From Luminiphilus sp. (lineage in GTDB: Bacteria; Pseudomonadota; Gammaproteobacteria; Pseudomonadales; Halieaceae), in contig JADHNP010000001.1 of assembly GCA_016779445.1 (NCBI GenBank), positions 24,951-88,950 of the forward strand: a stretch of 64,000 nucleotides of DNA, in the 5' to 3' direction. A model generated the notes under the pieces. That model had not been told where the DNA came from. It saw only the letters and a list, made by a program, of their open reading frames with translations, and did not search any database. Positions 1-64,000 of this stretch are shown here, piece after piece. Numbering within the stretch: the first letter of the stretch is position 1; each line of letters starts with the position of its first letter. The position numbers were made by a program, and so were the translations under genes.

Positions 1-39
1 ACTGCCCAGGCATCAACGCCAACCTGTTAAAATCTATGG

Positions 40-1245
40 TCAGCATCGATCAATGCTGGCGCGATATAAGCGGACCATCTGCCGAGCGCAGATAGACCAA
101 CAAAAGTGGGTTTTTGCGCGCGCCAAACCTCGATTGCCAAGATCCCTCGCCGCCTCAGGGCAGGAAAGTACTTTGTGTAAAGCGCTTGCCAGCGCTGCGC
201 TGTCTCCGGCAGGCACCAGTAAACCGCCGCTGGACACCACTTCTGATAACGCGCCGCCGTCACTCGACACCAAAGGAATACCCGCGGCCATGGCTTCCAC
301 CGCAGGCAAGCCAAAACCTTCGTAAAGTGAGGGCACTACCGCAACCGCACTCTCGGCATAAAGCCGGTTGATATCTTCATGCGTGGCGTTACTCACAAAG
401 CGAATGCGTTCCGCAAGGCCGAGCCGGTTAATCAGACTTTCTGTCGCACCGCCTGGCTTTGGTCTGGCAATCAGCACCAGGCGGAGGTCCGGCCACGTTG
501 CGCACAATGAAGAGAAAGCATGAAGCAACACAGATAGCCCCTTCAGTGGCGCGTCGGCTGATGCCGTCGCAATAATCTGATTCGGATTCCGCGCTACTGC
601 GGGCAATGGTCGAAACAGTGCTGTATCGACGCCATTGGGCACAATGCTGATGGCGCTGGGCGGCACGCCAAAATCGGTGGCGATATCGATTGCCGAAGCG
701 GCAGATACGGTCGCAATATGATTCAACCGCGATGCCACGCGCTTTTGCATCCCTAAAAAAGAATGCCAGCGACGAATCAGCAGCCGCCGCCACCAGATCG
801 GCTCCCCTGCCAGCGCGACGCGTAAATCCCGCGTAATGGGATGGTGGACCGTCGTCACAACAGGCAAGCCCGCCTTTTGCAGGTCAAGAACCCCCGGCGC
901 CAGCGTTTGATTGTCGTGAATCACATCAAAGTGATTCGCATTTTCCAATAGCCAATCGCGCGCTCTTTCTCCAAAGGCCCAGGGTTCGGCAAATCCACCG
1001 GATAGCTTGCTCAGCCATTCTTTTCTGCCCAGCCTGTTCCGGAGTTCTTGAGGGCCGACCGACCAGAGATCCCGCGAATACAAGTCCAAACTGGGTAGCT
1101 TGACCAGTTCCACACCCTCAACCAGATGAGGATAGGGCGGCCCCGAAACCACCGTTACATGATGACCCAAAGCCTGTAACGCCCGACTAAGGTAGCGGAG
1201 ATACACGCCCTGCCCACCCGAGAAAGGGGCAGAGCGATACCCCAA
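40..1245 (-). CDS. GT4-family glycosyltransferase
   Basis: Probable cytoplasmic GT-B glycosyltransferase that moves a sugar from a nucleotide donor onto a glycan or lipid acceptor. The N-terminal Rossmann half carries the glycine-rich SGGQGVYLRYLSRAL motif and the C-terminal half has PNGVD, then an E-x7-E-type donor loop (YEGFGLPAVEAMAAG, about residue 315), both typical of GT4 enzymes. The listed TTG start leaves out the first beta strand: the codons upstream read LRIALL directly before GYRSAPF, so translation probably begins at the CTG at 1258-1260; no ATG/GTG/TTG exists between there and the in-frame stop near 1353. Neighbouring rhamnose genes suggest a role in cell-surface polysaccharide. 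Acceptor and sugar are unknown. Confidence 0.88.
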   Translation of the reverse strand: MGYRSAPFSGGQGVYLRYLSRALQALGHHVTVVSGPPYPHLVEGVELVKLPSLDLYSRDLWSVGPQELRNRLGRKEWLSKLSGGFAEPWAFGERARDWLLENANHFDVIHDNQTLAPGVLDLQKAGLPVVTTVHHPITRDLRVALAGEPIWWRRLLIRRWHSFLGMQKRVASRLNHIATVSAASAIDIATDFGVPPSAISIVPNGVDTALFRPLPAVARNPNQIIATASADAPLKGLSVLLHAFSSLCATWPDLRLVLIARPKPGGATESLINRLGLAERIRFVSNATHEDINRLYAESAVAVVPSLYEGFGLPAVEAMAAGIPLVSSDGGALSEVVSSGGLLVPAGDSAALASALHKVLSCPEAARDLGNRGLARAKTHFCWSICARQMVRLYRASIDRC

Positions 1246-1485
1246 AAGGGCAATGCGCAGCGGCCGATCAGGCGCCTCAACAGTAGCGCCCGGGGTAACA
1301 TCGGCCGAGGGAAAGGGTGCGTTGATACAAAACTCCGGGGAAAAAGCGAGTTATGGCAGTGATTGTGCCATATTTTCACTGCAAGGATGGGCTACCTGAT
1401 ACCGACGCAATTGTACCCTCGGGTCGCCAACCCCGCCATCGAAGGATAAACTGGACCTCCTCACAGTAAGTGGTTCGATACTGCC

Positions 1486-2388
1486 GTGCAGACTCATTAC
1501 AAGGGCATTATCCTCGCGGGCGGATCAGGGACCCGCTTGCACCCGCTGACGACGACGGTGAGCAAGCAGTTGATGCCCGTCTTTGATAAACCCATGATTT
1601 ATTACCCCCTCGCCACGCTGATGCAATCGGGCATCAAAGATGTGCTGATTATTACCACTCCGCGAGATCAACTTGCCTATGCCGACCTTCTCGGGGATGG
1701 CAGCCAGTGGGGGATTAACATTCAATACACCCTGCAACCAAGCCCCGATGGGCTGGCACAGGCATTCTTGCTGGGAGAGGCGTTTATTGGCAGCAATCCG
1801 GTCTGTCTTATCCTCGGGGACAATATTTTTTACGGCTCCGGTCTGACCACCAAGCTGCACCGAGCGACACAGCGCGCCGACGGTGCCTCAGTGTTTGCCT
1901 ATTATGTTAAAGACCCAGAGCGCTATGGCGTTGTGGAGTTCAACCATGAAGGCCGCGCCGTGGGGATAGAGGAAAAACCGGCTCACCCACGGTCCCACTA
2001 CGCCGTCACGGGCCTGTACTTTTACGACAATACGGTAGTGAATGTCGCCAAAAATATAACGCCTTCGGCTCGCGGTGAGCTCGAGATTACTGACGTCAAC
2101 CAACACTATCTGGCACACGATAACCTTCAGGTGGAGGTAATGGCTCAGGGAACCGCTTGGCTCGACACGGGTACCCACCAGTCTTTACTGGATGCCGGCA
2201 ACTTCATACGGGTCATTGAGGAGCGGCAAGGCCTCAAAGTCGCCTGCCTCGAGGAGATCGCCTACCGTTTGGGATACATCAGCGCTGACCAGGTCTTGGC
2301 GTTGGCAGCTCCCTTGTTAAAAAGCGGTTACGGCGCCTATCTCGAGAACATGATCAGCAACGACGGGCCGTTTTTTGATGCAGATTGA
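1486..2388 (+). CDS. rfbA: Glucose-1-phosphate thymidylyltransferase
   Basis: Makes dTDP-glucose from dTTP and glucose-1-phosphate, the first step of dTDP-L-rhamnose synthesis in the cytoplasm. The nucleotide-binding signature [11 protein letters not shown] is near the N-terminus, followed by [16 protein letters not shown], then LGDNIFYG and the EEKP motif, all characteristic of RmlA. At 300 aa it has the family's usual length. The start is GTG; no ATG is available in frame and the ribosome binding site is poor. Its end overlaps rfbC by 11 bases, so the two are probably translationally coupled. rfbB and rfbD lie on the opposite strand, facing it. Confidence 0.97.
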
Positions 2389-2935
2389 AGGCACTTCCGT
2401 CGCAGGCGCCTGTCTCATCAAGCCCACCGTACACGGTGACGCACGCGGGTTTTTCCTTGAAACCTGGCATGCAAGCCGCTACGCCGAGGCAGGGATTGAT
2501 CTGCCCTTTGTGCAGGACAACCACAGCCACTCCGCTCAAGGTATTTTGCGCGGTCTGCATCTGCAGACAGAAAAACCCCAGGGTAAATTGGTCAGAGTCA
2601 CCTCCGGGGCGGTATTTGATGTGGTCGTAGACTGCCGCGCCGCCTCCCCGACCTGTGGCCAATGGCATGGCGTCATGCTGACCGAGGAGGGACAGGAACA
2701 GCTTTGGGTGCCCCCAGGCTGCGCCCACGGTTTTCTGGTAGTGACGCCTTCGGCCGACTTTATCTACAAGTGCACCGACTACTATCACCCGCAAAGTGAG
2801 CTGTCGCTAGCATGGGACGACCCCACGGTGGGCGTCCAGTGGCCATTAGCGCCTGACCACGCCCCCATACTCTCGGACAAGGATCGCAACGGCCTTCCCT
2901 GGGACGCGATCCCGCTTTACCCCGACTTGAGTTGA
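2378..2935 (+). CDS. rfbC: dTDP-4-dehydrorhamnose 3,5-epimerase
   Basis: Epimerises C3 and C5 of dTDP-4-keto-6-deoxyglucose, the third step to dTDP-L-rhamnose. The cupin core shows [20 protein letters not shown] with the conserved catalytic-region histidine, then [12 protein letters not shown] and the YKCTDYYHP segment seen in RmlC proteins. The ORF track begins at a TTG at 2375; the ATG one codon later is chosen, giving 185 aa, normal for the family. It overlaps the end of rfbA. Downstream lies a short gap with several inverted repeats before the convergent rfbB. Confidence 0.97.
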
Positions 2936-3039
2936 GACCCCAGAGGTCTGGCTGTCTCAAGGTGGTAACGCTATGAGGAGAGGCCCATGCCGGGTTCCAC
3001 ACGTCAGGTATAGAAAGACGTGAGATCCCGCTTGATCTC
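2932..3039. repeat. Three inverted repeats in the rfbC-rfbB gap
   Basis: The convergent gap between rfbC and rfbB holds three perfect stem candidates: TTGAGAC/GTCTCAA (2932-2938 with 2954-2960), CACGTC/GACGTG (3000-3005 with 3017-3022) and GAGATC/GATCTC (3022-3027 with 3034-3039, six-base loop). None is followed by a clear T-run on either strand, so a classical intrinsic terminator is not certain. Because both flanking genes end here, a role in ending or protecting both transcripts is a reasonable inference. Other convergent gene pairs in this window have almost no gap. Confidence 0.5.
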
Positions 3040-3050
3040 GCCACAGGGGA

Positions 3051-4112
3051 TCACTGAAGTAAAGGACGCCACCACGCCTCGTTGTTTAAATACCAGTCTA
3101 TGGTCTTGGCTAGCCCTGTCTCAAAAGTCTCTCGCGGTGTGAACCCCAGTTCACGTTCAATCTTAGTGGCGTCAATGGCGTAGCGCCAATCGTGGCCAGC
3201 GCGATCAGTAACAAACTTAATCAGAGACGCCGCACTCTCACCCTGCACCTGGGGTGCCTTTGGAAAACGGATCGCGAGTGCTTCGTTTGCCGCGAAGCGC
3301 TCATCCATCACCTGACAGAGTAGCCTGACAATATCGAGATTGGCCCATTCGTTGTGGCCACCGATGTTGTAGACCTCTCCCGATGTGCCAGATTCGAGAA
3401 TGCGAGCAATCCCACGAGCGTGATCCTCTACATAAAGCCAGTCCCGAATATTGCTGCCGTCTCCATAAACAGGCAGTTGCCCGCCATCGAGAATACGCGT
3501 CAGGCACAGAGGAATCAGCTTTTCCGGAAAATGGTACGGGCCATAGTTGTTGGAGCAGTTACTGGTCGTAACTTGTAACCCGTAGGTGTGGTGGTAGGCG
3601 CGCACCAGATGATCACTGCCCGCCTTGCTCGCGGAATAAGGCGAATTCGGCTCGTACCGCGTGGTTTCTGTGAAGGACGGATCGCCCGCAGCGAGAGAGC
3701 CATACACTTCGTCGGTAGAAACATGGTGAAAGCGATGCTCGACGCCAGACCCCGATAACCAGGCGCGCCGCGCAGCAGATAGGAGTGTATGAGTGCCCTC
3801 CAGATTAGTACGAATGAACGCATCGGGCCCGGTAATTGATCGGTCGACGTGGCTCTCAGCCGCAAAATGCACCACGGCACTGACCTGATGCTTGGACATT
3901 ACGCGATCTACCAGGGGCGCGTCGCAGATGTTGCCCTCTACGAAATGAATGCGCCCCGTCTGCTCCAGCGGCGCAAGACTGGTGCGATTCCCCGCGTAGG
4001 TGAGGGCATCCAACACCACCAGGGAATCCTGGGGGTGTGCCTCGGCCCAGTGATAAACAAAGTTCACGCCGATAAAGCCCGCGCCACCCGTTACCAACAA
4101 AGACTGCGTCAC
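3051..4112 (-). CDS. rfbB: dTDP-glucose 4,6-dehydratase
   Basis: Converts dTDP-glucose to dTDP-4-keto-6-deoxyglucose, the second rhamnose step. An extended short-chain dehydrogenase: NAD-binding VTGGAGFIGVNF at the N-terminus, the STDEVYG segment with the active-site Asp-Glu pair, the catalytic YSASK and the NCSNNYGPYHFPEKLIP stretch. The ORF track start (4172) lies inside rfbD and adds 20 unrelated residues; the GTG at 4112, which shares one base with the rfbD stop (TAGTG) and has GGGAGGT upstream, gives a normal 353-aa protein. It is the last gene of the hydrolase-rfbD-rfbB operon. Confidence 0.97.
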   Translation of the reverse strand: MTQSLLVTGGAGFIGVNFVYHWAEAHPQDSLVVLDALTYAGNRTSLAPLEQTGRIHFVEGNICDAPLVDRVMSKHQVSAVVHFAAESHVDRSITGPDAFIRTNLEGTHTLLSAARRAWLSGSGVEHRFHHVSTDEVYGSLAAGDPSFTETTRYEPNSPYSASKAGSDHLVRAYHHTYGLQVTTSNCSNNYGPYHFPEKLIPLCLTRILDGGQLPVYGDGSNIRDWLYVEDHARGIARILESGTSGEVYNIGGHNEWANLDIVRLLCQVMDERFAANEALAIRFPKAPQVQGESAASLIKFVTDRAGHDWRYAIDATKIERELGFTPRETFETGLAKTIDWYLNNEAWWRPLLQ

Positions 4113-4999
4113 TACGTCATACCTCCCTGCTCGGCGAGAGACCCTAGCATGTCCCTGAGAGCCGCGCGCCACGGGCGCTGCACCAAACCCAATATCTCGG
4201 CGGTTTGACTGGCATCCAATACGCTGTAAGCGGGTCGTTTCGCTTTGGTAGGAAAGGCCTCAGTCGATATCGGCTCCACACTAACGGGGGTAGTCAGCAA
4301 TCCCAGCGATAGGGCTTCGTCACGAATGCCACAGGCAAAGTCATACCATGTGATCGCGCCGGCGTCAGACCAGTGGAAGGTGCCGTGGGCCTTGGGATGC
4401 AGTGCCAATGACCAACAAATCTCAGCCAGCCCGCGGGCCAGAGTCGGCGCGCCGGTTTGGTCATTCACGACACGCACCACCGGACGTTCTCGCATGAGCC
4501 GCAGCATCGTCAGCACAAAGTTTCGACCGGACGCCGCATAGACCCAACTCGTGCGCACAATCACGTGATTGGCACCACTGGCCTCGACCGCCTGATCGCC
4601 CTGCCATTTGCTCTCACCGTACACGCCGAGGGGCGCGGTCAACGCATCCGGTGAGTAGGGCGCATCCGCCTGGCCGTCAAAAACAAAATCGGTCGACACA
4701 TGTACGAGGCGAATGCTGCGTTGCGCACAGGCCGTCGCCAGATACTCGGGGCCATGGGCATTGATGGAAAATGCGCGATCGGGGACATCTTCCGCATCAT
4801 CGACCGCGGTGTACGCAGCAGCATTGATCACCAGCTGGGGGTCAAGCTGATCCAGGCATTGCTGCACGACAGTGCGATCAGTGATGTCGCACTCGTCCCG
4901 GGTAAGCCCCGTCACCGACAGGTTCTTGGGAGAACAGGCCATCAGTGCGCGCCCAAGCTGGCCGCCAGCCCCTAGGACCAGCGCGCGCTCGGATCTCAC
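4112..4999 (-). CDS. rfbD: dTDP-4-dehydrorhamnose reductase
   Basis: Reduces dTDP-4-keto-L-rhamnose to dTDP-L-rhamnose with NAD(P)H, the last step of the pathway. The N-terminal cofactor loop reads GAGGQLGRAL; STDFVFDG and the catalytic YGESKWQGD (YxxxK) follow. The track start at 5017 lies inside the preceding hydrolase; the GTG at 4999 overlaps that gene's stop as GTGA and puts the protein at 295 aa, the usual length. It in turn overlaps rfbB by one base, so all three genes look coupled. Confidence 0.96.
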   Translation of the reverse strand: MRSERALVLGAGGQLGRALMACSPKNLSVTGLTRDECDITDRTVVQQCLDQLDPQLVINAAAYTAVDDAEDVPDRAFSINAHGPEYLATACAQRSIRLVHVSTDFVFDGQADAPYSPDALTAPLGVYGESKWQGDQAVEASGANHVIVRTSWVYAASGRNFVLTMLRLMRERPVVRVVNDQTGAPTLARGLAEICWSLALHPKAHGTFHWSDAGAITWYDFACGIRDEALSLGLLTTPVSVEPISTEAFPTKAKRPAYSVLDASQTAEILGLVQRPWRAALRDMLGSLAEQGGMT

Positions 5000-5802
5000 A
5001 AGCGGGCCTCCAGCCACGTTAGGTACCGCGCCATGACCTCTTCTGACTCGGGTTCGTGGAAAATTTCATGATAAAGCCCGGGCCAAAAATCGAGGGACTT
5101 GTCGGCACTAGCCAGTGACTCGAAAAAGGCCGTTGAGCCCTCAGGGCCCGCCATCACGTCTGCTTCACCGTGGGCAATATAAACCGGTAGCGTGATCTCC
5201 CCTGCTCGGCTGATGGCCACTTCCATCGCATCAAGAATCTCGAGTCCCAGAGAAGTTGTGATCTTGCCGTTATAGACGAGCGGGTCTGCGATGTAGTCCG
5301 CAACAACGGCGGGATCTCTGCTGACCTCCGTGGCATTGAGCGCCAGCATGCCCATCTTGGGAAACACGTAACGCAGTAGTCGCCCTATCCACATCACCGG
5401 TACCGACACGGGATCAACCGCCGTGAACGCCGGGCCCGAAAACATCGCGCCATGATAGGACTTCTGGGATACCAGTAACGCATGGGCACCAATTAACCCC
5501 CCCATGCTGTGCCCCAACAAAAATACCGGCTTATCGGGATACCACTCCTTGATGCGCTCGCGCAGCGCCGTCAGCGGCTCGAGATAATCTGAAAATCGGC
5601 GAACATGGGCCCTCACTCCGGGGGAAGCGCCGTGCCCAATATGATCAGGGCCCACCACGGCGATTCCGGCACTGTTAAAGTGCGCCGCCAAGCGATGATA
5701 GCGACCCGTGTGCTCCGCCAGGCCATGCACCAGCAACACACAGGCTTTTGCATCCGCCACCGGCCAATGTCGGTACTGAATACCGCTGGTGAGACTTTCC
5801 AT
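4996..5802 (-). CDS. Alpha/beta hydrolase, monoacylglycerol lipase-like
   Basis: Serine hydrolase resembling bacterial lysophospholipase or monoacylglycerol lipase (Hydrolase_4 type). It shows VHGLAEHTGRYH with the oxyanion-region glycine, the nucleophile elbow GHSMGG, a late Asp in AHGEADVMAGPEGS and the histidine in LYHEIFHEPE. No signal peptide is visible, so it is probably cytoplasmic. The ATG at 5802 is preferred over the GTG at 5808 because AAAGGAA then sits eight bases upstream. Its stop overlaps the rfbD start by four bases. Substrate unknown; a link to lipid or glycan precursors is only suggested by position. Confidence 0.85.
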   Translation of the reverse strand: MESLTSGIQYRHWPVADAKACVLLVHGLAEHTGRYHRLAAHFNSAGIAVVGPDHIGHGASPGVRAHVRRFSDYLEPLTALRERIKEWYPDKPVFLLGHSMGGLIGAHALLVSQKSYHGAMFSGPAFTAVDPVSVPVMWIGRLLRYVFPKMGMLALNATEVSRDPAVVADYIADPLVYNGKITTSLGLEILDAMEVAISRAGEITLPVYIAHGEADVMAGPEGSTAFFESLASADKSLDFWPGLYHEIFHEPESEEVMARYLTWLEARL

Positions 5803-5944
5803 CTGCACTATTCCTTTGTCATAAGGGTGCTCAACGAGACATTCACGATCGCTTTGAACCCCGGCGGCCCTTTAACCATCGCCTCCGACTTGCCAACACC
5901 ACCGAGGGCATCCTGTCGCAATGACCGGCCAACGCGGTATGAGC

Positions 5945-6871
5945 TTAGTTGACGACGGGCGCCAGCCAGTCCGCATATTCGGGCTGACCAGCGCGCACTG
6001 ATTCCAAGTAAATCCTCTGCAGGGTTTCAGTCACCGGCCCGCGTGTGCCACTCCCTATCCTGCGGTGATCAACCTCACGAATCGGCACCACTTCTGCTGC
6101 AGTGCCGGTAAAAAATGCCTCATCTGCCACATACACCTCATCACGCGTAATCCGTTTTTCTTTCACCGTGAGCCCCTGATCGGCCGCAATGCGGAAAATA
6201 CTGTCCCTCGTAATGCCCTCAAGACAAGAGGTCAGTTCCGGTGTGTACAGCACATTGTCGCGAACCAGGAAAACGTTTTCGCCGCTACCCTCGGCCACAT
6301 AACCTTCGTTATCGAGAAGCAACGCTTCCTCAAACCCAGCATCCATGGCCTCCCGCAGGGCAAGAATGGAATTGATGTAATTGCCATTGGCTTTAGCCTT
6401 GCACATGGTGATGTTGACGTGATGACGGGTATAGCTCGAAGTGGCAACGCGAATACCGCGGTCTCTCGCTTCAGGGTCCATGTAAGACGGCCAGGGCCAT
6501 GACGCCACCATGACATGGGTTTTCAAATTATCAGCACGTAACCCCATCCCCTCAGAACCAAGAAAACACATAGGTCGGATATACGCTTCATCGAGCCCAT
6601 TTTCGCGAACGACCGCGCGCTGTGCGGCATTCAAAATCTCCTTATCGAAAGGCATATCCATTCTCAGAATATGGGCAGACCGGAAAAGGCGGTCGGTATG
6701 ATCCTCAAGCCGGAAAATGCAGGGGCCATCGGGTGTCTGATAAGCACGAACTCCCTCAAAAACGCCAAGACCATAATGAAACGTGTGAGTGAGAACATGA
6801 ACCCGGGCTTCATGCCAGGGCACCATTTCGCCATCGAGCCAAATGTGGCCAGAAAGTTTAGAGAGGTCCAT
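5945..6871 (-). CDS. ilvE: Branched-chain amino acid aminotransferase
   Basis: PLP-dependent class IV transaminase that makes or degrades leucine, isoleucine and valine using glutamate/2-oxoglutarate. The N-terminus has HTFHYGLGVFEGVRAY, the PLP lysine is in the CKAKANGNYINSI segment, and SGENVFLV and FFTGTAAEV match the phosphate- and cofactor-binding loops of IlvE. 308 aa is typical. AAGGAAT precedes the ATG. It lies 52 bp downstream of glnE on the same strand and may share its transcript; ilvD and leuA are nearby. Confidence 0.96.
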   Translation of the reverse strand: MDLSKLSGHIWLDGEMVPWHEARVHVLTHTFHYGLGVFEGVRAYQTPDGPCIFRLEDHTDRLFRSAHILRMDMPFDKEILNAAQRAVVRENGLDEAYIRPMCFLGSEGMGLRADNLKTHVMVASWPWPSYMDPEARDRGIRVATSSYTRHHVNITMCKAKANGNYINSILALREAMDAGFEEALLLDNEGYVAEGSGENVFLVRDNVLYTPELTSCLEGITRDSIFRIAADQGLTVKEKRITRDEVYVADEAFFTGTAAEVVPIREVDHRRIGSGTRGPVTETLQRIYLESVRAGQPEYADWLAPVVN

Positions 6872-6923
6872 GTGGATTCCTTTGCAGCGTCTGTCTTGAT
6901 CGTTTAGGTAAAGTGATCGAATT

Positions 6924-9803
6924 CTACCTTGCTTGAAGGCCTGGCAATAAGGCTTCTGTTACCGCTATGACTTGGCTTTGCCATTGCCTGTCTATCACCT
7001 CCCCCGTTTCTGAAACCACCCCTCTAAGCGCCAGCCTGTGCACAGCGCCACGATAACCGAGGTAAGCCCGTGACAACGTATCTGCTGCAGCGCCCGATAC
7101 CAGCCCGAGCTTCTCCATTGTTTCAAGCAATCGAATAACGTCGGACCAATCAGCCAGCGCTGGGTGCTTATGAGCATGCACAAGAACGAGGTATTGCACC
7201 ACAAATTCGATATCGACAATACCGCCCGCATCGAGCTTGAGGCGCGCATGTGCCGAGGGCTGCGATACGGCTTCGTGCTCCGCGCGCATTTTCCCGCGCA
7301 TATCGCAGACGTCTCTGGCCACATTCGCATGATCTCTGGGTAACGCCAGCACCTCGCGTCTTAAGGCCTCCAGAGATTTTTTTAATGAACTATCACCGGC
7401 GACTGTGCGGCTTCTGACCAACGCTTGATGCTCCCACGTCCATGCAGACTCCAACTGATAGCGCCTTAGCGCCGAGAGTGTGGTGGCAACCAATCCAGAA
7501 TCCCCATCGGGCCGGAGACGCAAATCGATCTCATAAAGCCTTCCCGACAAGGTCTGCGCCGATAAAACATGCACCACTCGTTGGGCAAGCCGGGTGTAGA
7601 AAAGCGCGTTATCGATGACTTTAGGGCCCGCCGTTTGGCCATCAGCACCGTCGAACACAAAAACCAGATCGAGATCCGAACCGTAGCTCAATTCGATTCC
7701 GCCCAACTTGCCGTAAGCCATCACGGCTAACCCGGCCCTATCCCCTTCTGGCTCACCAAACCGCTTGACCAGTTCGGCTCGCGCCACCACCACAGCGTGC
7801 TCAACCATGGCCTCTGCCAGAAAAGTCAGATTGTCACTGACGTTCATAATCGGCAATGTGCCAGAAAGCTCGCTCGCGGCTACCCGCAGCACGACCCCGT
7901 CCTTAATCCGACTCAGGGCATTCATTTGTGCTTCCAGATCTTCTTCGGGAATACGCAGGAGCTGTTGCCTCACCAAAGAATGAAGCTCTGCTCGAGAAGG
8001 CGCACTATAAAGCGTGGCTTCGTGCAGCAGCTCGTCAACTAATTCAGGACGGGCCGCCAGCCTCTCCGCCAACCACTCACTCGAAGCGACCAGTACGATC
8101 AGATGCTTAAGTGCGCGCGGATTCTCTTGCAGTAAAACCAGATACGAGCTGCGACGACATACCGCCCGGACAAAAGGTAATGCCCGTGCCAACGCCAGAT
8201 CCGGCTCATTCTCCCGCCCTGCAACTTCGCACAAAATGGGCAGAAACGCCTCCAGCCGTTGGCGCCCCTCCCCTTGCAGGGACGAAACCCAGGCCGTATC
8301 CAGAAAATGCTCCAGCGTCGCCCACGTTTCGTCGGCCTGTTGGTACCCCAATGCTTTGAGTTGAGTCGCACTGAGGGCTGAGTAAACGATCGTATCTGGG
8401 GAGATCGTAGACTTCGTCGGATCCCGGGGGTCGGCGATCAAAGCGTTGAACAAATCGGCGACGTCCCTACGGGCATTTGTCGATTTCACTTCCAAATCTG
8501 CCCAGCTAGCAAAGCCCGCCAGAAGGGCGAGCTGCTCCCGTGCTTGCGGCTCATCAGGAAGCGCTTGGGTCTGCCGGTCCTGCATTGCCTGCAATGCATG
8601 TTCCAGACAGCGCGCCGTGCAGTAATGGCCAGCCAGCATCAATGCCTGATGCTGAGGTAGCACACCCGTGTCAGAAAGGCGCTGTAGCGTCTCGAGTAAA
8701 GGTGTGCACTGGAGCTCGGGCATCCGACCACCGTGGATCAGTTGTAAACTCTGGGCAATGAACTCTATCTCTCGGATACCGCCCTCGCCCCGTTTGAGAT
8801 CCTGGTCAATGCCAAGGCGGGTCACTTCGGATCGCATCATTGACTTCATTTCTCTCAAAGCGGCAATCACCGAGAAATCGGTATAGCGACGATAAACAAA
8901 TCCATTCAGCATTTTCACAAGACTTTGCTGCGCGGCAGGATGGCCCGTGACGGGCCGCGCTTTGATCATGGCGTAGCGCTCCCACTCACGCCCCTGCTCC
9001 TGATAATAGAGTTCCAGGGCATTGAAAGACCCCACCAGCGCACCACTGTCACCGTAAGGGCGAAGCCGCATATCGACGCGGAAAACAAAACCCTCCTCTG
9101 TCACCCCATCGAGCAGTCGAATAGCTATCTGCCCAAGCCGGGTGAAGTATGTTTGGTTATCCAAGCTTTGCCGCCCACCACGAGTCGCACCCGACTCCGG
9201 GTAGGCGAAAATCAAATCGATGTCAGAGGAAAAATTCAGCTCCTTGCCGCCGAGCTTGCCCATGGCCAGTACGACCAGCGACTGAATCTCATCCGACTCA
9301 CTGCCATAAGGGTCACCATATTTTGGCAGTAACGCCGCGCGGGCAGAGCGCACGGCAAAACGGATGCAACAATCGGCTAACTGAGTAAGCTGTAAAAAAG
9401 CAGCCTCAATAGTGCTGATTTGCGCTGCGTCACGCCACAGGATACGCAGCATGTGCCGGTTTCGGAAAATGCGCAGCGTCCGCATATGTTCGGCCTCACT
9501 GACCGACGAGCCAATCATCGACTCCAGTGCCTGATCCCAATCGCTAGACTGCTGATAGGAAGCATGTAGCAAGCTGCCATCGGCCAAAACGCGCATCAAC
9601 CAATCGCGATGGCGCGCCACCTGTTCGACAAAAAACGCACTGCTTGCCATTAGCTTTTCAAAAACCGCCTGTTGTCCTTTTTCATGCACCCGGTCATACA
9701 GCACCGTAAAGTCGGATTCACCGATGCGGGTAATCAGGCGCGCCACCGCTTCTTCGAAAGCCTGTGTCAGCCCCTCAGCAAATGGTCGATTATCGAATCT
9801 CAT
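6924..9803 (-). CDS. glnE: Glutamine synthetase adenylyltransferase/deadenylylase
   Basis: Bifunctional enzyme that adds and removes AMP on glutamine synthetase in response to PII and glutamine. Two nucleotidyltransferase domains are visible: an N-terminal one with FSSDIDLIFAYPE (Asp194/Asp196, the deadenylylase half by family knowledge) and a C-terminal one with YGSDLDLVFVFDG (adenylylating half). GGIREIEF and GGIVDIEF occur after each domain, as expected. 959 aa is full length. GAGG precedes the ATG. It is divergent from argA across a 184-bp promoter region and upstream of ilvE. Confidence 0.97.
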   Translation of the reverse strand: MRFDNRPFAEGLTQAFEEAVARLITRIGESDFTVLYDRVHEKGQQAVFEKLMASSAFFVEQVARHRDWLMRVLADGSLLHASYQQSSDWDQALESMIGSSVSEAEHMRTLRIFRNRHMLRILWRDAAQISTIEAAFLQLTQLADCCIRFAVRSARAALLPKYGDPYGSESDEIQSLVVLAMGKLGGKELNFSSDIDLIFAYPESGATRGGRQSLDNQTYFTRLGQIAIRLLDGVTEEGFVFRVDMRLRPYGDSGALVGSFNALELYYQEQGREWERYAMIKARPVTGHPAAQQSLVKMLNGFVYRRYTDFSVIAALREMKSMMRSEVTRLGIDQDLKRGEGGIREIEFIAQSLQLIHGGRMPELQCTPLLETLQRLSDTGVLPQHQALMLAGHYCTARCLEHALQAMQDRQTQALPDEPQAREQLALLAGFASWADLEVKSTNARRDVADLFNALIADPRDPTKSTISPDTIVYSALSATQLKALGYQQADETWATLEHFLDTAWVSSLQGEGRQRLEAFLPILCEVAGRENEPDLALARALPFVRAVCRRSSYLVLLQENPRALKHLIVLVASSEWLAERLAARPELVDELLHEATLYSAPSRAELHSLVRQQLLRIPEEDLEAQMNALSRIKDGVVLRVAASELSGTLPIMNVSDNLTFLAEAMVEHAVVVARAELVKRFGEPEGDRAGLAVMAYGKLGGIELSYGSDLDLVFVFDGADGQTAGPKVIDNALFYTRLAQRVVHVLSAQTLSGRLYEIDLRLRPDGDSGLVATTLSALRRYQLESAWTWEHQALVRSRTVAGDSSLKKSLEALRREVLALPRDHANVARDVCDMRGKMRAEHEAVSQPSAHARLKLDAGGIVDIEFVVQYLVLVHAHKHPALADWSDVIRLLETMEKLGLVSGAAADTLSRAYLGYRGAVHRLALRGVVSETGEVIDRQWQSQVIAVTEALLPGLQAR

Positions 9804-9987
9804 GCACTGCCTCTTGATTGCTATGCGCCCAGCGTATCGGCAACACGCCTAGCCCGCCATAGAGAGAGGCGCGCAGTTAGCACTGCGATTTTTTACCTTT
9901 CTTGCGAGGCTAGCACTCAGGTAGGATGCGCCCTTCTCGGGCTGAACAACACTGCGTCTAGCCCCACCGAGAGAGTCCACATCAAAA

Positions 9988-11295
9988 ATGACGTCCACCC
10001 AGCACAACATTGCGTGGTTTCGATACACGGCGCCGTATATCAAGGCTCACCGTGGTAGCACTTTTGTGGTCTATCTGGGCAATGGGTGTCTAAACGCGCC
10101 AACGCTGATCACGCTGATACATGACCTCGCACTGCTGCATTCTTTGGGCGTGCGGCTGGTGCTGGTCCATGCGACCAGAGGGGCTATCGATGAGCGCCTT
10201 AGCATGAGTGGTCGGCCCGCAACATTTCATCAGGGTATCCGTGTCACCGACGACGCAACACTCGCGCTGGCCAGTGATGTTGCGTCGCAACAACGCCTCA
10301 AACTCGAGCAGCTTATTTCAATGGGGCTGCCAAATACGCCGCTTCGGGGTGCCAGACTGCGTGTGATGAGCGGCAATATTGTGACTGCGAAGCCACTAGG
10401 CATCCATGAAGGCATCGACTATTTGCACAGTGGCACGGTGCGCCGAGTCGACGCCGACGCGATCCGCGCGATCCTTGATCACGATGCCATTGCGCTTATC
10501 TCCCCCTTGGGCTACTCACCGGCGGGTGAGCTTTTCAATCTTAGCGCCAGCGAGGTGGCTGAGGCGGTGGCAGTGACAATCGAGGCTGACAAGCTAATTT
10601 TTCTGGACCAGCAGCCTGGACTCAACAACACCAAAGGCATTTTGATCAGGCAATCTACCGTCGCAGATGCAGCGCTTTTAGACATTCAGGATGCAGAGCA
10701 AAGACGCCTGCGCGACGCAGCATGTCAGGCGTGTGGCAATGGGGTGAAGCGTAGCCACCTGCTCAGTTACGAACGAGAGGGCGCGCTGCTAGAAGAGCTT
10801 TTCACTCATGACGGCGCCGGCACGCTGATTGCCCAAAACCCTTACGAGCAGGCGCGATCCGCAGATATCGACGATATTGCCGGCATTGTAGAACTGATCC
10901 GGCCTCTGGAAGAAAGTGGCGCGCTGGTGAGGCGGTCTCGAGAGCGGCTGGAAGAAGAAATCCATCACTTTGTCATACTGGAGCGAGACGGGCGCATTAT
11001 TGCCTGCGCGGCGCTCTACCCCTATCAAGAGGTCAACCTAGGCGAAATCGCCTGCGTAGCGACTCATCCGGACTACCGAAGAACTGGTCGTGCAGAGCAG
11101 CTATTGCATGAATTACTGGCGCGAGCCAGCGCACTGGCGTTGACCGATGTTTTCGCGCTGACGACCCAGAGCACCCATTGGTTTCTTGAGCAAGGCTTCA
11201 CGACCGGCTCTCAGGAACAACTTCCTGAAAAAAAGCAGCGTTTATACAATTGGCAACGCAATGCAAGCGTACTGGTGAGGCCCGTCTCAACCTGA
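9988..11295 (+). CDS. argA: N-acetylglutamate synthase
   Basis: Acetylates glutamate with acetyl-CoA to start arginine synthesis. The N-terminal two thirds is an amino-acid-kinase-like domain (FVVYLGNGCLNAP near residue 35), which senses arginine in this family; the C-terminal third is a GNAT acetyltransferase with IACVATHPDYRRTGRAEQLL, the acetyl-CoA pyrophosphate loop. 435 aa matches classical two-domain ArgA. It starts a + strand pair with ilvD, 54 bp apart, and is divergent from glnE. Confidence 0.96.
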   Translation: MTSTQHNIAWFRYTAPYIKAHRGSTFVVYLGNGCLNAPTLITLIHDLALLHSLGVRLVLVHATRGAIDERLSMSGRPATFHQGIRVTDDATLALASDVASQQRLKLEQLISMGLPNTPLRGARLRVMSGNIVTAKPLGIHEGIDYLHSGTVRRVDADAIRAILDHDAIALISPLGYSPAGELFNLSASEVAEAVAVTIEADKLIFLDQQPGLNNTKGILIRQSTVADAALLDIQDAEQRRLRDAACQACGNGVKRSHLLSYEREGALLEELFTHDGAGTLIAQNPYEQARSADIDDIAGIVELIRPLEESGALVRRSRERLEEEIHHFVILERDGRIIACAALYPYQEVNLGEIACVATHPDYRRTGRAEQLLHELLARASALALTDVFALTTQSTHWFLEQGFTTGSQEQLPEKKQRLYNWQRNASVLVRPVST

Positions 11296-11349
11296 AGGCC
11301 AGCCAGTGTTAAGCTAAAGCCCCGTTTCTCATACCAATCGGAGAGTTCG

Positions 11350-13200
11350 ATGCCGCAATATCGATCCCGTACCTCTACAGCTGGACGAAATATGGCTGGC
11401 GCGCGCGCGCTCTGGCGCGCCACAGGTATGCAGGACGAAGATTTTGAAAAGCCCATCATCGCGGTGGTGAATTCGTTTACCCAATTTGTTCCAGGTCATG
11501 TGCATCTCAAGGATCTGGGTCAACTGGTGGCAAGAGAGATCGAAGCTGCCGGTGGCGTTGCCAAAGAGTTTAATACCATTGCCGTGGATGACGGGATTGC
11601 CATGGGCCATGACGGCATGCTGTACAGCTTGCCCTCGCGCGACCTCATCGCCGACTCAGTGGAATATATGGTCAACGCACACTGTGCCGACGCCATGGTC
11701 TGTATTTCCAATTGCGACAAGATCACTCCGGGAATGCTAAATGCTGCAATGCGGCTCAATATCCCTGTGGTCTTTGTATCGGGTGGGCCCATGGAAGCCG
11801 GCAAGACTGCCCTCTCTGAGCACAAGCTTGATCTAGTCGATGCCATGGTGATTGCTGCGGACAGCAACGCCGATGACGCCACCGTTGACGCCTATGAGCG
11901 TTCGGCCTGTCCCACCTGTGGTTCTTGCTCGGGCATGTTCACCGCCAACTCCATGAACTGCCTCACCGAGGCGCTGGGCCTCAGCCTGCCAGGCAATGGG
12001 TCGTTGCTTGCGACCCATGCTGACCGGGAGCAACTGTTCCTGCGCGCGGGACGCACGATAGTGGGGCTGGCGAAACGCTGGTACGAGCAAGACGATGCCA
12101 CCGCCTTACCTCGCGAAATTGCAAACCGTCGCGCATTCGAAAACGCCATGACGCTCGACATTGCAATGGGCGGCTCTACCAACACGATTCTGCATTTACT
12201 GGCCGCTGCACAAGAAGCCGGTGTGGACTTTGATCTGGCCGCGATTGATCAGCTCTCACGCAAGGTGCCGCAATTGTGCAAGGTTGCGCCCAGCACCCCG
12301 CTTTACCACATGGAAGATGTGCACCGAGCGGGAGGCGTCATGGCGATCTTAGGCGAGCTGGCGAGGAGTGAACTGCTGCATCTCGACTTGCCAACGGTCC
12401 ACAGCGAGAGCCTTGGGGAAGCACTCGCTCTCTGGGACATCATGCAAACCGACTCCGAAGAAGTGAAAACCCTCTTTGCCGCCGGCCCAGCAGGGATTCC
12501 GACCCAGCAAGCATTCAGCCAGAACCTGCGCTGGCCTACCCTCGATATGGATCGGGAGGGCGGTTGTATCCGCTCACGAGCGCACGCCTACTCTGAAGAG
12601 GGAGGCTTGGCCGTGCTGTTTGGCAACCTTGCCGAATCGGGATGTGTTGTCAAAACCGCAGGCGTTGAGGAGGATTCTTTGCGCTTCACCGGGCCAGCCC
12701 ATGTCTGCGAAAGTCAGGAAGCGGCGGTTGCGGATATTTTGGAGGACCGCGTCCAGGCTGGTGATGTTGTGATTGTGCGTTATGAGGGACCCCGGGGGGG
12801 GCCAGGCATGCAGGAAATGCTTTACCCCACCAGTTATCTGAAATCCAAGGGGTTGGGAAAGGCCTGTGCACTGATCACAGACGGCCGCTTCTCTGGAGGC
12901 ACTTCGGGGCTATCGATAGGCCATGTTTCGCCAGAAGCCGCTGCTGGGGGCACCATCGGATTGATCGAACCGGGCGATCCGATAGAAATTGACATACCGG
13001 CCAGGCGCATCAATGTGTTGGTCGACGAGGCGACACTCGCCGGTCGGCGCGAGGCCATGAATGCTAGAGCCCGTCCCTGGCAACCTGAAGCGGAACGTCC
13101 GCGACAGGTATCAACCGCGTTGAAGGTCTACGCCAGCATGGTGACTAGTGCCGATAAAGGGGCCATTCGCGATCAAAAACTGATTGCTGGCAGAGGCTGA
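11350..13200 (+). CDS. ilvD: Dihydroxy-acid dehydratase
   Basis: Fe-S enzyme that dehydrates dihydroxy acids to 2-keto acids for valine and isoleucine. Conserved cysteines are in [11 protein letters not shown] and in [19 protein letters not shown]; the Mg/phosphate region includes MGGSTNT, and the C-terminal [20 protein letters not shown] is the family signature. 616 aa is normal. A GGAGAG ribosome binding site lies just upstream of the ATG. The stop is one base away from the end of the convergent lipoprotein gene, leaving no room for a separate terminator. Confidence 0.97.
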
Positions 13201-13201
13201 C

Positions 13202-14098
13202 TCAAGCGTCAGACAACGCCGCAAGATCGTCTCGCAATGCGATCAGGCGCGCCCTGAGCTTTTTATCCTGCTTCTCGGTGCGCATCAGAAGCACGTCCCG
13301 AGAAAGCTGCAGAATGACTTCCCCGTTGTGTTCGATACCCTCTCGGTAATCGGGTAGCAGCGCCTCATCACGGCCCGCAATAAGAGCCCTCACCTGATCG
13401 GCCCAATCTGGCTCATCGGCCAACAGAATATTTGATAACGCTAAAATCCAAACTCGCCGATCCTGCAACCAGAAATGATCCAGTCGGGTCATTTCAGCTA
13501 CACCCTCCTGCAGGCGGCGAGCTTGCTCGTCAGTCAGACGACCAAGATAACGTCCAAGCTGCTTATCAAACCGCTGTCCAAGATCGTCGCGATACTCTGC
13601 GTCACTGCGTGCCAGACGATCCGCCTCGAACGCCTCCTGTTTTGCCAGCAACGCTTCAATAAAGTCGGCGCGCTGAGCAGACGTCAGGTTTTCACCCGTA
13701 CTCAGCAATAGCTCAAGGAATCGATCCTGTAATCGGATAGCCGCAGATTCAATGCCTTCTGCCATAGATCGCGTCGCTGCAAGCGACACATCAGTGTCAA
13801 GAATTACCAGCGCATCATCGAGGAGCAGGACATATTCTGGTAACTCCTCCTGTCTATGCCACTCAAGCAGCGCATCCAACCGCTCATCAAAGCGCGCCTG
13901 TTGATCACGATCCAAGGTGACATAGTCATCGAGATACCACCGAATAAGGATATCTGCGCGGTTGTAAATAACTTGGGTTGCTGAGCAACCATTCAGAATC
14001 GCTACGATCAGCAGGCAGCCGAGAAGTGCCCAGCGCGTTACCGACGGGCGACGACGTTGAGCCAGGAACGCAGGTAAACAAACCTGTCCTGTCTTCAT
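13202..14098 (-). CDS. DUF6279-type lipoprotein
   Basis: Probable outer-membrane or periplasmic lipoprotein of unknown function. After a basic N-terminus comes a hydrophobic stretch ending in the lipobox LNGC, then a largely helical, charged region (about 270 residues) starting TQVIYNRADILIRWYLDDYV, as in the DUF6279 family of proteobacterial lipoproteins. The track start (14254) runs into leuA; the ATG at 14098, which sits directly before the signal peptide, is used (298 aa). It follows leuA by 20 bp and may be co-transcribed. Family match is from memory of the YNRAD-WYLDDYV pattern. Confidence 0.82.
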   Translation of the reverse strand: MKTGQVCLPAFLAQRRRPSVTRWALLGCLLIVAILNGCSATQVIYNRADILIRWYLDDYVTLDRDQQARFDERLDALLEWHRQEELPEYVLLLDDALVILDTDVSLAATRSMAEGIESAAIRLQDRFLELLLSTGENLTSAQRADFIEALLAKQEAFEADRLARSDAEYRDDLGQRFDKQLGRYLGRLTDEQARRLQEGVAEMTRLDHFWLQDRRVWILALSNILLADEPDWADQVRALIAGRDEALLPDYREGIEHNGEVILQLSRDVLLMRTEKQDKKLRARLIALRDDLAALSDA

Positions 14099-14118
14099 CT
14101 CACTCTTTGAGTTTCGGC

Positions 14119-15786
14119 TCAGGCGGCTCGGGCTAACACCAGACCTCGCCCATCGAGAGCGGAAAGAATCGCTGCCAGAGAAGCCTGCACAATGTCGTGG
14201 CTGCGGCCCACCCCGCAAGGGCGTTCTCCATCGATGTTGAGCTGTACGTAACACACCGCCTCCGCATCAGCACTTTGTCCCAACGTGTGCTCAGAATATT
14301 CCACCACAACGAGGTGTCGTCCGGTAAAGTTTTCCATCGCTTGAACAAAAGCATCGACCACACCGTTCCCGTGCCCCGACAGTATGACATTGCCATTGGG
14401 ACCATGCAGGGTCACCTCCAGACCGTCAGAGCCTCCCTGTCGCGACAATTGATAATCACCCAGTTGCCACCGCTCCGAGGTGCTCAAATAAGTCGCGCCG
14501 AATAGCGCATAAATATCATCAGAAGACACTTCAGATTCGCTGTCCTCCGCCAGTCCCTGTACGGCGCTGCTGAAATCTAACTGCAGCCAACGTGGCAACT
14601 CCAGACCATGATCACGCCTCAGGACGTGTGCAACACCGCCCTTGCCAGACTGACTATTAATCCGTATCACCTCTTGATAAGTACGGCCGATGTCAGAGGG
14701 GTCAATAGGGAGGTACGCAACATCCCAAGCGTCGTCATCACTGCGCTTGGAGAGACACTTGTGAATCGCATCCTGATGACTACCGGAAAATGCAGTAAAG
14801 ACAAGCTCTCCCGCATAGGGGTGTCGCGGATGAACCGGTAATTGCGTGCATTCCCGGGCCACAGTGCATATTTCGTCCATGTGACTGAAATCGAGCTCCG
14901 GATCGATGCCCTGGCTGTAAAGATTCATCGCCATGGTCATGATATCCATATTACCGGTTCGCTCCCCGTTGCCCAGCAACGTCCCTTCAACACGATCCGC
15001 CCCTGCCATGACGCCCAGCTCCGCAGCAGCCACTGCGCAGCCCCGATCATTGTGGGTGTGAAGCGAAATAATCAGTGCTTCACGGTGCTTAATCTGATCA
15101 CAAAATCGCTCTATCTGATCGGCATAAATATTGGGCGTGCTCATCTCTACTGTGGCAGGCAAATTAATGATAACCGGCTGCTCCGGTGTCGGAGCCAGCA
15201 CCTCATTGACAGCGTCGCATACGGTTACCGCAAACTGTAATTCTGTGCCAGTAAAGCTTTCGGGGCTGTATTCGAAAACCCATTCGGTCTCGGGACGCGC
15301 CAGTGCCGCCTCCTTGACCAAACGGGCCCCGTTAACGGCAATATCGCAAATGCCTTGCCGATCTAGCCCAAAGACATATTCCCGCTGCACGGTTGATGTG
15401 CTGTTGTAAAAATGCACTACGGCACGGCGAACTCCATGAAGCGCCTCGAAGGTTTTCTCTATAAGATCTGGCCTTGCTTGCGTTAATACCTGCACAGTGA
15501 CATCTGCCGGTATCCGGTCCTCCTCAATCAGTTTCCTCAAAAAATCGAAGTCATGACTGGAGGCTGAGGGGAAGCCCACTTCTATTTGCTTGAACCCAAT
15601 AGCCAGCAGTAGTTCCCATAGACGGAGTTTTTGCGCCGCGTTCATGGGCTCTACCAACGCTTGATTACCATCGCGAAGATCTACCGAGCACCATTGGGGT
15701 GCGCGACTGATGACGCGATCAGGCCAGCGACGATCAGTTTTAACGATAGGCTGAAAAGCGCGGTATTTACGATGATCGAAGCGCAT
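14119..15786 (-). CDS. leuA: 2-isopropylmalate synthase
   Basis: Condenses acetyl-CoA with 2-ketoisovalerate, the committed step of leucine synthesis. Catalytic barrel motifs: SVDLRDGNQALVEPM near the N-terminus, the metal ligands in LHTHNDRG and GNGERTGN; the C-terminal portion is the leucine-binding regulatory domain. The track start at 15858 adds 24 residues not seen in the family; the ATG at 15786 gives MRFDHRKYRAFQPI, like other long LeuA2 proteins, 555 aa. A divergent Lrp-type regulator across an AT-rich 160-bp region suggests leucine-responsive control (inference). Confidence 0.95.
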   Translation of the reverse strand: MRFDHRKYRAFQPIVKTDRRWPDRVISRAPQWCSVDLRDGNQALVEPMNAAQKLRLWELLLAIGFKQIEVGFPSASSHDFDFLRKLIEEDRIPADVTVQVLTQARPDLIEKTFEALHGVRRAVVHFYNSTSTVQREYVFGLDRQGICDIAVNGARLVKEAALARPETEWVFEYSPESFTGTELQFAVTVCDAVNEVLAPTPEQPVIINLPATVEMSTPNIYADQIERFCDQIKHREALIISLHTHNDRGCAVAAAELGVMAGADRVEGTLLGNGERTGNMDIMTMAMNLYSQGIDPELDFSHMDEICTVARECTQLPVHPRHPYAGELVFTAFSGSHQDAIHKCLSKRSDDDAWDVAYLPIDPSDIGRTYQEVIRINSQSGKGGVAHVLRRDHGLELPRWLQLDFSSAVQGLAEDSESEVSSDDIYALFGATYLSTSERWQLGDYQLSRQGGSDGLEVTLHGPNGNVILSGHGNGVVDAFVQAMENFTGRHLVVVEYSEHTLGQSADAEAVCYVQLNIDGERPCGVGRSHDIVQASLAAILSALDGRGLVLARAA

Positions 15787-15946
15787 ATCTGTCACGTTGG
15801 TAATCCTGCTTTGGGGTAGCGGTGAGTAGTGTAACCGCGCCAAGACAGCGTTAAACACTTTTTTGAGCGATATTTCCTTTATATTGAGCGTTTATCACTA
15901 ATATATGATATTTTTAATGCATATTTGACTAATATCAGCCCATTAT
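15787..15946. promoter_or_regulatory. Divergent leuA / Lrp-type regulator control region
   Basis: The 160-bp gap between leuA and the divergent regulator is clearly AT-rich, with runs such as AATATATGATATTTTTAATGC (quoted loosely as several TATAT/AATAT blocks) between 15870 and 15946. AT-rich, curved DNA of this kind is typical of Lrp-family binding regions. TATGAT at 15904-15909 is a possible -10 for the regulator, but I find no well-spaced -35. Assignment of exact promoters and operators is not possible by eye. Confidence 0.5.
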
Positions 15947-16438
15947 ATGAATCAATCACACTCTCCTTTGGATCGAATGGACCACCGTATCCTGCAGGTT
16001 TTACAAGAGGATGCCGGCCTTAGTAATTTGGAACTGGCGGAGCGTGTTGGACTATCGGCCACTCCCTGCGCCAGACGAGTGAAGCGGCTGATCTCCGAGA
16101 GAGTAATCACCCATCAAGTCGCAATGGTAGATCCGAAAAAGCTGGGGCTGAACCTCACAGCACATATTAGCGTCACAATGGACCGACATACTCCCGATCG
16201 CTTTACGCTTTTTGAACAGATGATCTCAGAGCTGCCGGAGGTGGTTGATTGCTGTGTGGTGACGGGCCAGAGCGCCGATTACCTTCTGAAAGCGGTGGTC
16301 CGAGACATGGCTCACTACGAGCAATTCTTATTGGGGAAGCTGACTAGAATAGAGGGGGTGTCAGGCGTTCACTCCAGCTTTGAACTGCGGCGCGTTGTCA
16401 CACGCACCGCCGTGTCCGCCCCTGCAGCGGACCGCTAG
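15947..16438 (+). CDS. Lrp/AsnC-family transcriptional regulator
   Basis: DNA-binding regulator of amino-acid metabolism. An N-terminal winged HTH (LSNLELAERVGLSATPCARRVKRL, about residues 25-48) is followed by the AsnC/RAM ligand-binding domain with VVDCCVVTGQSADYLLKAVV. 163 aa is normal. It is divergent from leuA, so leuA and itself are likely targets; the effector (possibly leucine) cannot be read from the sequence. Its 3' end overlaps the convergent dsbA by four bases. Confidence 0.92.
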   Translation: MNQSHSPLDRMDHRILQVLQEDAGLSNLELAERVGLSATPCARRVKRLISERVITHQVAMVDPKKLGLNLTAHISVTMDRHTPDRFTLFEQMISELPEVVDCCVVTGQSADYLLKAVVRDMAHYEQFLLGKLTRIEGVSGVHSSFELRRVVTRTAVSAPAADR

Positions 16439-17091
16439 CGCGCCGCCAACTCTTTCTCTATGAGGTGCCGCGCAATGTCCAGCATATTGGTCTGGTTACC
16501 GGCGCCTCTAGTTTCGATCAGGTATTTACCTGCAACCATCAAGGTCGGGGTACCAGACACCTTTGCCGAGCGCGCGCGGGCATCGGCCTGCCTCACCTGC
16601 GAATCGACACCAAAAGAATCATAGGCGTTATCGAACTGCTCAGGGTCGACACCGTTATCTTCGAACAAATCACGAAGTGCCAGCCGGGAGACCAGTCGTT
16701 TTCGCTGCACGTGCATAGCGTCAAAAATGACGGGGTGCATCACGGCTTTGACGCCAAGTACTTCGGCAATATAAAACGCTTTCGCATGCATACGCATGGG
16801 GTCATTCCATACTGCGGGAGACGGCTTCACCACTGCGCCATCTGGCAACTGTTTTCCCCACGCCGTCAGCATGGGTTCGAAGGTATAGCAATGACCACAG
16901 CCGTACCAAAAAAATTCTGTCACAACAACATCGTCGGACTTACCGACCGCAACCGGTGGTGTGATCACTTGATAATGCTGGCCCTCTACCCAACGCTCTT
17001 CCGCCGACAGGCTAAGGCTGAAGATGCAGCTGACCGCTAACGTGAGCCCAAGGAAGGGCGAAATAGCTGAGCGCAGATGATAAAAAGACAT
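16435..17091 (-). CDS. dsbA: Thiol:disulfide interchange protein DsbA
   Basis: Periplasmic oxidant that introduces disulfides into exported proteins. A signal peptide (hydrophobic to about residue 30, ending SLSAEE) precedes a thioredoxin fold with the active site FFWYGCGHCYTFEP (Cys65-Cys68) and the cis-proline loop VSGTPTLMV. 218 aa is normal. CGHC differs from the CPHC of E. coli but is common in other gammaproteobacterial DsbA. It sits downstream of the cytochrome c4 and c5 genes on the same strand, a periplasmic redox group. Confidence 0.94.
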   Translation of the reverse strand: MSFYHLRSAISPFLGLTLAVSCIFSLSLSAEERWVEGQHYQVITPPVAVGKSDDVVVTEFFWYGCGHCYTFEPMLTAWGKQLPDGAVVKPSPAVWNDPMRMHAKAFYIAEVLGVKAVMHPVIFDAMHVQRKRLVSRLALRDLFEDNGVDPEQFDNAYDSFGVDSQVRQADARARSAKVSGTPTLMVAGKYLIETRGAGNQTNMLDIARHLIEKELAAR

Positions 17092-17149
17092 GGGTTATCC
17101 CTCCTTGGAACGCATTCTTAAGACTTCCCGCACCACTGAAACAAAAAGA

Positions 17150-17800
17150 TCAGAGGCCGGGCTGCAAACCGGCAATATAACTCGCGACCGCTTCAATCTC
17201 CATGTCACTCATGCCAAACGCTGTAGTGCGCATAATTTTTGCCTCGCCTCCGTTGGTGCGGCCCGTAGGGTCTTCGTACCCCTTACGAAACATTTTCAAC
17301 TGCGAGACGAGATAATCAGCATGCTGTCCGCCTAGTGCCGGGTACCCCGCTGGACCATTGCCGTTTCCGGTCGGACTATGACAGCCCGAGCAAGCAGGTA
17401 CTTGTCGCTCCGCGATGCCTGCCAGATAGACTTTCCGACCTAAGTCGACTTTATCTGGATCCGCACTGCCACCTGAGCGGGCCTGAGCGGTATAAAAGGC
17501 CGCAATGTCAGAGAGGTCCTCGTCAGTCATGTTATCGACCTGCCCGGCCATCAGCGCAACCGGACGTCGGCCATCGCGGATATCTTTCATTTGCTTGAGC
17601 AAGTACTTGTGTCCAAGGCCTGCGAGCTTTGGGAAAGTCGGCGCTGCACTGTTGCCATCAACCCCATGACACGCAACACAGGTAGCGGCCTTTGCCTGAC
17701 CCGCCTCAACATCACCGCTGGCGGCTAGTGCACTGGCGTTCGCCAACAGCGACATCACGGCCGCAAAGCCAAGTGTCGTTTTCATCACAAACTGGAGCAT
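17150..17800 (-). CDS. Dihaem cytochrome c4
   Basis: Periplasmic electron carrier with two covalently bound haems. A signal peptide ends near ASALAAS; the first haem site is CVACH (Cys41-Cys44-His45), the second CSGCH (Cys137-Cys140-His141), in two similar cytochrome c halves, as in c4. Methionines in MAGQVDNMTDED and AFGMSD are candidate axial ligands. A second ATG at 17785 could also be the start. It probably delivers electrons to the terminal oxidase encoded nearby. Followed by dsbA (58-bp gap). Confidence 0.93.
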   Translation of the reverse strand: MLQFVMKTTLGFAAVMSLLANASALAASGDVEAGQAKAATCVACHGVDGNSAAPTFPKLAGLGHKYLLKQMKDIRDGRRPVALMAGQVDNMTDEDLSDIAAFYTAQARSGGSADPDKVDLGRKVYLAGIAERQVPACSGCHSPTGNGNGPAGYPALGGQHADYLVSQLKMFRKGYEDPTGRTNGGEAKIMRTTAFGMSDMEIEAVASYIAGLQPGL

Positions 17801-17877
17801 AAATTTTCCCGTCGCTTTTTCTGAGCCTGCTGGCGATATGCAATCACAGGCTCTCTCTATATTTCAAGGGTCGATGC

Positions 17878-18195
17878 TTACTGTGCAGTCGCCATATAGG
17901 TAATCAACGCTGCGTAATCCTCGTCGCTACAGCTGTTGCACAACCCGCCAGGCGGCATGGCGTTAAGGCCATTGCGCACCGATGCTACAAGCGCGTCCAT
18001 GCCCTTTTCAAGACGGGGTGCCCACGCGTCGACGTCGCCAGTGGCTGGAGCGCCCGCCACACCCACGGCATGACATGCACCACAAGACGCGGCGTACTGA
18101 GGCGGGGGATCGCCAGCAAGTGCCACGGGCACAGCAAGGGCCGCCGTGACGGCAACCAACAAAGACTTATTGCGAATAAATGTCAAAGATTTCAT
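17878..18195 (-). CDS. Cytochrome c5-type monohaem cytochrome
   Basis: Small exported electron carrier, 105 aa. A signal peptide ends VPVALAGD, followed by haem site SCGACH and, near the C-terminus, MPPGGLCNSCSDEDY, the Met-ligand and disulfide segment typical of cytochrome c5. The track start at 18222 is upstream of the natural ATG at 18195, which has GAGGG at the right distance. It lies 77 bp upstream of cytochrome c4 on the same strand and is probably in one operon with c4 and dsbA. Confidence 0.93.
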   Translation of the reverse strand: MKSLTFIRNKSLLVAVTAALAVPVALAGDPPPQYAASCGACHAVGVAGAPATGDVDAWAPRLEKGMDALVASVRNGLNAMPPGGLCNSCSDEDYAALITYMATAQ

Positions 18196-18457
18196 GGTCA
18201 GACCCTCTGCTAAATCGAACACTATTTCTGTCGGAGAAGACAGCGGTCTTCACCGGCGGAGCGTTATACTTTTACGAAGTAAAATATGCACCGGCTCAGG
18301 CGCTCAAACGCTGTTACCTGTCGTCGTCCTCATAATGACCCAGAGGCCACGGCAACAACGATATCTCTACTCCCCTCACGAAGACGACCGGTTTATGGGG
18401 CCCCTACGCTAAGAGCGTGGCATTATAGACGTTCCGAGTCCGGGCACAAATCGCAAA

Positions 18458-19108
18458 ATGAATGATCTCAGCGCCGCGCCGCCACCCGCCAACTTCCGTC
18501 ACGCCGCTTTTTTACAAAGCGCAAGTGCGATTGAAAATGCCCCCTCAGATCTCGGTTGGGAAGTGGCTTTCGCTGGCAGGTCAAACTCCGGAAAGTCGAG
18601 CGCAATCAATACATTAACAGGGCAAAAAAAGCTGGCAAGAACATCGCGTACCCCGGGGCGGACGCAACTCATCAATTTTTTTGCGCTGAGCGACAACCAG
18701 CGATTGGTCGATCTACCGGGCTATGGGTTTGCCAAAGTGCCACTGGCGGTAAAGAAAAAATGGAATCAGCAACTGGAGCGGTATCTTCAACACCGCCAGA
18801 GCCTAAGGGGGCTCGTGATACTGATGGACATTAGGCATCCACTGACAGAGCCTGACCAGCAAATGCTGGGCTGGGCAGTTACCGCCGGCATGCCAGTACA
18901 TATTTTGCTCACAAAGTGTGACAAGCTAAAGCGCGGTCCCGCTCAAAACACCCTGCTAACAGTTCGCGGCCAGCTCTCTGCGCACGCTGAGTTAGTGAGC
19001 ATGCAGCTCTTTTCATCTTTAAAAGGTCTTGGTGTTGACGAGCTAGGACGTCAATTGAATCGATGGCTTACGGATGACTCCGTGCTAGACGCTAACGAAA
19101 CACCATAG
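18458..19108 (+). CDS. engB: Ribosome-biogenesis GTPase EngB/YihA
   Basis: Small essential GTPase in assembly of the large ribosomal subunit. G1 is [13 protein letters not shown]3 is [12 protein letters not shown]4 is TKCDKL, all in order in 216 aa. A 262-bp gap upstream separates it from the divergent cytochrome c5 gene; that gap contains a short perfect stem TTTTAC-GAA-GTAAAA at 18270-18284 of unknown role. The stop lies three bases from the end of convergent polA. Confidence 0.95.
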
Positions 19109-19111
19109 GCC

Positions 19112-21862
19112 TCAGTGAGCCTCGTCCCAGTTATTGCCTACCCCCACGTCCACTACCAGTGGTACGTCTAACAATCCCACGCGCGACATTAAGTCGCTAA
19201 CCCTGGCACACACCTCCTCTATTGCACTGGCGTCGGCTTCAAAGACAAGCTCGTCGTGCACCTGCATGATCATGCGTGCCGGAACCTGGTCCTCATCTAG
19301 CCACTCATCGACCGCCAGCATGGCCAGTTTAATCATGTCAGCCGCTGTACCTTGCATAGGCGCATTGATGGCGGTTCTCTCCGCGGCCTGTTGACGCTGG
19401 CGATTGCGCGCATTGATTTCAGGCAAATACAAACGCCGTCCTCGCAGCGTCTCCACATAGCCCTTCTCATGCGCTAGCGATCGTGTCCGCGCCATATAAT
19501 CAGCAACCCCTGGATACCGATCAAAATAAAGATCAATGTACTCCTGCGCCTCATTGCGGCCCAAGCCCAACTGCTTGCCGAGTCCGAAGGCCGACATGCC
19601 GTAAATCAAGCCAAAATTTATCGCTTTCGCTTTGCGCCGCTGGTCCCCAGAAACCTGGTTGATATCGACGCCAAACACCTCTGCGGCTGTCGCACTGTGC
19701 ACATCGAGACCCTCTGCAAAAGCGCCGAGCAACCCGGCATCTTGCGATAAATGCGCCATGATGCGCAGTTCAATCTGGGAGTAGTCAGCCGCAACAATCT
19801 TACAGCCGTCAGCAGCAATAAAGGCCTGACGAATTCGCCTGCCCTCCTCTGTACGAATCGGGATGTTCTGCAGGTTGGGGTCGGATGATGACAGGCGGCC
19901 GGTAGCCGTCACGGCCTGATGATAGGAAGTATGCACACGCCCGGTTTTACTATCGATCATTTCTGGCAATTTATCGGTATACGTCGACTTCAACTTGCTA
20001 AGACTGCGGTACTCCATCAACACGGCGGGCAGCGGATAATCGAGCGCCAGTTCGGCGAGCACATCTTCTGCTGTAGACGGAGCACCTTTCGGCGTCTTCT
20101 TGAGCACGGGCAATTCAAGCCGATTAAACAGAATCTCCCCCAGTTGCTTTGGAGATCCAAGGTTAAATGGCCCGCCAGCCAATTCGTGTGCGTTCGCTTC
20201 CAACGCCAGCATCCGCTGCCCCAACTCCTGACTGTGGGAAGCGAGTGTGTCGCGGCACACCAGGGCACCGTTGCGCTCAATTCTGGAGAGCACCGGTACT
20301 AAAGGGATCTCCAGCTCTCGATACAAACTGGAAAGGCTCTCCACCTGATGCAATCGATCTGAAAGTACCGCATGGAGCCGCCAGGTAACCTCTGCGTCCT
20401 CGGCCGCATAAGGCGCCGCCTGCTCAATGGGCACCTGATTGAACGTCAGCTGTTTGGCGCCTTTTCCAGCGACTTCCTCAAAACTAATTGTGCTTTGATT
20501 CAAATGTGACAGTGCAAGCGTATCAAGATCATGTCGGCTACTGGTCGAGTCGAGGACATAAGACTCCAGCATGGTGTCTTCGCGGATACCCCTTAAGGTG
20601 ATGTCATGGTTGGCCAGTACGTTCGCATCGTACTTAAGATGCTGCCCCACTTTACCGACAGACTCATCCTCTAGGATGGGCCGAAGACGGTCCAACACTT
20701 GCTGTCTATCGAGCTGATCCGGTGCGCCCGGGTAATCATGTGCAAGTGGTACATAGGCTGCCGCGCCCGCTTCCAAGGCAAACGAAACACCGACCACCTC
20801 TGCGATCATGTAATTGAGGCTGGTGGTCTCAGTATCAAAAGCAAACAACGCTGCCGTGCTCAAACGAGACAACCACTCATCCAGAGTCGTTTGATCGACT
20901 ATTGTCGTTACGGCGATGGCATCGCTGGCGCGACAGACCTCGGGCGCACCCCCTTCATCTGTGGGTGCGGCAAGGTCGGTAGCGCCATCATTGCCGGTAA
21001 GCAAGGCCTCAAGCCAGGTCTTGAATTCCAGTTCTCGGAAGAGCGCAACCAACGCCTCTGTATCGGGAGCGCGAGAAATCAAGTCTTCCGTTTCGAGTCC
21101 CAGATCACAATCAGTCTTGATAGTGGCCAAAGTGTAGCTGAGCTCGGCGGCCTCGCGTGCCATCTCTAATTTGTTTGCCACGCTTTTCGCGCCACGAATC
21201 GGCAGTGCTGCCACAGCCGACAGCTGCTCATAAATTGACGACACACCACCCAAATGCTGCAACAGGGCTGTCGCCGATTTCTCGCCGACACCCGCCACTC
21301 CGGGAATGTTATCGACCTTATCGCCCATGAGCGCCAGCAAATCGATAATGAGCTCAGGGGGCACACCGAATTTCTCGATCACGCCCGCTCGATCCATTGC
21401 CGTGTTATTCATGGTGTTAATCAGCGTTACGTGCTCATCCACCAGTTGCGCCATGTCTTTGTCGCCGGTGGAAATGACGACCTCGCGACCGGTGCGAGAA
21501 GCTTCTAGAGAAAGCGTGCCAATAACGTCATCTGCCTCGACGCCCTCTACACAGACAAGCGGCAAGCCCATGGCACGTATTGTCGAGTGAATCGGCGCTA
21601 TTTGCTCTCTGAGTTCCTCGGGCATAGGTGGGCGGTTCGCCTTGTAATCGGCGTAGATCTCATTTCGAAAAGTCGGGCCTTTGGCGTCAAATACCACAAC
21701 GACTTGATCGCCTTCGTAATCGGCCATCAGCTTCCGAATCATGCCAATGACGCCTTTGGCGGCGCCGGTATTAAGCCCTTTCGAATTGGTAAGGGGTGGC
21801 AGCGCGTGGTAGGCGCGAAACAGGTAGGAGGAGCCGTCGACCAAAATCAATCGCTGCGTCAT
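19112..21862 (-). CDS. polA: DNA polymerase I
   Basis: Repair and Okazaki-fragment polymerase with three domains: N-terminal 5' nuclease (from LILVDGSSYLFRAYHALP), a 3'-5' proofreading exonuclease whose DTETTSLN motif is intact, and the C-terminal polymerase with motif A DYSQIELRIMAHLSQD, motif B KAINFGLIYGMSAFG and motif C MQVHDELVFE. 916 aa is full length and all catalytic acids seem present. It follows SCO on the same strand by only four bases, so it may be read through from the upstream cluster. Confidence 0.98.
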   Translation of the reverse strand: MTQRLILVDGSSYLFRAYHALPPLTNSKGLNTGAAKGVIGMIRKLMADYEGDQVVVVFDAKGPTFRNEIYADYKANRPPMPEELREQIAPIHSTIRAMGLPLVCVEGVEADDVIGTLSLEASRTGREVVISTGDKDMAQLVDEHVTLINTMNNTAMDRAGVIEKFGVPPELIIDLLALMGDKVDNIPGVAGVGEKSATALLQHLGGVSSIYEQLSAVAALPIRGAKSVANKLEMAREAAELSYTLATIKTDCDLGLETEDLISRAPDTEALVALFRELEFKTWLEALLTGNDGATDLAAPTDEGGAPEVCRASDAIAVTTIVDQTTLDEWLSRLSTAALFAFDTETTSLNYMIAEVVGVSFALEAGAAAYVPLAHDYPGAPDQLDRQQVLDRLRPILEDESVGKVGQHLKYDANVLANHDITLRGIREDTMLESYVLDSTSSRHDLDTLALSHLNQSTISFEEVAGKGAKQLTFNQVPIEQAAPYAAEDAEVTWRLHAVLSDRLHQVESLSSLYRELEIPLVPVLSRIERNGALVCRDTLASHSQELGQRMLALEANAHELAGGPFNLGSPKQLGEILFNRLELPVLKKTPKGAPSTAEDVLAELALDYPLPAVLMEYRSLSKLKSTYTDKLPEMIDSKTGRVHTSYHQAVTATGRLSSSDPNLQNIPIRTEEGRRIRQAFIAADGCKIVAADYSQIELRIMAHLSQDAGLLGAFAEGLDVHSATAAEVFGVDINQVSGDQRRKAKAINFGLIYGMSAFGLGKQLGLGRNEAQEYIDLYFDRYPGVADYMARTRSLAHEKGYVETLRGRRLYLPEINARNRQRQQAAERTAINAPMQGTAADMIKLAMLAVDEWLDEDQVPARMIMQVHDELVFEADASAIEEVCARVSDLMSRVGLLDVPLVVDVGVGNNWDEAH

Positions 21863-21866
21863 GGTG

Positions 21867-22517
21867 TCAGTTTTCCCACAAATATTGGGTAGATCTTAAG
21901 GTTACTCGCATTTTCGGGACATCGAGCGGGGCACGGAAAAAACCGTGATAATCGCCGCGAGGGTTCATTAACGCAACGTTTGCGCTGTGCTCCATCTGGT
22001 ATCCATTATTCGGGTCGCTCACCTTGCGAAAAGGCGCATTCAACCTTTGAGCAAAACTCAAAATTGCCGGAAAGTCTCCCGTCACACCAAGGAACTCGGG
22101 ATGAAAGTACGGCACATACTCAGCCAGCCGCTCAGGCGTATCACGAGCGGGGTCAACGGACACCATGATCACTTGCGTTGCCCCGGCCTCGGTGCCCACT
22201 AATTGCGCCTTGAGATCAGCAAGCTCGGCCATAGTCGTTGGGCAAATATCCGGGCAGTGGGTAAACCCAAAAAATATGATGGTCCAGCGCCCCAACAATT
22301 GCGTCGGAGAAAAGGGCTCGCCTGTATGGTCTAGCAATTCAAACGCGCCGAGGTCTCTGGGGGTATCAAATAGGAATAGCCCGTTGGCGCGGGTTTCCGC
22401 CAAGCTCATTATTCTGGGCTCGCCGACGCGGTGGACGAAGCTCGCAACGACAAGGACCATAAAGACCACTACGCCCGCTACCGTCCAATACACCCCGGGA
22501 GTTTTTGAGTTTTTCAC
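21867..22517 (-). CDS. SCO1/SenC copper chaperone for cytochrome oxidase
   Basis: Membrane-anchored, periplasm-facing thioredoxin-fold protein that helps assemble the CuA centre of subunit II. One N-terminal membrane helix, then FFGFTHCPDICPTTMAEL with the CxxxC copper site (Cys88, Cys92 from the chosen start) and the distal histidine in MEHSANVALMNPRGDYHG (about His177). The track begins at an ATG at 22565 without a ribosome binding site; the GTG at 22517 with AAGGGA upstream gives a 216-aa protein. It is the last gene of the cox assembly set. Confidence 0.92.
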   Translation of the reverse strand: MKNSKTPGVYWTVAGVVVFMVLVVASFVHRVGEPRIMSLAETRANGLFLFDTPRDLGAFELLDHTGEPFSPTQLLGRWTIIFFGFTHCPDICPTTMAELADLKAQLVGTEAGATQVIMVSVDPARDTPERLAEYVPYFHPEFLGVTGDFPAILSFAQRLNAPFRKVSDPNNGYQMEHSANVALMNPRGDYHGFFRAPLDVPKMRVTLRSTQYLWEN

Positions 22518-22647
22518 GCGTTTTCCCTTACTTATCGCCTGGGCCCACCACCGAGGCCTCGGCATGTTGTAATGCGCTTACTGCACCAAAACGAGATACA
22601 GCAATGTGTCGAAATCCATACGCACCGTGATCACAACGAATTCCGCA

Positions 22648-23310
22648 TCAGGCGCCCGAGTGTTTCAACAAGAACCTCAAATCGCTGATAACGTCTTTAT
22701 AATGCAGGTCGTCGGACATCCGCATCATGATCCAGCCCGCTGGGTCCACCACATACCATTGCGTAGGAGAGGCACTGACTTCCGGGACGAGCTCATCGAG
22801 TATCGCAGCGGGTAGCGTCAGCGACGTGAGTCCTTGATGTTCGCGCGCCAGCCATCCAGCCAGCATCCTTTGTTCGCTCTGCGCTGGATCGCTGTCAGCA
22901 AGAACGACCCCCCCGAGCGGCGCATCGCCCAGTAACACTCGGCCTATCCGATTAAAATCCTTCCCGAGTGCCGCGTGAATCTGTCGGGTCTGGTAAAGCT
23001 GGTTTTGACAAACGGTGTCGCAAGTATCGCCTCGCTGAACCATCACCATCCGCCACTTCACCGGGAGATCACCCCAGAGAACCTCCGCAGCACCCTCGTG
23101 ACGAAAGACGATCTCGCTAACAGATCGTGGTGGCGTGACCAGAGCACCATGATTAGCGGTGCCAAATCGATCAACTACGTTCAGATAACCCGCTTCTACA
23201 GTCCACCACAAGGCCGTAGCGGCTAGCATCATAACAACAGGAATGCCTGCGATAAGCAGCAACACCCTCCGCGCGTGTCGTTGCTGCAACGCCGAATCAT
23301 CCTGCTTCAT
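22648..23310 (-). CDS. SCO-like membrane protein with CxxxC, lacking copper histidine
   Basis: Unnamed 220-aa protein encoded between SURF1 and SCO. One N-terminal membrane helix (about residues 16-38), then a periplasmic domain. DTCDTVC (Cys97, Cys101) has the SCO CxxxC spacing, and the late WYVVDPAGWIMMRM and DVISDLRFLLK segments resemble the end of SCO proteins; but the histidine expected before the DPxG segment is not visible. It could be a divergent thiol-redox assembly factor. The ATG at 23310 overlaps the SURF1 stop as ATGA, so the track start 23397 is rejected. Similar unnamed genes sit at this place in related cox clusters, from general knowledge. Confidence 0.8.
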   Translation of the reverse strand: MKQDDSALQQRHARRVLLLIAGIPVVMMLAATALWWTVEAGYLNVVDRFGTANHGALVTPPRSVSEIVFRHEGAAEVLWGDLPVKWRMVMVQRGDTCDTVCQNQLYQTRQIHAALGKDFNRIGRVLLGDAPLGGVVLADSDPAQSEQRMLAGWLAREHQGLTSLTLPAAILDELVPEVSASPTQWYVVDPAGWIMMRMSDDLHYKDVISDLRFLLKHSGA

Positions 23311-24083
23311 ATGCCACGTGAGCCTTTCAGTAACGCGGGCAGATTGGTCATTCGCGCAACGCCAATCACACACAGCACAGCGGCCATCGCAAACCATTGC
23401 ACCGCATAACCGATATGTTTGGAGGGAGATTGATTAACAAGCGGCCACTCCGCCTCCAGTGCAGCGGGGGAACCGGGCTCAATTCTGACTTCGTAAGGAA
23501 GCACCGCTTGTTGGGTAATCGCGGAAAGTGACTCGCTCCAATCATCCCAATAAAGCGTTTGCACGACAGCTGGAAGGCTTTGGGGCGGCAAGGGTTTTTG
23601 CATCACAATAGGGCTGCCTGCGGGAACGTATACCTTGCCCTCAATTACCATTAAGTCAGATGGAAGCACTGGCGTCGGGAGCGTTCTGCGAGACGGATCA
23701 CCAGCCAACCAACCCAAATTGACCGGGACCAGCAAGCCTTGCGACTCGGCAAGCGCAATTAAGTGATAGCCAACCTGCCCTCGGTAGATGCGATTGTCGA
23801 GTAGTAAATAGTCTTGTGGCTTGAACCGCCCCTCCCAACGGACGGCACGATCCACCCATTGATCCGTTTCGCTATTTCCTTCACTTTCGAAAATAACGTG
23901 TGGCGAGACGGCCGGCAGTTCGCTTCGGGCCTGCCAGCGAGCCTCAAGTGCCGCCTTCTCTCCCGCGCGGCCCAACTGCCAAAAGCCAAGATTCAAGAGT
24001 AAAAAAAATAATATCGCACCCGCAACTGCGGCTCGCACATCAACCCTTACCGTCAGTGGACCCCATGTTCGGTTAAACTGCAT
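23307..24083 (-). CDS. SURF1-family oxidase assembly protein
   Basis: Inner-membrane factor for haem a insertion or assembly of cytochrome c oxidase subunit I. Two terminal membrane helices, one near residues 10-30 and one near 225-250, enclose a periplasmic loop with RWEGRFKPQDYLLLDNRIYRG and VNLGWLAG, the conserved SURF1 motifs. 258 aa is normal. It overlaps the next gene by four bases and is separated from coxC by the opposite-strand DUF2909 gene. Confidence 0.93.
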   Translation of the reverse strand: MQFNRTWGPLTVRVDVRAAVAGAILFFLLLNLGFWQLGRAGEKAALEARWQARSELPAVSPHVIFESEGNSETDQWVDRAVRWEGRFKPQDYLLLDNRIYRGQVGYHLIALAESQGLLVPVNLGWLAGDPSRRTLPTPVLPSDLMVIEGKVYVPAGSPIVMQKPLPPQSLPAVVQTLYWDDWSESLSAITQQAVLPYEVRIEPGSPAALEAEWPLVNQSPSKHIGYAVQWFAMAAVLCVIGVARMTNLPALLKGSRGI

Positions 24084-24151
24084 ATCGGCATCTCGCTGGA
24101 TCGGTGCACAGCCCTAAAGCGTGCAGCAAATGACCCCAAAAGGCCAAGCCC

Positions 24152-24394
24152 ATGCTCAAAATTATCATCATCCTGCTCATGATAGCGCTCGTGGCAAGCC
24201 TCGCCACAGGCCTGGTTTTTCTGATGTCTGATCAAGGCAGTTCAAACAAACGGCGGCTCTTCCATTCCCTTGGTGTTCGCCTCGGATTAGGCGCTTGTTT
24301 GCTGGTTGTAATTGCCTACGGCGTTATTACTGGTCAACTGGGTCACCGCAACCCCTGGGACCCGGGCCCCACTTTATCGCGACCCTTGGAATAA
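24152..24394 (+). CDS. Twin transmembrane protein (DUF2909 type)
   Basis: 80-aa inner-membrane protein with two hydrophobic helices (residues 2-24 and 42-62) joined by a short basic loop SSNKRRLFHSLGVRLG. This matches the DUF2909 family that accompanies proteobacterial cox clusters. It lies on the + strand, inside an otherwise - strand oxidase cluster, between coxC and SURF1. Its function is not known; its position suggests oxidase assembly or stability. An AAAAGG ribosome binding site precedes the ATG. Confidence 0.85.
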   Translation: MLKIIIILLMIALVASLATGLVFLMSDQGSSNKRRLFHSLGVRLGLGACLLVVIAYGVITGQLGHRNPWDPGPTLSRPLE

Positions 24395-24505
24395 GCCGCC
24401 ATCTGTATTTTCAGCAGTTAAAACCCGCCGAGGCACAGCACGCGGCGCTTGGCGGCTAGCAGAATCAGACAGTAAAAAGGGCGCGCTTGCGACTCGCCCG
24501 CTGAA

Positions 24506-25486
24506 TCAAAGAATATAAACAAAAAGAAATAGAAAAACCCAGACTACATCAACAAAATGCCAATACCAGCTCGAAGCTTCGAATCCAAAATGATCAGAAG
24601 CTGTAAAGTGCTGATTTTTCAGTGAGCGTAGCCATTGCACCAGCAACATCGTCATACCCATCGCCACGTGGAATCCGTGAAAGCCCGTCAGCATGAAAAA
24701 GGTCGATCCGTAAATGCCGGAGTTCAGGGTTAACCCATACAAGGCATAGGCTTCGTAATATTCCACCGCCTGCAAAACGAGAAACACCAGCGCCAAACCA
24801 ACGGTAATACCAAGCCAGCGATTAAACTTTTTGCGGTCAGCTGCGAGAATACCGGTGTGCGCGACGTGCACGGTGGCACTTGATGACAGCAAGATCAGAG
24901 TATTCCACATTGGCAGCCAGGCATACCAAGCATGTGCATCCGCAGGGGCCATAGACGTCTCTTGCGAGACAAAAGCACCGTTGTTCGCGATCACCTGAGC
25001 GTCTACTCCACCCACCACTTCCTGTGGCGTCGTGACGGGGGGCCAAGTGAATTCAAAGCCGGGCCAGAGCAACCCATTCATCCGACCTCCGTCCCCTTCA
25101 CCGGCAAGCCATGGGCCAACGAACTGGCGAACGTAGAGCAGCGCGCCAAAGAAGGCGGCGAAAAACATCACTTCAGAAAAAATGAACCAAAACATGCCCA
25201 AAACGTAGCTCTGGTTAAGCTGGCCGCTATTCATACCGGCAATATTTTCTTTAATCACCGTGCCAAACCAACTGGCCAAAGTAAAAACGAAAAACGCCAA
25301 GCCGGCGGTCAGCACCCACACTGAATTGGAAGACTCCCCCTCGCTGCCGAAGGTCATGTCATTGAGCATTAATGCGGCGCCAAAAACTGACAAAATCAGC
25401 CCTATTGTGGCCCGAACGGCTAAGCTTGAGGACTCAGGGACGTAGTACTTCTCATAGCCCTGCGGGGTGGTGGTGTCGCTCGCCAT
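24506..25486 (-). CDS. coxC: Cytochrome c oxidase subunit III
   Basis: Integral membrane subunit of the aa3-type oxidase, which stabilises subunit I and its proton uptake. Several hydrophobic helices are evident, with GFHGFHVAMGM and the terminal WHFVDVVWVFLFLFVYIL characteristic of subunit III. 326 aa is longer than the usual 260-295, because of extra sequence in the loop rich in PPVTTPQEVVGGVD. AGGAGA precedes the ATG. It follows ctaG by 23 bp in coxB-coxA-ctaG-coxC. Confidence 0.96.
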   Translation of the reverse strand: MASDTTTPQGYEKYYVPESSSLAVRATIGLILSVFGAALMLNDMTFGSEGESSNSVWVLTAGLAFFVFTLASWFGTVIKENIAGMNSGQLNQSYVLGMFWFIFSEVMFFAAFFGALLYVRQFVGPWLAGEGDGGRMNGLLWPGFEFTWPPVTTPQEVVGGVDAQVIANNGAFVSQETSMAPADAHAWYAWLPMWNTLILLSSSATVHVAHTGILAADRKKFNRWLGITVGLALVFLVLQAVEYYEAYALYGLTLNSGIYGSTFFMLTGFHGFHVAMGMTMLLVQWLRSLKNQHFTASDHFGFEASSWYWHFVDVVWVFLFLFVYIL

Positions 25487-25509
25487 AACTATCTCCTAGA
25501 AAGCCACCA

Positions 25510-26076
25510 CTAGAGGGCGGCCAGGCCATCCTGAACCGAGTCGGTTATATCAAACAAGGTGTAGGAAAGCGTGATGGTATGAATATCGCCAGGTAACTCC
25601 TGATCAACAATAAACTGCAAAGGCATATCTACCGTGGCATTGCTTGCCAGCGCTTGTTGATCGAAACAGAAACATTCGGTTTTATGAAAAAATGCTGCCG
25701 CTCTGCTTGGTGAAATGCTGGGGATAGCCTGGGCGACCATATTGGCATTGGTGGGGTTCACTGCGTGGAACATCGTGCCGGTCGCGGCACCGGGATGCAC
25801 GCGCATCACCCGATCGTCAGGAGCAAAAGTCCAGGGCATGCCGTCGTTATTAATGGCCACAAACTGCACCGTCACCTTGCGGGAGGTATCGACTGAAACA
25901 GGGACCGAAGTGTATGCCTGACCGGATGTTTTTCCATTGATTCCCAACGCATCGCACAACACGTTATACAGGGGCACCATCACTACAAAGACAAAGGAAA
26001 ACATCAACACCGCAACCGCCAACAGCTTTAAGGCGGTGTCAGTCGCAGGCACTTTACTTAGACGGAGGCCGGACAT
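25510..26076 (-). CDS. ctaG: Cytochrome oxidase CuB assembly protein (Cox11)
   Basis: Copper chaperone that delivers Cu to the CuB site of subunit I. One N-terminal membrane helix (LLAVAVLMFSFVFVVMVPLYNV), then the periplasmic beta domain with the copper-binding HKTECFCFDQQAL motif. 188 aa from the ATG at 26076; the track's TTG two codons earlier is less likely. It sits between coxA and coxC, as is usual. Confidence 0.95.
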   Translation of the reverse strand: MSGLRLSKVPATDTALKLLAVAVLMFSFVFVVMVPLYNVLCDALGINGKTSGQAYTSVPVSVDTSRKVTVQFVAINNDGMPWTFAPDDRVMRVHPGAATGTMFHAVNPTNANMVAQAIPSISPSRAAAFFHKTECFCFDQQALASNATVDMPLQFIVDQELPGDIHTITLSYTLFDITDSVQDGLAAL

Positions 26077-26112
26077 GGTCAATCGCGCCGTGGGGAGCCT
26101 AATACCGCCACC

Positions 26113-27693
26113 TTAAAAAGTCCCCACTGGCTTGGGCACCGCCGGGGGTTCTTCAAAAGTATGGTAAGGAGCCGGTGTCGCCACCGTCCATTCGAGGCCT
26201 TCCGCGCCATCCCATACCTTTTCTTCTGATACCGGTTTACCAGCAACAATGGTGGCAACGACGTTGTAAAGGAACAAGAGCTGAGACGCGCCGTAAATAA
26301 AGGCACCAATAGAGGACATCATGTTGAAATCGGCAAATTGCAGTGCGTAGTCGGGAATACGCCGCGGCATACCCGCAAGCCCGACAAAGTGCTGCGGGAA
26401 AAAAGTGATATTGAAGCCAATAAAGGAGATCCAGAAATGAGTCTTACCCATAGACTCGCTATACATCCGCCCACACCATTTCGGCAACCAATAGTAAATC
26501 GCCGCCGTCATGGAAAAAACGGCACCCGCCACCATCACGTAATGAAAATGGGCGACGACAAAATAAGTATCGTGATACTGAAAATCAGCAGGGGCGATCG
26601 ACAGCATTAGGCCGGTGAAACCACCCAATGTAAATAACACCAGGAAACCGATACAAAAAAGCATTGGCGTCTCAAAGGTGAGCGATCCTCGCCACATTGT
26701 GGTTATCCAGTTAAAAACCTTTACCCCGGTAGGTACCGCGATGAGCATCGTTGCATACATAAAGAACAGCTCTCCCGCCAGAGGCATACCAACCGTGTAC
26801 ATGTGATGCGCCCAGACGATGAATGACAAAAACGCGATAGACGCTGTGGCGTAAACCATTGACGCGTAACCGAAAAGGGGCTTGCGGGAAAACGCAGGAA
26901 TAATCTGGGACACCACGCCAAACGCGGGCAAGATAATGATGTAGACCTCGGGGTGGCCAAAAAACCAGAAAATATGCTGAAACAGCACCGGATCACCCCC
27001 TCCAGCAGCTGAGAAAAAGCTAGTGCCGAAATGGATATCCATCAACATCATGGTGACAGCACCAGCCAGTACCGGCATCACCGCAACGAGTAGAAAGGCG
27101 GTGATCAGCCATGTCCAGACGAACATGGGCATCTTCATATAAGTCATGCCAGGCGCACGCATGTTCATTACCGTGGCGATAATGTTGATCGACCCCATAA
27201 TCGAAGAGACACCAAGAATGTGAATCGCAAAGATAAAGAACGTGACGGAAGGCGCTGCATAAGTAGTAGAAAGCGGCGCATAAAAAGTCCAGCCAAACGC
27301 AGGCGCGCCCCCTTCCATAAACAAGGTCGAGGCCAACATTAAAAACGCAGGTGGGAGAATCCAAAAGCTCCAGTTGTTCATCCGAGGAAGCGCCATATCA
27401 GGCGCCCCAATCATCATCGGTATCAGCCAATTGGCCAAACCAACGAAAGACGGCATGATCGCCCCAAAAACCATGATCAGGCCGTGTAGCGTGGTCATTT
27501 GATTGAAGAAGCCCGGCTCTACCAGTTGCATGCCCGGCTGAAACAATTCGGCCCGGATGACCATCGCGAAGAATCCACCCAACAGGAACATGGCAAAGGA
27601 GAACCACAGATACATCGTACCGATGTCCTTGTGGTTTGTTGTGAACAACCAGCGTGTAACGCCCGTGGCAGGTCCGTGATGATGATCGCCCAT
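26113..27693 (-). CDS. coxA: Cytochrome c oxidase subunit I
   Basis: Catalytic haem-copper subunit that reduces O2 to water and pumps protons. Twelve hydrophobic helices are expected and many are visible; WFFGHPEVYIIILPAFGVVSQI contains the cross-linked His-Tyr pair, HHMYTVGM the CuB histidines, and HDTYFVVAHFHYV the haem ligands. The glutamate in GHPEV is present, as in A1-type aa3 oxidases. AGGAGAG lies just upstream of the ATG. It follows coxB by 14 bp. Confidence 0.98.
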   Translation of the reverse strand: MGDHHHGPATGVTRWLFTTNHKDIGTMYLWFSFAMFLLGGFFAMVIRAELFQPGMQLVEPGFFNQMTTLHGLIMVFGAIMPSFVGLANWLIPMMIGAPDMALPRMNNWSFWILPPAFLMLASTLFMEGGAPAFGWTFYAPLSTTYAAPSVTFFIFAIHILGVSSIMGSINIIATVMNMRAPGMTYMKMPMFVWTWLITAFLLVAVMPVLAGAVTMMLMDIHFGTSFFSAAGGGDPVLFQHIFWFFGHPEVYIIILPAFGVVSQIIPAFSRKPLFGYASMVYATASIAFLSFIVWAHHMYTVGMPLAGELFFMYATMLIAVPTGVKVFNWITTMWRGSLTFETPMLFCIGFLVLFTLGGFTGLMLSIAPADFQYHDTYFVVAHFHYVMVAGAVFSMTAAIYYWLPKWCGRMYSESMGKTHFWISFIGFNITFFPQHFVGLAGMPRRIPDYALQFADFNMMSSIGAFIYGASQLLFLYNVVATIVAGKPVSEEKVWDGAEGLEWTVATPAPYHTFEEPPAVPKPVGTF

Positions 27694-27707
27694 GGGATTC
27701 TCTCCTG

Positions 27708-28820
27708 TTAACCGTTCTTGGTGCCGGCGACGTCACCGGGCTGGACGACATCGCCCGTGTTATTTCCAAAGGCATTACGCTGATAGGTCAGGACAGCGGC
27801 CATATCGACTGCTGTCAACTGATCACCGAATGCCTGCATAGCCGTTCCAGAAACACCATCCGCTACTAGCGCCATATGCGCTGCAATATCTCCGAGCACC
27901 ACCGGGCTACCCGCTATTGCATTGCCCACACCGCCCTCTCCGCCGGCACCGTGACAAACCAGACACGCCGAATCGTAAACACGCTTGCCTTCATCCATCA
28001 GTTCATCCACCGACAGGGTCTGCATGGCCAGCTCGGTTTGTGCCGCAGCGATGCCACGCTTGGCAGCAATCCAGCTGTCGAATTCGTCGCGAGAGACCGC
28101 GTGAACTTCTATCGGCATGAACCCGTGATAAGCGCCACAAAGCTCCGTGCACTGACCCCGGTAGATCCCCTCCTCAGGCACGCGGGTCCAGGCTTCATTA
28201 ATAAAGCCGGGAATAGCGTCGCGTTTTACTGCAATTTCAGGAACCCACCAGGAATGAATCACATCGTTGGCAGTAATGAGAAAGCGCACCTTGGTATGAG
28301 TTGGAATTACGAGAGGCTCATCGACCTCCAGCAAATAGTTCTCGCCTTTACCTTGGGTGTTGTAAATCTCTTCCTGAGGCGTGGCCAGGTTGGAGAAGAA
28401 GACAACAGTCTCCCCGGAGTCATCTAAGTATTCATACTTCCACTTCCACTGATGACCGGTAATCAAGATGTCGAGTTCAGACTCATCATTGTCATAAACG
28501 TCAAGCAGGGTGGATGTCGCCGGAAACGCCATTGCGATCAAAATAAGGAAAGGAATTACCGTCCAAGCGACTTCAACCTGAGTGCTCTCATGAAACTGGG
28601 AAGCTTGGTGCCCCTTAGACTTGCGGTGCGCAAAAATAGAATAGAACATCGCGCCAAACACCAGCACGCCTATACCAACGCAAATCCACATAATGAGCAT
28701 ATGCAATTCAAAGATATTGCCGCCCATCTCGGTTACGCCCGGCGACATATTGATCTGGTTTCCAGCTTCGGCCAGCGGCGCAACTAGAAACCAGGCCGCT
28801 GCTGAAAAAATTCTCCCCAT
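27708..28820 (-). CDS. coxB: Cytochrome c oxidase subunit II with cytochrome c domain
   Basis: Electron-entry subunit. A signal sequence and two membrane helices (about 41-60 and 86-106) lead to the CuA domain with His189, Cys224, Cys228, His232 and Met235 (CTELCGAYHGFM). A C-terminal cytochrome c domain follows with haem site CLVCH (Cys286-Cys289-His290), so this is a caa3-like fusion. The track start 28961 is replaced by the ATG at 28820, preceded by CGGAG; length 370 aa. First gene of the oxidase operon. Confidence 0.96.
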   Translation of the reverse strand: MGRIFSAAAWFLVAPLAEAGNQINMSPGVTEMGGNIFELHMLIMWICVGIGVLVFGAMFYSIFAHRKSKGHQASQFHESTQVEVAWTVIPFLILIAMAFPATSTLLDVYDNDESELDILITGHQWKWKYEYLDDSGETVVFFSNLATPQEEIYNTQGKGENYLLEVDEPLVIPTHTKVRFLITANDVIHSWWVPEIAVKRDAIPGFINEAWTRVPEEGIYRGQCTELCGAYHGFMPIEVHAVSRDEFDSWIAAKRGIAAAQTELAMQTLSVDELMDEGKRVYDSACLVCHGAGGEGGVGNAIAGSPVVLGDIAAHMALVADGVSGTAMQAFGDQLTAVDMAAVLTYQRNAFGNNTGDVVQPGDVAGTKNG

Positions 28821-28845
28821 CTCGTGAGTACTCCGTTTCGTTGGA

Positions 28846-28865
28846 TGGCGCGCAAATCCGCGCCA
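28846..28865 (-). promoter_or_regulatory. Hairpin in the coxB leader
   Basis: A perfect seven-base stem TGGCGCG/CGCGCCA with loop CAAATC lies 25 bases upstream of the coxB ATG, between the putative promoter and the ribosome binding site. It could stabilise the mRNA 5' end or influence initiation. It is far enough from the CGGAG site not to block it directly. Role is inferred only. Confidence 0.45.
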
Positions 28866-28887
28866 CTGACAGGTGAAAAAGCGCGGG

Positions 28888-28893
28888 ATTATA
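28888..28893 (-). promoter_or_regulatory. Putative -10 of the cox operon
   Basis: On the minus strand the sequence CGCTATAATCCCG contains a perfect TATAAT. A good -35 at 16-18 bases upstream is not visible (the region reads CGTAGC or CCGTAG), so an activator or another sigma contact may be needed. Transcription from here would give a leader of about 60 bases that includes the coxB hairpin. Confidence 0.45.
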
Positions 28894-29059
28894 GCGGAAT
28901 TGCTGAAAAAGCTACGGGCATTTGGCCACAACCCGCGTGCGGCGCGTATGTTGCGTGGCAAGAGGTATGAATACTAATGCTTTTCACGAATCCCGAACAT
29001 GAGCACGAGTTATTTTAGACCTGTGGTCCAGGGCAATCTCGCTATCCAATAGTGGCGCT

Positions 29060-29305
29060 TTAGTCCCCTAGGATCTTGATGGTGTCAGCAGCCGTGTCCA
29101 ATCGCCTCGCCGCCGCTCGCGTCACCCGGGTGGATGGCAAATCCGGATTGGCACTTGGCCTACTCTCGGAAAAGTCGCAGGCCACACAGCGCCTGACATC
29201 TTGGCCCATGTCAATCACCATACGGTCCTCAGCCTGACAGTTGGGGCAAGTCGCTCCGGCTATAAACCGCGGTCGCTGATTGGGTTCCGACCCATTATCC
29301 GACAT
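29060..29305 (-). CDS. yheV: YheV-family putative zinc-ribbon protein
   Basis: Small cytoplasmic protein of 81 aa with RFIAGATCPNCQAEDRM and RRCVACDF, two CxxC pairs that would bind one zinc ion, matching the YheV/DUF2387 family. Its biochemical role is unknown. It stands between the cox promoter region and the divergent gamma-carbonic anhydrase. The C-terminal part is polar and probably flexible. Confidence 0.88.
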   Translation of the reverse strand: MSDNGSEPNQRPRFIAGATCPNCQAEDRMVIDMGQDVRRCVACDFSESRPSANPDLPSTRVTRAAARRLDTAADTIKILGD

Positions 29306-29374
29306 ACTATCTCGTCTCTCGCTGATAAAAGCTTGAGTAGTGTAGCAACCTCAATACATCGCTGGAGCACCATT

Positions 29375-29935
29375 TTGTCTGACATCGATTTTAGGGGGGC
29401 CTCGAATATCCGAGCGGTGCTCGGTGTGGCGCCCAGGCTGGGTGATCGGGTCATGGTTGACCCAACGGCGGTGGTTATGGGCGACGTTCATCTGGGTGAT
29501 GACTCCAGCGTTTGGCCCCATGCGGCAATGCGGGGTGATGTTCAAATTATTCGCATCGGCGCGAGAACCAATATTCAAGACGGTTCGGTTTTGCACGTTA
29601 CCCATGACGGACCTTACAACCCGGGAGGCTTTCCGCTCAGCATCGGCGATGACGTCACAATTGGTCACCGCGCGCTTCTCCATGGCTGCACTGTTGGTGA
29701 CAGGGTATTGGTGGGCATGGGCGCTATCGTGATGGACGCCGTTACGGTCGAGTCCGAGGTGATCATCGCCGCCGGCGCTCTGATCACTCCGGGCAAACGG
29801 CTTCTGAGCGGTTTCCTTTACGGAGGCAGCCCAGCAAAAGAGATGCGGCCGCTAACCGAGGAAGAACGGGAGTTTTTGCCCTATAGTGCGGCCGGCTATG
29901 TATCACTTAAAAACCGCTATCTCGCCACCCAATAG
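29375..29935 (+). CDS. Gamma-class carbonic anhydrase-like protein
   Basis: Left-handed beta-helix protein of the YrdA/gamma-carbonic anhydrase family (186 aa). Hexapeptide repeats run through the protein, and candidate Zn ligands His74/His77, His98 and His103 (HVTH, then HRALLH) fit the family. The track start at 29201 lies within yheV on the other strand; the TTG at 29375 has TGGAG eight bases upstream and places the first residues as MSDIDFRG. CO2 hydration is likely but many members are inactive or of unknown substrate. Confidence 0.88.
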   Translation: MSDIDFRGASNIRAVLGVAPRLGDRVMVDPTAVVMGDVHLGDDSSVWPHAAMRGDVQIIRIGARTNIQDGSVLHVTHDGPYNPGGFPLSIGDDVTIGHRALLHGCTVGDRVLVGMGAIVMDAVTVESEVIIAAGALITPGKRLLSGFLYGGSPAKEMRPLTEEEREFLPYSAAGYVSLKNRYLATQ

Positions 29936-29943
29936 TGAGCCAG

Positions 29944-30777
29944 CTAAACCGCTCGCAGGGACGATAAAACGGTTTGTGTGTCTGGATATTCTCCAAGCCA
30001 TAAAAAGTAACTCTCAGCCGCCTGCTCAACCAACATACCCAAACCATCCCGCGCGTCACGGGCGCCTTGGCTGGCGGACCATGCCAAAAACGGCGCCGCC
30101 GCGCCGCCATACGCCATGTCGTAACAAACACATCCCTCAGCCAAGGCGACAGAATCGGGCAACGCAGGCAAGCCTCCGGACAGACCTGTACTTGTGCCAT
30201 TAATAATCACATCCCACATCATGGTATCGGCTGTTTCGTACCCGCCACCACAAACCGGAATAACGCTCCCGGACCAGTCGGCGGCTAGTGCCTCTGCGCG
30301 ACTGGCCGTGCGATTGACCACATAAATCGTCGAGGGCTGTTCCGACAATAAAGCGGACATAACACCCTTCACTGCACCACCCGCACCCAAAATCAAAATA
30401 CGTGCACCGCGCAAAGACCAATCCGCATTCGTCACCATATCGGTCACAAGGCCTTTCCCATCAGTGTTATCTGCAAACAATCGACCGTCTTGATCAAAAG
30501 TGAGAAAGTTAGCGGCACCCGCCAAATTTGCTCGCTCAGACGCTACTTGTGCCAGCTGGTAAGCACGGGTTTTAAAGGGCAGCGTTACGTTCAAGCCACG
30601 ACCCTCGCGTTTAAAAAAATCTCCAACCCAGGGTTCGAAGGTCTCAGGATCAACCTGCTCAGCGCGGTAATCAATCGTTCGGCCCGTTTGTCCCGCAAAC
30701 GCGGCGTGAATACGTGGCGATAAACTGTGCTCAATGGGACTGCCCACCACCGCGAATCGACCCGTGATCCTGTCCAT
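29944..30777 (-). CDS. aroE: Shikimate dehydrogenase
   Basis: NADPH-dependent reduction of 3-dehydroshikimate to shikimate in aromatic amino-acid synthesis. SPIEHSLSPRIHAAF binds substrate, NVTLPFK has the catalytic lysine, DNTDGKG the aspartate, and GAGGAVKGVMSALL the cofactor loop. The ATG at 30777 has GAGGAAGG upstream, better than the GTG at 30783; length 277 aa. Last gene of lysM-dprA-tsaC-hemF-aroE; its end is eight bases from the convergent gamma-carbonic anhydrase. Confidence 0.96.
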   Translation of the reverse strand: MDRITGRFAVVGSPIEHSLSPRIHAAFAGQTGRTIDYRAEQVDPETFEPWVGDFFKREGRGLNVTLPFKTRAYQLAQVASERANLAGAANFLTFDQDGRLFADNTDGKGLVTDMVTNADWSLRGARILILGAGGAVKGVMSALLSEQPSTIYVVNRTASRAEALAADWSGSVIPVCGGGYETADTMMWDVIINGTSTGLSGGLPALPDSVALAEGCVCYDMAYGGAAAPFLAWSASQGARDARDGLGMLVEQAAESYFLWLGEYPDTQTVLSSLRAV

Positions 30778-30853
30778 AAGCACCTTCCTCAGGCCCTGTT
30801 ACCTTCAACCCCGATTGGGCTGCCCTTTGTCCATTGACGGCCCAAAAATGACA

Positions 30854-31765
<912 letters not shown>

Positions 31766-31786
31766 TTAGTTCTCCTTAAAATAACT

Positions 31787-32377
31787 TCACGCCCGCAAAA
31801 TCGAGCCATCCCCCACGCGACGTATTGTTGACGCTTTGCCTTGAGGGTCAAGCGCCCCCGGCATCGCTGGTAGCCGGGGACCAAAATAACGGCGTAACTG
31901 CCATACCGCATGTGGTGGGGATAATCCGGCAGGGTTAGCGCTGGTCGACACTAACGGCCCGTCAAAAGCGAGACACAATGCTTTCAGCGCTGGAGCGGAC
32001 GTAACCCGAATTGCCACCTCATCACTGTCGCCGGTTATCCAGTGAGGAAAGCAGCTGCGATGAGGCACTAACCAGGTATTGGGGCCAGGCCAGGAATCCA
32101 AGATCGCGCCCCGCGCACTGCTTGGCAAAGGGTCAAGCAGCGCAGAAAAAATGTCGGCTGACGCCGCTACGACAATCAGGCCTTTGCTGATCTCGCGACC
32201 CTTCATCTGCAGGACATCGAGGACAGCTTCTTCGTTAAAAGGATCGCAACTCAGGCCCCAAACCCCCTCTGCCGGACAAGCCACCACGGCACCGGCTCGC
32301 AACCGCGCTGCTATAACAGGAGCCCGCCAGCTAGCAGAATAAATTGCTGTTAAATATCGATTCACTTTACAGATCAT
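31787..32377 (-). CDS. tsaC: Threonylcarbamoyl-AMP synthase
   Basis: YrdC/Sua5-domain enzyme that makes threonylcarbamoyl-AMP from threonine, bicarbonate and ATP for the t6A37 modification of tRNA. VVACPAEGVWGLSCDPFNEEAV is the nucleotide-binding start of the fold and STSANPAG the later conserved loop. 196 aa corresponds to the short TsaC type without a Sua5 C-terminal domain. The ATG at 32377 has no clear ribosome binding site; coupling to upstream dprA (54-bp gap) is possible. Confidence 0.93.
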   Translation of the reverse strand: MICKVNRYLTAIYSASWRAPVIAARLRAGAVVACPAEGVWGLSCDPFNEEAVLDVLQMKGREISKGLIVVAASADIFSALLDPLPSSARGAILDSWPGPNTWLVPHRSCFPHWITGDSDEVAIRVTSAPALKALCLAFDGPLVSTSANPAGLSPPHAVWQLRRYFGPRLPAMPGALDPQGKASTIRRVGDGSILRA

Positions 32378-32431
32378 TGGCGTTAAAACGATACCTTACC
32401 GCACGCGGCGACTCTGGAGCCAACCCAATAA

Positions 32432-33538
32432 CTAGCGAGAAGTTTGATAACCGGCAGAGGTTTTCCTGATACAACCGGACACCTCCAGAGATGCCAAGCA
32501 AGAGAGGCAGCGCTCCAGCTCCCAGCCGAGATGACCTGCCAGTATCTCGGGCTGAACAGGGCGCCGCCCCATCAACATCAGGATATCTCGTTGATCGGGG
32601 TCTTCAGCAACATCCGGCGAGAGGGGCAATAGCGGAGCGCGCTCGGGCAAATCCAGATTATGTGCACCCAAATAGCCGTAAAACGCCTCAACCGAAGTCA
32701 TTAATATCGCCCCATCATCCAGAAGGTATCGACAGCCCGATCCCTCAGGGTGGTAAACAGACCACGGCAATGCCAATACATCCCGGCCCTGATCCGCCGC
32801 AGCTGAAGCAGTGAGCAAAGTGCCGCTAGGACGACCGGCTTCCACCACTAAAGTAGCCGGACTGAATCCGGATAGCGTGCGGTTGCGTCGATAAAAATGG
32901 TGTTTGCGGGGAGGCGTATTCATTGGGAATTCACTAACCAGTGCGCCCGACTGCCTGATCCGGTCGGCGAGATGCCGATGCCGGGCAGGATAGATTGTAT
33001 TCAGGCCTGAGGGCAGTATCGCGACCGTCTTGCCCCCCACTGCCAGAGCAGATTGATGCGCAAGCCCATCAATACCCAACGCCAAACCGCTCACCACCGT
33101 GCGTCCCGCTCGGGTTGCGGCGGCGGTAAACTCTGCTGCAGCGCGCTTACCATCGAGAGAAGGTTTGCGGGTGCCCACAATCGATAGCATATCAGCCTGC
33201 AAAACCTCGAGATCGCCGTGGACAAACAGAAACGGCGGTCGGTCCTCGCATTCAAAGAGCAGAGGAGGATATTCCGGATGGTGAGCGGCAACGAGGTTCA
33301 GCGGCGCTTGCTGCACTAGAGGCGTCAGCGCGTCACAGGCTTTGGCGCACTCAATTTTTTGCTGCAGGGATTCGGCACCAAGGGTTCGCGCCTCATCAGG
33401 TGAACACTCAAGAAGCGATGTAGGTGAAGGAAAGCGTTGTAGTAGCGCAGCCAGCCACCGAGCGCCTGAGTAAACCCCGTTGCTGAGCGCAAGCCATTGC
33501 GCATCTGCGACGGCATCAAAGCCGAATTGGTGTGCCAT
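32432..33538 (-). CDS. dprA: DNA-processing protein DprA
   Basis: Rossmann-like protein that loads RecA onto single-stranded DNA taken up in transformation. Motifs include VGTRKPSLDGKRAA, VSGLALGIDGLAHQSAL and ILPSGLNTIYPARHRHLA, with GTLLTASAAADQGRDVLALP; a C-terminal winged-helix-like segment follows. 368 aa is normal. Present in many bacteria whether or not they are naturally competent. Part of the lysM-dprA-tsaC-hemF-aroE operon. Confidence 0.95.
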   Translation of the reverse strand: MAHQFGFDAVADAQWLALSNGVYSGARWLAALLQRFPSPTSLLECSPDEARTLGAESLQQKIECAKACDALTPLVQQAPLNLVAAHHPEYPPLLFECEDRPPFLFVHGDLEVLQADMLSIVGTRKPSLDGKRAAAEFTAAATRAGRTVVSGLALGIDGLAHQSALAVGGKTVAILPSGLNTIYPARHRHLADRIRQSGALVSEFPMNTPPRKHHFYRRNRTLSGFSPATLVVEAGRPSGTLLTASAAADQGRDVLALPWSVYHPEGSGCRYLLDDGAILMTSVEAFYGYLGAHNLDLPERAPLLPLSPDVAEDPDQRDILMLMGRRPVQPEILAGHLGWELERCLSCLASLEVSGCIRKTSAGYQTSR

Positions 33539-33649
33539 CGCTTATCCTTGAGCCTCCCCTCTAGGTCAAACAACTAATATGACTGCAAGCACGAGCAGAA
33601 AAGCTCGCCGCCATGGCAGGGCAGATAAAGAGATGCGATCAATACCTCC

Positions 33650-34798
33650 TCACGGGTTGACGACTTTATCTCCCACCGCCATCGCCCTCTTGGCTTCCAG
33701 CACTAGCCCAAAGCTCGCCCGCTCATAAACCGCAAATACCAATAAAACGCCCGCACGTATATCGGGTAAGCGAACCATACCCCCCGCAACCGGCTCCTCA
33801 ACCAATGGCCCCGTTTGGTGGATCGCCAGAACATCACCCACTCGGAGCGCTTCCCGCTCTCCCAGATTGATCACCACAATATCCATAGGGCCGATCTGTG
33901 TCAGACCATCCGCCACTGCAATCAAAAAACCCTTCTCGATATTCCCCTGCGGAGCCTGGGGCAGGAAACCTACCCCAAGGTCAGTCTCACCGAAGGGTTG
34001 CAACCGATCTCCGACGCGAATTTCCTGGCGCATATGAGTCACCGTCATTGGCGTCAACTCATTATCACCCTGCGAACGTCGCTGTCTGGCCTCACCAACC
34101 TCCAATACAAAAGTACCAAGGTGCTCCCCTGTCACTGGATCCTCAAGCGCCGTTACAGGGCGTATCAATCGATAATCGAGCTCTTCGGACGCCGACCCCA
34201 TGGTAAAGATTGTGTCGCCGACCCCGCTCATCAGCCGACCCGAATCACCCGACACCACATAGGGAGAGGCATCCAGTACTTCGGGTTTAACGACACTGTG
34301 ATTGCGCAAAAAGGGTGCAATCTGTTCGCGAGGAATCATCGGTATTGCTAATTCATAAGGGCTCGCTCGAAGTCCGGGGGTCAACTTGATATCAGCCTGA
34401 GCCTGTTGAGTTAGCTGTGGACTGCCATCCTTCCAAAAAAGGCGCAAAACATCTCCAGGAAAAATCAGCTGCGGATTTTCTACTTGGGGATTCTCTGCCC
34501 ATAGCGCCTGCCATCGCCACGGATCACGAAGATACAAAGCTGCGATATCCCACAAGGTATCATCAGGTTTCACGAGGTAAGTCAGCGGCACTTCAGGGTT
34601 GAGTGCGAGTGACGGCTGGGCTTGCGCAATGACCGCAGCAGGAGCCAAAGCGGACACCAGCCAGACGGCAAGCCAAGCGAAACAAACACCTCGCCAAGTC
34701 TCGGCGGCTCCAACTTTTGTGTTCCCGCGAGCAGTCTTGCGCTTGAACCCTTTGCTCTTTTCCAAGGTATTCACTCCTTTGTTTACCTCCGCCAGCAT
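33650..34798 (-). CDS. LysM-domain exported protein
   Basis: Probably a periplasmic peptidoglycan-binding protein. After a basic N-terminus and a hydrophobic stretch (VCFAWLAVWLVSALAPAAVIAQA) comes a LysM domain (YLVKPDDTLWDIAALYLRDPWRWQALWAENPQ...PGDVLRLF). The remaining 280 residues have no motif I recognise apart from repeated IRVGDRLQPF/LRVGDVLAIHQ-like segments. Two starts are possible: ATG 34798 with GAGGGG upstream, or TTG 34765 with AAAGGAG upstream. First gene of the dprA operon and divergent from def, a common arrangement. Confidence 0.9.
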   Translation of the reverse strand: MLAEVNKGVNTLEKSKGFKRKTARGNTKVGAAETWRGVCFAWLAVWLVSALAPAAVIAQAQPSLALNPEVPLTYLVKPDDTLWDIAALYLRDPWRWQALWAENPQVENPQLIFPGDVLRLFWKDGSPQLTQQAQADIKLTPGLRASPYELAIPMIPREQIAPFLRNHSVVKPEVLDASPYVVSGDSGRLMSGVGDTIFTMGSASEELDYRLIRPVTALEDPVTGEHLGTFVLEVGEARQRRSQGDNELTPMTVTHMRQEIRVGDRLQPFGETDLGVGFLPQAPQGNIEKGFLIAVADGLTQIGPMDIVVINLGEREALRVGDVLAIHQTGPLVEEPVAGGMVRLPDIRAGVLLVFAVYERASFGLVLEAKRAMAVGDKVVNP

Positions 34799-34850
34799 CG
34801 GCGCCCCTCAAAACCATTTGAGCGCGGTCCATCGCGCTAAAGCATCAAGG

Positions 34851-34856
34851 TATAAT
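34851..34856 (+). promoter_or_regulatory. Putative -10 for the def operon
   Basis: TATAAT occurs on the + strand in the 146-bp divergent gap, 89 bases before the def ATG. No good -35 is found at normal spacing; TTGAGC at 34818-34823 is too far away. Assigned on the hexamer and position alone. Confidence 0.4.
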
Positions 34857-34944
34857 CAGAGTGTGGGGGGGCGCTGAGGACACGGCAAGACCAAATCCGA
34901 ACACTTTTCCCCGTTTTAAATCAGCTTCCAGAGCGGACTTTGGC

Positions 34945-35451
34945 ATGGCTTTACTTTCGATTCTCGAATTTCCGGACCCTCGCTTGCGCACCCGCGCTGT
35001 CGCAGTGACCCAGGTTGACTCTCGCATCCAACAGCTAGTCGATGACATGTTTGAAACCATGTATGCAGCGCCTGGTATCGGATTGGCCGCAAGTCAGGTT
35101 GATGTCCACCGGCGGGTTATCGTCATCGATATCACAGAAGACCACTCGAATCCGCGTGTTTTCATCAACCCCGAGATATCCATTATTGACGACACACTGG
35201 GCCGATATGACGAGGGTTGCCTGTCTGTTCCGGGTTTTTATGAAACTGTCGAAAGACCGTCGCTCATTGAGGTCACCGCAATGGATCGCGATGGGGCCAT
35301 TTTTACAGAACAGCTGGATGGACTCATGAGCATTTGCTTACAACACGAGATCGATCATCTGGAAGGCAAGCTATTTGTCGATTATTTATCACCCCTCAAA
35401 CGACAGCGCATTCGTAGCAAGTTAGTTAAAGATCAAAAGCACCGAGACTAA
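34945..35451 (+). CDS. def: Peptide deformylase
   Basis: Removes the formyl group from nascent protein N-termini. The three metal-site motifs are present: [16 protein letters not shown] and QHEIDHLEG (HExxH). The track start at 34861 adds 28 unlikely residues; the ATG at 34945 gives [15 protein letters not shown], the usual beginning, and 168 aa. It is followed directly by fmt, a classic pair that adds and removes the formyl group. Confidence 0.97.
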
Positions 35452-35454
35452 TTG

Positions 35455-36417
35455 ATGTCCCGCCCCCTGAATATTGTCTTTGCAGGCACACCTGTATTTG
35501 CAGCGAAGCATCTTGAGATGCTGCACCAAGGCCCGCATTCAGTTGTAGCCGTATTGACTCAGCCCGACCGGCCAGCCGGCCGAGGCAAACGATTACAACC
35601 CTCCGCTGTAAAGACGCTGGCGCTGGAAGCGGGCTTAACCGTATTACAACCCGAAACACTGAAGCACCCTGATGCAGCACGATCCCTCTCGGCCCTTGGC
35701 GCTGATCTGATAGTCGTCGTCGCCTATGGGCTCATTCTTCCAGGAGAAATTCTTGCCATTCCTCGATTGGGCTGCATTAACGTGCACGCTTCACTGCTCC
35801 CCAGGTGGCGCGGCGCGGCGCCGATACAGCGGGCCATCGAAGCGGGTGATGCAGAAACCGGCGTCAGCGTCATGACGATGGAAGCGGGTCTCGATACAGG
35901 TCCTGTTCTCATGACACGGCGACTACCGATTACACCAGCGCACACCGCCGGATCCTTACAGTCAGCGCTCGCAGAACTGGGGGCTGCTGCACTGCTCGAA
36001 ACGCTGGAGGATGTCGACCGTTTTTTAGGTTCAGCCACATCTCAAGATCACACTCAGGCAAGTTATGCCAACAAAATTGAGAAGAAGGAAGCGCTCATTG
36101 ATTGGGCTGACAGTGCACAGAATATCGCGCGCCGCATCAGGGCATTTTACCCAGCGCCATGCTGCTTCACCTTCCTCGGTAGCGATCGAATGAAGATAGC
36201 GAATGCTTCACCATCAGAAGCCCCACATCAATCCGCTGCGGGAGCCATCGTCGCGACCGGCAATGACGGGATTCGGGTCGCCTGTGGCGAGGGAATGCTT
36301 GTCATCACCGAAGCACAAATGCCTGGAGCGAAACCACAGTCAGCGGCGACGCTGCTCAATGGCTACAGAACACGACTGATGCCGGGGTGTCTCTTCTCAT
36401 CGGTCATCGAGGGCTAA
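35455..36417 (+). CDS. fmt: Methionyl-tRNA formyltransferase
   Basis: Formylates Met-tRNA for translation initiation using 10-formyl-THF. The N-terminal domain has AGTPVFAAKHLEML, the catalytic HASLLPRWRGAAPIQRAI and SVMTMEAGLDTGPVL; the C-terminal tRNA-binding domain follows. The ATG at 35455, three bases after the def stop, is chosen over the TTG at 35452; 320 aa. It sits in def-fmt-rsmB. Confidence 0.97.
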   Translation: MSRPLNIVFAGTPVFAAKHLEMLHQGPHSVVAVLTQPDRPAGRGKRLQPSAVKTLALEAGLTVLQPETLKHPDAARSLSALGADLIVVVAYGLILPGEILAIPRLGCINVHASLLPRWRGAAPIQRAIEAGDAETGVSVMTMEAGLDTGPVLMTRRLPITPAHTAGSLQSALAELGAAALLETLEDVDRFLGSATSQDHTQASYANKIEKKEALIDWADSAQNIARRIRAFYPAPCCFTFLGSDRMKIANASPSEAPHQSAAGAIVATGNDGIRVACGEGMLVITEAQMPGAKPQSAATLLNGYRTRLMPGCLFSSVIEG

Positions 36418-36419
36418 CC

Positions 36420-37709
36420 GTGGCTTCTGCACGAGCAACCGCAGCCAAGGTTATCCGCCGCGTGCTCGAAGGCGAGTCACTCCATCGGTTGTTGCCCAGC
36501 GTGCTTGACGGCATTCAACCACCGAGTCGCGCGCTCTGTCAGGAGTTGATCTACGGCTCTTTGCGAGAATGGCCCTTGCTCGCGCCGCTGTCGCGACAAT
36601 TTTTAAAAAAACCGCTACGCAGTAAGGATGCCGATATTCAGGCGCTTATCTGCATCGGCCTCTATGAACAATCGCATCTAAAAACACCCGCACATGCTGC
36701 CCTTTCCGAAACAGTAAATGCTGCCAAAGATCTGAAAAAACACTGGGCTACCGGTCTGGTAAACGGTGTGCTGCGCAACCATCAACGACAAGGTATTTCT
36801 CTTAAAGCACTGAGTCCCGCCCAACGCGCCGCTTTACCCGACTGGCTCTATAATCAATTAGTAACGGAATATGGGGACGGGATCGAGGGGATCGCCGCGG
36901 CCTCTCGTAGCCGGCCGCCAATGGTCTTACGGGTGAACACACTCAAAATCTCCCGGAGTGATTACCTCACTGCTCTCACTGCGGTGGGCATTGACGCCGA
37001 GATTTGCCAGAGGCTCGGCACGGGGATTATCCTCAGTCGCGGTGTCGATGTTTTCACACTGCCGGGCTTTTCGGAAGGATGGGCCAGCGTACAGGACCGG
37101 TCAGCTCAACTCGTAGCGGGACTCATCAACCCGCAAGCGGGAGAGCGTATTCTTGACGCCTGCTCAGCGCCTGGCGGGAAAGCCTGTCACCTGCTTGAAT
37201 ATCAACCGAACATTGGTGAACTGGTAGCCTGCGATATCAGCGAGACCCGATTGATGCGGGTTGCAGAGAACAGCGCTCGACTTGGCCTACCCCTTAAAAT
37301 GGTTAAGGCGGACGCTAAAGATTTGCCACCAGCGATAATATCGTTCCCCTTCGATGCCATTCTTGCAGACGTGCCGTGCTCGGCCACCGGGGTCATGCGC
37401 CGAAACCCTGATGTGAAACTGCACCGTCGCGAAACAGATCTGGAGGGCTTTGCCGAGCAGCAACTTGCCATCCTGCGGGGACTTTGGCCCGCATTAAAGC
37501 CAGGGGGTCGCCTGCTTTATGTTACATGCTCAATTTTGCGCGCCGAAAACGATGATGTCATCCGCGCGTTCTGTGAAGAGCCTAGCGTGGAAGTCACGCC
37601 TCTGCCGCTAACAGAGGGCGTTCGTTGTGAATATGGATGGCAAACACTGCCGCAAGTCGACGACGGTGACGGCCTGTATTTTTCACTTTTGAAAAAACAG
37701 TACGCCTAG
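36420..37709 (+). CDS. rsmB: 16S rRNA m5C967 methyltransferase
   Basis: SAM-dependent methylation of C967 of 16S rRNA. An N-terminal NusB-like domain is followed by a Rossmann methyltransferase: DACSAPGGKACHLLE binds SAM, DVPCSATGVMRRNPD and YVTCSI hold the two cysteines used in catalysis. The track start (GTG 36387) lies inside fmt; the GTG at 36420, three bases after the fmt stop with GAGGG upstream, gives 429 aa, a typical length for the family. Confidence 0.96.
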   Translation: MASARATAAKVIRRVLEGESLHRLLPSVLDGIQPPSRALCQELIYGSLREWPLLAPLSRQFLKKPLRSKDADIQALICIGLYEQSHLKTPAHAALSETVNAAKDLKKHWATGLVNGVLRNHQRQGISLKALSPAQRAALPDWLYNQLVTEYGDGIEGIAAASRSRPPMVLRVNTLKISRSDYLTALTAVGIDAEICQRLGTGIILSRGVDVFTLPGFSEGWASVQDRSAQLVAGLINPQAGERILDACSAPGGKACHLLEYQPNIGELVACDISETRLMRVAENSARLGLPLKMVKADAKDLPPAIISFPFDAILADVPCSATGVMRRNPDVKLHRRETDLEGFAEQQLAILRGLWPALKPGGRLLYVTCSILRAENDDVIRAFCEEPSVEVTPLPLTEGVRCEYGWQTLPQVDDGDGLYFSLLKKQYA

Positions 37710-37808
37710 CTTTTCTTCGCGCACTTACGAACGTGACTAATCCACATGGCGTGTCGGGTTTGACATAGTTTATGGTGTGGCCGGGTCTTTGGGAGGATCC
37801 TCAAGCCG

Positions 37809-39185
37809 GTGAAAATCATTATCCTCGGAGCAGGTCAGGTAGGCGGCACACTCGCTGAGCATCTGGCTGATGAGCAAAACGACATCACCGTCGTCGACGA
37901 GCATGCGGCGACGCTGAAGCGCCTGCAAGAACGGTTGGATATCAGAACCGTCCTTGGTAACGGCGCCCACCCCTCCACGCTGCTCAATGCTGGAGCAGAA
38001 GATGCTGACATGCTGGTTGCAGTAACAGACAGCGATGAAATCAATATGCTGGCCTGCTCTGTCGCTTTCACTCTGTTCCGCACGCCCACCAAAATCAGTC
38101 GCATTCGCTCCGCCAAGTACCTGTCTGAACAAACCGCACTATTCAAGTCGGGCGCCATTCCCGTGGACGTGATTATTGGACCCGAGCAACTGGTCACCAA
38201 AAATATAGAGCAGCTAATTGCTAACCCCGGTTCACTGCAGGTGCTCGACTTTGCCGAGGGCCGCATCAGATTAGTCGCGGTCAGAGCGCTGGCGGGGGGA
38301 CCAATCGTTGGTCGTGAGCTGCAGGAAATTCGAGAACACATGCCCCGAGTGGACACCCGGGTCGCTGCTATTTTCCGCAGCGGCGGTGACCCCATCATTC
38401 CTCAGGGCTCGACGGTAGTAGAGCCTGATGACGAAGTCTTTTTCATCGCGGCTCGTGAACATATTCGCTCCGTCACCGCCGAACTAAGAACAATCGATAA
38501 GCCCTATCATAGAATCATGATTGCCGGTGGCGGCAATATCGGTTCGACGCTGGCAGAACGCCTTGAAAAACACTATCAGGTCAAAGTGATCGAGCGCTCG
38601 TATGACCGTTGTCGAGTGTTGTCTGATCTCCTAGAAGACACGCTCGTTCTTCATGGCAGCGGGAATGAGCCACTGTTATTGCAGCAGGAAAATATCGAGA
38701 ACACCGATGTCTTTTGCGCCCTGACCGACAACGATGAATCAAACATTATGATGTCGATGCTCGCCAAGCGGCTGGGCGCCAAAAAGGTAATTACCCTGAT
38801 CACTAATGCGGCTTACATTGATCTGATCGGCGACGATATTGACATCGCCATCTCCCCTCAACAAATCACGATTAGCAGCCTTTTGGCGCACGTGAGAAAA
38901 GGCGACATCGGCAATGTCCATTCGCTCAGGCGAGGTGCGGCCGAAGCAATTGAGCTGACCGCTCACGGGGATGCGAATTCATCCAAAGTCGTGGGCAGAC
39001 GCCTTGATGAATTGCATTTGCCAACGGGCGCCACGGTGGGGGCAATACTGAGGGGCGATGAAGTGCTGATTGCCCACGATCATATCGTGGTAGAAGAAGA
39101 TGATCATGTCATTCTGTTTCTTGCAGACCGCTCGCAAATATCGGCTGTCGAAAAACTCTTTGCAGTAGGCTTCGGCTTTATCTGA
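37809..39185 (+). CDS. trkA: Trk potassium uptake regulatory protein TrkA
   Basis: Peripheral NAD-binding subunit that gates the Trk potassium transporter. Two RCK units are visible: ILGAGQVGGTLAEHLAD at the N-terminus and IAGGGNIGSTLAERLEK in the middle (about residue 235), each followed by a TrkA-C domain. 458 aa is typical. The start is GTG with GGAGG some 12 bases upstream. It overlaps trkH by one base (TGATG). Confidence 0.96.
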   Translation: MKIIILGAGQVGGTLAEHLADEQNDITVVDEHAATLKRLQERLDIRTVLGNGAHPSTLLNAGAEDADMLVAVTDSDEINMLACSVAFTLFRTPTKISRIRSAKYLSEQTALFKSGAIPVDVIIGPEQLVTKNIEQLIANPGSLQVLDFAEGRIRLVAVRALAGGPIVGRELQEIREHMPRVDTRVAAIFRSGGDPIIPQGSTVVEPDDEVFFIAAREHIRSVTAELRTIDKPYHRIMIAGGGNIGSTLAERLEKHYQVKVIERSYDRCRVLSDLLEDTLVLHGSGNEPLLLQQENIENTDVFCALTDNDESNIMMSMLAKRLGAKKVITLITNAAYIDLIGDDIDIAISPQQITISSLLAHVRKGDIGNVHSLRRGAAEAIELTAHGDANSSKVVGRRLDELHLPTGATVGAILRGDEVLIAHDHIVVEEDDHVILFLADRSQISAVEKLFAVGFGFI

Positions 39186-40633
39186 TGCAGTTTGCGATGG
39201 CCTTCAAAATCATCGGCGTTTTGCTGATGTTATTCAGCAGCGCCATGCTGCCCTCCCTATTTCTCTCCGTCATTCATCGTGATGGCGTGGAATCCGCCTT
39301 TGCCACCGGCTTTGGCATGACATTGCTGGCCGGCATCTTGCTTTGGTTGCCAACCCGCAGCCTAAAAAGGGACTTGAACATTCGCGATGGATTCTTGGTC
39401 ACGGCGCTTTTCTGGTTGGTGTTGGGTGTATTTGGCGCCATTCCTTTCTGGCTCATTCCATCACTTAATCTGTCTGGTGCGGCGTCAGTTTTTGAATCAA
39501 TATCCGGACTGACCACTACTGGAGCCACAGTGATAACGGGGCTGGATGCGTTGCCTCAGTCACTTCTCCTGTATCGGCAGTTACTGCAGTGGCTAGGCGG
39601 TATCGGCATCGTTGTGCTTGCTGTTGCGGTACTGCCGATGCTGGGTATTGGGGGTATGCAGCTGTATCGCGCTGAGAGCGCCGGCCCCTCGAAAGAAAGA
39701 AAATTAACGCCCCGAATCACCAGCACCGCCAAAGCGCTCTTTGGCATCTATTTGCTGCTCACCATTGCCTGCGCTGCTTCCTATTTCTTTGCAGGAATGA
39801 CCGTTTTCGATGCCATTTGTCACGCATTTTCGACCGTCGCAATCGGTGGATTTTCGACTCACGATGCAAGTCTCGGTTACTACGATCAAAATAGCATCTT
39901 ACTGATTAGTTCATTTTTTATGGTGGTCTCAGCAGTCAATTTTGGATTGCATTTCATCGCCATTCAGCGTCGCGATATCCGGGTTTATACCCACGATTCA
40001 GAAACCGCCTTCTTCTTAACCGTAATCGCGCTGGCCACCTGCGTAATTTGCGTCTTGCTGGTACTTACCGAAACGTTCAATGTGGAAGACAGCCTGATCC
40101 ATGGACTATTCCAAACAATCTCCATCGCCACCACCACCGGTTTCACCACACAAGATTTTTCCATATGGCCATTATTTTTACCTGTATTGCTGCTAATGCT
40201 GAGCTTTATGGGCGGATGCGTAGGGTCAACTGGCGGTGGCATGAAAGCGATGAGAATCCTGCTTATTTTTCGTCAGGGAGTGCGCGAACTCAGGCAGCTA
40301 CTGCATCCGAATGCCATCATTCCCCTCAAGATTGACTCGCGGCGCGTACAAACCGAAATCATCAGCGCAGTGTGGAGTTTTTTTGCTGTCTATATGTTTT
40401 GCTTTGTATCCATATGGCTTGCTCTACTCGCGACGGGACTGGACTTCCCATCCGCGTTTTCTGCCGTAGCCGCCACCTTGAATAATTTGGGGCCGGGGCT
40501 CGGCAAAGTGGCCAGTAACTACGCTGGCGTCAGCGAAGCCGGAAAAATTATCCTGTGCCTGGCTATGCTCATGGGGAGGCTTGAGGTCTTCACTCTTCTC
40601 GTGCTGTTCACTCCAGCATTCTGGCGCCATTGA
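39185..40633 (+). CDS. trkH: Trk potassium transporter membrane subunit
   Basis: Inner-membrane K+ channel-like subunit of Trk, 482 aa with many hydrophobic helices. The pore-loop pieces ESISGLTTTGATVI, FSTVAIGGFSTHDAS, ISIATTTGFTTQDF and AVAATLNNLGPGLG are the four filter-region repeats of the TrkH/KtrB family, with a conserved glycine in each. Translationally coupled to trkA. Its end is near that of convergent djlA. Confidence 0.96.
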   Translation: MQFAMAFKIIGVLLMLFSSAMLPSLFLSVIHRDGVESAFATGFGMTLLAGILLWLPTRSLKRDLNIRDGFLVTALFWLVLGVFGAIPFWLIPSLNLSGAASVFESISGLTTTGATVITGLDALPQSLLLYRQLLQWLGGIGIVVLAVAVLPMLGIGGMQLYRAESAGPSKERKLTPRITSTAKALFGIYLLLTIACAASYFFAGMTVFDAICHAFSTVAIGGFSTHDASLGYYDQNSILLISSFFMVVSAVNFGLHFIAIQRRDIRVYTHDSETAFFLTVIALATCVICVLLVLTETFNVEDSLIHGLFQTISIATTTGFTTQDFSIWPLFLPVLLLMLSFMGGCVGSTGGGMKAMRILLIFRQGVRELRQLLHPNAIIPLKIDSRRVQTEIISAVWSFFAVYMFCFVSIWLALLATGLDFPSAFSAVAATLNNLGPGLGKVASNYAGVSEAGKIILCLAMLMGRLEVFTLLVLFTPAFWRH

Positions 40634-40667
40634 GCAGACCAACCACGGCGGCACCTACACAGGTCCG

Positions 40668-41477
40668 TTATTTCAGCCCGCGAGATTGCTGTATCACTTC
40701 ATAGGCCGCCGTAATTTCCTGCGCACGTGCGGTCGCGACCCTTAGGAGCTCATCTGGCACACCCTCTGCAATGAGCTTATCTGGATGGTTTTCGCTCATC
40801 AATTTGCGGTAACGGCGCTTCAACTCACTATTGGATGCATCAGGCGCCAATCCAAGCGCGGCATAAGCCGTATCCAGCCCAGAAGGCTCATTAGTAGTTG
40901 CTCGCTGTCGACCACCCTGCTGCTGGTATGCGCGCTGTTGGAATTGCGCCTGGGCATTGATCATCGACAGAAGCTGATCAATCTCTCTCTGAGGAACGGA
41001 AAGCAATGCGGCTATCTGGTTCAAAGCAGTCCGCTCAGCGGAGGACAGCGTGCCATCGGCAAGAGCGATACCGACCAGAAATACCAATAAGGTGTGCTGT
41101 GCCTGCCGACGCCCACCAAGACATTCTTTAAAGCGGGACACCGTAAGCGATGGATCAAAGCCTGACACCGATCCCGCTTTGAAATGCGAGATCGCTGTTC
41201 GGCGTTGCTCGGCGTTGAGTCTAAGTTGCACAAATAACGTTTCGGTTTGCGCTATTTCAGCCTCAGAAACTCGGCCATCAGATTTTGCGACATATCCCAG
41301 AAGGGTGAAGGTCGTCTCAAAAAACTGCGCCCGCATAAGGTGCACAGCATCAGGACCCGACAGCTGCAATGCTCGCCAAAGACCTCGATCAAAGGCATGT
41401 CCCAACACCAGTCCGAATAACAAACCAACTGGGCCAAAAGCCAAAAATCCGATTGCGCCCGCGAGGAGCTTGCCCAT
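40668..41477 (-). CDS. djlA: DnaJ-like membrane co-chaperone DjlA
   Basis: Inner-membrane-anchored co-chaperone that stimulates DnaK. N-terminal membrane span (GKLLAGAIGFLAFGPVGLLFGLVLG), a TerB-like central domain, and a C-terminal J domain with the essential HPD (SENHPDKLIAEG). The track start 41597 lies inside lpxL; ATG 41477 gives 269 aa, normal. It follows lpxL by eight bases. Confidence 0.95.
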   Translation of the reverse strand: MGKLLAGAIGFLAFGPVGLLFGLVLGHAFDRGLWRALQLSGPDAVHLMRAQFFETTFTLLGYVAKSDGRVSEAEIAQTETLFVQLRLNAEQRRTAISHFKAGSVSGFDPSLTVSRFKECLGGRRQAQHTLLVFLVGIALADGTLSSAERTALNQIAALLSVPQREIDQLLSMINAQAQFQQRAYQQQGGRQRATTNEPSGLDTAYAALGLAPDASNSELKRRYRKLMSENHPDKLIAEGVPDELLRVATARAQEITAAYEVIQQSRGLK

Positions 41478-41485
41478 TACCTGCC

Positions 41486-42439
41486 TCACTTGGGGGCGTC
41501 GCTCTCGTCCAGCAACGGTGAAGCAGCCCAGTTGTAGTAGTCCACTTGCCCATAAGGCTGAACGCGGAACCGCTTGTACTGCCACTGATACTGGCACTCG
41601 TTATCCATGATCAGCTTTTCCACACCCAGGTTGATAGCTGCAAGCGCTTCTTTAGGGTCGTCACTATAAACCCCTTGCTCCGCTGCTCGGTAAATGGCCC
41701 TAAAACCAGTGGGCGTCCGCAGCACCGCACCCATCACCGCGGCTGCCCCAGAGCGCTTGATCAAGTTATACGCTAACGTTCCTGTGAAACACTCGACACC
41801 AAAAAACGGCGCATTCAAACCGCCATTCAACTCGCGCGGCACCTGATCGGGCAAAATACCTGTGATACCACCACCGCGCACTGTACGAAGGAGCTCGGCG
41901 AGTCCGCGAGGTGTCGTGGGTACCAGCCTGCCACCCAGGCGTTGTCGACCCTTATGAACGAGCCGATCGAGCTTTTTCAGTGCAAGCGGCTCATATAGCG
42001 CAACAAGGTTACCTTGTGTCGCAAGATGCATCCCCAGCAACTCCCAATTGCCCAAATGAGGACCTAATACTATGACCCCCTGACCTGAGGCCAGTGGTTG
42101 TTTGATGCACTCCAAGCCGTCGACCTCGATCAACGGCGCAATATCCTCCCAGGGGTGTATCCATAGTCGACCCATCTCTGCCATCAATTCTGCAGTGGAC
42201 CGCACACTTTGTTTAGCAATGTGACGTCTTTGAGTCGGCGTCCAGCTGGGATAAGCCAGCTCAAGGTTTCTGATAGCCACGCGCCGCATACGGGCATTGA
42301 AGCAATAAAGTAGAGAACCTATTGACCTGCCGAGCGAACGCGCCGATGTGAGCGGGAGTAATCGCGTAACAGTCATCATCAGATGAATGAGCAAAATAAC
42401 TGTCCATTCCACCCAGACAGGTTTTTGTGAGGCAGCCAT
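41486..42439 (-). CDS. lpxL: Lipid A biosynthesis lauroyl-type acyltransferase
   Basis: Inner-membrane enzyme that adds a secondary acyl chain to Kdo-lipid A precursor. N-terminal hydrophobic segment, then LGPHLGNWELLGMH with the HxxxxE catalytic motif, and TGILPDQVPRELNG later. 317 aa matches the LpxL/LpxM family. Which acyl chain is used cannot be told. Operon with djlA. Confidence 0.9.
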   Translation of the reverse strand: MAASQKPVWVEWTVILLIHLMMTVTRLLPLTSARSLGRSIGSLLYCFNARMRRVAIRNLELAYPSWTPTQRRHIAKQSVRSTAELMAEMGRLWIHPWEDIAPLIEVDGLECIKQPLASGQGVIVLGPHLGNWELLGMHLATQGNLVALYEPLALKKLDRLVHKGRQRLGGRLVPTTPRGLAELLRTVRGGGITGILPDQVPRELNGGLNAPFFGVECFTGTLAYNLIKRSGAAAVMGAVLRTPTGFRAIYRAAEQGVYSDDPKEALAAINLGVEKLIMDNECQYQWQYKRFRVQPYGQVDYYNWAASPLLDESDAPK

Positions 42440-42535
42440 AAAGAATGATTTTCTGCAGGTAATCTTCCGGAAAAGTGATTATGAAATAGGCATCGCAGTT
42501 ATACTAACCTTTCATACTGATTTTGGGCTGTTTCC

Positions 42536-43480
42536 GTGGTTCCCGCGACATTTCAAGACGTAATCCTGCGATTGCAGGACTATTGGGCTGGCCATGGATG
42601 CGTTGTGCTGCAGCCTCTGGACATGGAGGTAGGCGCAGGCACCTTTCATCCAGCGACCTTCCTACGCGCCTTGGGACCAGAAAACTGGAATGCAGCGTAT
42701 GTGCAACCCAGTCGAAGGCCCGCAGATGGCCGGTATGGTGAAAACCCCAACCGCCTGCAGCATTATTATCAGTTTCAGGTCGTCATGAAGCCGTCTCCTG
42801 ATGATTTTCAGGCGCTTTATCTCGGCAGCCTCTATGCACTGGGTCTCGACCCATTGGAACACGACATCCGCTTTGTTGAAGACAACTGGGAATCGCCAAC
42901 GCTGGGGGCCTGGGGTCTGGGCTGGGAAGTCTGGCTAAACGGCATGGAGGTCAGTCAATTTACTTATTTTCAGCAAGCCGGTGGCTTGGAGTGTTACCCG
43001 GTCACCGGTGAGCTGACCTATGGCCTTGAGCGCATTGCTATGTACTTGCAAGACGTCGAATCTGTGTACGACCTCGTTTGGGCAGACCTGCCGTCCGGTG
43101 CTGTGACCTATGGCGATGTCTATCATCAGAACGAAGTAGAGATGTCCTCTTATAACTTTATGGAGGCCGATGTCGATAATTTATTCTCACAGTTTGAATT
43201 CTATGAGCGTGAAGCGAACAGGCTGGCAGAAAAAAAGCTCCCTCTGCCCGCATACGAATACGTTATGAAAGCCTCTCACACCTTTAATTTACTTGACGCT
43301 CGCCACGCTATCGGCGTCACAGAACGCCAACGTTATATCCTTCGCGTACGCACATTGGCGCGGGCAACAGCCAAAGCCTATGTGGCGGCTCGAGGCGCGC
43401 TAGGATTTCCCATGGCCGACGCTGATCTCGCCGCTTCCGCATTGGCCAGCCTGGCGCAACAAGGCGAGGCGTCCGCATGA
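42536..43480 (+). CDS. glyQ: Glycyl-tRNA synthetase alpha subunit
   Basis: Catalytic class II subunit of the tetrameric bacterial-type glycyl-tRNA synthetase. [45 protein letters not shown] is the motif-2 region, with [22 protein letters not shown] following. 314 aa. GTG start; there is no in-frame ATG nearby. Overlaps glyS by four bases (ATGA), as in most genomes. A weak -10 (TATACT at 42500-42505) lies upstream. Confidence 0.97.
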
Positions 43481-45552
43481 GTACTGAGGACCTGCTGTTC
43501 GAACTGGGCACAGAGGAGCTTCCTGCTGGCGAGATTTCAGGTATGGCAGCCGCTCTGGTTGATACGGTTACGCGGGATCTCACACAGTACTCTCTGCACT
43601 ATTCCAGTGTGGAACAGTTTTCGACCCCCAGGCGCCTGGCCGTTTTAGTGCGGGACGTCGCCGTCCGTGGGGCCGATCAGGAACGACACGTTGTTGGCCC
43701 TCCTTTAAGCGCTGCGCGGGATAAGCAGGGTCAGTGGACGCCCGCAGCCGAGGGTTTTGCAAGGAAGCAAGGCATCGATACCTCGGCGCTCACTATTTCG
43801 GAAGAAAATGGCATAGAGCGCATTGCCGCTCACGTGATCCAAACAGGCGCCGCAGCGCGAGATGTAATTCCCGAGATCATCAAAAATGCTGTCAGTACAA
43901 TACCGGTATCAAAGCGCATGCGATGGGGTCTCTCGAGAGACGAGTTTCTTCGCCCGGTGCAATGGCTGTTGCTGCTTTTCGGAGAAGAAGTGCTGCCCTA
44001 TGAGCAGTTTGGCCTCATTAGCGGCAGGGAAAGTCGTGGACACCGCTTTCACCATGACAAACCTGTCTCTCTTTCGAGAGCCAGCGATTATTCATCCCTG
44101 CTTCGCAATGCGAATGTCATTGCAGATGAAGCAGAACGTAAGCGAATCATCACCGAGCAAGTCACGGCCCTTGTCACAACCGAAGAAACTGTCGCCCTAT
44201 CCGATGAGCTGCTTAACGAGGTAACCGGTCTTGTGGAGTGGCCCATTGCATTGCGCGGGAGCTTTGATCCGACCTTTTTGGAGGTCCCGGAAAAAGCACT
44301 CATTTCCGCGATGAAAAACCATCAGAAATACTTCCATCTTCACGACGCCAACACCGGTGCCTTACTGCCCGCATTTATTACCATCGCCAATATTGACAGC
44401 AAAAACCCTGCCCGGGTGATTGCCGGCAACGAGCGGGTGATCCGGCCTCGCCTTGCCGACGCAGCGTTTTTCTTCGCTAATGACAAACGCATTACTCTGG
44501 CATCGCGGCAGTCACGATTAGCCAGTGTCGTCTTTCAACAACAGCTGGGCAGCCTGCTCGACAAATCCGGGCGCATGACAAATCTAGCCGCTAATCTGGC
44601 CAAGAAAATTGGGGCCGATGGCGGGGTGACATCGCGAGCAGCGGCACTCGCCAAATGCGATCTGGTGTCAGAAATGGTGCTCGAATTTCCTGAGCTGCAG
44701 GGCAGTGCCGGTGCTAACTACGCCCTCAACGACGGTGAGCCTGCGCCTGTCGCACAGGCGATCGAGGAGCATTATCTCCCGCGCTTTGCCGGTGACAGCT
44801 TGCCAACATCTGCAGAGGCAAGCGCACTCGCTTTAGCAGACCGGCTAGATACACTGGTGGGGATTTTCGGTATCGGGGAGCCACCGACCGGATCAAAAGA
44901 TCCTTTTGCACTCCGTCGCGCATCTCTCGCAGTGATTCGTATTCTGATCGGTCTTGAACAATCCGTATCATTGCATGACTTACTCGACTTTGCTCGGGAT
45001 CAGCACACCGCGTCGCTTGCACAGGACAGCGCAAACTCGGTGCTGAACTACATTTTCGAGCGGCTAGACAATTGGTATGCGGAGCGGGGTGTATCGGGCG
45101 ACGTCGTCCGAGCCGTGCTGGCATCTAGCGAGAGTGACCTATTTGATATCGACTTGCGAATCCACGCATTGGCAACGTTTTCTGCTACTGAAACTGCGCA
45201 GCAACTGGCCGCTGCCAATAAGCGCGTCGCCAACCTACTCGCAAAAGCCGAAACAGATGACTTCCCGGCGCCGGATGCGACAAAATTTGACGAAGAGGCA
45301 GAGCACTCACTGCACAACATGGTGCTCGCGACCCGAAAGGCCCTCAACCCGTTAATAGCGGATCGAGATTACACATCAGCGCTAAACGAATTGGCGACCC
45401 TGAGGCAACCGGTTGATGATTTTTTTAATGCGGTGATGGTAAATGCGCAAGATCCCGATGTGCGACTTAACCGACTCGGACTTCTTAACATGTTGCGAGG
45501 ACTGTTCACACAAATCGCCGATATAGCCCTCCTCTCTTCAGGGGCTGAATGA
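43477..45552 (+). CDS. glyS: Glycyl-tRNA synthetase beta subunit
   Basis: tRNA-recognising subunit. N-terminal [15 protein letters not shown], the HHD-like RGHRFH and [10 protein letters not shown] pieces and the late anticodon-binding domain with the [10 protein letters not shown] end are characteristic. 691 aa is normal. Coupled to glyQ upstream and to rmuC downstream by four-base overlaps. Confidence 0.97.
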
Positions 45553-46919
45553 ACACAGATCCACAATTTTTAGTGGGCCTTTTGGCAGCAGGCACTGTCG
45601 TGCTTCTGCTCGGGATAATCATTCTGAGTCGCGGCAGACAAGAACTGATGTCGCTCCGGGAGTCGTCAACAGAGCAGCGGACGACAGCCAATCTCGCAGA
45701 AGAGCGAGCAAGATCCTTAGAGGCAGAAGTCTTATCGCTTAACAAAGAGCTAGCAACGTTAACCGCGCAGTTAAGCGCACAGAGCGCGACCCTTGCGGAG
45801 CGCGAAGCCAGCCACCAAAACCAAATGAAATGGCTGGAGGAGTCGCGCACTGCGCTCCGATCTGAGCTGGAAGTAGTAGGTCAGAAGCTACTCACATCCT
45901 CCGGTAAGGCCCTTGAAAGTACCAACCAAAAAAGCTTAGACAGCTTATTGAAGCCGCTCGCAGAAAAAATTGATCAATTCCAGACACGGGTTAATCAGGT
46001 TCACACTGATATGGTTGGCAACAACGCCTCTTTATCCGAACAAATCAAGCATCTCCAGTCAGTCGGATTATCCATGTCAGATGAGGCCCACAATCTGACG
46101 CGCGCTCTGAAAGGCGACAAAAAGTTGGTGGGAAACTGGGGTGAAGCCCAACTAGAAAAGACGCTCGAACTCGCCGGTTTACGCCGAGGAGAGCATTACG
46201 ATGCTCAGGTCACCGTGAAAGATTCGCGGGGAGACAGGCACGTGCCGGACTTTGTCATCCGGTTGCCGGAAGGGAAAAACGTGGTCATCGACAGTAAGGT
46301 GTCGCTGGTGGACTACGAACGCGCAGTTACTGCCGAATCAGATGGCGAACGCGCGAGCGCCCTAGAAGCCCACGGTAAAGCCGTCCGCAATCATATCGAC
46401 GCGCTGTCTGCGAAGGATTATGCCAACCTGCCCGGGATGGACAGCCCAGATTTCGTACTGATGTTTATGCCAGTAGAGCCCGCTTACATCGAAGTCATGC
46501 GCAGCCAGCGCGGACTTTTCAACCATGGATACCAAAAGAATGTAGTGCTGGTATCGCACACCACACTCATGCCGATTCTGCGAACGGTCGCCAACTTGTG
46601 GATGATTGAGCATAGTAATCGCGAGGCCCGGGAAATCAGCGATCGGGCGGGCGATATTTATAATACGGTTTGTTTGCTAGGCGATCGACTGCAGGCGCTG
46701 GGGTCGTCCATCTCCACTGCGACGCAAAAATACAATGAAACCCTGCGAGCGGTTCAGGGTAAACAGGGGCTGGTAGGAAAAGTCGCCCGCTTCCAATCAC
46801 TTTCAAAGAAAGCTAACAAAACTTTCCCAAAAACACTTGCGCCGATTGATCCAGAAATCGACCACGTCGCCCTCGAGACTCTCCAGCAGTCGGAACAGCA
46901 GCCTGCATCAGAGGACTGA
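45549..46919 (+). CDS. rmuC: DNA recombination protein RmuC
   Basis: Membrane-anchored protein thought to limit inversion-type recombination. One N-terminal hydrophobic helix (LVGLLAAGTVVLLLGIIIL), a long charged coiled coil (about 30-150), then the RmuC nuclease-like core with DRHVPDFVIRLPEGKNVVIDSKVSLVDYERA. 456 aa is typical. The ATG overlaps the glyS stop, a link I do not know to be functional. Its end is 31 bases from convergent gyrB. Confidence 0.93.
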   Translation: MNTDPQFLVGLLAAGTVVLLLGIIILSRGRQELMSLRESSTEQRTTANLAEERARSLEAEVLSLNKELATLTAQLSAQSATLAEREASHQNQMKWLEESRTALRSELEVVGQKLLTSSGKALESTNQKSLDSLLKPLAEKIDQFQTRVNQVHTDMVGNNASLSEQIKHLQSVGLSMSDEAHNLTRALKGDKKLVGNWGEAQLEKTLELAGLRRGEHYDAQVTVKDSRGDRHVPDFVIRLPEGKNVVIDSKVSLVDYERAVTAESDGERASALEAHGKAVRNHIDALSAKDYANLPGMDSPDFVLMFMPVEPAYIEVMRSQRGLFNHGYQKNVVLVSHTTLMPILRTVANLWMIEHSNREAREISDRAGDIYNTVCLLGDRLQALGSSISTATQKYNETLRAVQGKQGLVGKVARFQSLSKKANKTFPKTLAPIDPEIDHVALETLQQSEQQPASED

Positions 46920-46950
46920 CAGCCCCGAGCCGAGGCCGCGCAAAAATGGC

Positions 46951-49392
<2,442 letters not shown>

Positions 49393-49575
49393 TTAACCTT
49401 TTCTGATGTGCGCCTGTTATTTCGTCGATCAGCCATCAAGCCCGCAAAATCGGAAGACTCTCAGGCTGCTCCAAACCGCCCGGTGCCACACTTTATGAGC
49501 GGCCACCGTCTATTTCTGTTGCCAAGCAATCCATTAAACAACTCGGCACTTCGCGAAAAATACTCTTCAACTCAA

Positions 49576-50652
49576 TTATCGCTGGATAGTGAGGCCGCCA
49601 CGTTCCACGTGGAACAAATTAATGGGGTCCGTACCCCAAGCTCTCTCCAGAGAGGCGCGATCCACTGCCGTCATAATGACCTGTCTCCCGCCTCGCAGCT
49701 GCGCACAAACACTGGCGCAATGTGCCTCATCAAGCTCTGCTGGCAGATCATCGATTAAATATAACGGCGGCATTTTGGATGCCTCCTCAATAATCTGCCC
49801 CTGAGACAGCTTCAACGCCACCAACAACAACTTCATTTGGCCTCGCGACAGCACATCCGATGCAGCGGCACCATCCGCGTTAAACCGCAGGTCTGCGCGA
49901 TGCGGCCCTACCTGCGTAAACCCCTGTGCAGCATCGCTTTGCGCGTTTTTTTCCAATGCCGCCTGCAGCGACTCTCGTCGATCCCAGCCTGCGCGAAACG
50001 CCATCCCCACCTCTGCCAAATTTGGGGAAATAGCGGGAGCAAGCTGCCTCAGCTTTTCGGCATAACGGTCCACCACGCTTCCACGCGCCTGGGTCAACTG
50101 CTCGCCTGCCTGAGCCAACTCGTGGCGCCATGCCTTATCTGAACTCAGTATACCACGGCGCAAGCCGCTATTTCTCTGTCGGAGCAAGTGGGTATAGCGC
50201 CGCCACAGAGCCAAAAACCCCTGTTCCACGTGGAACAACGTGCCATCGAGCAACCGGCGACGCCCCTCTGGAGCGCCGGTGAGGAGCGTCAAACCCTCCG
50301 TATCCATCAAGACCAAAGGGAGCTGCTGAGCCAACGCCGACAGGGAGGGTATTGTCTCGCCATTCACTTTGGCTCGCACCAGGCCGTCGCGGTACTTCTC
50401 TATCCCCATAACAAACGGCCGGCCGCCGCTGCTCCCGCGCCCGACAATGCGACACGAGGTGGCTTCGTGTTGAATCACGGGCTTAGATTGGTGGGTGCGA
50501 AAAGAACGGCCTACACCAAGCAAATGAACCGCCTCTAAAAAACTGGTTTTACCGGAACCGTTAGCGCCAAAGAGTGCGGTCGCGCCACTTGCAAGGCTAA
50601 CCTCTAATTTGGCCAGGTTGCGAACACACTTGATCTCTATATGCTCAAGCAT
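49576..50652 (-). CDS. recF: DNA replication and repair protein RecF
   Basis: SMC-like ATPase that helps load RecA at gaps. Walker A is GANGSGKTSFLE near residue 31, the signature region is LSRGQMKLLLVALKLSQG, Walker B is PLYLIDDLPAELDE. 358 aa. Two parS sites are embedded in its coding sequence, each encoding FHVE. It follows dnaN by 18 bases in the dnaA-dnaN-recF-gyrB order. Confidence 0.97.
   Translation of the reverse strand: MLEHIEIKCVRNLAKLEVSLASGATALFGANGSGKTSFLEAVHLLGVGRSFRTHQSKPVIQHEATSCRIVGRGSSGGRPFVMGIEKYRDGLVRAKVNGETIPSLSALAQQLPLVLMDTEGLTLLTGAPEGRRRLLDGTLFHVEQGFLALWRRYTHLLRQRNSGLRRGILSSDKAWRHELAQAGEQLTQARGSVVDRYAEKLRQLAPAISPNLAEVGMAFRAGWDRRESLQAALEKNAQSDAAQGFTQVGPHRADLRFNADGAAASDVLSRGQMKLLLVALKLSQGQIIEEASKMPPLYLIDDLPAELDEAHCASVCAQLRGGRQVIMTAVDRASLERAWGTDPINLFHVERGGLTIQR
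49601..49616. other. parS-like site (15/16) in the 3' part of recF
   Basis: CGTTCCACGTGGAACA matches the near-universal parS consensus TGTTCCACGTGGAACA in all but its first base. The inner palindrome GTTCCACGTGGAAC is perfect. It lies within the last codons of recF and should bind the ParB encoded at 61563. Confidence 0.85.
50222..50237. other. parS centromere site in the middle of recF
   Basis: TGTTCCACGTGGAACA is a perfect 16-base parS. It is a fully symmetrical palindrome, and it falls in codons for LFHVEQ of RecF. It is about 620 bp from the second site and about 11 kb from parB. Confidence 0.92.
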
Positions 50653-50670
50653 TCAGTTCAAGCAGGCAAT

Positions 50671-51783
50671 TTAAAGGCGCATAGGCATCACAACATAAAG
50701 TCGTTCCGGCTCATCATCAGCGGGGGGCTCGGCGTGCTCTACCAGCGCCGAGCTGGCTTCGTCAGACAAGCACAATCGAACTTGCACCTGGCTTAAGGCC
50801 GACAGCACATCCAACAGATAGCTAACGTTAAAACCGATCTCCATCTCGCCACCGCTATAATCCACAGCCACAACCTCTTCAGCTTGCTCCTGCTCTGGGT
50901 TGTTAGCGGTGATATCAAGATTATTCTCGGACAGCCGCAGCCGAACGCCACGGTACTTCTCATTGGAGAGAATTGCCGTGCGGGTAAATGCCTGCTTTAG
51001 CTCAGCTCGATCGCCTACCACTGACTTGTCGGGATTTTTCGGTATTACGCGCTCATAATCCGGAAACTTGCCGTCAACTAGCTTAGAAGTGAAGGTATAT
51101 TGGGTGGTTGTCGCGCGAATGTGATTAGTGCCAATAGCAAGCGAAATAGAGGCCGCGCCCTCCAATAAACGTGACAACTCCAGCACGCCTTTACGGGGAA
51201 TAATAACGCCTATATCGGCCGCCTCTACCCGTTTTGGTGACGTAGCAAGCGCCAGTCTATGGCCGTCTGTCGCAACAACGCGGAGACGTCCGCCCAGCAA
51301 CTCAAAATAAAGGCCATTGAGATAATAACGGACGTCCTGCTGCGCCATGGCAAACGCGGTACCGTCAATCATTTGCTTAACGAGGGATTGTTCAATTTCT
51401 AAGGTGGTATCACCGGCGCCCGCATCCACCGTAGGAAAATCTGCAGCGGGCAACGTGGATAGGGTAAAACGGCTGCGACCTGCCTTCACGGTGGCCTTCC
51501 CGGCATCCACGGCAAATTCTATATTAGAACCCTCGGGTAAAGACTTGCAAATGTCGACCAGCTTTCGCGCAGGTACCGTCACCTCGCCGTCGACCCCTGG
51601 CGCCTCAATGTCCAGTCGGCCGACGAGCTCTACCTCGAGATCGGTGCCCGTCAAGGACAGCCGTGAGCCCTCAAGAGCAATCAATACGTTGGAGAGAATC
51701 GGCAACGTTTGTCTTCTTTCAACCACTCCCGCCACCAAATTTAAAGGCTTGATCAGCGTGTCTCGGGCAATAGAGAATTTCAT
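50671..51783 (-). CDS. dnaN: DNA polymerase III beta sliding clamp
   Basis: Ring-shaped processivity clamp of the replicase. MKFSIARDTLIKPLNLVAGVVERRQTLPILSNVL at the start and the C-terminal YVVMPMRL are characteristic; three repeated clamp domains fill 370 aa. 64 bases downstream of dnaA and 18 upstream of recF, so probably one operon. Confidence 0.98.
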   Translation of the reverse strand: MKFSIARDTLIKPLNLVAGVVERRQTLPILSNVLIALEGSRLSLTGTDLEVELVGRLDIEAPGVDGEVTVPARKLVDICKSLPEGSNIEFAVDAGKATVKAGRSRFTLSTLPAADFPTVDAGAGDTTLEIEQSLVKQMIDGTAFAMAQQDVRYYLNGLYFELLGGRLRVVATDGHRLALATSPKRVEAADIGVIIPRKGVLELSRLLEGAASISLAIGTNHIRATTTQYTFTSKLVDGKFPDYERVIPKNPDKSVVGDRAELKQAFTRTAILSNEKYRGVRLRLSENNLDITANNPEQEQAEEVVAVDYSGGEMEIGFNVSYLLDVLSALSQVQVRLCLSDEASSALVEHAEPPADDEPERLYVVMPMRL

Positions 51784-51847
51784 ATCAATGAGCTCAGGTT
51801 ATTAGGCAATGATTACGACATTGACGGCGAATTATGACAACGCTTCA

Positions 51848-53239
51848 TCATGTCGTCAGTGATCTAAGCAAGTTTTGGTAATCCTCGCTGATGTCAGAGT
51901 TAATGTCGCGCAACTCCTTTATCTTACGGCATCCGTGAAGCACTGTCGTATGGTCTCGGCCACCAAAAGCATCTCCAATCTCAGGGAGGCTGTGCCGAGT
52001 CAGCTCTTTTGACAACGCCATTGCAACCTGCCGCGGCCTAGCAACGCTCCTGTTGCGTCGTTTTGACATCAAATCAGCTACTTTAATCTTGTAGTACTCG
52101 GCCACCTTCCTCTTTATGTTATCCAGCGAAACCTGCTTGTCCTGCAGCGCCAACAAATCTTTCAGGCTGTCTTTAATCAGCTCAATGTCAAATGGGCGGC
52201 CGGTGAAATTAGCGCTCGCTATCACTCGCTTGAGGGCGCCCTCTAACTCCCTTACGTTAGATCGAATCCGCTGCGCTATGAAAAACGCGGCGTCTGGCGC
52301 TAGCGTAATATGACTTTGTTCCGCTTTCTTCATCAGTATCGCCACCCGCGTTTCGAGATCAGGGGGCTCAACTGCCACCGTCAGCCCCCAGCCAAACCGT
52401 GACTTTAAACGCTCTTCAACCCCCTCAATCTCTCTCGGATAGCGATCGCACGTCAAAATCATTTGCTGACCGCCCTCTAGCAAGGCATTAAAGGTATGAA
52501 AAAACTCTTCTTGAGAGCGATCCTTGTTGGCAAAAAACTGAATGTCATCAATCAAAAGCGCGTCTACTGACCGATAAAATCGCTTGAAATCATTGATAGC
52601 ATTTAATTGCAGGGCTTTAACCATATCCGCCACAAAACGCTCTGAATGCAGGTAAATGATTTTTGCTTCGGGATTTCGGCGCCGCATGGCGTTCCCCACC
52701 GCATGCATCAAATGGGTTTTACCAAGGCCCACACCACCGTAGAGAAACAGCGGGTTATAGGAAGCCCCTGGGTGTTCAGCCACCTGTTGTGACGCAGCCA
52801 GCGCCAGCTGGTTACTTTTTCCTTCAACAAACCGCTCGAAAGTATAACCCTCAACAAGCCTAGATGAGGTTACCAGCGCCCCCGAAGAAGACACGCGTGC
52901 CGGTGGCGTGGCCTGTATGGGCAACGCCGTCGTCTGGGGTGTTCGCTCAGCCGGCATCACAGGCGCTATCGCCCGCGCGCCGTCACCCGCAACGGTTACC
53001 GAGACTTGCGCTGAGGTGGGTGCAACCACATCCATCAAATACCCAGAAATCATGGGCACGTAGCGCTCAACAACGAAATCTCGAATAAAACGATTCGGCG
53101 CTAACAACATTAAACCCGAATCTCTCCACTCCGCCTGCAATGGCCGTATCCAGGTGTTAAATTGTTGTTGCGGAATATCCCCACCCAGTCGATGCAAACA
53201 ATGCTGCCAGGGGTTAGTAAGCGGCTGTGGGGCTGCCAA
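51848..53239 (-). CDS. dnaA: Chromosomal replication initiator DnaA
   Basis: AAA+ initiator that binds DnaA boxes and opens oriC. Domain I begins [25 protein letters not shown]; Walker A is [13 protein letters not shown], Walker [10 protein letters not shown], and domain IV ends with [18 protein letters not shown], the DNA-binding signature. 463 aa. The start is TTG at 53239 with AAAAAGGAG eight bases upstream; no better ATG/GTG fits domain I. DnaA boxes lie upstream, so autoregulation is likely. Confidence 0.98.
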
Positions 53240-53732
53240 CGCAATCGCTCCTTTTTAGTTCTACCTTTGTGCTTCTTTTTTTGTTTGAACGGATCGGTCC
53301 CGCCGAACAAGCCTATGAACGCCCCTGGGGTGAGCCGCTTAAAAAGCCAGGCTCCGGATCGCGTCACGGCAACCAGTTATCCACACCGCCACAACGTTAT
53401 CAACATGTTTTTTATGCCTTAATATCAGCACTTTATCGTGTTTTTGAGCGCGTACAGAACAACCCTCCTATTTGCAAGCAAAACTTGCGGCCGGCTGTGC
53501 ATAACCTGTTATTAACTTTGGGTTAACTTGTGGCTTTCAGTGCTGCTCGGTCATTATTGGGAACCCTGCCGAGCCCCTGTTTGTAAGCGCTAGCTAACTT
53601 ACCATCCCCTCAATTTCCGAGCTCCCCACAATCCGCCAACGATCGCCGATCGCCAATGTTGCCGCGACACAACCAGTGGATGATTTAAATATGGTTGCGT
53701 TAACGGCGCACCTAAAACGACATTCATTAATG
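53240..53732. promoter_or_regulatory. dnaA upstream region with DnaA boxes
   Basis: The 613-bp gap between dnaA and rpmH contains two perfect DnaA boxes, TTATCCACA at 53377-53385 and TGTGCATAA (reverse TTATGCACA) at 53496-53504, and a one-mismatch box TTATCAACA at 53397-53405. Four GATC sites occur here. The arrangement fits dnaA autoregulation; it is also where Pseudomonas has oriC, but the base-composition skew does not change here (see the mnmE-mnmG gap). No gene of its own is convincing. Confidence 0.75.
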
Positions 53733-53761
53733 TTGCCAACAACACTCACCACCCCTATAAT
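53733..53761 (+). promoter_or_regulatory. Sigma70-type promoter of rpmH
   Basis: TTGCCA (53733-53738), a 17-base spacer and a perfect TATAAT (53756-53761). It lies about 92 bases before the rpmH ATG on the same strand and is one of the best promoter matches in the window, as expected for a highly expressed ribosomal protein gene. Confidence 0.8.
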
Positions 53762-53852
53762 CCGCGCCCCCGACCGTCAGTAGAACAGACAAGCTGTTTG
53801 GCACGGGGACCACATGTAAGTTTGATACATAAAGTGTAAATAGGTTGATGCC

Positions 53853-53987
53853 ATGAAGCGTACATTCCAGCCCAGTGTCCTGAAGCGAAAGCGAACCCAT
53901 GGTTTTCGCGCTCGAATGGCCACGAAAAACGGTCGGCAGGTGTTAGCGCGGCGAAGGGCTCGCGGTCGTAGCAAGCTCTCGGCTTAA
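53853..53987 (+). CDS. rpmH: 50S ribosomal protein L34
   Basis: Not in the ORF track because it is only 44 codons. The translation [22 protein letters not shown]...GRSKLSA is the classic L34 sequence, strongly basic, part of the large ribosomal subunit. It is first in rpmH-rnpA-yidD-yidC-mnmE and lies downstream of a strong promoter, divergent from dnaA. Confidence 0.99.
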
Positions 53988-54018
53988 GCGACGCCACAAG
54001 GGGCCCCTTAAGTGGCCC

Positions 54019-54381
54019 ATGCCCACGCTTCCATTATCCGCCAAGCTCTCTGAGCGACATCACTACAGCGGCGTTTTCAACGCCCCGCAGATCCGCGTCA
54101 GCACGCGCTCATTTTTAATATTGGCGAAACCCTCCCCAACTAAGCGGTCCAGGATCGGTATCGTCGTTGCCAAAAAACACATCCGCAAAGCCACCCGACG
54201 AAACCGAGTAAAACGCATCATCAGGGAGCACTTTCGGCTCTATCAGCCTTCCGTTTCTCTCGATCTGGTGATTTTGGCCAGAAGCCCTGCAGACCAACTT
54301 TCAAACCCCTTAGTTTGGCGGGATCTGCATCACCTGTGGCTTGCACTGAATAAAAAAGCCTGCACTTTATGCGTTGGCTGA
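54019..54381 (+). CDS. rnpA: Ribonuclease P protein component
   Basis: Protein cofactor of RNase P, which matures tRNA 5' ends. The conserved RRNRVKRIIREHFR (RNR motif) that contacts the RNA is present, with GIVVAKKHIRKA before it. 120 aa. It follows rpmH by 31 bases and overlaps yidD by 13. Confidence 0.97.
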   Translation: MPTLPLSAKLSERHHYSGVFNAPQIRVSTRSFLILAKPSPTKRSRIGIVVAKKHIRKATRRNRVKRIIREHFRLYQPSVSLDLVILARSPADQLSNPLVWRDLHHLWLALNKKACTLCVG

Positions 54382-54635
54382 AGCGCATGGACCAATTACT
54401 GGCAAGGGGTCTATGCCTCCTCATACGCGCCTACCAACTCACGTTGAGCCCTTGGCTCGGGCGATGGTGCCGCTTTTCACCAACTTGTTCACAATACGGG
54501 ATTGACGCACTACAGACCCACGGTACCCTAGCCGGCTGTTGGCTCACTGTTCGCAGGGTCATTCGCTGTAACCCCTGGTGTATCGGCGGATATGACCCCG
54601 TACCGAAACACCACCCATATCGTCAACCAGACTGA
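54369..54635 (+). CDS. yidD: Membrane protein insertion efficiency factor YidD
   Basis: Small membrane-associated protein thought to help YidC-dependent insertion. LIRAYQLTLSPWLGRWCRFSPTCSQYGIDAL is diagnostic, with the conserved cysteines in CRFSPTCSQY and the RCNPWCIGGYDPVP end. 88 aa. Overlaps rnpA, and ends 10 bases before the yidC start. Confidence 0.96.
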   Translation: MRWLKRMDQLLARGLCLLIRAYQLTLSPWLGRWCRFSPTCSQYGIDALQTHGTLAGCWLTVRRVIRCNPWCIGGYDPVPKHHPYRQPD

Positions 54636-54645
54636 GACCGAACAC

Positions 54646-56346
54646 ATGGACATCCCTCGATATGCTTTGATCGCCGCCAGTATCCTGCTGGGTCTTATGC
54701 TGTTGGGAGAGTGGACGCGCTTCACTGCCGATGAACAGGCCTTGATACCTGCGAGCCCCATTGTCGAATCCACCGCGCAGAAAGATAGCCCGACCCTATT
54801 GGGGGACCCCACAACAAGTTTTGATCAATCGCCTCAGGACGACCTGCCCAGCGATGAAGACCTTGCCCAGTCTTCCAGCGCTGACATTTACAACGGCATC
54901 AGCGCACAAGCCAATTCATTGGTAAGGGTCACTACCGATGTTCTCGAAATCATTATTGACCTCGAGGGAGGAGATGTTGTGGGCGCGGCCTTGCGCGATT
55001 ACCCCAAAACCCTCGCTGATCCCTCTGACCCATTTGTGCTCCTTGAAAGAAACGGCCAACGAACCTACGTAGCGCAGTCCGGTCTGGTCGGGCCAGATGG
55101 GATTGATCGCCAAGCGCGTGCGTTGTATCGGACAGACAGGCCCAGTTACGAACTCGCAAGCGGCAACACACTTGACATAGACCTGCATTACCAAAATGAC
55201 GACGGCGCCCTTGCGGTAAAAAAAATATACCGCTTCCAGCGAGGCAGCCATACGATTTTGGTTGACCACGAGATACAAAATTTATCAAGCCGGACCACTA
55301 ACCTCACGCCTTTTGCCCAACTAAAGAGAGATAGTTCATCCGCACCGTCTGACAATAACTCAGGCATGGGTATGCGCCCATTTTTGGGATCAGCGCTGAC
55401 ACACTCTGAACAACGGTTTGAAAAGTTTGATTTTGAAGAAATGGCTGAAAACCCTTTTAAAGCCGATGTGCAAGGCGGCTGGATCGCAATGCTTCAACAC
55501 TACTTTGTCAGCGCATGGGTACCTAGTGCGACCGACACCCATCGATATCGAACCCGCCATACCAACAATGGCTTCAATATTATCGGCTATACGGGACCCG
55601 CACTAACCCTCGCTCCCGGGGAAACGTCTACCGTAACTAACACCCTCTATGTCGGTCCAAAAAACCAATCCGTTTTATCTGATCTGGCGCCTCATCTCGA
55701 CTTGGTTGTTGATTACGGTTGGCTATGGTGGATCGCCCAACCACTCTTTTGGCTCCTCACAACGATCCAGTCGGTTGTCGTGAACTGGGGTATAGCGATT
55801 ATCGTTTTGACGCTGCTTGTCAAACTCGCCTTTTTTCAGCTCTCTGCTGCGGGTTACAAATCTATGGCGAGGATGAGAAAAGTTCAGCCTCGCATCGTGG
55901 CAATTCGGGACGAATATGCTAATGACAAGGCCAAGCAGTCTCAGGCGATGATGGAGCTTTACAAGAAGGAAAAAATTAATCCCTTGGGTGGGTGTTTTCC
56001 CATCCTTGTGCAAATGCCCGTATTTATCGCCTTATATTGGGTGCTGATGGAGTCTGTGGAGTTACGGCAAGCGCCGCTTGCACTTTGGATAAAAGACCTG
56101 TCGGTAATGGATCCATATTTTGTGTTACCCATCCTGATGGGCGCAAGTATGTTTTACATGCAAAAACTTAACCCAGCGCCACCAGACCCCATGCAAGCAA
56201 AAATTATGCAGTGGATGCCCATCGTGTTTACGTTCTTTTTCCTGTGGTTCCCTGCCGGCTTAGTGCTTTATTGGCTCTGCAATAATCTGTTGTCGATGGG
56301 ACAGCAATACATCATCAATCGGCGAATTGAAAACGGCAGTCTTTAA
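54646..56346 (+). CDS. yidC: Membrane protein insertase YidC
   Basis: Inserts and folds inner-membrane proteins, with or without Sec. N-terminal membrane helix (YALIAASILLGLMLLG), large periplasmic domain to about residue 340, then the conserved five-helix core with WGIAIIVLTLLVKLAFFQLS, NPLGGCFPILVQMPVFIALYWVL and the WFPAGLVLYWLCNNLLS end. The track start at 54592 lies in yidD; the ATG at 54646 gives 566 aa. Confidence 0.97.
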   Translation: MDIPRYALIAASILLGLMLLGEWTRFTADEQALIPASPIVESTAQKDSPTLLGDPTTSFDQSPQDDLPSDEDLAQSSSADIYNGISAQANSLVRVTTDVLEIIIDLEGGDVVGAALRDYPKTLADPSDPFVLLERNGQRTYVAQSGLVGPDGIDRQARALYRTDRPSYELASGNTLDIDLHYQNDDGALAVKKIYRFQRGSHTILVDHEIQNLSSRTTNLTPFAQLKRDSSSAPSDNNSGMGMRPFLGSALTHSEQRFEKFDFEEMAENPFKADVQGGWIAMLQHYFVSAWVPSATDTHRYRTRHTNNGFNIIGYTGPALTLAPGETSTVTNTLYVGPKNQSVLSDLAPHLDLVVDYGWLWWIAQPLFWLLTTIQSVVVNWGIAIIVLTLLVKLAFFQLSAAGYKSMARMRKVQPRIVAIRDEYANDKAKQSQAMMELYKKEKINPLGGCFPILVQMPVFIALYWVLMESVELRQAPLALWIKDLSVMDPYFVLPILMGASMFYMQKLNPAPPDPMQAKIMQWMPIVFTFFFLWFPAGLVLYWLCNNLLSMGQQYIINRRIENGSL

Positions 56347-56353
56347 TCCTCAT

Positions 56354-57721
56354 ATGGATCAGCAATCTGAACTGGTCGAAACTGCCGCGCTGGACGGGGA
56401 CACCATTGCCGCTATTGCCACCCCTCCAGGTAAAGGGGGCGTAGCGATCGTGAGGCTATCCGGTCATCATGCTTGGCCCATTACCCGAACCCTTTGTATG
56501 CGGTCAGTGGAACCCCGAACCCCAACGCTCTCTAACTTCGTACATCAAAGCGTCGTTATTGATCAGGGTCTCGTCTTGCTTTTTCAGGGGCCGAACTCTT
56601 TTACCGGCGAAGATGTTGCCGAACTTCATTGCCATGGTGGTGTCGTCATCAGTTCGATGTTGCTCAACGCGTGTCTGGCGCTTGGGGCGCGCATGGCGAG
56701 GCCAGGAGAATTTTCAGAACGGGCTTTTATGAATAACAAGCTTGATCTCGCGCAAGCGGAAGGATTGGCAGACCTCATTGATGCCCCCACCCAACAAGCA
56801 GCCCAGCAAGCATCTGCCTCGCTTAGAGGCGCTTTTTCCGATGCCGTCAACGCTCTCGGTGATGATTTACTCAAGCTCAGAATCTATATCGAAGCTGCCA
56901 TTGATTTCCCAGAAGAAGAAATCGATTTTTTGTCGGATAAAAACATACACCAGAACTTATCAACTGTACTTACTAGACTGGACACCCTTATTAACAATGC
57001 GCGACAAGGCGCACTGATGAGCAAAACCGCGAAAATTGTCCTTACAGGCAAACCTAATGTCGGAAAAAGTAGCCTAATGAATCAGCTTGCTCGTGAACCT
57101 GTTGCCATCGTTACCGCTGTACCTGGTACCACTAGAGATGTTGTGAAACAGATGCTCAATTTAAAAGGCGTAGCATTTGAATTTGCCGACACTGCAGGCA
57201 TTAGGGAAGCAACCGATATCATTGAAAAAGAGGGAATTCAGCGAGCCCGTAGCGAACTGGAAACCGCCAATCTCGTTATTGAAGTAATTGATGACGCAGC
57301 AGATAAAAATACGGAGGACCATTTCGAAGGCGCTGCTCCGGCCATCCGGGTCCTAAATAAAATTGACCTCTCTGAGCGCAAGCCGGGAGAACAACCATCA
57401 GAGGCCATCACTACTATTGGGGTATCAGCAATAACAGGTGCGGGTATTGCTGAGCTTGAAAACGCAATTTTGTCCATTCTGGGATTTTCCAACACTGTAA
57501 CCTCAACACCCTATAGCGCCAGAGAACGCCATGTGGCGATTCTTCAGGCCACCTACGGCCTGCTTCACAAAGGTATTGAACAGTTTCATAAAACTGGTGC
57601 GGGAGAAATTTTGGCAGAAGATCTTCGACACGCTCATGAAACCTTAGGAGAAATAACCGGCGTATTGGGTGCAGACGAGTTGCTAGGAGAAATTTTTTCT
57701 TCTTTTTGCATCGGAAAATGA
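56354..57721 (+). CDS. mnmE: tRNA-modification GTPase MnmE
   Basis: With MnmG it forms the cmnm5U34/mnm5U34 group on tRNA wobble uridines, using methylene-THF. N-terminal folate-binding domain (DTIAAIATPPGKGGVAIVRLSG), a helical domain split by the G domain (G1 GKPNVGKSSLMN, DTAGIRE, NKID), and the C-terminal FCIGK with the conserved cysteine. The ATG at 56354 replaces the track's TTG; 455 aa. Partner mnmG lies beyond the putative origin. Confidence 0.97.
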   Translation: MDQQSELVETAALDGDTIAAIATPPGKGGVAIVRLSGHHAWPITRTLCMRSVEPRTPTLSNFVHQSVVIDQGLVLLFQGPNSFTGEDVAELHCHGGVVISSMLLNACLALGARMARPGEFSERAFMNNKLDLAQAEGLADLIDAPTQQAAQQASASLRGAFSDAVNALGDDLLKLRIYIEAAIDFPEEEIDFLSDKNIHQNLSTVLTRLDTLINNARQGALMSKTAKIVLTGKPNVGKSSLMNQLAREPVAIVTAVPGTTRDVVKQMLNLKGVAFEFADTAGIREATDIIEKEGIQRARSELETANLVIEVIDDAADKNTEDHFEGAAPAIRVLNKIDLSERKPGEQPSEAITTIGVSAITGAGIAELENAILSILGFSNTVTSTPYSARERHVAILQATYGLLHKGIEQFHKTGAGEILAEDLRHAHETLGEITGVLGADELLGEIFSSFCIGK

Positions 57722-58245
57722 CAGGGCGCTATATTTTTAAGGCTGTTTAAAGGTTCAAAACTCGATAAATGTTTAGATAAACATCTTTATTTCTATGCGG
57801 TTAAGTCACTCACAGCCTATGCACACGTCTGGCACATCGTATCAACAGATAAGCGCCTAGCTTCAAACTGCTTGGTAAGCACTGTGCGTAACATCGGGAG
57901 AACCACTATACCCGCCTGTGCATACCTTTATCGCCTCTTGTAGGCACGCTACTGTCCACGGGTTAACCCCAACTAACTCAGGATTTTTAAGTGCGTTTTC
58001 CTAAGCGTTAGATGACATATAAGAAGCTGTTTACATTGATGTTTTTGGACTTATCCTCCAAAACTAGCCCCCCTAATAACAACAGTATTTAAGTACTTTT
58101 CATATATATATTACTTAATATATTGTTGTGTACTACTGTGAAACTGTGACCTTTGGCGGCCATTTACGTCAACTAGACTGGTTCATACTGACCGTTAGCG
58201 CGTTTATACTCCGCTCCCGCTTTTAAAAGTAGTTACGCTACCGCC
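57722..58245. other. Putative chromosomal replication origin (oriC)
   Basis: A 524-bp gap without a gene. Three one-mismatch DnaA boxes: CTATGCACA (57817-57825), TGTGCGTAA (57883-57891) and TGTGCATAC (57917-57925). Around 58089-58128 is a long AT-rich block (CATATATATATTACTTAATA) with the inverted repeat TTAAGTA/TACTTAA (58089-58095, 58112-58118), a likely unwinding element. Another perfect repeat ATGTTTA-GA-TAAACAT sits at 57769-57784. No GATC is seen. GC skew on the + strand changes sign across it (see findings). In E. coli oriC likewise lies next to mnmG. Confidence 0.75.
58182..58210 (+). promoter_or_regulatory. Putative promoter of mnmG
   Basis: TTCATA (58182-58187), a 17-base spacer, and TATACT (58205-58210), four and five matches to the sigma70 hexamers. 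It would start a transcript about 30 bases before the mnmG ATG. In E. coli, gidA transcription beside oriC affects initiation; the same could hold here. Confidence 0.55.
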
Positions 58246-60147
58246 ATGCAACATCCAAACGCATATGACGTCATCGTGATCGGTGGTGGGCACGCGGGTA
58301 CAGAGGCGACCTTGGCTTCCGCCCGCATGGGTGCGCGAACACTGCTGATTACTCATGCCCTGGATACCTTGGGGCAAATGTCGTGTAACCCCGCTATTGG
58401 GGGCATTGGAAAAAGCCACCTAGTGAGAGAGGTCGATGCTATGGGCGGCATTATGGCTCGCGCGACTGATTTATCGGGAATCCAATTCAGGGTGTTGAAC
58501 GCAAGAAAGGGTCCAGCAGTGAGAGCAACTCGCGCACAAGCTGATCGCGCCCTTTATCGCCAGGCTATTCGTGAAGTTTTAGAACACACTGAAAATGTTC
58601 AGATTTTTCAAGACGCAGTAGAAGATATAAAAATTACTGGAAACGCGGTATCTGGTGTTATCACGCGCTCCGGTATTGTTTTCTCTGCTAGGGCAGTAGT
58701 GCTTACCGCAGGTACTTTTCTTAATGGAAAAATGCATGTGGGAGAGTCTCAGGCTTCAGGTGGGCGCATGGGAGATGCGGCTTCTTTGGGATTGGCAGAC
58801 CGCCTCAGGGAGGTGTGTCCGAGGGTAGGGCGGTTAAAAACAGGCACACCCCCGCGCATCGATGCTAGCTCCGTCAATTTTAATTTGATGGCTGAACAGT
58901 GGGGTGACGAGCCCCGCCCGGTGATGTCGTTGATGGGCCGACGTGAGGATCATCCGTCGCAACGGTGCTGTTGGATAACGGAAACAAATGAAAAAACGCA
59001 TGAGCTTATTCGATCCGGGCTTGATCGCTCTCCGCTTTTTGGCGGCGTCATCGAAGGTGTCGGACCGCGTTATTGCCCGAGCATTGAAGACAAAATTCAC
59101 CGGTTTGCGGATAAATCCTCGCATCAGATTTTTATTGAACCAGAAGGGCTGACAACAAACGAGCTTTATCCCAATGGGATCTCCACGTCTTTACCATTCG
59201 ACATTCAACTGGGTCTGGTGCGGTCAATTAAAGGACTAGAAAAAGCGCATATCACAAGACCTGGATACGCGATTGAGTACGATTATTTTGACCCGCGCGA
59301 TTTACAGCACAGCCTGGAAACAAAAACCGTTTCGGGTTTGTTTTTTGCGGGTCAAATCAATGGCACAACGGGTTACGAAGAGGCAGCAGCGCAAGGTTTG
59401 GTGGCTGGCATTAATGCTGTGTGCTTGGTGAGAGAACACGATCCGTGGGAGCCAAAACGAGACGAAGCTTACATCGGCGTGTTGGTTGATGATCTGGTGA
59501 CGCTTGGCACTTCAGAACCCTACCGAATGTTCACTTCTCGTGCTGAATATCGGCTTCAGTTGAGGGAAGATAATGCGGATTTGAGGCTAACTGAAACGGG
59601 CCGGGTACTGGGTGTTATAGGAGAACAGCAATGGCGCTGTTTTGTTGAAAAGAGAGAGGCTATCGGTCAAGAAAAAGAAAGGCTGGAAAGCGAATATGTA
59701 CAACCGGACTCTGAAGTAGCTCGAAAAATCACGCCTTATTTAGCAAAGCCGCTGAATCGGGGGTACTCATTGGCTGAACTGTTAAAGCGACCGGAATTAA
59801 CCCATACGATATTATATGCGGCCGCGCCTTCAAAACGCCCGGTACAAGAGTCAGTAGCGGAGCAGGTCGCAATCCAGCTGAAATACGCAGGGTATATAGA
59901 TCGTCAACAACAGGACATCTCCCGCTTACAACGACACGAGGCGATGACAATTCCAAGCGATCTTAATTTTGATGAGGTCGATGGATTGTCCCATGAAATT
60001 TCTCAAAAACTTGCTGAATTTCGACCAACCAATCTGGCTCGCGCTGGGAGAATACCCGGCGTCACACCCGCGGCAATGTCTTTGTTGTTGGTTTATCTCA
60101 AGAAGCGAGCGATGAGCGAGTCTTTACGCGCCACAGCGAATGGCTGA
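58246..60147 (+). CDS. mnmG: tRNA uridine 5-carboxymethylaminomethyl modification enzyme MnmG
   Basis: FAD-dependent partner of MnmE in wobble-uridine modification. Dinucleotide-binding GGGHAGTEA at the N-terminus, then [22 protein letters not shown] and [14 protein letters not shown], and the helical C-terminal MnmE-binding domain ending with [18 protein letters not shown]. 633 aa. First gene on the right side of the putative origin; it overlaps rsmG by eight bases. Confidence 0.98.
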
Positions 60148-60784
60148 ACCCGAAACACAACTTCTTAGCTCATCCGCGCGATCCATAGGCATTTCACTCA
60201 GTGATATGCAACTCGAACAGCTCATTGCATATGTGGATTTGCTCGAAAAATGGAACAGAACCTATAACTTGACGTCAATTCGAGATAGACAAGAAATGTT
60301 GTTGAGGCATGTGTTAGAAAGCTTGGCTGTTTTACCTCTTCTCCAGGGGTCGAATCGACTAGATGTGGGCACAGGGGCGGGCATACCGGGCATTCCCCTG
60401 GCGATAGCGGACCGGGAATTTCCCTACACGCTGATCGATAGCAATGGAAAAAAAACGCGATTTTTGGCTGAGGTGAAAAGACAGTTGGGTTTAACTAACA
60501 TCCAGATTGAAACTGTGCGTATCGAGTCCTGGCAGCCCAAAACGGTTTACGATGCAGTGTTAACAAGGGCATTTGCGGACGTGAAAACAACGCTAACCAG
60601 AATCAGCCACGTGTTGAGCAAAGAGGGGTCGCTGTACGCAATGACAACCGATAGTGTTGCCAAGGTCGATTCAGCGATACCCGATAATATGTATTTGCAT
60701 CAGGCTAAAGAGATCAGGGTGCCCGGACAAGACTGGTCCTTCAATGTGATGATAATTGGGCGAAGCCAAGGCGCGGTTGTATGA
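60140..60784 (+). CDS. rsmG: 16S rRNA m7G527 methyltransferase
   Basis: Methylates G527 of 16S rRNA with SAM (formerly gidB). [28 protein letters not shown] is the N-terminal signature and [17 protein letters not shown] the SAM loop. 214 aa. Overlaps mnmG upstream and parA downstream by four bases (ATGA), so co-translated with the segregation genes. Confidence 0.96.
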
Positions 60785-61563
60785 AGGTTGTTGCAATAGC
60801 CAACCAAAAAGGTGGCGTGGGGAAAACGACAACCAGCGTCAATTTATCTGCCGCGTTAGCAGCAATGGATAAGCGGGTGTTGCTCCTAGATTTGGATCCT
60901 CAAGGCAATGCATCGGTATCTGTCGGGTTGAACAAGTCAGAGCTGGTCACCAGTACATATGAGCTATTGGTAGAGCAGCAGCCATTAGAGGAGGTTGCCC
61001 TCTCTCTTCCACAACTTCGTATGGACGTGGTGCCGGCCAATGGTGATTTAACAGCGGCTGAAGTTGCCCTATTGTCGGTGGATGATCGAGAGCAGCGGTT
61101 GAAGCAGGCGCTCGAGTCAGGGACGCAACGATACGATTTTGTCATCATCGATTGTCCCCCCTCACTTAACATGCTCACTCTCAATGCATTAGTGGCGGCA
61201 AACTCTGTCTTAATAACGATGCAATGTGAGTATTTTGCGTTGGAAGGGCTGTCAGCTCTGCTAGAGACGATCAACACGATCAATCAAACAGTGAATCCTA
61301 GCCTGTGCGTAGAAGGAATTTTGCGCACGCTTTACGATCCAAGAAATGCCCTAACAAATGAGGTGTCTGAGCAGCTCCATCAGCATTTCGAGGGCTTGGT
61401 TTACCGGACAGTGATCCCGAGAAATGTTCGTTTGGCCGAGGCGCCAAGCCACGGGCTGCCGGGAATTGTTTATGATCGTCTGGCCAGAGGCGCTACCGCT
61501 TATATGGCGCTGGCCGGGGAATTTATGCGCAGGCAAGAACATCATTCTAAGGACAATGTTTAA
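60781..61563 (+). CDS. parA: Chromosome partitioning ATPase ParA (Soj)
   Basis: Deviant Walker ATPase that moves ParB-bound origins over the nucleoid. KGGVGKTTTSVNLSAAL is the signature with the extra lysine, and VIIDCPPSLNMLTLNAL the B motif. 260 aa, the chromosomal short form without an N-terminal HTH. Overlaps rsmG and parB (TAATG). Confidence 0.97.
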   Translation: MKVVAIANQKGGVGKTTTSVNLSAALAAMDKRVLLLDLDPQGNASVSVGLNKSELVTSTYELLVEQQPLEEVALSLPQLRMDVVPANGDLTAAEVALLSVDDREQRLKQALESGTQRYDFVIIDCPPSLNMLTLNALVAANSVLITMQCEYFALEGLSALLETINTINQTVNPSLCVEGILRTLYDPRNALTNEVSEQLHQHFEGLVYRTVIPRNVRLAEAPSHGLPGIVYDRLARGATAYMALAGEFMRRQEHHSKDNV

Positions 61564-62450
61564 TGGTCCAGAAGCGAAAGTTAAATCGGGGGCTAGAGGC
61601 TCTGCTTGGGTCTGGCCTCATTGCCAAGCCACATCAAGAAGTGACGGCAAGCACCGCCGAAACAAGCGGTAGTGCAGAGTTCACCGTTGCAACCGCAGAG
61701 GTCCCTATTGAGCATTTGCAGCGGGGAATCTATCAACCGCGAAGCGAATTCGAACCAGAAGCCCTGCAAACGCTCGCATCGAGCATTACAGCGCAAGGTA
61801 TTTTGCAGCCCGTGGTTGTCCGTCCGTTATCCAACCACCGGTACGAAATTCTGTCTGGGGAGCGACGCTGGCGGGCGGCGCAGCTCGCTGGATTAGATCA
61901 TGTGCCCGTGGTGATCAGGGATGTGCCTGATAAAGATGCCATCGCCATAGCGCTTATTGAAAACATTCAGAGAGAGGACTTGAACCCGGTGGAGGAAGCG
62001 GCTGGTCTAAAACGGCTTCAAGATGAATTTGAGCTGAACCAAGAACAGATTGCTGAAGCGGTGGGCCGATCCCGGTCTGCTGTCGCGAACAGTTTACGGC
62101 TGCTGAACTTGCACGGTGATGTGCAGCACATGCTGAGGCAGGGAGAAATCGAAGTGGGTCACGCAAAGGTGCTGCTGGGCCTTGAAAATGCAGATCAGCT
62201 ACGAGCGGCTCGACAAGTGGTGAAGCGACGTCTCTCTGTCAGACAAACGGAAGTATTGGTGAAGGGCTGGGGCGCGCAAGACACGCCAAAGCCTCATAAG
62301 GACCCCGATGTCAGTCGGTTAGAACAAGATTTAAGCGATCGGTTTGGTGCGCGAGTCAGGATTCACCATCAACAGAACGGTCGGGGTCGATTGGAAATAC
62401 AGTACACAAACCTCGACGAATTGGACGGGATTTTAAACAGACTGGATTAA
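61563..62450 (+). CDS. parB: Chromosome partitioning protein ParB
   Basis: CTP-dependent DNA clamp that loads at parS. The N-terminal CTPase region has GERRWRAAQLAG and ENIQREDLNPVEEA; a HTH (LNQEQIAEAVGRSRSAVANSL) follows, then the C-terminal dimer domain. 295 aa. Targets are the two parS sites in recF. A 65-bp gap separates it from atpI. Confidence 0.97.
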   Translation: MVQKRKLNRGLEALLGSGLIAKPHQEVTASTAETSGSAEFTVATAEVPIEHLQRGIYQPRSEFEPEALQTLASSITAQGILQPVVVRPLSNHRYEILSGERRWRAAQLAGLDHVPVVIRDVPDKDAIAIALIENIQREDLNPVEEAAGLKRLQDEFELNQEQIAEAVGRSRSAVANSLRLLNLHGDVQHMLRQGEIEVGHAKVLLGLENADQLRAARQVVKRRLSVRQTEVLVKGWGAQDTPKPHKDPDVSRLEQDLSDRFGARVRIHHQQNGRGRLEIQYTNLDELDGILNRLD

Positions 62451-62515
62451 ATCCTATGTGTTGAAGGGTCTTAACCTTTCCTCTACACTCCCCTGCGCAT
62501 GAGAGGGGGGCTGGG

Positions 62516-62926
62516 TTGATCTTGGCCAAACACGCTGTTTCTGGGCCTTTCGCGACGACACGTAAACGGCTGTTAAAAGCTGTGCTGATGACCATGATGT
62601 TGGTCAGTGTTGCTGCGGGGGTTGCTGGCGCGCTACACGGCGTTCGTATATCTCTGGACATGTTGCTGGGTGCGGCAGTCGTTCTGTTGCCGAGTGGCTG
62701 GGTTGCAGTGAGCCTGACTTCTGAGCGATCTGTCCTTAGCCCTATATGGCTTGGGTTGGCGCGCTACAGTTTGGCAACATTGGGCTTCGCCGCTCTTTTT
62801 ACGGTCCGGCCGGGTAGTGATCCTGTGGCGGTGTTGGCGGGAAGTGCGATTGCCTTGTTTTTGCCGTCAGTAATGATGGCAAAAACCAGTGGTCGGGCCG
62901 GTACGGCGGCAGAGAATACTAAATAG
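62516..62926 (+). CDS. atpI: ATP synthase protein I
   Basis: Small membrane protein (136 aa, four hydrophobic helices from about residue 20) that precedes the atp operon and may help c-ring assembly or Mg uptake. It lacks strong motifs, so the call rests on size, helices and position directly before atpB. The start is TTG with a purine-rich GAGAGGGGGG stretch upstream; the first ATG would be at residue 25, already inside helix 1. Confidence 0.85.
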   Translation: MILAKHAVSGPFATTRKRLLKAVLMTMMLVSVAAGVAGALHGVRISLDMLLGAAVVLLPSGWVAVSLTSERSVLSPIWLGLARYSLATLGFAALFTVRPGSDPVAVLAGSAIALFLPSVMMAKTSGRAGTAAENTK

Positions 62927-62938
62927 GACGCCTTTTAA

Positions 62939-63847
<909 letters not shown>

Positions 63848-63867
63848 TTTTCACTTTGTATTTTTAG

Positions 63868-64000
<133 letters not shown>

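Follow-up and report, generated by a model that had tools for sequence, protein, structure and literature searches.

Replication origins adjacent to mnmG (gidA) are, in general terms, the standard arrangement in Gammaproteobacteria. The best-described one is oriC of E. coli, which lies directly upstream of mnmG with its unwinding element on the mnmG side; this position, cited in the original prediction, was confirmed from the mioC-mnmG gap (NC_000913.3, 3,925,744-3,925,975). For Pseudomonas, on the other hand, oriC has been placed in the gap between dnaA and rpmH (Yee and Smith 1990, as cited in PMC4403523), and two origin candidates have been tested in P. aeruginosa (Jiang 2006, as cited in PMC4403523). 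At a more mechanistic level, the basal unwinding system has been described as a DnaA box, a spacer (with a peak at 10-13 bp) and a series of DnaA-trios (PMC8287927), the distance from the unwinding element to the proximal box being critical (PMC4285127). The DoriC 10 database lists two candidate origins for some Gammaproteobacteria and kept the one adjacent to gidA (PMC6323995). No paper on replication origins in Halieaceae was found in the part of the literature covered.

The DNA analysed here (the window, 64,000 nucleotides) spans positions 24,951-88,950 of an 88,950-bp contig from a draft genome of 2.47 Mb, and its closest named relatives are Halieaceae/Luminiphilus metagenome assemblies. 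The minus strand carries, in order, gyrB, recF, dnaN and dnaA, and the plus strand then carries rpmH, rnpA, yidC, mnmE, a gap, mnmG, rsmG, parA and parB. This ancestral gene order is the same as in Pseudomonas, a member of the same taxonomic order, and the dnaA-rpmH gap holds conserved DnaA boxes here too. The proposed oriC is the mnmE-mnmG gap (57,722-58,245), delimited by mnmE (56,327-57,721, plus strand) and mnmG (58,246-60,147, plus strand; above the cut-off of TIGR00136), and it had been predicted to be an AT-rich, gene-free stretch of 524 bp between two genes on the same strand. No gene is evident in it, both neighbours are indeed on the plus strand, and its GC content is 41.4%, with just 0.25% of the windows of the same size showing a lower value.

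The prediction was built on a change in the sign of the GC skew, taken from lines sampled and counted by hand, and those counts match the exact ones over the same ranges: 867 G and 972 C on the plus strand of 54,061-57,720 (skew -0.057), and 1,115 G and 894 C on that of 58,261-62,220 (skew +0.110), a difference with a Fisher p of 2e-7. A maximum-likelihood changepoint between 40 and 64 kb sets the sign change at 58,275, with three-log-unit support for 58,072-58,489, and in the 83 kb of the contig to the left of the switch every 5-kb bin has negative skew except the outermost one (+0.002). Such composition reflects the long-term average use of the strands, not present activity. It bears directly on the possibility of a Pseudomonas-type origin in the dnaA-rpmH gap, with the switch at the mnmG gap being either fortuitous, owing to the composition of the genes, or a remnant. 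That reading could draw on the fact that the best DnaA boxes of the locus, one of them perfect, are in the dnaA-rpmH gap, and on six relatives of the same order (L109, L130-L132, L136 and L147) whose core module lies upstream of dnaA. However, moving the changepoint to the dnaA-rpmH gap makes the fit 18.6-22 log units worse than the best location, the genes from rpmH to mnmE have lagging-strand skew in the window in spite of being on the plus strand (mnmE included), and the dnaA gap is the more stable one, with -58.2 kcal/mol against -47.8 kcal/mol for the least stable 50 bp of each gap. The dnaA-rpmH gap does not show the combination of skew switch and module expected of a Pseudomonas-type origin, which is very improbable here.

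The relatives allow the two gaps to be told apart in a further way, since an origin at dnaA-rpmH would make yidC and mnmE leading-strand genes, which should then resemble those from mnmG to parB. In 35 of the 36 genomes with co-oriented genes, the coding-strand GC3 skew of yidC plus mnmE falls below the value for mnmG to parB (means of -0.148 and +0.072, respectively; p = 9e-11), as in the window. The p-values of these GC3-skew comparisons ignore shared ancestry and are therefore optimistic, because relatives are not independent samples. L109 stands apart, with a gap of only 172 bp and a clearly positive yidC-mnmE skew (+0.125). Rearrangements are also present at the locus: between dnaA and mnmG, L013 (the same genome as L159) and L153 carry the yidC-mnmE block in inverted orientation, L011 carries mnmE alone in that orientation, and six other loci (L127, L129, L130, L137, L140 and L149) carry about 1.5 to 6.4 kb of extra DNA between mnmE and mnmG. 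The inverted blocks are co-directional with a fork coming from the mnmG side. In the more distant Legionella, Methyloprofundus and Halomonas, whose mnmG loci have no dnaA nearby, no clear changepoint was found at mnmG, and these loci were left out of the comparison.

Since the window lies on a single 88,950-bp contig of a draft genome, whole-chromosome skew was followed in two complete congeners, sampling 20 stretches per chromosome. G006 (dnaA at 2.488 Mb; opposite point, 1.12 Mb) has positive skew between the start of the record and ~1.07 Mb, negative skew between 1.2 Mb and ~2.48 Mb, and positive skew once more beyond that. G031 (dnaA at 0.607 Mb; opposite point, 1.97 Mb) has negative skew as far as ~0.6 Mb, then positive skew up to at least 1.82 Mb, and negative skew from 2.0 Mb onwards. 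Each chromosome thus shows only two sign changes, one at the dnaA/mnmG locus and the other about half a chromosome away, and therefore this locus is the origin region. A skew minimum at the dnaA-rpmH gap, which would have spoken for that site, was seen neither in the window nor in the two congeners, the switch being at mnmE-mnmG. In the draft genome, the only parS 14-mer cores (allowing up to one mismatch) are two perfect ones inside recF, 8 kb from the mnmE-mnmG gap: one at 49,601-49,616, with one mismatch to the 16-mer, and TGTTCCACGTGGAACA at 50,222-50,237.

Within the gap, the original prediction had announced near-consensus DnaA boxes. The boxes are there, but the qualifier was generous, as all eight sites have two mismatches to TTATCCACA and none with zero or one mismatch was found in the mnmE-mnmG gap. 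Nevertheless, eight is well above the 1.7 expected from dinucleotide shuffles, none of 1,000 of which reached that number. From left to right, they are TTATCTAAA (57,772-57,780, minus strand), TTAACCGCA (57,796-57,804, minus), CTATGCACA (57,817-57,825, plus; TTATCCACA or CATCCACA in aligned relatives), GTATCAACA (57,839-57,847, plus), TTACGCACA (57,883-57,891, minus; TGTGGATA-type boxes in aligned relatives), GTATGCACA (57,917-57,925, minus), TTAACCCCA (57,963-57,971, plus) and TTATCCTCC (58,051-58,059, plus). The last one is the counterpart of E. coli R1, and is followed on the plus strand by a 13-bp spacer, AAAACTAGCCCCC (58,060-58,072), and then by CTAATAACAACAG and TA-rich DNA, a candidate DNA unwinding element (58,073-58,130). 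The predicted strongly AT-rich element is borne out by the 50-bp stretch of lowest stability in the 64-kb window, which starts at 58,074, one base inside CTAATAA. An alignment of the gap in 12 Halieaceae shows a conserved footprint comprising the box positions 57,817, 57,883 and 58,051, CTAATAACAACA, the TA-rich DNA and a TATACT before mnmG (58,205-58,210, plus strand), which is present in 12 of 12 aligned relatives and is probably the -10 element of the mnmG promoter. As for the IHF site that enterobacterial oriC has between R1 and the remaining boxes, the strict pattern WATCARNNNNTTR, the only form searched, has no match in the gap.

The likeness to E. coli oriC is one of layout: both sites lie directly upstream of mnmG with the unwinding element on the mnmG side, and both carry an R1 box, 13 bp and CTAATAA in the same orientation, at similar distances from box to mnmG (175 bp in E. 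coli and 195 bp in the window). The differences are found in the neighbour (mioC there, mnmE here), in the box itself (TTATCCACA there, TTATCCTCC here) and in GATC, with 14 copies in the E. coli gap and none in this one; no SeqA or Dam was found in this genome or in the relatives searched. With regard to the basal unwinding system, the window has the DnaA box, the 13-bp spacer and then GAT-TAT on the complementary strand. The strict DnaA-trio rule (three or more NAN triplets in a row, no further than 16 bp from a box with up to two mismatches; PMC8287927) fails at the R1-like box, where the series reads GAT TAT TGT TGT and the third and fourth triplets break NAN; those of E. coli are also weak, and three relatives (L079, L098 and L101) do pass the rule.

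The conserved TATACT raises the question of a purely regulatory gap, made up of a DnaA-controlled mnmG promoter and an AT-rich spacer, in which case oriC would lie somewhere else. DnaA can also serve as a transcription regulator, which is in keeping with such a role. It is scarcely credible as the whole explanation, given that the whole-chromosome skew of the two complete congeners puts the origin at this locus and that the fixed 13-bp geometry is the same as in E. coli oriC. Counts of TTATCCACA over the draft genome gave no pointer to an origin.

The recurrence of this geometry was explored by looking for a DnaA box with up to two mismatches and YTAATA, at spacings from 0 to 30 bp, in 46 gaps. 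The 13-bp spacing appeared 23 times and the 12-bp one five times, while any other spacing appeared at most twice; and in 1.19 Mb of DNA from relatives, box-N13-YTAATA has 26 matches, 22 of which are on the plus strand in the mnmG gap. The box-spacer geometry recurs across the order. A matrix of the module, trained only on genomes outside Halieaceae plus E. coli, was then applied to both strands of the 89-kb contig, where 58,051 ranked first (23.8), 53,397 second (19.2) and the third match reached only 7.8; over 200 shuffles, the maximum averaged 11.2 and went no higher than 22.6. The mnmG side scores above the dnaA side in 26 of 27 Halieaceae loci (means of 29.3 and 9.5, respectively), with the window showing the second smallest margin among the 26; in the 27th (L149), the top match is further upstream, between mnmE and mnmG.

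Outside the family, the module is found upstream of dnaA instead of mnmG in the six order-level relatives already mentioned (L109, L130, L131, L132, L136 and L147). The GC3 skew of yidC plus mnmE differs accordingly, with a mean of +0.049 (five of six positive) when the module is at dnaA and of -0.165 (38 of 38 negative) when it is at mnmG (p = 3e-7, ignoring shared ancestry), so module and skew move together. No good module was found in L025 and L105. In L121 and L122, the skew across 20 kb is weak and reversed and neither site carries a strong module, for which reason these two are unusable as a positive control.

The second-ranked match draws attention to the dnaA-rpmH gap, which has three better DnaA boxes (with zero, one and one mismatches): the perfect one at 53,377-53,385 (plus strand), probably involved in dnaA regulation; TTATCAACA at 53,397-53,405 (plus), which followed by N13 and TTAATATC makes a weaker module-like site; and TTATGCACA at 53,496-53,504 (minus). 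These boxes are conserved in 17 aligned genomes. The module-like site is stronger in this species than in its relatives, where the tail is not conserved. The simplest reading, and the most likely one, is that the boxes of this gap regulate dnaA. A split or dual origin, in which both gaps, 4.7 kb apart, would bind DnaA jointly with melting on the mnmG side, is quite unlikely. It would account for conserved DnaA boxes in both gaps, and for the presence in the dnaA gap of the second-ranked module-like site in 89 kb and of an IHF-like site (53,423), and B. subtilis and H. pylori provide examples of bipartite origins (PMC4285127). However, there is a single skew switch, at the mnmG gap, the module of the dnaA gap is not conserved, as reflected in its low mean score in the family, and the known bipartite origins span ~2 kb and enclose dnaA (PMC4285127).

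Taken together, the skew switch, the conserved module, the low stability and the whole-chromosome skew of the congeners place oriC at the mnmG gap, and the central claim of the original prediction, that it lies there and not beside dnaA, holds with the switch seen in the window and two congeners and with the E. coli-like core module. The site combines that switch with an intergenic cluster of DnaA boxes (weak ones only) and an AT-rich element at a fixed box spacing and, judging from sequence, it is very probably the single chromosomal oriC. By analogy with E. coli, DnaA would bind the weak-box cluster at 57.77-58.06 kb, and a filament starting from the R1-like box at 58,051 would span the fixed 13-bp spacer to CTAATAA; the TA-rich element (58,073-58,130) would then melt, and helicase would be loaded there, with bidirectional forks departing. 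The left fork would pass through mnmE, yidC and rpmH before dnaA, and the right one through mnmG, rsmG and parAB. As for the helicase-loading candidate DciA (PF05258), this genome and 10 of 11 relatives gave no match. Neither SeqA nor Dam was found in the own genome (a draft 87% complete) or in the 11 relatives, five of the searched genomes being at least 90% complete, while the E. coli control was detected. The GATC cluster, Dam and SeqA that define the Dam/SeqA-regulated enterobacterial subtype are therefore missing from what was searched, so the origin does not belong with those sequestered in the E. coli manner, and control of re-initiation by an E. coli-like sequestration is unlikely.

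An origin on the mnmG side of this window is well-founded and largely expected. Methods that look for the origin next to dnaA, or whose ranking of gaps relies on perfect DnaA boxes or on the density of GATC, would be ~5 kb off here; GATC enrichment, for instance, is what selected the gidA-side origin in DoriC 10 (PMC6323995), and it would fail in this gap. The fixed box-13-CTAATAA module, common to E. coli, is a better origin landmark. Unlike in Pseudomonas, skew and core module put the origin of this bacterium 5 kb away from the dnaA-rpmH gap, at mnmG, and within Pseudomonadales a change of origin site seems to have taken place in several families. A broader and rather doubtful proposal is that the core module of Pseudomonadales uses one of two docking sites, ahead of mnmG or ahead of dnaA, switched in several families, with the unused dnaA site of Halieaceae being possibly the dormant or auxiliary half of a split origin. 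Both origin positions seem to occur in Pseudomonadales, which is therefore a natural system for studying origin relocation.
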